NCBI GenBank assembly: GCA_947173895.1
Contig: CAMWGU010000030.1
Span: 1 to 32,478 of the forward strand
From: an uncultured Bacteroides sp.
GTDB lineage: Bacteria; Bacteroidota; Bacteroidia; Bacteroidales; Bacteroidaceae
Reading direction: 5' to 3'
Length of the DNA: 32,478 bases
Shown piece after piece: positions 1 to 32,478 of this stretch. Positions within the stretch are counted from its first letter, which is position 1, and each line of letters opens with the position of its first letter. The notes under the pieces were generated by a model, which saw only the letters and a list, made by a program, of their open reading frames with translations, was not told the origin of the DNA and searched no databases. A program made the translations under genes and the position numbers.

Positions 1-2355
1 CTCTCCTTGGTTTTGGCCACCCTAGCCGCATCGGCACAAGTATTTCAACAGCCCTCGGTAACGTCACCGATTGTATCAAAAGAAAAAGCAGAAAAACCCT
101 ATGCCACCGTTTTGCTGAAGGGCACTACCTACGGCTGTGCCACTAATGAGCAGGGCATGTACTACCTGCATGCTCCGGCAGGGAAGTACACGCTGGTGGT
201 GTCTGCCATCGGCTATGACACCGTGGAAAAGCCCGTTACGCTGACCACCGAACGGCAAAAGATGAACATCGTCCTGACTGCCGCACAGGTGCAGCTGGAC
301 GAAGTGGTGGTGATGGCTACCGGCGTAGGCCGGGTGAAGCGTTCGCCCTTCAACACCGTAGCTGTGGATACGCGCGAAATGCAGAACACCACCAAGAGCC
401 TGAGCGATGCCCTGGCAAAGGCACCGGGACTGAAGCTGCGCGAGTCGGGCGGCGTAGGCTCCGACATGTCGCTCATGCTCGACGGATTCAGTGGCAAGCA
501 TGTCAAGGTGTTCATCGACGGTGTGCCGCAGGAAGGAGTAGGGCAGTCGTTCGGGCTGAACAACATCCCCGTCAATTTCGCCAACCGCATCGAGGTCTAT
601 AAAGGCGTGGTGCCCGTAGGCTTCGGAACCGATGCCATCGGCGGCGTCATCAACGTGGTGACCGATAAACGGCGTAAAGGCTGGTTCCTGGATGCTTCCT
701 ATTCTTACGGTTCCTTCAATACCCACAAGTCCTACGTCAACTTCGGCCAGACCTTTGGGAATGGACTGACGTATGAAATAAACGCTTTCCAGAACTACTC
801 GGACAACGACTACCACGTGGACTCTCCGGTGGAGGATTTCGAGACAGGCCGCATCGACCGTGACAAGAAGATGCATGTGAAGCGTTTCAACGATACTTAT
901 CACAACGAAGCCATTGTCGGTAAGATCGGACTGACCAATAAGAGCTGGGCGGATCGCCTGATGCTGGGGCTGACCTATTCGCACATGTACAAGGAGGTGC
1001 AGACCGGTGTGCGCCAGGAAATCGTCTACGGAGAGAAACACCGCCGCGGACACTCGCTGATGCCTTCGCTGGAATATGCCAAGCGAAACCTCCTGACCAA
1101 GGGACTGGATGTATCCCTCACCGCCAACTACAACGACGACGTGACCACAAACGTCGATACCGCCTCCTATAAGTACAACTGGCTCGGAGAGCGTGCCTTG
1201 CTCAACTCCCCCGGCGAACAGAGCTACCAGCACCTGCGTGCCACGAACCACAACTGGAACGGCACGCTGACCGTGAACTACCGCCTAGGAAAGGCCCACC
1301 TCTTCACCTTCAATCACGTGCTGACCGACTTCCGACGCTCCAATACCTCGCTGCTGACCCGTGAAGCCGTGACCGATCCCATCGACAAGCAGACCCGGAA
1401 GAACATCTCTGGCCTCTCTTACCGCCTGATGCCTACGGAGCACTGGAACTTTTCTCTCTTCGGAAAGTATTACGACCAGTATGTGTCCGGCCCTGTGGCC
1501 ACCACCGAAGCGATGGAAGACTACGAACGCGCCTCGCGCAGCATCTCTTTCTGGGGCTACGGTGCTGCCGGAACCTACTTCATCCTGCCCGGCCTGCAAG
1601 CCAAGCTCTCGTACGAGAAAGCCTGCCGGCTGCCCACTATCGAAGAGATGTTCGGCGATGAAGACCTTGAGATGGGCGACATCGGTATCAAGCCCGAGCG
1701 TAGCGACAACCTGAACTTCAACCTGAGCTATGCGCAGACCTTCGGCAAGCACTCGGTTTATGTGGAAGGTGGCCTGGTCTACCGCAATACAAAGGACTAC
1801 ATCCAGCGCAATATCGCCTCGATGAGCGGCGGCAAGTATGCGGCAACCTACATCAACTACGGCAGTGTGCTGACCAAAGGCTACAACCTTTCAGCCCGTT
1901 ACAATTTTGCCCGTTGGATAGGCATCGGCGGCAACTTCACGAAGATGAACGTATGCGACAACATGAAGATCTCGCAGGGCAGCACGTCGCCCAACGTCAA
2001 CTATAAGGAGCGGATATCCAACCTGCCCTATCTGTTTGCCGATTCGGACATCAACTTCTATTGGCACGACTTGGGCCGCAAAGGCAATGTGCTGACCGTG
2101 ACCTACGACAATCAGTACCTGCACAGCTTTACCTACTACTCCGCCAACATCGGAGCCAATAAGGGAGACTATGTAGTGCCCGACCAATTTGCACACAATC
2201 TCACCCTCTCTTACAGTTTCTGTAAGGGACGCTATAACCTCTCCTTTGAGTGCCGTAACTTCACCGACGAGAAACTGTATGACAACTTCTCCCTCCAGAA
2301 GGCAGGACGGGCCTTTTACGGAAAGGTGAGGGTGCATCTGGGAAAAGGGCTTTAA
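1..2355 (+). CDS. xusA: TonB-dependent outer-membrane receptor, XusA-like (5' partial)
   Basis: Outer-membrane receptor that would import an iron-siderophore or similar ligand using TonB energy. The reading frame is open to the first base, and the first visible residues (LSLVLATLAASAQ) look like the end of a signal peptide with a cleavage site after ASAQ, so the true start lies upstream; the TTG at 7 is not a convincing start. After the signal comes a carboxypeptidase-regulatory-like domain (about residues 30-100, YATVLLKGTTYGCATNEQG), then a plug (about 105-220, with VFIDGVPQEG and GGVINVV), then a beta-barrel ending in a terminal strand (GKVRVHLGKGL). It is followed by a DUF4374 lipoprotein and a PepSY membrane protein, the order of the Bacteroides thetaiotaomicron xenosiderophore system XusABC. 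The receptor family is certain. The siderophore role is inferred from gene order; heme or another chelate is possible. Confidence 0.85.
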   Translation, partial: LSLVLATLAASAQVFQQPSVTSPIVSKEKAEKPYATVLLKGTTYGCATNEQGMYYLHAPAGKYTLVVSAIGYDTVEKPVTLTTERQKMNIVLTAAQVQLDEVVVMATGVGRVKRSPFNTVAVDTREMQNTTKSLSDALAKAPGLKLRESGGVGSDMSLMLDGFSGKHVKVFIDGVPQEGVGQSFGLNNIPVNFANRIEVYKGVVPVGFGTDAIGGVINVVTDKRRKGWFLDASYSYGSFNTHKSYVNFGQTFGNGLTYEINAFQNYSDNDYHVDSPVEDFETGRIDRDKKMHVKRFNDTYHNEAIVGKIGLTNKSWADRLMLGLTYSHMYKEVQTGVRQEIVYGEKHRRGHSLMPSLEYAKRNLLTKGLDVSLTANYNDDVTTNVDTASYKYNWLGERALLNSPGEQSYQHLRATNHNWNGTLTVNYRLGKAHLFTFNHVLTDFRRSNTSLLTREAVTDPIDKQTRKNISGLSYRLMPTEHWNFSLFGKYYDQYVSGPVATTEAMEDYERASRSISFWGYGAAGTYFILPGLQAKLSYEKACRLPTIEEMFGDEDLEMGDIGIKPERSDNLNFNLSYAQTFGKHSVYVEGGLVYRNTKDYIQRNIASMSGGKYAATYINYGSVLTKGYNLSARYNFARWIGIGGNFTKMNVCDNMKISQGSTSPNVNYKERISNLPYLFADSDINFYWHDLGRKGNVLTVTYDNQYLHSFTYYSANIGANKGDYVVPDQFAHNLTLSYSFCKGRYNLSFECRNFTDEKLYDNFSLQKAGRAFYGKVRVHLGKGL

Positions 2356-2462
2356 TTAATGACGGATTCCGGCCTGATGGTGAAATTAAATTCATCTTTA
2401 AGGCACCGTGTCCGTATTTCTTAACCCTTTTGGCCTTATGAATAAGCCGTTTCCGGCGGCTT

Positions 2463-2562
2463 GTTTCTACTGCCGCCCATGGGCGGTCGTACAGCCGTCC
2501 GCGGCAGGTTGTACAGCCGTCCATGGCAGGTTGTAAAACCGTCCGTGGGCGGCAGTAGAAAC
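2463..2562. repeat. 100-nt inverted repeat / long hairpin between xusA- and xusB-like genes
   Basis: GTTTCTACTGCCGCCCA at 2463-2479 is exactly complementary to TGGGCGGCAGTAGAAAC at 2546-2562 (17 bp). Pairing continues inward with G-U wobbles and small mismatches through about 2496/2529, so the + strand RNA could fold into one long GC-rich hairpin. It lies 107 bp after the receptor stop and 122 bp before the lipoprotein start. There is no T-run after it, so it does not look like a classic terminator. It could stabilise RNA ends, tune expression of the downstream genes, or be a mobile intergenic repeat. Confidence 0.75.
2467..2554. repeat. Tandem array, four 22-bp units
   Basis: Units fall at 2467-2488, 2489-2510, 2511-2532 and 2533-2554. 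The middle two differ at only two positions (GTACAGCCGTCC then GCGGCAGG or ATGGCAGG). The outer two are diverged, and their edges supply the arms of the enclosing inverted repeat. There are no spacers, so this is not a CRISPR array. Confidence 0.75.
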
Positions 2563-2566
2563 ATAC

Positions 2567-2630
2567 CGTCTGAAAACGCTTGCTCTATCGGATGGAAAGG
2601 CTTGCTTTTCGGGTGGAAAGGGTTTATGTT
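2567..2630. repeat. Second short tandem array, 21-22-bp units
   Basis: Three imperfect units at 2567-2588, 2589-2609 and 2610-2630 share a CGGxTGGAAAGG core followed by CTTGCT or GTTTAT. The first unit is the most diverged and one base longer. The array starts five bases after the GC-rich hairpin and ends 54 bp before the DUF4374 start codon. It may be degenerate repeat DNA or a set of protein sites; the sequence does not decide. Confidence 0.5.
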
Positions 2631-2684
2631 GCAACTGAAATAAAAACAATAAGAATAATAAGACTAATAAAAAAACAACTGATT

Positions 2685-4094
2685 ATGAAGAAGAACTATC
2701 TAAGCAAGATTTCGTTCGTCGCCTTGATGGCGGCGGCTCTTACGGCTTGTTCCGATGACAACGACACTCCCCAAGTGCCGGTAAGTGAAAATAGCAGTGG
2801 CTTTGTACTGGCCACTTCCGTCAAGGACGGCGAGCAGACAGCCAACGTGCTGCTCACCTCGCAGAGCCTGGAAGAGGGTAGTGTATCTGTCCGAAACAAT
2901 GGATTAGTCAACGATGGAGCTACAGAGTGGGTATTCTACAAAGACCGCTATCTCTACGCCCTGACCTACAATCAAGGAAATGCCGGAACAACCCGCTCTT
3001 ATGTTATGGGTGAGGATGGACAGGTACATCCCCGTTCTGCCGAATACAAGGTAAGCCGTTTCACCTCGTTCGGTCAGTATGGCAAGTATATCCTTTCAGC
3101 CTCTACTGGCGACGGCCTTGCCGAATATGCGGATGCTAACGGAAACCTGCCTCAAATGTTGCTGCTGACCTACCTTGATGTAGAGGCTGAGACTGCCAAG
3201 GCAAGCGACTCGCGCGGCAACAAGGATGCCCTTATGGCAGAAAACTTCCTGGGTAACGGTGAGTATGTGCTACTCTCCGGTTTCGAAGAGGCAAACGGCA
3301 AGCTGTATAGCGGTATAGTCGGGGTGGGGCTCAGTCCCTACGGTTCTGCCATCGACGGAGGCAAGTATATCCGCGAAGGCTATGAAGACTTGGTGAAGAC
3401 CGAAAGCGGCGGCACAGGCGGCGGCTCTTATAAGAAAGGCGAACTCTCAGGAACGCAATACCCTGACGAATGCTGGGTAGCTATCTTCGACAATGAGACT
3501 TTGGGTGGCAGAAAGCTCATCAAGACCGACAAGATCAGTTATCCGTGCGGACGCTTCCGCTCTCAATATTACCAGTGTGTATGGGCAGCCGACAACGGCG
3601 ACGTCTATGTATTCTCGCCCAGTTATGCCAAGACCTTGACCGACAAACGTCAGCAGACCAAACTGAATGCAGGCGTTGTGCGCATCAAAGCCGGTGCCAC
3701 GGAATTTGACCCCAACTATTACTACGACCTCGAAGCACAGAGCGGCGGCGTATCGTTCCTCCGTTGCTGGCATGCCGGCGGCAACTACTTCCTGCTGCGT
3801 ATGTACGACCGTTCCTTCACACAGTCGGGCACACCCGTTGCCAACCGTCTTGCTGTTTTCAACGGTGACAATGGCAAGCTGACTTTCGTCAGCGGACTGC
3901 CTGAGGCAGACCAGATTTCCGACTTCGGCAAGATGCCCTACGTGGCAGACGGTCATATCTACATGCCTGTTGCCACTTCCGACGGCTATCCGGCTATCTA
4001 TAAAATCAATCCGGCCACGGCTACAGCCACGAAGGGGCTGACGATGGAAGTCGATGCCTCTACGGCAGTAGGTCGGTTGAGCATGTTGAACTGA
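2685..4094 (+). CDS. xusB: DUF4374 surface lipoprotein, XusB-like siderophore-binding protein
   Basis: A 469-residue lipoprotein of the DUF4374 family. The ATG at 2685 is chosen over upstream in-frame codons because it begins a lipoprotein signal: MKKNYLSKIS, a hydrophobic stretch, then the lipobox LTAC. The residues after the Cys (SDDND) match the acidic export signal that sends Bacteroidota lipoproteins to the cell surface. The rest has beta-rich, repeated-blade character (segments such as GQYGKYILSAS and NGDVYVFSPSY), consistent with a propeller-like fold. In B. thetaiotaomicron the DUF4374 protein XusB binds enterobactin and hands it to XusA. The same partners flank this gene (receptor upstream, PepSY protein 19 bp downstream). 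Family assignment is firm; the ligand is inferred. The 329-bp gap upstream, filled with repeats, is unusually long for an operon. Confidence 0.88.
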   Translation: MKKNYLSKISFVALMAAALTACSDDNDTPQVPVSENSSGFVLATSVKDGEQTANVLLTSQSLEEGSVSVRNNGLVNDGATEWVFYKDRYLYALTYNQGNAGTTRSYVMGEDGQVHPRSAEYKVSRFTSFGQYGKYILSASTGDGLAEYADANGNLPQMLLLTYLDVEAETAKASDSRGNKDALMAENFLGNGEYVLLSGFEEANGKLYSGIVGVGLSPYGSAIDGGKYIREGYEDLVKTESGGTGGGSYKKGELSGTQYPDECWVAIFDNETLGGRKLIKTDKISYPCGRFRSQYYQCVWAADNGDVYVFSPSYAKTLTDKRQQTKLNAGVVRIKAGATEFDPNYYYDLEAQSGGVSFLRCWHAGGNYFLLRMYDRSFTQSGTPVANRLAVFNGDNGKLTFVSGLPEADQISDFGKMPYVADGHIYMPVATSDGYPAIYKINPATATATKGLTMEVDASTAVGRLSMLN

Positions 4095-4113
4095 TTAAAC
4101 GCCTGATACGACA

Positions 4114-5469
4114 ATGAAGAAACTATTCCGCAAGATACACCTTTGGCTTTCTGTGCCTTTCGGTCTTTTTATTACCTTGATATGCTTCTCGGGCACTATG
4201 CTGGTGTTCGAGAAGGAGATTACGGAGATGTGCCGTCGCGACCTCTACTTCGTGGAAGAGGTCAAGGAGCAACCCCTGCCGCTGGACGAACTGATGCGTA
4301 CCGTGGCTGCTACCTTGCCCGACAGTGTCACCATTACCGGCGTTACCATCTCTCCGGATACGGAGCGTGCCTACCAGGTAAGCCTTTCCAAGCCTCGCCG
4401 TGCCTCCATCTACGTAGACCAGTACACAGGCCGGGTGAAAGGCCGCAGCGAGCGCCTGCCGTTCTACGACACCATGTTCCACCTGCACCGTTGGATGCTG
4501 GGAAGTTCTCAGGGCTTCGGCAAGCTGCTGGTAGGCACCAGTACGCTGTTGCTGGTCATCATCCTGGTCACCGGCCTTCTGATGTGGCTCACCAACAAGC
4601 ATAAGCCTCTGGCCAAAAGCCTGACCATCTCCTTCACCAAAGGATGGCCCCGATTCTGGCACGACCTGCACGTGGCAGGCGGCATTTATGCTACCATCTT
4701 CCTGTTGCTCTTGGCGCTGACGGGGCTTACGTGGTCCTTCTCCTGGTACCGCACCGGTTTCTACTCCCTCTTCGGCGTAGAGGCCACTGCCCGGCAGGGG
4801 AGCGGCGGCCGTGCCGAAGGCTCTTCGGCCGAACGCCCGAAGGCTTCGGAGACACCTGCCCATGCCCATGAATCGGGCGATGCCGGGCAGCCTCAAGCTG
4901 CTGCAGAGGAAGGAGAAAGAGGCAGCCACCGTCGTGGCGGCGCTTCCCGTGAAGAGGGGGTGCGCGGAGTTGCTTCGCGCGGCGATGCTGCCCGTGAAGG
5001 TTTCCGTCACGGACGGCCGGAGGCGGCGAAAGACTCCGCTGCTGTGCAGCCCGACTCGGCCATGCACCACCGGCGTTCCGGACGCTCTCCCCGTGCTCCG
5101 TTCGCTCATTGGCAGGAGGTCTACGAGCATCTGGCAATGGAGCATCCCGGCTATCGGCAGATTACGCTTGCCGAGGGTTCGGCAAGCGTCGTTCCTGCCG
5201 GACGCAACAGCCTGCGCTCGGGCGACCGTTTCGACTTTGATGTGCGCAGCGGCAAGATTACGGGCAGCAAGCCCTATGCCGGGCAAGACAAGGCGACCAA
5301 GATGCGCAGCACCGTCTACACCATGCACGTGGGCAGCTGGGGAGGCATCTTTACCCGTATCCTGACTTTCCTGTCCGCTTTACTGGGAGCCACGCTTCCG
5401 CTGACAGGTTATTATTTGTGGTTGAAGAAACTGAAAAACAAGTCCGCACGCAAGAGCGGGAAAAAATAA
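4114..5469 (+). CDS. xusC: PepSY-associated inner-membrane protein, XusC-like, with a charged insertion
   Basis: A 451-residue membrane protein of the PepSY_TM (iron-regulated membrane protein) family, expected to reduce or release siderophore iron at the inner membrane. There are four hydrophobic segments: about residues 9-31, 138-160, 189-212 and near the C terminus (ILTFLSALLGATLPLTGYYLWL). Family motifs include FHLHRWMLG after the first periplasmic domain, WHDLHVAGG before the third helix, and MHVGSWGG near the end. The start follows the lipoprotein stop by 19 bp, so the genes are probably co-transcribed. About residues 224-327 form a low-complexity stretch rich in Arg, Glu, His, Gly and Ala (for example EEGERGSHRRGGASREEG). 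It interrupts the periplasmic domain and is encoded by very GC-rich DNA. I know of no function for it. The family call is strong; the XusC role rests on gene order. Confidence 0.85.
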   Translation: MKKLFRKIHLWLSVPFGLFITLICFSGTMLVFEKEITEMCRRDLYFVEEVKEQPLPLDELMRTVAATLPDSVTITGVTISPDTERAYQVSLSKPRRASIYVDQYTGRVKGRSERLPFYDTMFHLHRWMLGSSQGFGKLLVGTSTLLLVIILVTGLLMWLTNKHKPLAKSLTISFTKGWPRFWHDLHVAGGIYATIFLLLLALTGLTWSFSWYRTGFYSLFGVEATARQGSGGRAEGSSAERPKASETPAHAHESGDAGQPQAAAEEGERGSHRRGGASREEGVRGVASRGDAAREGFRHGRPEAAKDSAAVQPDSAMHHRRSGRSPRAPFAHWQEVYEHLAMEHPGYRQITLAEGSASVVPAGRNSLRSGDRFDFDVRSGKITGSKPYAGQDKATKMRSTVYTMHVGSWGGIFTRILTFLSALLGATLPLTGYYLWLKKLKNKSARKSGKK

Positions 5470-5545
5470 GTAGAAGGTGGTGTCTCTATATTCAGCTTTA
5501 GAGACATGGAGCTTTTAAGTTGAAAGCAGACACCTTTACCAAGAT

Positions 5546-5593
5546 AAAGAGTCGTATCAAGTTCTGTATTGTTGAGCTATGATACGACTCTTT
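5546..5593. terminator. Bidirectional hairpin terminator between convergent operons
   Basis: AAAGAGTCGTATCA at 5546-5559 pairs perfectly with TGATACGACTCTTT at 5580-5593 (14 bp, 20-nt loop). A-tracts and T-tracts flank the stem, so it can act on both strands. It sits between the PepSY gene (stop at 5469) and the end of the MFS gene (5618). A weaker stem (GTCTCTA/TAGAGAC) lies just upstream, near 5481-5505. Confidence 0.85.
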
Positions 5594-5617
5594 TATATGT
5601 TGGTCTGTTACTGCCTG

Positions 5618-7267
5618 TCACTTTCCGGCGGTGTCTATTGGATGAGAGACTTTTGTGAGTGCGGCCGGTGTTTTTCTTTCTTTGGTTCGCACCATGTGTC
5701 TGATGCCTCGCCGGATGGTGCTCCATTTGGGAAATATCGCAAACGGACGTACATTCCCATAGCTTACTAGTATCGCCAGCAACGATACCAATGCCACCAT
5801 GAGCAGCCAACCGTAAATCTCCTTCATCGATACCACCAGCGCCTGTATCTGCACCATGCCATAATATTGTCCGAGGGCCGCATACGTTATATCGGGGTTG
5901 AAATCCACAATGTTCGAGCCGAGCAACGATGCGTTCCGGGCCATCGTATGCCTCAGAAACTCGCCGATAAGTGCCGGACCCAGTGTCGCTCCCATGACTG
6001 CTCCCGTGAATCCGTTGATGGTAAGCACCTGCGGAAACACTTGGAACGGAAGTCCGCTCTGTACAATCGAGGTCAGGAACACGATGGAGATAATCACGGA
6101 CGCAGCACCACGGAGAAACAGCGGTATGAAGAGCATCTCCTTCTCGACCCCATAGTCGATGAAGAAATAGAAGCAGGCCAGATAGCCGGCGGCCAGGGCA
6201 AAGGCTATCGCCGTCATCGTCTTGTAGCGCCATTTTCGCAGGGCAAATGTAAAGTAGGTGAATGCGCATCCGGCGATAATCCCTACAAAAGCATACCAGT
6301 TCAGGTCGATGAGGTTGGTCTCATCGAATCCGAGGATACTGGCAGCATAGCTGTGCTCAAATACGTGCTCTGTGGCTATCAGCGTAAAGAAGACGAGGTA
6401 GATGCCCGTGGCCCGTATTACGTTGCGGTTCTTCATCGCCCTGAACGAGATGTAGGGATGATGAAGGAAAGTAGCGCGCCACAGGTTGATGCCAAGGCAG
6501 GCAAGCCCGATAAGCGTTGCTCCCCGTATCTCCGCAGCTTCCCACCAATCGTAGTAGTTGCCGTACACGCAGATGAAGGTGAAACTGAGCATGAAGCCGG
6601 CCCACAGAGCCGCACCTATCCAGTCGATGCCGAGCAGGGGGATGAACATCGGCCCACGCACGGGCTTCACCAGTAGCATCACCAACAGAATCATCAGGGC
6701 AAGCAGTCCGGTCATTATCCAGTGCATGTATTCCCACTGCGCGAAGAAGGCGGTATAGATGGTGGCAATGCCGCTCAACTGTATTACGCTGTCCACGATG
6801 ATATAGACGTAGCAGAAGAATATCGCCATGTCGCGCACCGGAGTCAGCCACAACTGTATGGTGGAATTGCAGGTAAGTGTGGCCTGCATCCTGAACCATC
6901 CGGCCACGAAACAGGTGCCGACAAGCAACGGCACGCTGGTGGTGTGGGCACAGATGATGTTGGCTGCCATCAGGACTATGCCTGCGGCAATCAGCTGGCT
7001 TCGGTTGGAGAAACGGAACTTGATGCGGAACATGACGGCAAAGTTGATAGCCAAGCCTATCAGCGAGGCATACCCTGCCATCAGAATGTCTTCCTGCATC
7101 AGTGCCGTAGTACCCACCATATCCGATGCGGCAGCCAGATACACGCCACCCGAGAACTGGATAATCAGCACAAAGAAGATAAACAGATACGGTTTCAGCC
7201 GTCGTGGAATGAAGTCGGGGACGTCCGGTATATCAAACGGCCCCTGTGGAGCATGCCAATCTGCCAT
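5618..7267 (-). CDS. MFS efflux transporter, DHA2/EmrB-like, 14 predicted TM helices
   Basis: A 549-residue inner-membrane drug or metabolite exporter of the major facilitator superfamily, with the length and roughly 14 hydrophobic segments typical of the EmrB/QacA (DHA2) group. Helices are visible from residue 26 (PYLFIFFVLIIQFSGGVYLAA) to near the C terminus (WLLMVALVSLLAILVSYG), followed by a basic cytoplasmic tail. It is the last gene of a three-gene unit. Its ATG lies one base after the stop of the HlyD-family adaptor, so the two are surely co-translated or co-transcribed. With the adaptor and the TolC-like channel it forms an EmrAB-TolC-type pump spanning both membranes. The substrate cannot be read from sequence. 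No regulator gene is adjacent. Confidence 0.9.
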   Translation of the reverse strand: MADWHAPQGPFDIPDVPDFIPRRLKPYLFIFFVLIIQFSGGVYLAAASDMVGTTALMQEDILMAGYASLIGLAINFAVMFRIKFRFSNRSQLIAAGIVLMAANIICAHTTSVPLLVGTCFVAGWFRMQATLTCNSTIQLWLTPVRDMAIFFCYVYIIVDSVIQLSGIATIYTAFFAQWEYMHWIMTGLLALMILLVMLLVKPVRGPMFIPLLGIDWIGAALWAGFMLSFTFICVYGNYYDWWEAAEIRGATLIGLACLGINLWRATFLHHPYISFRAMKNRNVIRATGIYLVFFTLIATEHVFEHSYAASILGFDETNLIDLNWYAFVGIIAGCAFTYFTFALRKWRYKTMTAIAFALAAGYLACFYFFIDYGVEKEMLFIPLFLRGAASVIISIVFLTSIVQSGLPFQVFPQVLTINGFTGAVMGATLGPALIGEFLRHTMARNASLLGSNIVDFNPDITYAALGQYYGMVQIQALVVSMKEIYGWLLMVALVSLLAILVSYGNVRPFAIFPKWSTIRRGIRHMVRTKERKTPAALTKVSHPIDTAGK

Positions 7268-7268
7268 A

Positions 7269-8303
7269 TCAATACTTCACGCTACATTCTACATTCATGC
7301 CGGCACCGAGCCGTTCCATATCTTCCGGCCTGTTGTTCTCCGTAAATTCTATCCTGACGGGGATGCGCTGGCGCACTTTCACGAAGTTTCCGGCAGAGTT
7401 GTCCTGCGGCATCAGCGAGAGCGAAGCGCCGGTGGCTGTGGACAGGGAGCGTACCTTGCCTTGGAAAACGATGCCTGGAATGGCATCCACCTTTATCTCG
7501 ACTTTGCTTCCCGGAGCGATGTGGTGCAGCTGGGTCTCCTTATAGTTGGCAGCCACCCATACATCACCCGATTCCACAACATCGAGCAGGGTCTGCCCCG
7601 GCTGTACAAGCTGTCCTTCCTGTATCTCCTTGCGCGAAGTATATCCGTCGCACGGAGCCAGAATCACGGTATAGCTGAGGTTCAGTTCCGCTGTTTCCAG
7701 CAGGGCCTTGGCCAGTTCGATGCCGGCTTCCGACTGGGAGATGCGCTGGCGGTTGATGTCGACCACCGACGACGTGGCCGAACGCTGACGGGCCAGCATC
7801 TCGTAACGGGCTTTCTTGGCAGCATAGTCCGTCTTGGCGCCGTCGTACTGCTGACGGGTGACGGCATCCTGGCCCAACAGTTTCTCGTATCGTGCCAGGT
7901 CGGTCGCCGCGTGGTCCATCAGCACTTTGGCCTCGGCTATGGATGCCTCGCTGACAGCCACATTGGCCGAAGCCGATGCGACCGAACGGTCGGCAACGCT
8001 GCGTCCGGCAAGGGCGTTCCTGTAGTCGGCATTCGCACGGGCCACATTCAGTCGCATGTCGGCATCGTCGATGATGACCAGTGTGTCTCCTTTCTTGACC
8101 TTCTCATACTCTCCGAAGCGGATTTCTTTGATGTAGCCCTGCACACGGCTGTTGACGGGGACTATCTGTCGGCGCACCTGTGCATTGTCGGTGAATTCGA
8201 CGCGACCCAGGTGGATGAACTTGCTGCCAACCCACAGGGCTGCTGCGGCTATTACTATCAGGGTGATGCTATAAGAAAGTGTCTTTTTGCTACTGTGTTT
8301 CAT
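7269..8303 (-). CDS. HlyD/EmrA-family periplasmic adaptor
   Basis: A 344-residue membrane-fusion protein joining the inner-membrane MFS pump to the outer-membrane channel. One N-terminal anchor helix is visible (about residues 9-29, LSYSITLIVIAAAALWVGSKF). A first half-lipoyl segment follows (about 48-78, with VNSRVQGYIKEIRFGEYEKVKKGD), then a long helical hairpin (about 80-205), the second half-lipoyl segment (about 213-245, DGYTSRKEIQEGQLV) and a beta-barrel domain ending in RIPVRIEF. The ATG at 8303 overlaps the stop of the TolC-like gene by four bases (ATGA), and its own stop is one base from the MFS start. That packing supports a single transcript and balanced synthesis of the complex. 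Family is certain; substrate unknown. Confidence 0.92.
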   Translation of the reverse strand: MKHSSKKTLSYSITLIVIAAAALWVGSKFIHLGRVEFTDNAQVRRQIVPVNSRVQGYIKEIRFGEYEKVKKGDTLVIIDDADMRLNVARANADYRNALAGRSVADRSVASASANVAVSEASIAEAKVLMDHAATDLARYEKLLGQDAVTRQQYDGAKTDYAAKKARYEMLARQRSATSSVVDINRQRISQSEAGIELAKALLETAELNLSYTVILAPCDGYTSRKEIQEGQLVQPGQTLLDVVESGDVWVAANYKETQLHHIAPGSKVEIKVDAIPGIVFQGKVRSLSTATGASLSLMPQDNSAGNFVKVRQRIPVRIEFTENNRPEDMERLGAGMNVECSVKY

Positions 8304-9613
8304 ATTTTTCCAGTGGTGAATAAGAGTTTATAATAATAGTATAGGATGTTGATGCGTGCATTGGCCAGTTGCTCTTCTGCATCGAGTTTGGCGTTGGCTG
8401 CATCCAGCATGTCGGTAATCAGGGCCATGTCTGCCGAATAGCGTGTGGCCACAATACGGTAGTTCCGCTCGGCCAGTTCTGCGCTTTTCCGTCGGGTTTT
8501 CAGCTCTTCGTAGGCTTCCAGATAGTGTATGTGGTCGGCTCTGACGGCCAGTGCGACATTCTCCTGTGCAACGGCAAACTCCTCCATGCTCCTTTTCGTG
8601 GCGGCACGGCTTTTGGCCAGGGAGCGGTTGCTCTTGTATAAAGAAGCGAGGTTGTAGCTGACGCCTACTCCCACATACCAATAACTCAGGTTTCGGTCGA
8701 TGGGCGGAATTTCCACCAGGATGGGGCCGTCGATGGTCCAGTTGGCCTGAATTCCTATCTTGGGTAGGCGTTCGGAGCGGACGAGGCTTTCGGCCTTACG
8801 GCTTATCTCCACGCCGGAACGCGCCAGGCTTAGTGACGGGGAGTTCGCCATGGCTTCTTGTTGCCACCAGTGCTCTTCCTCCATTGGCAGAGAGCGGTCG
8901 AGGATGGTGGAGTCTGGAACGACGACCGTTCCGTTGGGCAATCCTGCCGTTGTCACCAGGTTGGTATTGAGGATGTCGAGCAGGTTGTTTATCCTGACCA
9001 GTTGCAATTCCAGGTTCGAGACTAGGAGCTCGTAGCGCGTGATGTCGTTCTGAAGCGCCGTACCCTGTTCGTGGCGTGCTTGCATCTCCTTTAATACCTT
9101 TTCGGCAGCGCACAAGTTGCTTTCCACTACCCGGCGCAGGTTGGTGTACTTATAGACGTCCAGATAGAACCCGGTGAGCCGGAAACGGATGTTGTCCCGT
9201 TGGAAATCGGCGGCATACCGCGAGGCGGTCAGTTCTAATTCGGACAGTTTGATAGCATTTGTCACGGCGCCTCCCGTATAGAGGGGTTGGGTGACGCTTA
9301 GTGACAGGCCGTTTCCGAAATGGGGGATGGGTGCCTTTTGATAATCACTGAGGTTGCGCTTGGTCGTGAATCCGTCGCCTATGTAACTGACGGACAGCGA
9401 TGCGTTGATGTCAGGCAGCCGGCCGGCACGCGCAACGCTTGTCGCATGTTCGGCTTCGGTCTGCGCCGTAAACGAAGGGCGGAGTTGCGCACTGTTGGCC
9501 TCGGCTACCTTGAAAATCTCTTCCAAGGTCATGACCGACTGGCCGTACGAGCGCATCCCACCGCTCAGCAAGGCCACAGACAGCAGCCCTGTGAGCAATC
9601 GAAGATTGTTCAT
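8300..9613 (-). CDS. TolC-family outer-membrane efflux channel
   Basis: A 437-residue outer-membrane factor, first gene of the efflux operon. The N terminus is a signal peptide (MNNLRLLTGLLSVALLSGGM...SYGQ) with no lipobox Cys. Two related halves follow, each with long amphipathic helices and beta segments; the repeats begin near LEEIFKVAEANSAQLRPSF and near EEHWWQQEAMANSPSLSLARSG. The helix ends carry the TolC-family pattern (for example ARYEKL-type coils and YLDVYKYTNLRRVVESN). The length matches the family (about 420-500). The ATG at 9613 is well placed for the signal peptide. Upstream lies a long leader with a possible small ORF, a palindrome and a promoter box, listed separately. Confidence 0.92.
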   Translation of the reverse strand: MNNLRLLTGLLSVALLSGGMRSYGQSVMTLEEIFKVAEANSAQLRPSFTAQTEAEHATSVARAGRLPDINASLSVSYIGDGFTTKRNLSDYQKAPIPHFGNGLSLSVTQPLYTGGAVTNAIKLSELELTASRYAADFQRDNIRFRLTGFYLDVYKYTNLRRVVESNLCAAEKVLKEMQARHEQGTALQNDITRYELLVSNLELQLVRINNLLDILNTNLVTTAGLPNGTVVVPDSTILDRSLPMEEEHWWQQEAMANSPSLSLARSGVEISRKAESLVRSERLPKIGIQANWTIDGPILVEIPPIDRNLSYWYVGVGVSYNLASLYKSNRSLAKSRAATKRSMEEFAVAQENVALAVRADHIHYLEAYEELKTRRKSAELAERNYRIVATRYSADMALITDMLDAANAKLDAEEQLANARINILYYYYKLLFTTGKI

Positions 9614-9651
9614 AAGGTATTTGTTTTATATGATTAAAATGGATTATCTTG

Positions 9652-9672
9652 TCAGTCAAGATGTGTGACTGA
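9652..9672 (-). promoter_or_regulatory. Palindrome TCAGTCA-n7-TGACTGA upstream of the efflux operon
   Basis: A perfect 7-bp inverted repeat with a 7-bp centre, 39 bp upstream of the TolC-like start codon. It could be a two-fold operator for a repressor. If the promoter at 9819-9826 is used, it would instead be a small RNA hairpin in the leader. The sequence alone cannot tell which. Confidence 0.4.
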
Positions 9673-9687
9673 ATCTAACTCGCCGAT

Positions 9688-9789
9688 TTACGAGCCATGC
9701 ACTGAAGCTGTACTTTTCCAGTTTTCCATATATCCCCAGTTCCTGATAGGGACATTCAGTTTTGTGGTACACTTGTTTTTTTTCGTCAT
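9688..9789 (-). CDS. Possible 33-residue leader ORF before the efflux operon
   Basis: An ATG at 9789 opens a 33-codon frame ending with TAA at 9688-9690. The peptide begins MTKKNKCTTK and ends KSTASVHGS. It lies in the leader between the likely promoter and the TolC-like gene, and its stop is 15 bases before the palindrome at 9652-9672. I do not recognise the peptide, and a frame this short can occur by chance. The position is what makes it a candidate regulatory leader peptide. Confidence 0.25.
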   Translation of the reverse strand: MTKKNKCTTKLNVPIRNWGYMENWKSTASVHGS

Positions 9790-9818
9790 ACAGGGGCGAC
9801 TCTTTGTGAATCGCGCTG

Positions 9819-9826
9819 CAAAATTA
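9819..9826 (-). promoter_or_regulatory. Putative -7 box (TAATTTTG) for the efflux operon
   Basis: On the - strand TAATTTTG matches the Bacteroides -7 consensus TAnnTTTG exactly. No clear TTTG lies 19-21 bp upstream. Initiation near 9812 would give a leader of about 200 nt before the TolC-like gene. This and neighbouring entries cover the 587-bp gap 9614-10200. Confidence 0.4.
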
Positions 9827-9981
9827 GGAAAAAAAGTTGATTTGACCGTTGCATCAGGCAATTATTTTGTGTGTCGTACGTGGCTCTTATGTTTGGAATA
9901 CACCCCCATGCGTAATGCTTTTCCGTTTGATTTGTGGCGGATGGAAGACGACTTTTAAAGGGCCTATACCTCGTTTTTTTA

Positions 9982-9995
9982 CACGTACGTACGTG
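9982..9995. repeat. 14-bp perfect palindrome of the ACGTACGT repeat type
   Basis: CACGTACGTACGTG is its own reverse complement. Related CGTACGT/CGTATGT sequence recurs in the window at 22195-22282 and 32412-32426. Here and at 32412 it is followed within about 30 bp by TACATGAGG. It may be an intergenic repeat family or a protein site; it lies about 170 bp upstream of the purF-like promoter. Confidence 0.5.
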
Positions 9996-10163
9996 CGGAC
10001 CTACGTGGGCGTACATGAGGACTAAATTACGTGCCTACGCGAAGGGTCGCCCATATGTATGTGTTTTGCGATGGCATATTTCTCTCTCTTCCGACATCTT
10101 TTCCCCATGCGTTTTTCGATTACTTTTCTCCTGTTTTTTTTCGTCTATTCCGGAGAATTTTCG

Positions 10164-10171
10164 TACTTTTG
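10164..10171 (+). promoter_or_regulatory. Putative -7 box (TACTTTTG) for the purF-like gene
   Basis: TACTTTTG fits TAnnTTTG exactly. A T-rich stretch with TTTC (10139-10142) lies 21 bp upstream in place of the TTTG -33 box. Transcription from about 10178 leaves a leader of roughly 22 nt and excludes the longer in-frame upstream starts, fixing the ATG at 10201. Confidence 0.55.
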
Positions 10172-10200
10172 CGCCCAAAACAAAAAATACGCAAAAAGGA

Positions 10201-11607
10201 ATGGGTGGTTTTTTTGGAACAGTCGCAAAGGCTGAATGCGTCACCGATTTATTTTACGGGACGGACTATAATTCACATTTAGGAACGAAAAGGGGAGGCT
10301 TGGCTACGTATGCCCATGGAGAGGGCTTTATGCGTTCCATTCATAACCTGGAGAGTTCTTATTTCCGCACAAAGTTTGAATCAGAACTTTCAAAGTTCAA
10401 GGGTAACTCGGGAATCGGCGTCATTAGTGATACGGACCCGCAACCTATTGTAATCAACTCGCATTTGGGCAAGTTTGCCATCGTCACGGTAGCCAAAATC
10501 AATAACATTACAGAATTGGAGCATGACTTGTTGGCGGCTAATATGCATTTCTCCGAAATGAGTCTTGGAAAAACCAACCAGACGGAGTTGATAGCATTGC
10601 TCATTGTGCAGGGAAAAGATTTTGTAGACGGCATTGAGAATGTTTTTAATAAGATTAAGGGTTCATGCTCTATGCTGATATTGACGGAGGACGGCATTAT
10701 TGCCGCGCGCGACAAATGGGGGCGTACTCCAATTGTAATAGGTAAGAAAGAGGGAGCTTATGCGGCGACAAGCGAATCGAGCAGTTTGCCGAATCTGGAT
10801 TACAAAATAGAGAAATATGTGGGACCGGGCGAAATAATTCGCTTGCGTGCCGACGGGATGGAACAAATGCGCAAGCCGAATGAAGGAATGCAGATTTGTT
10901 CTTTTTTGTGGGTATACTATGGTTTCCCTGTTTCTTGTTACGAAGGTAAGAACGTGGAGGAAGTGCGTTTCATGAGTGGCTATAAGATGGGGAAAAAGGA
11001 TGATTCGGAAGTGGATTGTGCCTGTGGAATCCCCGATTCGGGAGTAGGAATGGCTTTGGGATATGCTGAAGGCAAGGGTATTCCTTATCATCGTGCTATA
11101 GCCAAGTATACACCTACATGGCCTCGTAGCTTTACTCCTGCCAAGCAGGAGATGCGTTCGCTGGTGGCGAAAATGAAATTGATTCCCAACCGCGCCATGC
11201 TGGAGGGAAAGCGTGTGTTGTTTTGTGACGACTCCATCGTACGCGGAACACAGCTTCGCGACAATGTGAAGATCTTGTTTGATTATGGAGCCAAGGAGGT
11301 GCATATGCGTATTGCTTGTCCGCCGCTGATTTACGGATGTCCGTTTGTTGGTTTCACTTCGTCGAAAAGTGATTTGGAGCTGATTACCCGTCGAATCATT
11401 AAGGAAATAGAAGGCGATGAAAACAAGAACTTGGAGAAATATGCACAAACAGATTCTCCCGAATATAAACAGATGGTGCAGATGATTGCTGATCGTTTTG
11501 GACTGAGTTCTTTGAAATTCAATACCTTGGAGACTTTGATAGAAGCTATCGGACTGCCAAAATGTAAGGTTTGTACCCATTGTTTTGATGGTTCCAGTTG
11601 CTTCTGA
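10201..11607 (+). CDS. PurF-like amidophosphoribosyltransferase paralogue lacking the glutaminase nucleophile
   Basis: A 468-residue protein with the PurF architecture: class-II glutamine-amidotransferase-like N domain and a phosphoribosyltransferase C domain. The PRPP motif is intact (about residues 339-351, VLFCDDSIVRGTQ). The phosphate-site segment PDSGVGMALGYA is present. C-terminal cysteines at 455, 458, 461 and 467, with others in VDCACG and YGCPF, could hold an Fe-S cluster as in Bacillus-type PurF. The N terminus is MGGFFG where active PurF has Cys at position 1 or 2. The usual HRYxTxG substrate segment is GNSGIGVISDTDPQP, and the NGN segment is AKIN. Glutamine hydrolysis is therefore unlikely. 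It may use free ammonia, a partner protein, or do something else. The start is set by the promoter at 10164 and has an upstream AAGGA. Databases probably label this amidophosphoribosyltransferase. Confidence 0.8.
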   Translation: MGGFFGTVAKAECVTDLFYGTDYNSHLGTKRGGLATYAHGEGFMRSIHNLESSYFRTKFESELSKFKGNSGIGVISDTDPQPIVINSHLGKFAIVTVAKINNITELEHDLLAANMHFSEMSLGKTNQTELIALLIVQGKDFVDGIENVFNKIKGSCSMLILTEDGIIAARDKWGRTPIVIGKKEGAYAATSESSSLPNLDYKIEKYVGPGEIIRLRADGMEQMRKPNEGMQICSFLWVYYGFPVSCYEGKNVEEVRFMSGYKMGKKDDSEVDCACGIPDSGVGMALGYAEGKGIPYHRAIAKYTPTWPRSFTPAKQEMRSLVAKMKLIPNRAMLEGKRVLFCDDSIVRGTQLRDNVKILFDYGAKEVHMRIACPPLIYGCPFVGFTSSKSDLELITRRIIKEIEGDENKNLEKYAQTDSPEYKQMVQMIADRFGLSSLKFNTLETLIEAIGLPKCKVCTHCFDGSSCF

Positions 11608-11632
11608 TAGCAAAATAATAAGAATGTTCATA

Positions 11633-11673
11633 AAAAAGAGCCGTGAATTGTTTGGCAGTTCACGGCTCTTTTT
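11633..11673 (+). terminator. Rho-independent terminator after the purF-like gene
   Basis: A perfect 15-bp stem (AAAAAGAGCCGTGAA with TTCACGGCTCTTTTT) encloses an 11-nt loop and ends in a T-run. It lies 26 bp after the stop codon and separates this gene from pepT, so pepT needs its own promoter or read-through. Confidence 0.92.
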
Positions 11674-11714
11674 CTATTTTTACAGGCAAGTATGAATATT
11701 AAAGCAAAAGAAAA

Positions 11715-12935
11715 ATGACAGTAATAGAACGTTTTTTGAAATATGTGAGTTTCGATACCCAGTCTGATGAGAATAGCGGTGTTACGCCTAGTACGCCGAA
11801 ACAGATGGTGTTTGCCCGTTATTTGAAAGCTGAACTGGAAGAATTAGGATTTCAGGAAATCTCTTTGGACGAGAACGGCTATTTGTTTGCCACTTTGCCT
11901 GCCAATACGGATAAGCCGGTTCCTGTTATCGGGTTTATAGCCCACATGGATACCAGTCCCGACATGACGGGCGCGGGTGTTTCTCCACGTATAGTTTGTA
12001 ACTATGACGGGGCGGACATTGTGTTGTGTGAGGAAGACAACATTGTGCTTTCTCCCAAACAGTTTCCTGAACTGTTGGACCATCAGGGCGAAGACCTAAT
12101 TGTTACTGATGGCAAGACATTGCTGGGGGCTGATGATAAAGCCGGTATTGCCGAAATTGTTTCGGCTATGGTGTATTTGAAAGAACATCCCGAAATCAAG
12201 CATGGAAAGATTCGTGTCGGATTTAATCCGGATGAAGAAATTGGTATGGGTGCTCATAAGTTTGATGTGGAGAAATTCGGATGTGAATGGGCTTATACAA
12301 TGGATGGCGGTGAAGTGGGCGAACTGGAATTCGAGAACTTCAATGCAGCTTCTGCCAAGGTAATTGTCAAAGGACGCAATGTGCATCCGGGATATGCCAA
12401 GAATAAAATGATCAATTCTTTGCGTGTGGCCAATGAATTTGCAGCTTTGTTGCCGGCAAATGAAGTGCCCGAATGTACCGATGGATACGAAGGATTCTAT
12501 CATTTGATCGGTATGTCGGGCGAAGTAGAGCAGACTACACTCACCTATATTATCCGCAATCATGATCGTGCGAAATTTGAGGCATGTAAGGATAGCATGA
12601 AACATTGGGCGGAGATGATCAATCAGAAATATGGAGAAGGAACTGTGACATTGGAATTGAAAGACCAATATTACAATATGCGCGAGAAGATTGAACCAGT
12701 GATGCATATCATTGACCTTGCTTTCAAGGCCATGGAGGAAGCGGGTGTAACCCCAAAAGTAAAGGCTATCCGGGGCGGAACAGACGGTGCGCAACTTTCG
12801 TTCAAGGGATTACCTTGTCCCAATATCTTTGCCGGCGGATTGAACTTTCATGGCAGGTATGAATTTGCGCCTGTACAGTCCATTGAAAAAGCCATGAATG
12901 TAGTGGTGAAGATAGCCGAACTGGTAGCTAGATAA
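11715..12935 (+). CDS. pepT: Peptidase T (tripeptide aminopeptidase)
   Basis: A 406-residue cytoplasmic di-zinc aminopeptidase of the M20 family that removes the N-terminal residue from tripeptides. The metal and catalytic residues are visible at family-typical positions: H77 and D79 in AHMDTS, D140 in GADDKAG, E174/E175 in PDEEIG, D197 in TMDGG and H379 in FHGRYEF. The dimerisation domain lies between about 208 and 320 ([13 protein letters not shown]). Length and motifs match PepT throughout, with no truncation. The start ATG gives the conserved opening [17 protein letters not shown]. gcvT follows after 36 bp in the same direction, probably in the same transcript. Confidence 0.96.
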
Positions 12936-12971
12936 ACAGATATTTTAACCTTAAAAAATTGAGATAATAAC

Positions 12972-14057
12972 ATGAAAACAACTCCGTTTACAGAGACACA
13001 CATTGCCCTAGGGGCGAAAATGCATGAGTTTGCAGGTTATAACATGCCTATTGAATATTCAGGAATTATCGACGAACACCTTACGGTGTGCAATGCCGTA
13101 GGTGTTTTTGATGTATCCCACATGGGCGAGTTTTGGGTGAAGGGACCTTCTGCCTTGGAGTTTCTACAGCAGGTGACTTCAAATAATGTGGCTACTCTGC
13201 CGGTGGGAAAAGCGCAATATACTTGTTTCCCTAATGAAGAGGGAGGTATCGTGGATGATTTGTTGGTGTATCACTATGAACCCGAAAAATACCTGTTGGT
13301 GGTAAATGCCGCCAATATTGACAAGGACTGGAATTGGTGTGTATCTCATAATGTGGTGGGAGCGGAACTGGAAAACGCATCCGACCGTATGGCACAGCTG
13401 GCTGTTCAGGGACCCAAAGCACTGGAAATCTTGCAGAAGCTGACTTTGGTTAATCTGTCCGATATTCCTTATTATGCTTTTACAACAGGTGAGTTTGCGG
13501 GCCAAAAAGATGTGATAATTTCGAATACTGGCTATACAGGTGCGGGTGGTTTTGAACTTTATTTTTATCCTGAGGCAGGCCAGGTTATCTGGAATGCTAT
13601 TTTTGAGGCTGGTGCTTCCGAAGGCATCAAACCTATCGGATTGGGTGCACGCGATACGTTGCGTCTGGAGATGGGCTTCTGCCTGTATGGCAACGATTTG
13701 AATGACACTACTTCGCCGCTGGAAGCAGGACTGGGATGGATTACCAAGTTTGTGGAAGGGAAGAATTTCACATCGCGCGCTTTGCTGGAAAAGCAGAAAG
13801 CCGAAGGAATAAAGCGCAAACTGGTTGCTTTTGAGATGGTGGACCGTGGTATTCCCCGTCATGGCTATGAGTTGGTCAATGCCGAAGGAGAGAAAATAGG
13901 TGAAGTGACTAGCGGGACCATGTCGCCGACTCGTAAGATTGGTATCGGTATGGGCTATGTGCAGGCGGGCTATGCAGCATTGGGCACTGAAGTATTTATA
14001 AATGTGCGCGGACGTAAACTGAAAGCAGTAGTGGTAAAAGCGCCGTTTAGAAAATAA
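12972..14057 (+). CDS. gcvT: Glycine cleavage system T protein (aminomethyltransferase)
   Basis: A 361-residue folate-dependent enzyme that takes the aminomethyl group from lipoylated GcvH, releasing ammonia and forming 5,10-methylene-tetrahydrofolate. Typical segments are all present: [10 protein letters not shown] near the start, [11 protein letters not shown], the folate-site region [33 protein letters not shown], and [20 protein letters not shown]. The C-terminal GcvT_C barrel includes [20 protein letters not shown]. The length matches the family. gcvH and gcvP are not in the window, so the rest of the complex is encoded elsewhere. It follows pepT by 36 bp with no terminator between, which suggests co-transcription. 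No glycine riboswitch is visible in that short gap. Confidence 0.97.
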
Positions 14058-14480
14058 GGTTTTGCTTTCTGGTTGTAGTTGCCCTTGTTCGTATTTGTGA
14101 CTAGTCTTCCCTGTCGGTTTCATGCAAAGGAAAGATGCGTCAAGATCGAGTATTCAGAAAGATGATGAATTGTAATTATGAGGTTTAAAAGGGGGGTGTC
14201 ATTACTCAAAATCGAGTTTGATACGCCCTTTTGGGTCTTTAAAGATATTCAAGTTTTAAATTGGAAGTTCATCTTTTCTGAAATGGAGTTTTGATATACA
14301 CCCTCATGTTCTTTTATATCTGTTGCAGTTTGGACATTCTTTTTCTTATTTGTTTCTGACAGGAGGAATGTATGTATCGTTTGATATTGCTGATGGCAGG
14401 GTTGATGTAGGAAATAGATTTTGTATCAGGCGGAAGTGAAATAAATATGGAAATAAAAGATGTGATAAATAGATAATTCT
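14058..14480. other. Intergenic region with no recognised gene
   Basis: No plausible coding frame was found. An imperfect hairpin is possible around 14191-14228 (GGGTGTC... with GATACGCCC, followed by TTTTGGG), perhaps ending gcvT transcripts. The 12-mer ACACCCTCATGT at 14298-14309 is the reverse complement of ACATGAGGGTGT at 32436-32447, so a small repeat may be shared by the two sites. Confidence 0.4.
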
Positions 14481-14488
14481 TAATTTTG
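14481..14488 (+). promoter_or_regulatory. Putative -7 box (TAATTTTG) for the antiporter gene
   Basis: An exact TAnnTTTG match 20 bp before the start codon. The upstream -33 position holds only a weak TGTG. Transcripts would carry a very short leader. Confidence 0.5.
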
Positions 14489-14508
14489 CAAACAAAACTC
14501 CATTAATT

Positions 14509-16776
14509 ATGTCTGAATTGGCTCCTTTAATAAGTGATTTGGCTTTAATTCTGATCTGCGCCGGTGTCATGACGCTTGTTTTCAAACGGTTAAAGCAACC
14601 TCTTGTACTTGGCTATATTGTAGCTGGATTTCTGGCAAGTCCTCATGTTTCTTTTACTCCTTCGGTTATTGATATGGCCAATATCCATACTTGGTCGGAG
14701 ATAGGTGTGATATTTCTGTTGTTTGCTTTGGGACTGGAGTTCAGTTTCAAGAAACTGGTGAAAGTAGGGGGGACTGCGGTTATTGCGGCATGTACCATTA
14801 TTTTCTGCATGATATTGATCGGTATGTTTGTTGGCTGGTCTTTCGGGTGGAAATACATGGATTGCCTGTATTTAGGCGGCATGCTGGCCATGTCTTCTAC
14901 TACTATTATATATAAGGCTTTCGACGATTTAGGGCTGAGACAACAACGATTTGCCGGCTTGGTGCTTAGCATTTTGATATTAGAAGACATATTGGCCATT
15001 GTCTTGATGGTGATGCTGAGTACGATGGCGGTGAGCCAGAACTTTGAAGGAAGCGAGATGTTATATAGCATTGGAAAGTTGTTGTTTTTCCTGATATTAT
15101 GGTTTGTGGTAGGTATTTATGTTATTCCTACTTTTTTAAAACGTTCCCGCCGATGGATGGGAAATGAGACGCTGCTTATTGTGTCGTTGGCCTTATGCTT
15201 CGGTATGGTGGTTGTGGCTGCCCAGGTAGGATTCTCGGCTGCGTTTGGAGCTTTTATAATGGGGTCTATTTTGGCTGAAACAGTGGAAGCCGAGAATATA
15301 GAGAAACTGGTGGCACCTGTCAAAGATCTGTTTGGAGCCATATTTTTTGTATCGGTAGGAATGATGGTTGATCCTGCCATGATTGTGGAATATGCATGGC
15401 CTATTGTCATCATTACGTTAGCCATTTTATTGGGGCAGGTAATTTTCGGTACAGGTGGTGTGGTTTTGTCAGGGCAACCATTGAAAGTAGCTATGCAGTG
15501 CGGTTTCAGTCTGACTCAGATTGGGGAGTTTGCGTTTATTATTGCTTCTCTGGGTGTAAGTTTGAAAGTGACCAGCGATTTTCTGTATCCTATCGTGGTG
15601 GCGGTTTCTGTTATCACCACGTTTACCACTCCATACATGATACGTTTGGCTCTGCCGGCTTATAATGTGGTGGAGAAGCGCATTCCGACCAAATGGAAGA
15701 GGATGCTCGACCGTTATTCGTCAGGCTCACAGACAGTGAATCATGAAAACAATTGGAAGAAACTATTGGTTGCTATTGGAAAAATTTTGGCCGTTTATTC
15801 GGTGTTATGTATAGCTGTGATTGCATTGTCGTTTCATTTCATCATTCCGTTGTTTCGGACTAGTCTGCCTGCTTTTGGCGCAAATCTGGCGGGGGCGGCA
15901 TTTACCATTGGCTGCATTGCGCCTTTCTTGCGTGCCATCATTATGAAAAAGAATCATTCTATTGAGTTTCAGGCGTTGTGGCAAGACAATCGATTCAATC
16001 GGGCACCTCTTATTTCTATCATTCTGTTCCGCATTGTGATAGCTGTCATGTTCGTAATGTTTATTATTGAAAAACTGTTTCAGACTTCCACAACATTGCT
16101 GGTCGGCATAGCAGTGTTACTGGTAGTTATGATGATGTTCTCGCGTTGGTTGAAGAAACAATCCATATTTATGGAGCGTACTTTCATTCAGAACTTGCGT
16201 TTTCGGGAAGTGCATGCCGAGTTCATGGGGCAGAAACGTCCTGGATACGAAGGTCATCTGTTATCCCGCGATTTGCATCTTTCTGATTTTGATATACCTG
16301 CCGATTCTTTATGGGCTGGCCATACATTAAGAGAACTTAATGTGGGGCATAAATACGGAGTGCATATAGCTTCTATTATTCGTGGCATGCATCGCATTAA
16401 TATACCTGGGGCTAATGTACGTTTGTTTCCCGGTGATACTATACAGGTGATTGGTACGGATGAGCAGTTGAGTGAATTTGCCATTCAAGTGGAACGGGTA
16501 TCGGTAGCAGTTGAAGAAGATGATTTGGAAAAGCGTGAGATGAATCTGAAACAATTTGTCATTGATTGCCATTCTCCTTTCTTGGGTAAGAATATCAAAG
16601 AAAGCGCTATACGGGATGAGTACAAATGCTTGGTGGTAGGTGTTGAGAAAGAAGATAGTACGCTGATGACTCCCGATGTCAACATACCTTTTGCGGAAGG
16701 AGATGTAGTGTGGGTGGTAGGTGAAAGGGATGATGTGTACCGTTTGTTAGGGAAGAAGGAAAAAGAGGAGGATTGA
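14509..16776 (+). CDS. CPA2-family cation/proton antiporter with two C-terminal RCK_C domains
   Basis: A 755-residue inner-membrane protein. The first 390 or so residues are a Na+/H+-exchanger domain of 11-13 helices, with family segments LGYIVAGFLASP, IGVIFLLFALGLEFSF, LAMSSTTIIYKAFDDLGL and LEDILAIVLMV. About residues 420-555 add four further hydrophobic segments. The cytoplasmic end has two TrkA_C/RCK_C-like domains, about 590-660 (LRELNVGHKYGVHIASI, PGDTIQVIGTDEQL) and 677-750 (LGKNIKESAIRDEYKCLVVGV, EGDVVWVVGERDDV). No nucleotide-binding RCK_N (GxGxxG) domain is seen between membrane part and RCK_C, unlike KefB/KefC. It likely exports K+ or Na+ in exchange for protons, gated by a ligand at the RCK_C domains. 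It stands alone as a transcription unit. Confidence 0.88.
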   Translation: MSELAPLISDLALILICAGVMTLVFKRLKQPLVLGYIVAGFLASPHVSFTPSVIDMANIHTWSEIGVIFLLFALGLEFSFKKLVKVGGTAVIAACTIIFCMILIGMFVGWSFGWKYMDCLYLGGMLAMSSTTIIYKAFDDLGLRQQRFAGLVLSILILEDILAIVLMVMLSTMAVSQNFEGSEMLYSIGKLLFFLILWFVVGIYVIPTFLKRSRRWMGNETLLIVSLALCFGMVVVAAQVGFSAAFGAFIMGSILAETVEAENIEKLVAPVKDLFGAIFFVSVGMMVDPAMIVEYAWPIVIITLAILLGQVIFGTGGVVLSGQPLKVAMQCGFSLTQIGEFAFIIASLGVSLKVTSDFLYPIVVAVSVITTFTTPYMIRLALPAYNVVEKRIPTKWKRMLDRYSSGSQTVNHENNWKKLLVAIGKILAVYSVLCIAVIALSFHFIIPLFRTSLPAFGANLAGAAFTIGCIAPFLRAIIMKKNHSIEFQALWQDNRFNRAPLISIILFRIVIAVMFVMFIIEKLFQTSTTLLVGIAVLLVVMMMFSRWLKKQSIFMERTFIQNLRFREVHAEFMGQKRPGYEGHLLSRDLHLSDFDIPADSLWAGHTLRELNVGHKYGVHIASIIRGMHRINIPGANVRLFPGDTIQVIGTDEQLSEFAIQVERVSVAVEEDDLEKREMNLKQFVIDCHSPFLGKNIKESAIRDEYKCLVVGVEKEDSTLMTPDVNIPFAEGDVVWVVGERDDVYRLLGKKEKEED

Positions 16777-16964
16777 ATTCCTTATTAGTATATTAAGTTA
16801 AAAAATGCAATCACAGTTATTGGTCTTATTTTTACTGTATTTGTGAAGCTTATATGATAAAAGTATAAAGAGATGTATTTTTTTGATAGGTGTGCTATTG
16901 TTTCTTCTTTGTTTTATCCGGTTCATTGTGATGAATCGTTGTTTATAACTGCATTTCATAGAAA

Positions 16965-17000
16965 GTACCCCAAAAGTTTTGTGTTTAACTTTTGGGGTAC
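16965..17000. terminator. Bidirectional hairpin between the antiporter and OmpH-like genes
   Basis: GTACCCCAAAAGTT (16965-16978) pairs perfectly with AACTTTTGGGGTAC (16987-17000), with an 8-nt loop. It sits between convergent genes. It is much closer to the OmpH-like stop (17032) than to the antiporter stop (16776), and T-rich sequence follows on the - strand side. It probably ends the - strand operon and may also serve the + strand. Confidence 0.75.
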
Positions 17001-17031
17001 AACTAAAAATATCCATAAAACTGAATGAGAC

Positions 17032-17643
17032 TTATTTCTTCACAGAAGAGGGAGAATAACGTGCATTCAGTCCGTCAATGATTTCTTGGGTAATATTGTA
17101 TGCCGGATTAGCGTATAATAAGTTATCGAAACCGGTATTGCTGATAATCAAATCGTATCCTTTATCTTGATTGTAGATTTTAAGGAATGAGTTGATGGAG
17201 TCACGCAACTGTAATCCGTTTTTCTGGTTTTCGGAAGCTAGTTCTTCGCTCAACTTCTGTTGCAGAGCCTGCAGATCCTGTTGTTGTTTTTGGATGCGTT
17301 GGTATTCTTGCTGAGCACGTTCTGGACTGGCATATCCGTTGTTCTCATATTTACGTTGGAATTCTTTGGCGTCAGCGTCCAGTTTTTTTGCCTTTTCGTT
17401 CAATGTAGTGCGGATATTCTCTTCTTTTTGTATCATTACTTCGTTCAAGTCGTTCCAAAAGTTGTACTTGGTCAGCAGCGAATCGATTTCTACATAGGCT
17501 ATTTTCATGTTAGAAGAACCCGCAGTGTTTGTGGTGTGAGCTGAGGTAGAAGTTGCAGCGTTATTATTGTCGCTACATTGTGCAAACACTAACACAGTGG
17601 CCAGTGCTAGAAATCCATTCAGGATGAAATTTGTTTTTTTCAT
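17032..17643 (-). CDS. OmpH/Skp-family periplasmic chaperone-like lipoprotein
   Basis: A 203-residue protein of the OmpH (Skp) family, whose members hold unfolded outer-membrane proteins in the periplasm. The start chosen is the ATG at 17643 (MKKTNFILNG); a GTG four codons upstream is in frame but adds only MKKI. A lipoprotein signal ends in VFAQC, and a Ser/Thr/Asn-rich linker leads to MKIAYVEIDSLLTKYNF, the usual OmpH entry motif. About residues 75-140 are a charged, Gln-rich coiled coil, and the C terminus (YNQDKGYDLIISNTGFDNLLYANPAYNIT) closes the head domain. Only one acid follows the Cys (SDNNN), so surface export is less likely and periplasmic anchoring more so. It lies 24 bp after a small membrane-protein gene and probably shares its promoter. 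Confidence 0.87.
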   Translation of the reverse strand: MKKTNFILNGFLALATVLVFAQCSDNNNAATSTSAHTTNTAGSSNMKIAYVEIDSLLTKYNFWNDLNEVMIQKEENIRTTLNEKAKKLDADAKEFQRKYENNGYASPERAQQEYQRIQKQQQDLQALQQKLSEELASENQKNGLQLRDSINSFLKIYNQDKGYDLIISNTGFDNLLYANPAYNITQEIIDGLNARYSPSSVKK

Positions 17644-17667
17644 AATCTTTTTCACGTATTGTTTTTA

Positions 17668-17895
17668 TTAATTATTATTCGTTTTGCTATGCTTTTCAAT
17701 CTCGGCTATGGCATGCTTATTGGGCTTACGCGCTTCGCGGTCTTGCGACTGTATGCATCCCACTCCCTTTTTTCGGAGTGCCTTGTTACCACTTACGTGT
17801 GTATTGGGAAACTTTCCTTTCAAAAAGATTCCGATAGATAATAATGCTATGCAGATAGCAACTATTAACACTGTTATAAGGATAGTATCAAGCAT
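17668..17895 (-). CDS. Small single-pass membrane protein, conserved Bacteroidota type
   Basis: A 75-residue protein with an N-terminal helix (about residues 4-25, TILITVLIVAICIALLSIGIF) and a hydrophilic tail containing FPNTHVSGNKALRKKGVGC and QSQDREARK. The tail pattern (a Gly/Asn/Lys segment, a single Cys, then QSQDREA) resembles small conserved proteins I associate with Bacteroidota, but I know of no assigned function. A strong promoter lies immediately upstream, and the OmpH-like gene follows 24 bp downstream. That context suggests an envelope role. The tail is probably cytoplasmic by the positive-inside rule. The frame is believable because of the promoter, the helix and the tight spacing. 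Confidence 0.72.
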   Translation of the reverse strand: MLDTILITVLIVAICIALLSIGIFLKGKFPNTHVSGNKALRKKGVGCIQSQDREARKPNKHAIAEIEKHSKTNNN

Positions 17896-17914
17896 TTCTA
17901 TTATTTTTGTGGTG

Positions 17915-17946
17915 CAAAGTTAGTGTAAGGTAAGGGAAATGCCAAA
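17915..17946 (-). promoter_or_regulatory. Promoter for the small membrane protein/OmpH-like operon
   Basis: On the - strand TTTG (17943-17946) is followed after 20 bp by TAACTTTG (17915-17922). Both match the Bacteroides -33/-7 consensus exactly. The -7 box is 19 bp upstream of the start codon at 17895. Confidence 0.75.
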
Positions 17947-17974
17947 TTTATTGCAGCATTTCGTGCCTGTGGGC

Positions 17975-17982
17975 TAAATTTG
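17975..17982 (+). promoter_or_regulatory. Possible -7 box (TAAATTTG) for pepD
   Basis: TAAATTTG fits TAnnTTTG but has no clear -33 box, and it would give a leader of about 130 nt. A near-match with one extra base (TAATTTTTG, 18071-18079) closer to the gene is an alternative. Confidence 0.3.
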
Positions 17983-18120
17983 CGGAGCAAATATAGAATT
18001 TTGCTGTGATTTAGCTTTCTCTTTTTCCATTAAAAAAGGGGAACTTTCTTATTTAAGAGAATGATTTAACTAATTTTTGCAAGTTCGGGAAATGAATTTG
18101 CCTAAAACAACAAGAAGACT

Positions 18121-19578
18121 ATGGATAAAAAAGATTTAAAACCGGCATCTGTCTTCCATTATTTTGAGGAAATATGCCAAGTGCCGCGTCCTTCCAAAAG
18201 AGAAGAGAAAATAATTGCTTATCTGAAAGCGTTTGGTGAAAAACATGGCTTGGAAACGCTTACTGATGAAGCTGGTAATGTATTGATTAAAAAAAATGCC
18301 ACTCCGGGTAAGGAGAATTTGCGGACTGTAGTTTTGCAGTCTCATATCGACATGGTTTGTGAAAAAAACAGCGATGTGGAGCATGATTTTCTGACCGATC
18401 CTATTGAAACAGTTGTGGAGGGTGAATGGTTGAAGGCAAAAGGAACCACATTGGGGGCTGATAATGGTATAGGCGTGGCAACGGAATTGGCGTTATTGGC
18501 TGCTACCGATATTGAGCACGGGCCATTGGAATGCCTTTTCACTGTGGATGAAGAAACTGGGTTGACCGGTGCGTTTGCTTTGAAATCTGGATTTATGAGT
18601 GGAGATATTTTGATTAATCTGGATTCGGAAGACGAAGGGGAGTTGTTTATCGGTTGTGCAGGTGGTGCAAGTACGGTTGCCGAATTTGCTTATCAATCCA
18701 TTCCGGCACCACAGGATTATTTTTATTTCCGTGTAGCAATTAAAGGGCTGACAGGTGGGCATTCTGGTGACGATATAAATAAAGGTAGGGCAAATGCCAA
18801 TAAATTGCTAAATCGTTTCCTTACTCAGCTGGCTTCTAAATATACCTTATATTTGTGTGAGATAGATGGGGGAAATTTGCATAATGCTATTCCTCGTGAA
18901 GCGCAGGCATTGTGTGCGGTGCCCATGAAGGACAAAGAGTCGGTTCGTATAGACTTGAATATCTATACCGCCGAGTTGGAAAATGAATATGCAGTGACGG
19001 AACCCAATTTGAGAACAGAGCTATCTTCGGAGGCTCCTTGTGAGATGGCTATAGACAGGACAGTCGCCGATCGTTTCCTGAAAGCTGTATATGCTGTTCA
19101 TAATGGAGTATATGCCATGAGCCAAGATATACCTGGACTGGTGGAGACTTCTTCCAATTTGGCTTCTATCAAACAAGTGGAGGGGAATAAAATCTGTATT
19201 GTGACCAGCCAGCGTAGCTCTATCCTTTCATCGCGTAAAGATATGTCCGAGATGGTTCGTTCTGCTTTCTTGCTGGGGGGAGCCGAGGTAACCATTGGCG
19301 ATGGTTATCCGGGTTGGAAACCGAATCCGGCTTCTCTTATTCTGAGAGTGGCGGTAGATAGCTATAAAAGACTTTTCGGAGTGGAACCTAAAGTGAAAGC
19401 GATTCATGCCGGGTTGGAATGTGGTTTGTTTTTGGAGAAATATCCTTCGTTGGATATGGTTTCTTTCGGACCTACTTTGCGTGGTGTTCATTCGCCCGAC
19501 GAGCGTATGCTGATACCAACGGTAGATAAATTCTGGCGTCATTTGCTGGATGTATTGGTTAATATACCAGCCAAATAG
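18121..19578 (+). CDS. pepD: Aminoacyl-histidine dipeptidase (peptidase D, M20C)
   Basis: A 485-residue cytoplasmic metallopeptidase that hydrolyses Xaa-His and other dipeptides. It opens with KPASVFHYFEEICQVPRPSK, characteristic of PepD. The metal and catalytic residues are visible: H75 and D77 in QSHIDMVC, D114 in GADNGIG, E144/E145 in VDEETGL, D168 in INLDSEDEG, and the final His in LRGVHSPDE. The lid domain sits around residues 200-390, with GGHSGDDINKGRANANK. Length and motifs fit the family, with no damage. The next gene starts 5 bp after the stop, so the two form an operon. Confidence 0.96.
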   Translation: MDKKDLKPASVFHYFEEICQVPRPSKREEKIIAYLKAFGEKHGLETLTDEAGNVLIKKNATPGKENLRTVVLQSHIDMVCEKNSDVEHDFLTDPIETVVEGEWLKAKGTTLGADNGIGVATELALLAATDIEHGPLECLFTVDEETGLTGAFALKSGFMSGDILINLDSEDEGELFIGCAGGASTVAEFAYQSIPAPQDYFYFRVAIKGLTGGHSGDDINKGRANANKLLNRFLTQLASKYTLYLCEIDGGNLHNAIPREAQALCAVPMKDKESVRIDLNIYTAELENEYAVTEPNLRTELSSEAPCEMAIDRTVADRFLKAVYAVHNGVYAMSQDIPGLVETSSNLASIKQVEGNKICIVTSQRSSILSSRKDMSEMVRSAFLLGGAEVTIGDGYPGWKPNPASLILRVAVDSYKRLFGVEPKVKAIHAGLECGLFLEKYPSLDMVSFGPTLRGVHSPDERMLIPTVDKFWRHLLDVLVNIPAK

Positions 19579-19583
19579 AAGGT

Positions 19584-20594
19584 GTGAAAAAAATAATTTT
19601 GTTTCTTTGTCTGTGTTATTGGGCTGGGGGAATATATGCACAGGAGTCGTTTCGAGTCATGTTTTACAATGTAGAGAACTTGTTTGACTGTCAGCATGAT
19701 TCGTTGAAAAATGATTATGAGTTTTTGCCGGACGCTCCGAAAGGATGGACGTTGGCCCGTTATTACGATAAACTGACAAAGATAGCGAAAGTTATTATTG
19801 CAACAGGAAAGAATCATGTGCCGGATTTGGTAGGACTTTGTGAAGTGGAGAATGATTGCTGTCTGAAAAACTTGGTATGGAACTCACCTTTGCGTGAGGC
19901 CAAATATCGGTATGTGATGACCGATTCTCCTGACGAACGCGGCATTGACGTGGCTTTGTTGTATCAGCGTGGAAGTTTTAAGTTGCTGGGTAAGAATATC
20001 ATTTCTATTCCTCATCAGAAAATGAAGCGTCGTCCTACGCGTGATATTCTTCATGTGATTGGTAAAGTGATGTCAGGGGATACGTTGGATGTATTTGTGT
20101 GTCATATGCCTTCCCGTGCTGGTGGTGAGCAGAAAAGCGAATCTTATCGTCTTTTTACTGCAGGAATATTGAATAGGGAAGTAGATTCTATCATGAACAT
20201 CCGTCAGCATCCCAATGTGATAATTATGGGTGACTTCAATGATTATCCTACAAATAAATCCATTGTTGAAGTATTAGGAGCAGTGGCTCCGAAAGGAGCT
20301 GTACAGGCTAGGAAACTATATAATCTGATGAATGGACGCAAGGAAGGCACTTATCGTTATCGTGGCGAGTGGGGGGTGCTTGACCAGCTGATTGTTTCAG
20401 GCTTCCTGCTACAGGGGCATGATGGGATGCGCACTTCTTATGACAAGGCACAGATTCTGAAGTATCCGTTCTTGTTGGAAGAAGATGAAAAATACGGTGG
20501 TGATATTCCTTCGCGTACTTATTTGGGGAAGAAATATCATGGTGGTTACAGTGACCACTTGCCGGTGTGTGTGGACTTTGAAATAGGAAAATAG
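19584..20594 (+). CDS. Secreted endonuclease/exonuclease/phosphatase-family protein
   Basis: A 336-residue exported protein of the Mg-dependent EEP superfamily, whose members cut phosphodiester or phosphomonoester bonds in nucleic acids, lipids or sugars. A GTG start at 19584 is used because the signal peptide MKKIILFLCLCYWAGGIYAQ begins there and no other start preserves it. AGAAGG lies directly before it. Family motifs are FYNVENLF, the catalytic Glu in DLVGLCEVEN (E87), MGDFNDYP, and the terminal YSDHLPV with the catalytic Asp-His pair. It likely works in the periplasm. The substrate is not predictable from sequence. The gene is 5 bp after pepD, suggesting translational coupling. Confidence 0.87.
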   Translation: MKKIILFLCLCYWAGGIYAQESFRVMFYNVENLFDCQHDSLKNDYEFLPDAPKGWTLARYYDKLTKIAKVIIATGKNHVPDLVGLCEVENDCCLKNLVWNSPLREAKYRYVMTDSPDERGIDVALLYQRGSFKLLGKNIISIPHQKMKRRPTRDILHVIGKVMSGDTLDVFVCHMPSRAGGEQKSESYRLFTAGILNREVDSIMNIRQHPNVIIMGDFNDYPTNKSIVEVLGAVAPKGAVQARKLYNLMNGRKEGTYRYRGEWGVLDQLIVSGFLLQGHDGMRTSYDKAQILKYPFLLEEDEKYGGDIPSRTYLGKKYHGGYSDHLPVCVDFEIGK

Positions 20595-20613
20595 AAAAGA
20601 GCAGATATGTCAA

Positions 20614-20695
20614 TTTCACCACAGATAACATGGGCTGGATTCGGAATGGTGTTTGCTATTACCAATAGAAACAGTCTATGTGCTCTGTGGTGAAA
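20614..20695. repeat. Imperfect inverted repeat between convergent genes
   Basis: TTTCACCACAGA (20614-20625) is exactly complementary to TCTGTGGTGAAA (20684-20695). Pairing continues inward imperfectly (ACATGGGCTG against CAGTCTATGT). It lies between the EEP-family gene and rlmH, which converge. It may end transcription on both strands, though it lacks T-runs, or be a small intergenic repeat. Confidence 0.55.
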
Positions 20696-20723
20696 ATAAG
20701 ATTCGGATGCGATTTTTGTGTTA

Positions 20724-21197
20724 CTATTCGTGATGATACGGGCCGTTGTTTAGTATGGTCATTGCCCGATAGAGTTGTTCTACAAAAATGAGGCGTATCA
20801 TCTGATGTGAGAAAGTCATTTTGGATAATGATATTTTTTCCTGGGCCACATTATATACTTTGGGGGCGAATCCGTACGGACCTCCGATGACAAATACCAA
20901 TCGCTTGTTTACGGTATGTGTTTTCCGTTCTATCCAGTCGGCAAATTCTATGGAGCGGAATTCTTTTCCATGTTCGTCCAGTAATACTACTACATCGCCC
21001 GGTTGCAAGGATTTTAAAATAAGTTCACCTTCCTTTTCTTTTTGTTGATCCATACTCAGATTTTTGGTGTTCTTGAGCTCGGGGATGACTTCCATATCGA
21101 AGGAAATGAAATGCTTCGTACGTTCCACGTAATCACTGATGGCACTGATATAATGTTTCTCTACAGTGCGTCCTACTACTAATAATGTAATTTTCAT
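20724..21197 (-). CDS. rlmH: 23S rRNA (pseudouridine1915-N3)-methyltransferase RlmH
   Basis: A 157-residue SPOUT-class methyltransferase that uses S-adenosylmethionine to methylate pseudouridine 1915 in helix 69 of 23S rRNA, acting on assembled 70S ribosomes as a homodimer. Characteristic features are MKITLLVVGRT at the start, VVLLDEHGKEFRSIEFADW, the cofactor-knot motif FVIGGPYGFAP, LSKMTFSHQMIRLIFVEQLYRA, and the C-terminal YHHE. Length and motifs match RlmH exactly. It is divergent from nadC, and promoter boxes for both genes share the 80-bp gap. Confidence 0.97.
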   Translation of the reverse strand: MKITLLVVGRTVEKHYISAISDYVERTKHFISFDMEVIPELKNTKNLSMDQQKEKEGELILKSLQPGDVVVLLDEHGKEFRSIEFADWIERKTHTVNKRLVFVIGGPYGFAPKVYNVAQEKISLSKMTFSHQMIRLIFVEQLYRAMTILNNGPYHHE

Positions 21198-21216
21198 GCG
21201 TTCTTTTCTGGTTTAC

Positions 21217-21247
21217 TTTGCAAAAATACGGAAAATATCTACCTTTG
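21217..21247 (+). promoter_or_regulatory. Promoter for nadC
   Basis: TTTG (21217-21220), a 19-bp spacer and TACCTTTG (21240-21247) match the Bacteroides consensus at both boxes. The start codon is 30 bp downstream of the -7 box. Confidence 0.75.
21221..21228 (-). promoter_or_regulatory. Putative -7 box (TATTTTTG) for rlmH
   Basis: On the - strand TATTTTTG fits TAnnTTTG, 23 bp upstream of the rlmH start. No good -33 box is seen. It overlaps the spacer of the nadC promoter, so the two may compete for polymerase. Confidence 0.45.
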
Positions 21248-21277
21248 CTTATCAATTCATAAAAAAACAAGAACATT

Positions 21278-22129
21278 ATGGACGAATTAGTGGTAAAAGA
21301 CTTAATAGACAGATTGATAGATTTGTCTTTCGCTGAAGATATAGGTGATGGAGATCATACTACCTTGTCATGTATTCCTGCAGATGCAATGGGAAAATCG
21401 AAGTTGCTGATCAAAGAGGAAGGTATTTTGGCCGGCATCGAAGTTGCTAAAGAAGTATTCCGTCGTTTTGACCCGACAATGAAGGTGGAAGTATTTATTG
21501 AAGACGGAACTCATGTGAAACCTGGCGATGTGGCTATGGTGGTGGAAGGCAAGGTGCAATCGCTTCTTCAGACTGAGCGACTGATGCTGAACATTATGCA
21601 ACGCATGAGTGGTATTGCTACTATGACCAATAAATACGTGAAGAAACTGGAAGGAACCAAGACTCGTGTGCTTGATACACGCAAAACCACTCCAGGAATG
21701 CGTATCATGGAGAAAATGGCTGTCAAGATAGGTGGAGGATGCAATCACCGTATCGGCTTGTTTGATATGATTTTGCTGAAAGACAATCATGTGGATTTTG
21801 CAGGTGGCATCCACAATGCAGTGTCTCGTGCCAAAGAGTATTGCAAGGCAAAAGGTAAGAATTTGAAAATAGAATTGGAAGTGCGCAATTTTGATGAGTT
21901 AAATCAAGCATTGGCCGAAGGGGTGGATCGAATTATGTTCGATAATTTTACACCTGAAGACACTCGTAAGGCTGTAGAGATAGTGGGAGGTCGTTGTGAA
22001 ACAGAATCTTCGGGTGGTATTACTTACGACACCATGTTGCCTTATGCGCAGGCCGGAGTCGATTTTATTTCGTTTGGTGCACTGACTCATTCGGTGAAGG
22101 GAATGGATATGAGTTTCAAAGCTTGCTAA
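21278..22129 (+). CDS. nadC: Nicotinate-nucleotide pyrophosphorylase (carboxylating), quinolinate phosphoribosyltransferase
   Basis: A 283-residue cytoplasmic enzyme of de novo NAD synthesis that joins quinolinate to PRPP, giving nicotinate mononucleotide, CO2 and pyrophosphate. The N-terminal domain starts LIDLSFAEDIGDGDHTT. The barrel carries the substrate-binding segments RVLDTRKTTPGMR, KIGGGCNHRIGLFDMILLKDNH, IELEVRN, IMFDNF and SSGGI...DFISFGALTHS. All catalytic Lys, Arg, Glu and Asp positions recognisable from the family are present. nadA and nadB are not in this window. It has its own promoter, and the following 640 bp are non-coding repeats. Confidence 0.97.
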   Translation: MDELVVKDLIDRLIDLSFAEDIGDGDHTTLSCIPADAMGKSKLLIKEEGILAGIEVAKEVFRRFDPTMKVEVFIEDGTHVKPGDVAMVVEGKVQSLLQTERLMLNIMQRMSGIATMTNKYVKKLEGTKTRVLDTRKTTPGMRIMEKMAVKIGGGCNHRIGLFDMILLKDNHVDFAGGIHNAVSRAKEYCKAKGKNLKIELEVRNFDELNQALAEGVDRIMFDNFTPEDTRKAVEIVGGRCETESSGGITYDTMLPYAQAGVDFISFGALTHSVKGMDMSFKAC

Positions 22130-22194
22130 ACGGGCATTTCTTCATGTTATTATATGGGGTGCCGCTGTAGGGATGGTGTAATCCCTTGGCAATA

Positions 22195-22282
22195 CACATA
22201 CGTATGTGTAGCCTGATACATACGTACGTGTAGCTTGATACATACGTACGTGTAGCCTGATACGTACGTATGTGTAGCCTGA
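22195..22282. repeat. Tandem array, four 22-bp units with a CGTACGT core
   Basis: Units at 22195-22216, 22217-22238, 22239-22260 and 22261-22282 follow the pattern TACATACGTACGTGTAG then CCTGA. Units 2 and 3 differ at one base, and a degenerate fifth (TGCGAATGTAAGGACTGA) follows. Each unit contains a near-palindromic ACATACGTATGT or TACGTACGT core. There are no spacers, so not CRISPR. It begins 66 bp after the nadC stop. Confidence 0.85.
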
Positions 22283-22327
22283 TGCGAATGTAAGGACTGA
22301 TAGCGATACCCTCTCATCAAGTTGGTT

Positions 22328-22578
22328 ATTCTTCTTTTCCCTTCATCCTTTCATTTTACTGAAATGGATTGTCAATCAATGTGTTAATAATGACAGGACA
22401 TCTTTTCATTTTCCTTTCAGCCACCTACACAAGTCCTTTCACATCTGCCTTCAGCGCTTTTTTGTTGTTTGCAAATGAAAGGACGCTGAAAGAACCCTAT
22501 AGGATGTACTTTCACAGTCGGCCCCCCATCAGCAGGGCGTTTCAGCGGTTAATGAAAGGATGAAGGGAAAAGTAGAAT
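22328..22578. mobile_element. MITE-like element with 28-bp terminal inverted repeats
   Basis: The left end 22328-22355 and right end 22551-22578 are inverted copies with a single mismatch; the inner 22 bp of each arm are identical (core CCCTTCATCCTTTCATT). Subterminal pairing continues imperfectly (ACTGAAA against the CTGAAAC complement). The 195-bp interior has no convincing gene, and CTTTCAG/CTGAAAG words recur in it. Size and ends resemble a miniature inverted-repeat element, but no clear target duplication is seen, so a large RNA hairpin or other repeat is possible. The remaining 22579-22773 shows nothing I can name. Confidence 0.5.
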
Positions 22579-22773
22579 CATGTCAAAATGTTGCCTGTTT
22601 GAAGGAGGCAACCGAGCAAAATTGTCGTTTCTTGGCATAACCGAGCTTGAAGGCGATGATAATGCGTTGGTTTTGACAGGCAGAAAGCTCTTAGCTATAA
22701 AGTAGAATAGACTTAGGGGTACAGATATATCAAACTGACGTAATATTGTCAACTAAAATATCCGTTTACCCCT

Positions 22774-25698
22774 TTACTGGATTTCTTGATTTTCTTGCGT
22801 TTTTATTGTTCGATCCGTTGTTTGCTTTGTGAGAGTTTGTTCTTTTTTATTTTCTTCTTTAAATCGGGTAGGAGTCATACCTTTCATTTGCTTAAAAGAA
22901 GTGCTGAAATATCGTGGATAAGAAAACCCTACTTCATAGGAAATTTCATTGATGTTCATGTTGGTGTTTGTAAGCAAGTAAACGGATTTTTCGATACGTA
23001 GCCGGTTGATATAATCATTTACGCCTAATCCCGTCAGTTGTTTTACCTTATTATATAGGGAAGCTCGGCTCATAGCCATTTTGTCGGTTAGAAATTTGAT
23101 AGAAAGTTCTTCCCCAGCCATGTTTTCATTAATAAGCAGATTGAGTTTGTCTATGAATTCCTCATCTTCTTTGTTATTTGTTTGAGGACATTGTTTGGGT
23201 TCTTTTTCTTCATCGATTTCTGTCGCTAATGTTTGGACTACAGGTGTTGTTTCGGGAATGCTTTCTTCTGTTGGTAGTTTATCTTCTTTGTTTCTTAATA
23301 TGTCGTTTAATATGGCTTGTAGAAAATGATTCATATTACCTTTCATGTGCCGCTCCTTGTGATGAAAATAAATATATCCTATACCGGCTGTTATACATAC
23401 GAATAGGATGGCGGCTATGCAGATAAACCAATTTGTCTTATACCAAGGAGGGGTAATGATGATGTTTATCAAACATTTAGGCTGGGTATGATTTCCGTCT
23501 TTGGTATTACATGTTCCCCATATCGTATAATTACCCGCAGATAGGGAAGATAGATTGAGTGTCGGATCGTAAGTCTCTATCAATTGTTTTCCTCTACTTT
23601 CAATTGTATATTGGATCAGGTATTTTTGGAATACATCTCTGTTTTTTATTTTAAGCTGTATGGATAGAGAATTATAGTTCCAAGGTATTTTTATAGTGTT
23701 TTCTTTGATTCTTTTTAAAGATGAAATGCCATTGAAAAAGATGTCGGATAAGTATATTTCCGGAATTTGGGCATCTATATCTGGAATACGGGTGTTGATT
23801 TTGACCAATCCTTCTGAGCCTCCTAAATAGATATAATCTTTGTTGGATTGTTTTTGATATGCAAATAAGATTTCGTTGGCCGGAAATCCGTCCGAATTGT
23901 TCCAGAGAGTGAATCTGTTTTCCTTAATAATATATGAGTATAGTTGATTTTGGGCGCAGATCCACAGACGTTCTTTTTTGTCGGCGATGAGGTATGATAT
24001 GTTGTGAAAGAGCTTGGTATGGATGCGGTGATACTTTCGGCTTTTCAGGTCGAAGAACCCTAGTCCCTTGTTGGTTCCGGTCCATATCATGCGATCATTG
24101 TCGTAGGACATGGATGTGATGGTTTCATTCTTTTCCAATTCAAACAGTAGGCGGATACTATCGTTTTGTTGATCTACCCAGAAAGCTTGGTTGGCACATT
24201 TTAAAAGAGAAAATTTGTCATTGGAATATGACAGGCAAAGGGCATCGTTAGAGAAATCATAGTTATGGTCTGTAGGCATCTTTGTAAATGTGTGGTGCTG
24301 TGTATCGTATGTGTATGCGTTACGGCTGATGATGTATATTTTATTGTCTGCTACTTGATGAGCCAAAGGAAGATAGCCGTAAAAACATTCTTTATAGTTA
24401 GTATCTTTATCAATAATGATGAAAGGACGATACTGCTTTGTTTTCTTATTGAACAGAAAGATACCTTTAGTATATAAGGAAACCATAAGTTCAGAATCGG
24501 ATATTTCGGCGATGGACAGTACTTTGTCTCCATAAGTAGATGGAAAATGAGTGAACTTATCGGTAGACGGATCATATAGATTGATACCTCCTCCATCGGT
24601 CCCGATCCATACCTTCCCGCTTTTTTCTTCATAAAGGCTGATGATGGACTGGTCGCTTAGCCCGTTGCTGTTGCCCAAAACCGCTTCTTTATAAGTCTTG
24701 ATATATGTTTCTTTAATACTGAATATGCCTCCACGCACACTGCCTGCCCATAGATTTTTATCTTTGTCTTTATAAAACAAGGTGATGGAATTGGATGGCA
24801 GGGAAGAATTGTCGCCAACGATGTGGCGTAACTGCGAAAACTGCCGGGTTTTTGGAACAAATAAGTTGATTCCGTCTCCATCTGTTGCCAGCCATAATTT
24901 GCCATGATGTTCTGTTATATCTAAAATATAATTGTTATTCAATCCGGAATTGGCTTGGGTATAATGTTGTTGGATCATTCCATTTCGGTCATAGCAGTAA
25001 AGTCCATATCCGTAGAAGGAAGTGTAAATATGCTCATCAGTAATGTATAACGAAGTCAGCAGATTGGGGCTGCTCGGGATAAAGAGGCTGAATTGGTGAG
25101 ACAGGCAGTCGTACAGATAGATTCCTTTTCTTCGGGTACCGATTAAGATTTTATTCTTTTCCAGATAGATCATTTTCTGGATTCTGTAATCTACCAGATT
25201 GATGTCCTTTCCGTTTTTCTCTTCTTCGATGTAGATGGTCTTTATTTCTTTACTATTGTAGTCATAACAATAAATGATGTTTTCGCTTCCGAACCATATT
25301 CCTCCTTCAACTTGGATGGATGAATAGACTGTACGGGAATCGATGGTACTGAAACTATCGTGTTCGGAGTCATAAAGCGCCAGCCCTTTTTGAGTCGCTA
25401 TCCAGAAATTCCCTAAAGAATCTTCAGCCAAGTGGTTGATATAATTGCCAGGTAGGGAAGTGGAGTCATCCGAATGATGCAGATAGGTTTTAATACCTTC
25501 CTGCGTATAACTGTTTAGTCCGCTTTGGGTACCTATCCACAGTGTTCCTTTATTATCGAGCAGGATAGACTGGGCTGTAGCTTGAGAAAGCCCTTGCTTA
25601 ATGGAAAGTTGGGTGAATGAATAGTTGATGTCGTGTCCAAAAGAGAGCATTTGCGCTTCTATCCACAAGAACAAGATGGTGATTAAGGTGCGATACAT
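22774..25698 (-). CDS. Membrane-spanning propeller/Y_Y_Y regulator with AraC-type HTH and no kinase
   Basis: A 974-residue probable sensor-regulator of the adjacent polysaccharide locus. A signal peptide (residues 1-22) leads into a periplasmic two-bladed propeller region with repeated Reg_prop motifs, for example GTLWIGTQSGLNSY, GNFWIATQKGLALYD, GKLWLATDGDGINLF and GKVWIGTDGGGINLYD. A Y_Y_Y domain follows (about 660-740), then one TM helix (about 753-774, FICIAAILFVCITAGIGYIYF). A 65-residue acidic linker leads to an AraC HTH (about 843-946), with MSRASLYNKVKQLTG and NINEISYEVGFSYPRYFSTSFK. Typical hybrid two-component systems have HisKA, HATPase and receiver domains between the TM and the HTH; all three are absent. 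It is divergent from the GH16-SusC-SusD operon and likely binds the repeats at 25787-25870. No frameshift is evident. Confidence 0.88.
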   Translation of the reverse strand: MYRTLITILFLWIEAQMLSFGHDINYSFTQLSIKQGLSQATAQSILLDNKGTLWIGTQSGLNSYTQEGIKTYLHHSDDSTSLPGNYINHLAEDSLGNFWIATQKGLALYDSEHDSFSTIDSRTVYSSIQVEGGIWFGSENIIYCYDYNSKEIKTIYIEEEKNGKDINLVDYRIQKMIYLEKNKILIGTRRKGIYLYDCLSHQFSLFIPSSPNLLTSLYITDEHIYTSFYGYGLYCYDRNGMIQQHYTQANSGLNNNYILDITEHHGKLWLATDGDGINLFVPKTRQFSQLRHIVGDNSSLPSNSITLFYKDKDKNLWAGSVRGGIFSIKETYIKTYKEAVLGNSNGLSDQSIISLYEEKSGKVWIGTDGGGINLYDPSTDKFTHFPSTYGDKVLSIAEISDSELMVSLYTKGIFLFNKKTKQYRPFIIIDKDTNYKECFYGYLPLAHQVADNKIYIISRNAYTYDTQHHTFTKMPTDHNYDFSNDALCLSYSNDKFSLLKCANQAFWVDQQNDSIRLLFELEKNETITSMSYDNDRMIWTGTNKGLGFFDLKSRKYHRIHTKLFHNISYLIADKKERLWICAQNQLYSYIIKENRFTLWNNSDGFPANEILFAYQKQSNKDYIYLGGSEGLVKINTRIPDIDAQIPEIYLSDIFFNGISSLKRIKENTIKIPWNYNSLSIQLKIKNRDVFQKYLIQYTIESRGKQLIETYDPTLNLSSLSAGNYTIWGTCNTKDGNHTQPKCLINIIITPPWYKTNWFICIAAILFVCITAGIGYIYFHHKERHMKGNMNHFLQAILNDILRNKEDKLPTEESIPETTPVVQTLATEIDEEKEPKQCPQTNNKEDEEFIDKLNLLINENMAGEELSIKFLTDKMAMSRASLYNKVKQLTGLGVNDYINRLRIEKSVYLLTNTNMNINEISYEVGFSYPRYFSTSFKQMKGMTPTRFKEENKKEQTLTKQTTDRTIKTQENQEIQ

Positions 25699-25715
25699 TG
25701 TAATACAGTTTTCTG

Positions 25716-25723
25716 CAAAAATA
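25716..25723 (-). promoter_or_regulatory. Putative -7 box (TATTTTTG) for the regulator gene
   Basis: On the - strand TATTTTTG fits TAnnTTTG, 17 bp upstream of the regulator's ATG at 25698. No TTTG is seen at the -33 position, so it may be weak. Confidence 0.45.
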
Positions 25724-25786
25724 CATTTTTTTTCTGTGGATAAGGGGTGGGAAGCTTGTTTTTTCGGGCGTCAAATGATGAAAAAG

Positions 25787-25870
25787 ACTATTTTTGATAT
25801 TAAAAGGCTGATTTTTGACTCTCTCTGGACAATATTTGACTTCATTTATACGATTCTTGACCTTGTTGAT
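25787..25870 (+). promoter_or_regulatory. Operator array: four direct repeats at 21-bp spacing before the polysaccharide operon
   Basis: Four units (25787-25807, 25808-25828, 25829-25849, 25850-25870) share the pattern ACnATTTTTGACTTT. The TTGA tetramer falls at 25794, 25815, 25836 and 25857, exactly 21 bp apart, so the sites lie on one face of the helix. The last unit covers the expected -33 region of the promoter at 25883-25890, as expected for activator sites contacting polymerase. The array lies between the divergent AraC-type regulator and the operon, the natural place for that regulator to bind. Confidence 0.7.
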
Positions 25871-25882
25871 TGGCAGATATAC

Positions 25883-25890
25883 TAAGTTTG
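25883..25890 (+). promoter_or_regulatory. -7 box (TAAGTTTG) of the GH16-SusC-SusD operon
   Basis: An exact TAnnTTTG match 49 bp upstream of the GH16 start. The -33 region has no TTTG and is occupied by the fourth operator repeat, which fits a promoter that depends on an activator. Confidence 0.65.
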
Positions 25891-25939
25891 CATCATCGAA
25901 ATAAAGGAAATGACTTTGTAAACTAAAATTGATGTAGCT

Positions 25940-26716
25940 ATGAAAAAGGTGATACTTTTATTATTGTTGGTATGCAGTATGATTGCTTGTACTCATACAC
26001 CGAAATGGGAGTTGGTATGGGAAGACAATTTTGATGGAGCAGAACTAGACTCTACTATTTGGAGTCGTATTCCTAGAGGAACTCCTGACTGGCAGAACAC
26101 CCAGTCGTTTGATGACCGTTGTTACGAAATGCGTAACGGACTCTTGATTTTAAAAGGAATAGTGAATGATAATTGTGAATCGGATACTGCTAAGTTTCTA
26201 ACCGGAGGGGTGTGGACAAAAGACAAGCATGCTTTTCATAGAGGTCGTATCGAAGTAAAAGCCCGATTGCATGGGGCAAAAGGGGCGTGGCCTGCTATTT
26301 GGACATTACCATACGAAGCAGACAAATATCCTTGGCCTATGGGAGGAGAGGTGGATATTATGGAGCGCTTGAATTATGATTCCATAGTCTATCAGACTGT
26401 GCATTCACATTATACTTATACATTGGGGATAGAAAATAATCCGAAGCATGGGAGCACTACACAGATTACTCCAGAGGACTTCAATATATATGGAGTGGAT
26501 TTTTGGCCGGACAGTTTGGTGTTTCATGTAAATGGGAAGAGGCATTTCGTTTATCCCCGCATCGAAACGGAGCAGGAAGGGCAGTTCCCCTTTGACATAC
26601 CTCAATATTTGCTGATCGATATGCAGTTGGGAGGTACTTGGGTAGGCCCTGTAGATTCTGTGGATTTGCCGGTAGAAATGGAAGTGGACTGGGTACGCCA
26701 TTATCAATGGCGATGA
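25940..26716 (+). CDS. GH16-family glycoside hydrolase lipoprotein
   Basis: A 258-residue endo-acting beta-glycanase of family GH16. The lipoprotein signal is MKKVILLLLLVCSMIAC, and the catalytic domain starts directly (WELVWEDNFDGAELDSTIW). The active-site motif GGEVDIMERL gives E137 as nucleophile, D139 as helper and E142 as acid/base. Other family segments are RIEVKARLHGAKGAWPAIWTLP and the closing VDWVRHYQW. No acidic export signal follows the Cys (THTPK), so it may face the periplasm. It is the first gene of an operon with SusC and SusD. GH16 members cut laminarin, mixed-link glucan, agar-type galactans or, for some gut Bacteroides enzymes, mucin O-glycans. The sequence here does not settle the substrate. 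Length is that of a minimal single-domain enzyme. Confidence 0.92.
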   Translation: MKKVILLLLLVCSMIACTHTPKWELVWEDNFDGAELDSTIWSRIPRGTPDWQNTQSFDDRCYEMRNGLLILKGIVNDNCESDTAKFLTGGVWTKDKHAFHRGRIEVKARLHGAKGAWPAIWTLPYEADKYPWPMGGEVDIMERLNYDSIVYQTVHSHYTYTLGIENNPKHGSTTQITPEDFNIYGVDFWPDSLVFHVNGKRHFVYPRIETEQEGQFPFDIPQYLLIDMQLGGTWVGPVDSVDLPVEMEVDWVRHYQWR

Positions 26717-26790
26717 AATAGTTTCGGCAGAATATGAATAATGATAATATAATTGATAGAAAACCTATTAACTTAGTTAAATTTAAACTT

Positions 26791-29700
26791 ATGGAAAAAC
26801 AAAGGCAAAAAATGTTTCGCATGTTTTTGGCAAGCGTCCTGATGCTGTTCTCGTTTACGATATATGCACAGGAACGTACGGTGACAGGTAAGGTGTATGA
26901 TGCATCTGGTGAATCTATAATAGGAGCCAGTGTGATGGTGCAAGGCACTACTCTAGGGGTTATAACTGATATAGATGGTGCTTTTGAACTGAAGGTGCAG
27001 CCTTCACAATCTTTAGTAGTCAGTTTCTTGGGCTATAAGGATGTGATTCTGCCGGTAGGAAACAAAACAAATTTTAAGATTGTTTTGGAGGAAGATTCAA
27101 AGAAATTGGATGAAGTGGTTGTTGTAGGATACGCCACTCAGAAGAAAGTGAATTTGACAGGATCTGTGGCTTCGGTATCTGCAAAAGATATTCAAGATAT
27201 TCCGGTAGCCAATACGACAACTTTGTTGCAAGGGCGTTTGCCAGGATTAGTGCTGACTCAGAATGGAGCACAAGCCGGTAATGATAACCCGGAAATCAGA
27301 ATCCGCGGTATTGGTACTTTTGGCAACAACAACCCGATGGTGCTGATTGACGGGGTAGAGGGTAGTATTTCACAAATTGCAGAAATACCTTCTGCGGATA
27401 TTGAAAGTATTTCTGTATTGAAAGATGCGGCTTCAGCTGCTATATACGGTGTGCGTGCTGCCAATGGTGTCATATTGATTACTACTAAAAAGGGACAGGC
27501 TTCAAGCAAGGTGAAAGTGGCCTATTCGGGCAGCTACACTTTGCAAACACCGGGTATTATTCCTGATTATATAGACAGCTATAACTGGGCTTTGATGAGA
27601 AATGAGGTAAAACCTGGTACTTTTTCTGAAGAAGCTTTGCAGAAACTGAAAGACGGATCAGATCCAGACCATTATGCAAATACCAACTGGTTGGATGCTG
27701 TTTTGCGTAATGCCAGTATGCATCAACATCATTTGTCTGTATCTGGGGGTAGTGAGAATACGCATTTTATGACTTCTGTAGCTTATTCCAATCAGGATGG
27801 TATTATGCTGAAGACAGGAGTGGAGCGTTTCTCTTTCCGTTCAAATGTTGATACCCGATACAAACGTTTCACTTTTGGACTGAATTTGTCTGGTAACAAG
27901 AATAATCTGACCGCTCCTGCTGTAGCCCCTTCGGGCGATAGCGGTATCATGCGGTATGTTTCTTGGTTTACTCGTCCTACTGTTCCGGTGATGTATTCTA
28001 ACGGATATTATGGATATGTAGATGGATCGATGACAAATGCTGAAGATATCAAAAATCCTGTTGAATTAATGTCTTTGGGACACCGGAGTAACGAATATTG
28101 GAGATTTAACGGAAAAGCGTTTGCCGGAATTGACTTGTGGGACGGATTAAAGTTTCAAACCAGTTTGGCTTATGCTTTTGATTTAAATGCAACAAAAACA
28201 TATTCTCCCAAGTCTCCGGCTCGTTATGATGCAGATGGGAATGTAAAGAAAGCAGCAGGACAGACAAATAAGGAAGAAGATTACTGGTACCGCAATGCGA
28301 CATGGACAAACGAAAATTTGCTGACTTATAACAAGGTGTTTGATAAACATAATGTCAGTGTGTTGCTGGGACATTCTATCATCGGGTCACGTTTTTATAC
28401 GACAGCTGCTTCTATACAGGGATTTCCTACTGAAAATATTTATGAACTCGATGGAGGTACAATCAATCCAGGAACAAGAGGAAATTCGGAAGAATATAAG
28501 CTTCAGTCATTTTTTGGCCGTGTGAATTATAGTTATGATGACCGTTATCTGTTTGAATTCAATATTCGCCATGATGGTTCTTCACGTATGCCTAAAGCTA
28601 ATCGCTATGCCACATTCCCTTCTGTATCAGGAGGATGGGTGTTCTCGAATGAAGCTTTTATGGAGAACTGTAGAAATTTCTCTCTTGGTAAGTTACGTCT
28701 GTCATGGGGTAAGTTGGGTAATCAGGAAATTGGTAATTATGCTTATGCGGCTACTTTGGGAGCAAGTGGAAATTATTTCTTTGATCAAGGTGGAGATAAG
28801 CAAGCCGGTATGGTACAAACTTCTGTTCCGAATGAAAATATCAAATGGGAAACCACTCGTTCCATCAATGTAGCCCTTGACCTTGGATTCTTTAATAATA
28901 GAGTACAGACTACTTTTGAATGGTTTGATAAGAAAACTTCTGATATCTTGATGCAGTTGGCTATGCCGGGCATATTCTTGGGGTCTCTTAATGCTCCTTA
29001 TCAGAATGTGGGCGCAGTTCGTAACCGTGGTTGGGAATGGAATGTGAATTACTCGGATAGTAAAGGCGATTGGGCTTGGAATGTAGGATTCAATCTGTCA
29101 CATGTAAAAAATGAAATTTTGGAGATGGGAGGTTTAAAAGAAACAATTAGTGGGCAAACAATTAATCGTATAGGTAATCCTATTGGCGCTTATTTTGGAT
29201 ATAAAGCGATTGGTATTTACCGTACTGAATCTGATTTACAGCGTACTAATTCAAAAGGAGAGGTTATTAAACAAAATGGTGTGGCTCCTAAATTGGGTGA
29301 TATCATGTATGCTGATTTGAATGATGACGGAAATATTACTGCTGAGGATCGGGATATCATTGGTAATCCTTTTCCTAAATATTCTTACAGTCTTAATTTG
29401 GGGGCTTCTTGGAAGAACTTTGATTTGTCTACTTTCTGGCAAGGTGTGGGAGGTATTTATCGTTATAGCTGGGAAACTACAACCGACATTCGAGGTAACT
29501 TTACTGATCGTTGGCTGGATCGCTATTCTGCTGATAATGTAGATGCTTCTATGCCAGCATTGGGTAATGCGATAAATGATTCCTACTCTTCATTTTGGTT
29601 GGAAAATTCTAGCTATTTGCGTCTGAAAAATCTAGAGTTCGGTTATACATTCCGTCAACCTGGACTTGCTAAGATAGGTGTATCTAGTGTCCGTGTTTAT

Positions 29701-29832
29701 TTTGCCGGAAGTAATCTGTTGACATTTACATCTTTGAAAAACTGGGATCCAGAAAAGACATCGGGTGATGCTAGAAATGACGTACATCCTAATATGAAAA
29801 CTTATTCGTTTGGATTAAATATTCAATTCTAA
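26791..29832 (+). CDS. SusC/RagA-family TonB-linked outer-membrane transporter
   Basis: A 1013-residue TonB-dependent transporter that imports oligosaccharides across the outer membrane with its SusD partner. The ATG at 26791 is chosen because it begins the signal peptide (MEKQRQKMFRMFLASVLMLF...YAQ); an in-frame ATG 19 codons earlier would bury it. Domains in order are a carboxypeptidase-regulatory-like domain (about 28-105, RTVTGKVYDASGESIIGASV), the linker LDEVVVVGYATQKK, the plug (about 120-235, with IRIRGIGTFGNNNPMVLIDG and ISVLKDAASAAIYGVRAANG), and a 22-strand barrel ending in KTYSFGLNIQF. All are typical for the family, with no truncation. It follows the GH16 gene by 74 bp and precedes SusD by 21 bp. 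Confidence 0.96.
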   Translation: MEKQRQKMFRMFLASVLMLFSFTIYAQERTVTGKVYDASGESIIGASVMVQGTTLGVITDIDGAFELKVQPSQSLVVSFLGYKDVILPVGNKTNFKIVLEEDSKKLDEVVVVGYATQKKVNLTGSVASVSAKDIQDIPVANTTTLLQGRLPGLVLTQNGAQAGNDNPEIRIRGIGTFGNNNPMVLIDGVEGSISQIAEIPSADIESISVLKDAASAAIYGVRAANGVILITTKKGQASSKVKVAYSGSYTLQTPGIIPDYIDSYNWALMRNEVKPGTFSEEALQKLKDGSDPDHYANTNWLDAVLRNASMHQHHLSVSGGSENTHFMTSVAYSNQDGIMLKTGVERFSFRSNVDTRYKRFTFGLNLSGNKNNLTAPAVAPSGDSGIMRYVSWFTRPTVPVMYSNGYYGYVDGSMTNAEDIKNPVELMSLGHRSNEYWRFNGKAFAGIDLWDGLKFQTSLAYAFDLNATKTYSPKSPARYDADGNVKKAAGQTNKEEDYWYRNATWTNENLLTYNKVFDKHNVSVLLGHSIIGSRFYTTAASIQGFPTENIYELDGGTINPGTRGNSEEYKLQSFFGRVNYSYDDRYLFEFNIRHDGSSRMPKANRYATFPSVSGGWVFSNEAFMENCRNFSLGKLRLSWGKLGNQEIGNYAYAATLGASGNYFFDQGGDKQAGMVQTSVPNENIKWETTRSINVALDLGFFNNRVQTTFEWFDKKTSDILMQLAMPGIFLGSLNAPYQNVGAVRNRGWEWNVNYSDSKGDWAWNVGFNLSHVKNEILEMGGLKETISGQTINRIGNPIGAYFGYKAIGIYRTESDLQRTNSKGEVIKQNGVAPKLGDIMYADLNDDGNITAEDRDIIGNPFPKYSYSLNLGASWKNFDLSTFWQGVGGIYRYSWETTTDIRGNFTDRWLDRYSADNVDASMPALGNAINDSYSSFWLENSSYLRLKNLEFGYTFRQPGLAKIGVSSVRVYFAGSNLLTFTSLKNWDPEKTSGDARNDVHPNMKTYSFGLNIQF

Positions 29833-29837
29833 TTACT

Positions 29838-29844
29838 AAGGAGG
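29838..29844 (+). promoter_or_regulatory. Unusually strong Shine-Dalgarno (AAGGAGG) before the susD-like gene
   Basis: AAGGAGG lies 9 bp before the ATG at 29854. Bacteroides genes seldom carry so complete a ribosome-binding site, and it fixes this start. Confidence 0.7.
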
Positions 29845-29853
29845 ATATATACT

Positions 29854-31473
29854 ATGTTGAAGAATAAAAAAAATATATGCAGAGTTTTATTGTTGTCTGG
29901 AATGCTGATGGCTTCCAGTGCATGTTCGGATAGTTTTTTACAAACAGACTCTCCAAACCAGCCTTCACAAACCACTTATTGGCAGACAGAATCGGATGCG
30001 TTGATGGCTTTGACAGCCTGTTATGATGCTATGCAGAGTCAAAATCTGTATGATGACAACATTGACGGATGGAAATTTGGTTTTCTAGGGCGTGAGACCA
30101 GTACGGACAATGGTGACCATACATGGGGTGACTGGATGTTGGGAAGTTCTATCTCGAAATGTGCTTCAGCCACTACCGATGAATGTTTTTCCATGTATTG
30201 GAATGCCAATTATGAAGTGATTAAACGTTGCAACATGTTGGTGGAAAATGTGGAACGTATTCCGATGGAGGCAGAAAAAATAGATGCATACAAGGCGGAG
30301 GCCGTAGCATTGAGAGCCTTAATGTATTGCAACCTGATTTCTGTGTTTCGCGATGTTCCCTATCTGACTAAACCTTTGACATTGGCTGAAGCACAGGCTC
30401 CAAAGACAGAACGTAGCCAGATAGTTTCTTCTTTGCTGGAAGATTTGAAAACCTGGATTCCTAAAATACCTGTAATAGGAAAAGCTCAGGCTGGACGTAT
30501 GACCCAAGAAGCGGCTTATGCCATTATGGGACGAGTTGCTCTTTTTAATCAGCGTTGGGACGAAGCCATTGCTGCTTATAAAAATGTGATAGGTAAGGTA
30601 CAATTGTTCACGTCGGGTGATGGTAGTGATTATGCTGCCAATTTTGCTGATTTGTTTACCGAAAAGAATGAAACGGCGGCAGAGGTGTTGCTTAGTGTGC
30701 ATTATAAAGGTCCTGGACTGGGGGAAGGCAATTGTTTCGGTGTTTGTTGGTCGGCTCCAATGAATGCCATTGAAGGTTCAATGAACCTGTGTGATGATTT
30801 TTATTGTATTGATGGATTACCTATTGACAAATCACCTCTGTTTAAGGGAAATCTGGCAGAAGGTGCGCATACCAAGGCTGAACCGGACATGGGACGCTAT
30901 GAAAACCGCGACCCGCGAATGAAAGGAACTTTGATGGTGCCGGGCATGGAATGGAACGGGAAACTGTATACCAATAATTTGCCTGCAAGTTCTACTTGCT
31001 GTATCCGTAAGTGGTACACTCCGGAAAATACGGCCAATGAATACGATGGCAGTTTAGACTTCTATATCATTCGTTATGCTGAAGTGCTTCTATCGCTTTC
31101 GGAAGCGATGATTGAAAAGGGAGGTTATCCGCAGGCGGAAGTGACCGAATATATCAATGAAGTTCGTGCCCGCGTGGGCATGCCGGCCGTAGAATCTGTA
31201 GAGGGAACGAATCTGACTCAGGAGGAGTTACGGGCTATTGTACGTCATGAACGTCGGGTAGAACTGGCTTTTGAGGATTTGCGCTTTGCCGATCTTTATC
31301 GTTGGGGAGAATTTGAAAATGCCCAGAAACGTATGCAAAAGGATCAGTCATTCTATGGATTCGGAGCAGTGCCGAGAGGTAATATCCGGGGTGGACAAGA
31401 TCTGGTGTGGCCTATTCCGCAAAGTGAGATTGATACAAACCCGATGTTGGAACAGCATAATGAATGGCGATAG
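29854..31473 (+). CDS. RagB/SusD-family nutrient-binding outer-membrane lipoprotein
   Basis: A 539-residue surface lipoprotein that captures glycan for the SusC channel. The signal ends in the lipobox SSAC, followed by SDSFLQTD, the usual SusD opening. The helical TPR-like scaffold starts near TTYWQTESDALMALTACYDAM. The family segments AEAVALRALMYCNLISVFRDVPY (its middle part) and the C-terminal RHERRVELAFEDLRFADLYRWG are both present. The chain closes with VWPIPQSEIDTNPMLEQHNEW, so it is complete. With the SusC partner and GH16 enzyme it makes a minimal polysaccharide utilisation locus. Binding residues cannot be assigned by eye. Confidence 0.96.
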   Translation: MLKNKKNICRVLLLSGMLMASSACSDSFLQTDSPNQPSQTTYWQTESDALMALTACYDAMQSQNLYDDNIDGWKFGFLGRETSTDNGDHTWGDWMLGSSISKCASATTDECFSMYWNANYEVIKRCNMLVENVERIPMEAEKIDAYKAEAVALRALMYCNLISVFRDVPYLTKPLTLAEAQAPKTERSQIVSSLLEDLKTWIPKIPVIGKAQAGRMTQEAAYAIMGRVALFNQRWDEAIAAYKNVIGKVQLFTSGDGSDYAANFADLFTEKNETAAEVLLSVHYKGPGLGEGNCFGVCWSAPMNAIEGSMNLCDDFYCIDGLPIDKSPLFKGNLAEGAHTKAEPDMGRYENRDPRMKGTLMVPGMEWNGKLYTNNLPASSTCCIRKWYTPENTANEYDGSLDFYIIRYAEVLLSLSEAMIEKGGYPQAEVTEYINEVRARVGMPAVESVEGTNLTQEELRAIVRHERRVELAFEDLRFADLYRWGEFENAQKRMQKDQSFYGFGAVPRGNIRGGQDLVWPIPQSEIDTNPMLEQHNEWR

Positions 31474-31532
31474 CCATACAGAAAATGTATAGGGTAAGAG
31501 GTTGTAATTTAGTGATTTATTGAAAAAAGAAT

Positions 31533-31573
31533 GGCAGGCTGAAGCTAAATGAAGCTGAAGCTTGCCTTTTTTT
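31533..31573 (+). terminator. Rho-independent terminator of the polysaccharide operon
   Basis: GGCAGGCT (31533-31540) pairs with AGCTTGCC (31559-31566) with one wobble, followed by seven Ts. Two copies of GAAGCT lie in the loop. It is 60 bp after the susD-like stop. Confidence 0.75.
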
Positions 31574-31598
31574 ATTACCAAACTTGCTGTGCATATAA

Positions 31599-31629
31599 TT
31601 TCTTCTTTCGGCTCTTTGTCTTATCTTTG
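31599..31629 (+). promoter_or_regulatory. Promoter for the DUF4923 gene
   Basis: TTTC (31599-31602), a 19-bp spacer and TATCTTTG (31622-31629) match the Bacteroides consensus with one mismatch in the -33 box. The start codon follows 28 bp after the -7 box. Confidence 0.65.
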
Positions 31630-31657
31630 TTGCATAAATCTGAAAATTATTAAGTTT

Positions 31658-32254
31658 ATGAAGAGAAATTTTTTTTTGCAATGGTGTGGACTTCTGTTGT
31701 TCATGTGGGTGTGCTCTGTTCCTGCTGAAGCCCAAGACTTGAAGTCCATCTTGTCGGGGGTGGCAAAAGCGGTGATCGGTGATAAAGCTACTACAGCTCG
31801 TTCTATTATCGGTACATGGTCCTATCAGGCTCCCGAATGTCAGTTTGAAAGCGACCGGTTATTGGCAAAGGCAGGTGGGGAAGTGGCAGCCAAAGAAGTG
31901 GAAGAAAGGTTACAGACCGTATATGATAAGGCTGGACTGACCGGAATACAATACACGTTCAACGAAGATGGCACGTATTCTTATATATTGAAAAAACGTA
32001 CAGTGAGTGGCACGTATGTTTTTGATGACAAGGCCAAGACAATTACCATGAAAGGGAAATTGGGAATACAGACGGTGGCTTATGTGACAGTGACCGGAAA
32101 TAGTATGAGCCTTGTGTTTAATGCTGATAAACTGATGTCTATATTGAAAATGATAACTGGGGCGGCTTCTAAAGTCAATTCTACAGCTGCTACTCTAAAC
32201 GAAGTGGCTGGGGCTTATGACGGGCTGATGTTAGGCTTTGATTTGAAGAAATAA
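31658..32254 (+). CDS. DUF4923 family lipocalin-like exported protein
   Basis: A 198-residue exported protein resembling the DUF4923 family found in Bacteroidota. The ATG at 31658 begins a signal peptide (MKRNFFLQWCGLLLFMW...PAEAQ) and follows a good promoter; upstream in-frame ATGs would precede the promoter. The mature part has an N-terminal helix (LKSILSGVAKAVIG) and then a lipocalin-like run of strands starting at IIGTWSYQAPECQF, continuing through YTFNEDGTYSYILKKRTVSGTY (in part) and ITMKGKLGIQTVAYVTVTG, and ending in LMLGFDLKK. There is no lipobox Cys at the cleavage site, so it is probably periplasmic. No function is known to me. It has its own promoter after the polysaccharide-operon terminator, so it is probably unrelated to that operon. 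Confidence 0.82.
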   Translation: MKRNFFLQWCGLLLFMWVCSVPAEAQDLKSILSGVAKAVIGDKATTARSIIGTWSYQAPECQFESDRLLAKAGGEVAAKEVEERLQTVYDKAGLTGIQYTFNEDGTYSYILKKRTVSGTYVFDDKAKTITMKGKLGIQTVAYVTVTGNSMSLVFNADKLMSILKMITGAASKVNSTAATLNEVAGAYDGLMLGFDLKK

Positions 32255-32370
32255 GTTTTGTGCAGAGCGGTGTACCCACATTCATGCCGGATGATTCTGC
32301 ATCACTTGTTGGGATTCTGTTGACGGGTAGTCGCATTTATTTTCTAGATTTTAGTAGTCGCTTTTTGTCC

Positions 32371-32402
32371 TTTGAAATTCCTAAAAAGAATCTGTACGTT
32401 TG
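32371..32402 (+). promoter_or_regulatory. Strong promoter for a transcript beyond the window
   Basis: TTTG (32371-32374), a 20-bp spacer and TACGTTTG (32395-32402) match both consensus boxes exactly. No gene follows within the 76 bases left, so the target lies to the right or the product is a short RNA. Confidence 0.65.
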
Positions 32403-32411
32403 CGTTGTAAA

Positions 32412-32471
32412 ACACGTACGTATGTGTAAGCCTATACATGAGGGTGTGTCAAAACCGGCACATCCTCTTTT
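32412..32471 (+). repeat. ACGTACGTATGT repeat copy followed by a terminator-like hairpin
   Basis: ACACGTACGTATGTGTA at 32412-32428 resembles the 22-bp units near nadC. It is followed by GAGGGTGTG (32440-32448), which pairs with CACATCCTC (32459-32467) with one wobble and ends in TTTT. Being just downstream of a promoter start site, the hairpin could act as an attenuator or end a short RNA. Confidence 0.45.
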
Positions 32472-32478
32472 CATATCC

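Follow-up and report, generated by a model that had tools for sequence, protein, structure and literature searches.

An uncultured Bacteroides sp. carries four direct repeats in front of a GH16-SusC-SusD operon that are probably the operator of a divergently encoded membrane regulator, with the two promoter-proximal copies (sites 3 and 4) as a dimer core and the two distal copies (sites 1 and 2) as a second pair in the same phase. The repeats lie in a 241-nt region (positions 25699-25939) between the regulator gene on the minus strand and the GH16, SusC and SusD genes on the plus strand. This region belongs to a 32,478-nt stretch of DNA, called the window here, which is contig 30 of a genome of 3.26 Mb in 143 contigs. 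The core pair is largely of a known kind. The more interesting part of the locus is not the four-copy array but the regulator, which from its domain content is predicted to be a protein like the hybrid two-component (HTCS) regulators without their phosphorelay. The array thus offers a testable candidate operator for an HTCS-like sensor wired directly to an AraC-type helix-turn-helix (HTH) domain.

The four TTGA words are separated by three spacings of exactly 21 bp (Table 1). An earlier note on this DNA had claimed these words and their phasing, and re-reading of the sequence confirmed both; the sites do lie two helix turns apart in a single register. Comparing the 16-mers of the array units (AAGACTATTTTTGATA, AGGCTGATTTTTGACT, TGGACAATATTTGACT and TATACGATTCTTGACC) showed the shared context to be looser than the note had it. 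The TTG of site 4 (25857-25859) is 23 nt upstream of a predicted -7 box, TAAGTTTG, that fits the TAnnTTTG consensus published for this element (PMC7366714). This is the position expected of a -33 element, as had been proposed for the last unit. Of the features of Bacteroides primary-sigma promoters (TAnnTTTG at -7 and TTTG near -33), the -7 box is present and conserved, and this TTG may correspond to the second. If the predicted box is centered on -7, transcription would start near 25894 and site 4 would span approximately -47 to -32. The regulator gene may have a -7 box of its own (Table 1); a CAAAAATA stretch is also found near the regulator start in many orthologs.

Table 1. Positions of the half-sites, promoter elements and genes in the window.
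Feature	Position	Strand	Basis
Site 1, distal half-site	25784..25799	+	TTGA at 25794; PWM rank 4 of 338
Site 2, distal half-site	25805..25820	+	TTGA at 25815; PWM rank 3 of 338
Site 3, conserved half-site	25826..25841	+	TTGA at 25836; PWM rank 1
Site 4, conserved half-site at -33 region	25847..25862	+	TTGA at 25857; PWM rank 2
Predicted -7 box TAAGTTTG of GH16-SusC-SusD promoter	25883..25890	+	Fits TAnnTTTG consensus
Possible -7 box (TATTTTTG) of divergent regulator gene	25716..25723	-	Tentative; read by eye
Regulator gene, 974 aa	22774..25698	-	Pfam; alignment with HTCS relatives
HTH_18 (AraC-type) DNA-binding domain, residues 871-948	22855..23088	-	Pfam, 69.4 bits
GH16, 258 aa	25940..26716	+	Match to 6t2r, 525.7 bits
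SusC-like TonB-dependent transporter	26734..29832	+	TIGR04056, 959.7 bits
SusD-like lipoprotein	29854..31473	+	SusD_RagB, 155 bits

We compared the array with shuffled versions of the 241-nt intergenic region using windows of 10, 14 and 18 nt. None of 1000 dinucleotide shuffles reached the fourfold self-similarity seen at period 21, whether at that period or at any other in the range 15 to 55. Four TTGA words at 21-bp intervals did not occur in 3000 shuffles, and any 4-mer repeated four times at any period occurred in 2 of 400. Three copies judged by self-similarity alone were weaker than four (12 of 1000 shuffles at any period) and two copies were not significant (429 of 1000). Thus, it is the fourfold array that stands out. 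A search for the exact pattern of four TTGA words at 21-bp intervals found the array as its sole occurrence in the window's genome. The pattern is present in 15 of 61 genomes of the genus, and most of the other matches listed appear by eye to be repetitive and heptad-like. The array is absent from the Tandem Repeats Finder listing for the window.

To place the array among its relatives, 12 loci were compared, each with a GH16 gene adjoining an ortholog of the regulator. Nine form clade A (the window, which is L002, and L003, L004, L005, L006, L034, L141, L142 and L143), with regulators 69-81% identical to the window's. The other three form clade B (L008, L009 and L010), with regulators 47-49% identical to it by tblastn. 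The GH16 gene was found by tblastn in L003, L006 and L008-L010, through the same contigs in L004, L005 and L034 (as L033, L032 and L140, respectively), and in L141-L143 by its first residues only, read by eye. Left out before counting were L032 and L033, which are on the same contigs as L005 and L004, and L007, which has 71 nt of upstream sequence only. Also left out were L011, in which the first divergent gene is by eye not GH16 and there is no such pair in phase, and L012, which has the pair at 0 and -21, a different first gene and a regulator with kinase domains. Further relatives (L144-L155) were inspected outside the counts. The window's own species is represented by one genome at the DNA level.

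Sites 3 and 4 are kept in all 12 loci, always at offsets 0 and -21. The distance from site 4 to the TAnnTTTG box, taken from the first three letters of the word, is 23 nt in every one of them; the word itself is TTGA in seven loci and CTGA in five. We scored each locus with a position weight matrix (PWM) trained on sites 3 and 4 of the other loci, leaving the tested locus out. Sites 3 and 4 took the top two ranks among 298-340 positions on both strands in all nine clade-A loci; common descent accounts for part of this, because for most of the tested loci the training set still contained close relatives. In all three clade-B loci the two sites are within the best four of 274-388 positions. Among five clade-A sequences the mean pairwise identity is 0.82 for site 3, 0.79 for site 4, 0.92 for the -7 box and 0.45 for the spacer. 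Conservation in related species had been suggested as a check on the array. The proximal pair and its 21-bp spacing came through it in 12 of 12 loci but the four copies did not, since sites 1 and 2 are missing in all eight other clade-A loci. In each of the 12 loci the proximal pair has the form of an HTCS-type operator, that is, two similar direct sites 21 bp apart. The pair is upstream of a SusC/SusD operon adjoining the regulator in the window, L032, L033 and L140; the available sequence reaches only the start of SusC in L003 and L006 and only the GH16 gene or its start in the other loci.

The core pair also co-occurs with the regulator. A pattern written from the clade-A sequences and searched with up to three mismatches matched five of the 61 genomes of the genus, at one place each and always at the regulator locus. 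In all five, the regulator present is the window's own or an ortholog with 69% identity or more, and the backward pattern used as a control matched none of the 61 genomes. Eleven genomes of the genus have a best regulator match at least 47% identical; the six more distant ones have no match to the core pattern because it is too strict for them. With this pattern and mismatch limit, the one match in the window's genome gave no sign of distant regulon targets, and the search is uninformative on clade-B genomes because the pattern is too strict for clade B as well. Similar pairs are found beside HTCS-length relatives. By eye, L151 and L152 carry such a pair at the corresponding position ahead of a TAnnTTTG box. 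In L153, likewise by eye, a 21-bp interval separates two TGACT words, and the 300 nt inspected contain no TAnnTTTG box. The same 21-bp pair precedes the different first gene of L012 (G054:C152), a relative with HisKA and HATPase domains whose sensor is 47% identical; its frame ends early, and a contig end is nearby.

The distal sites gave a different picture. With a PWM made without the window, site 2 scored 8.7 and site 1 scored 5.0, behind only the core sites on both strands, and they are at exactly -42 and -63 relative to site 4. No shuffle of the distal region out of 20000 reached both scores (23 reached that of site 1 and 6 that of site 2). These ranks in phase and the shuffles indicate that sites 1 and 2 are copies of the operator motif. 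Both are present in one of the 12 loci, the window itself. The scores at -63 and -42 are negative in all eight other clade-A loci, the nearest being that of site 1 in L006 (-1.3, rank 7 of 298), and the -42 offset scores negative in all 11 other loci. Pairwise identity among the five clade-A sequences is 0.37 for site 1 and 0.34 for site 2. All three clade-B loci (L008-L010) have a direct site at -63 (scores 12.4-14.7), nothing at -42, and, at -55, the motif in inverted orientation (scores 14.9-19.1), overlapping the direct site. The core is found in 12 of 12 loci and the distal arrangement differs between the window, clade A and clade B. The simplest reading of this is that the core would be ancestral and the distal part turning over. 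The variant with all four copies comes from a single genome so far. We also considered a duplication of the 42-bp pair; the spacer of L003-L005 is by eye almost equal in length, which fits better with point change.

The same geometry was sought at other SusC promoters. The census began with 80 SusC-upstream stretches: all 47 reported for genome G008, 20 of 33 for G000 and, from the 48 for G060, 13 chosen by hand because they differed from those of G008; the 47 of G027 were unused. More SusC genes may exist because only part of the candidates in the three genomes used were scored (47 of 128, 47 of 115 and 47 of 49). Dropping six stretches (the window's own, four cut by contig ends and one without an ATG start) left 74 regions that include a few near-duplicates. 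Pair similarity across these had its highest mean of 27 lags at lag 21 (0.626 versus 0.590, z 3.8), although lag 21 was the best lag in only nine of the 74 regions, the next lag being best in eight. This enrichment of pairs fits the 21-bp rule published for HTCS motifs (PMC3878776). Fourfold similarity at lag 21 was not enriched among the 74 regions. At 0.722, the window's fourfold score was the highest among 75; the runner-up at lag 21 had 0.556, and the highest value of any other region at lags from 14 to 40 was 0.667. Of these 75 regions, the window alone has a fourfold array. We also took 31 TAnnTTTG boxes and anchored a site 23 nt upstream of each one. Mean similarity was again highest at lag 21 (5.87 of 16; next 5.32), but no more than 5 of 31 boxes reached 9 of 16, and lags 15 and 22 gave 4 of 31. 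The signal for this geometry beyond the window is thus weak.

What the distal pair does can be read in more than one way. It is less likely than the four-site reading, but more likely than the other rivals, that the proximal pair alone is the operator, with sites 1 and 2 as neutral remnants or T-rich stretches that match by chance and happen to be in phase. This would be consistent with clade-A identities at sites 1 and 2 that are not above that of the spacer, and with the census, where lag-21 pairs are enriched and no other fourfold array is found. Against it, both distal sites fit a motif derived from other loci exactly in phase, to a degree that none of the shuffles matched, and clade B keeps a direct site at the -63 offset in three of three loci. 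It is rather unlikely that the distal sites serve the regulator gene, as in the autoregulation known for MelR of Escherichia coli, and not the GH16 operon. In favor of this, sites 1 and 2 have a divergent promoter on either side, and in all three clade-B loci the inverted motif is directed to the regulator gene. However, the window's distal sites are oriented to GH16 in the phase of the core, and the best minus-strand score in the window is 3.1, at a position overlapping site 3.

Readings without a specific regulator fare worse. It is very unlikely that the array is explained by phased T-runs that cause DNA bending or provide RNA polymerase with an UP-like element: T5 runs do lie 21 bp apart in sites 1 and 2, but the conserved sites 3 and 4 of the window have no such runs and conservation extends beyond T to AC and GAC/GAG positions. 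Least probable of all is that the 21-bp period is a coding heptad in a small protein from the plus-strand ORF at 25775-25885. This ORF, of 36 codons with I-F/L-D every seven residues, keeps step with the array and terminates within the -7 box. We took it seriously because no stop interrupts the plus-strand frame across the array in the window, although that says little, since on the reverse strand there is likewise an open frame covering the array. The plus-strand frame is also open throughout in L009, from just inside site 1 in L008, and through sites 3 and 4 in four of the 11 other loci (L006 and L008-L010). Differences between units are often at third positions, and a coding origin would suit the heptad-like look, by eye, of most of the other matches in the genus. 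By contrast, 10 of the 11 other loci have a stop within the span of sites 1-4 (in L008 only at the first codon), and in seven of 11 the first codon of site 3 is TAG while the DNA of sites 3 and 4 is kept. The remaining 60 genomes of the genus, those of L008 and L009 included, gave no protein match at E<=0.01. In addition, the ORF ends upstream of the predicted start, and the region has no plus-strand TAnnTTTG box before the ORF.

We return to the reading in which all four sites form an operator of the adjacent regulator. This protein contains Reg_prop repeats (PF07494, 98.3 bits), one hydrophobic, presumed transmembrane stretch near residue 770 (by eye), and a C-terminal HTH_18/HTH_AraC domain (PF12833; Table 1). 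No HisKA, HATPase_c or receiver domain was matched in Pfam at E<=1e-3. Kinase and receiver domains were likewise absent at E<=1e-5 from all seven orthologs scanned (L003, L006, L034 and L008-L011). The same domains were all detected in an HTCS used as a positive control (L027; PF00072 at 78.7 bits), and HisKA and HATPase were detected in L012. Alignment gave the same picture, as the interval at residues 800-868 of the window's protein holds 37-73 residues in nine kinase-less proteins (the window's, L003, L006, L034, L032 and L008-L011) versus 426-434 in five HTCS relatives. L012 shows 60 residues there, a meaningless count that comes from its kinase being aligned against the HTH. The earlier note had set the array beside known AraC-type and hybrid two-component regulators. 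Operator-like sites do adjoin a gene encoding an AraC-type HTH, but the regulator is not an HTCS because it is without kinase and receiver domains. We found no description of an HTCS lacking its kinase in the available parts of the literature searched.

The HTH of the window's regulator is 79-83% identical to those of clade B versus 47-60% for the five HTCS relatives, which come from the same genus. The whole protein is 80% identical to a record named Phocaeicola sartorii (L032) and 79% to one named Bacteroidaceae bacterium (L033). Among the 120 relatives listed of 3709, most are 77% identical and about 955 aa long, and the organism, where the NCBI name gives one, is Bacteroides caccae. Wider searches matched one of 393 genomes in the order at E<=1e-200 (the window's own), six of 399 in the family at E<=1e-170, and 13 of 158 in the genus of G386 at E<=1e-170. 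Within the window's own genome, a protein search gave five further matches; three of these come from two contigs whose frames are of HTCS length. A search of that genome with the Reg_prop family model, which is 24 residues long, found nothing at E 1e-5. A second group of proteins in L147, L154 and L155 is 33-34% identical by tblastn, with frames of about 980 aa and a continuous match to residue 952-954. This group was judged kinase-less by length only.

In the mechanism we propose, one dimer of AraC-type DNA-binding domains would occupy sites 3 and 4 as two direct half-sites 21 bp apart, contact RNA polymerase at the -33 region, and activate the GH16-SusC-SusD operon. The trigger would be a mucin-type oligosaccharide sensed by the periplasmic propeller domain. 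Sites 1 and 2 would most likely accommodate another dimer on that same face of the DNA. The membrane anchor need be no obstacle to DNA binding because chromatin immunoprecipitation with an antibody against an HTCS periplasmic domain is reported to recover PUL DNA (PMC3404733). Cooperative, stepwise activation through the array, as suggested in the earlier note, is possible. In HTCS proteins the receiver keeps the HTH inactive until it is phosphorylated, and those that deviate from this clamp are described as mostly linked to host glycans (PMC11253607). A receiver-HTH clamp cannot act in the window's regulator since the receiver is absent. One could speculate, as a long shot, that an HTCS-derived activator lost both phosphorelay and clamp and that two phased dimer sites compensate, with copy number setting the steepness of the response of a mucin-glycan operon. 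If so, activation would need four DNA-binding domains to assemble in register. Because related species carry two-site, four-site and inverted-site versions of the promoter, the effect of operator copy number could be measured without invented sequences.

The proposed operator and regulator resemble several known systems in part. AraC (araI1-I2) and MelR of E. coli bind operators in which direct half-sites are spaced by about 21 bp, the final one being at -35/-33, and MelR uses more than one pair of sites. Both are soluble regulators at promoters of the E. coli type; as whole systems they are not homologous to the window's. SusR-like one-component regulators are alike in joining a periplasmic sensor directly to a cytoplasmic DNA-binding domain without a phosphorelay. 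They differ in that domain, which in SusR is not of the AraC type and is not significantly similar to the DNA-binding domain of any other known factor (PMC3878776), whereas the window's regulator has HTH_18/HTH_AraC. HTCS motifs of Bacteroides are described as direct repeats averaging 21 bp, interpreted as dimers on one face of the DNA (Ravcheev et al. 2013, PMC3878776). As in the window, these repeats precede SusC/SusD operons, and the protein to which they are assigned combines a periplasmic sensor with an AraC-type HTH. The published form has two sites versus four in phase in the window, where the neighboring protein is without kinase or receiver. HTCS regulators such as BT4124 and BT4663 (PMC11253607) share the Reg_prop propeller, the one membrane stretch and the AraC-type HTH; in the window's regulator HisKA, HATPase and receiver are absent and 37-73 aa replace about 430 aa. 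In the literature searched we found no four-site operator of a hybrid two-component regulator, and the parts of it available to us hold no description of a class with an HTCS-like sensor directly on an AraC HTH.

The likely substrate of the operon can be approached through its first gene. Residues 13-258 of the GH16 protein match PDB 6t2r, which is among the entries of a paper on mucin endo-O-glycanases (PMC7419316) and, by elimination, appears to be BACCAC_03717 of B. caccae. Because the GH16 resembles this mucin endo-O-glycanase, its substrate is likely to be polyLacNAc of mucin rather than a plant glucan. Among known loci, the closest are the GH16 mucin O-glycanase loci of B. caccae, for which the available parts of that paper describe the enzymes and not the operators. 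The order GH16-SusC-SusD is the same in L032, L033 and L140, and this is likely a host-glycan locus common to Phocaeicola and Bacteroides. A DUF4923 lipocalin-like protein is encoded just downstream of SusD (31562-32254). Nothing matches it in the ortholog L140 over the 6 kb that follow SusD, so the gene is perhaps outside the locus; L032 and L033, with about 230 nt beyond SusD, are uninformative on this point. Other repeats are also present in the window: four head-to-tail 22-bp units of ACATACGTACGTGTAGCCTGAT between two genes (22196-22283), a single similar unit at about 32418-32435, and tandem repeats at 2485-2545 (period 22) and 2574-2621 (period 21).
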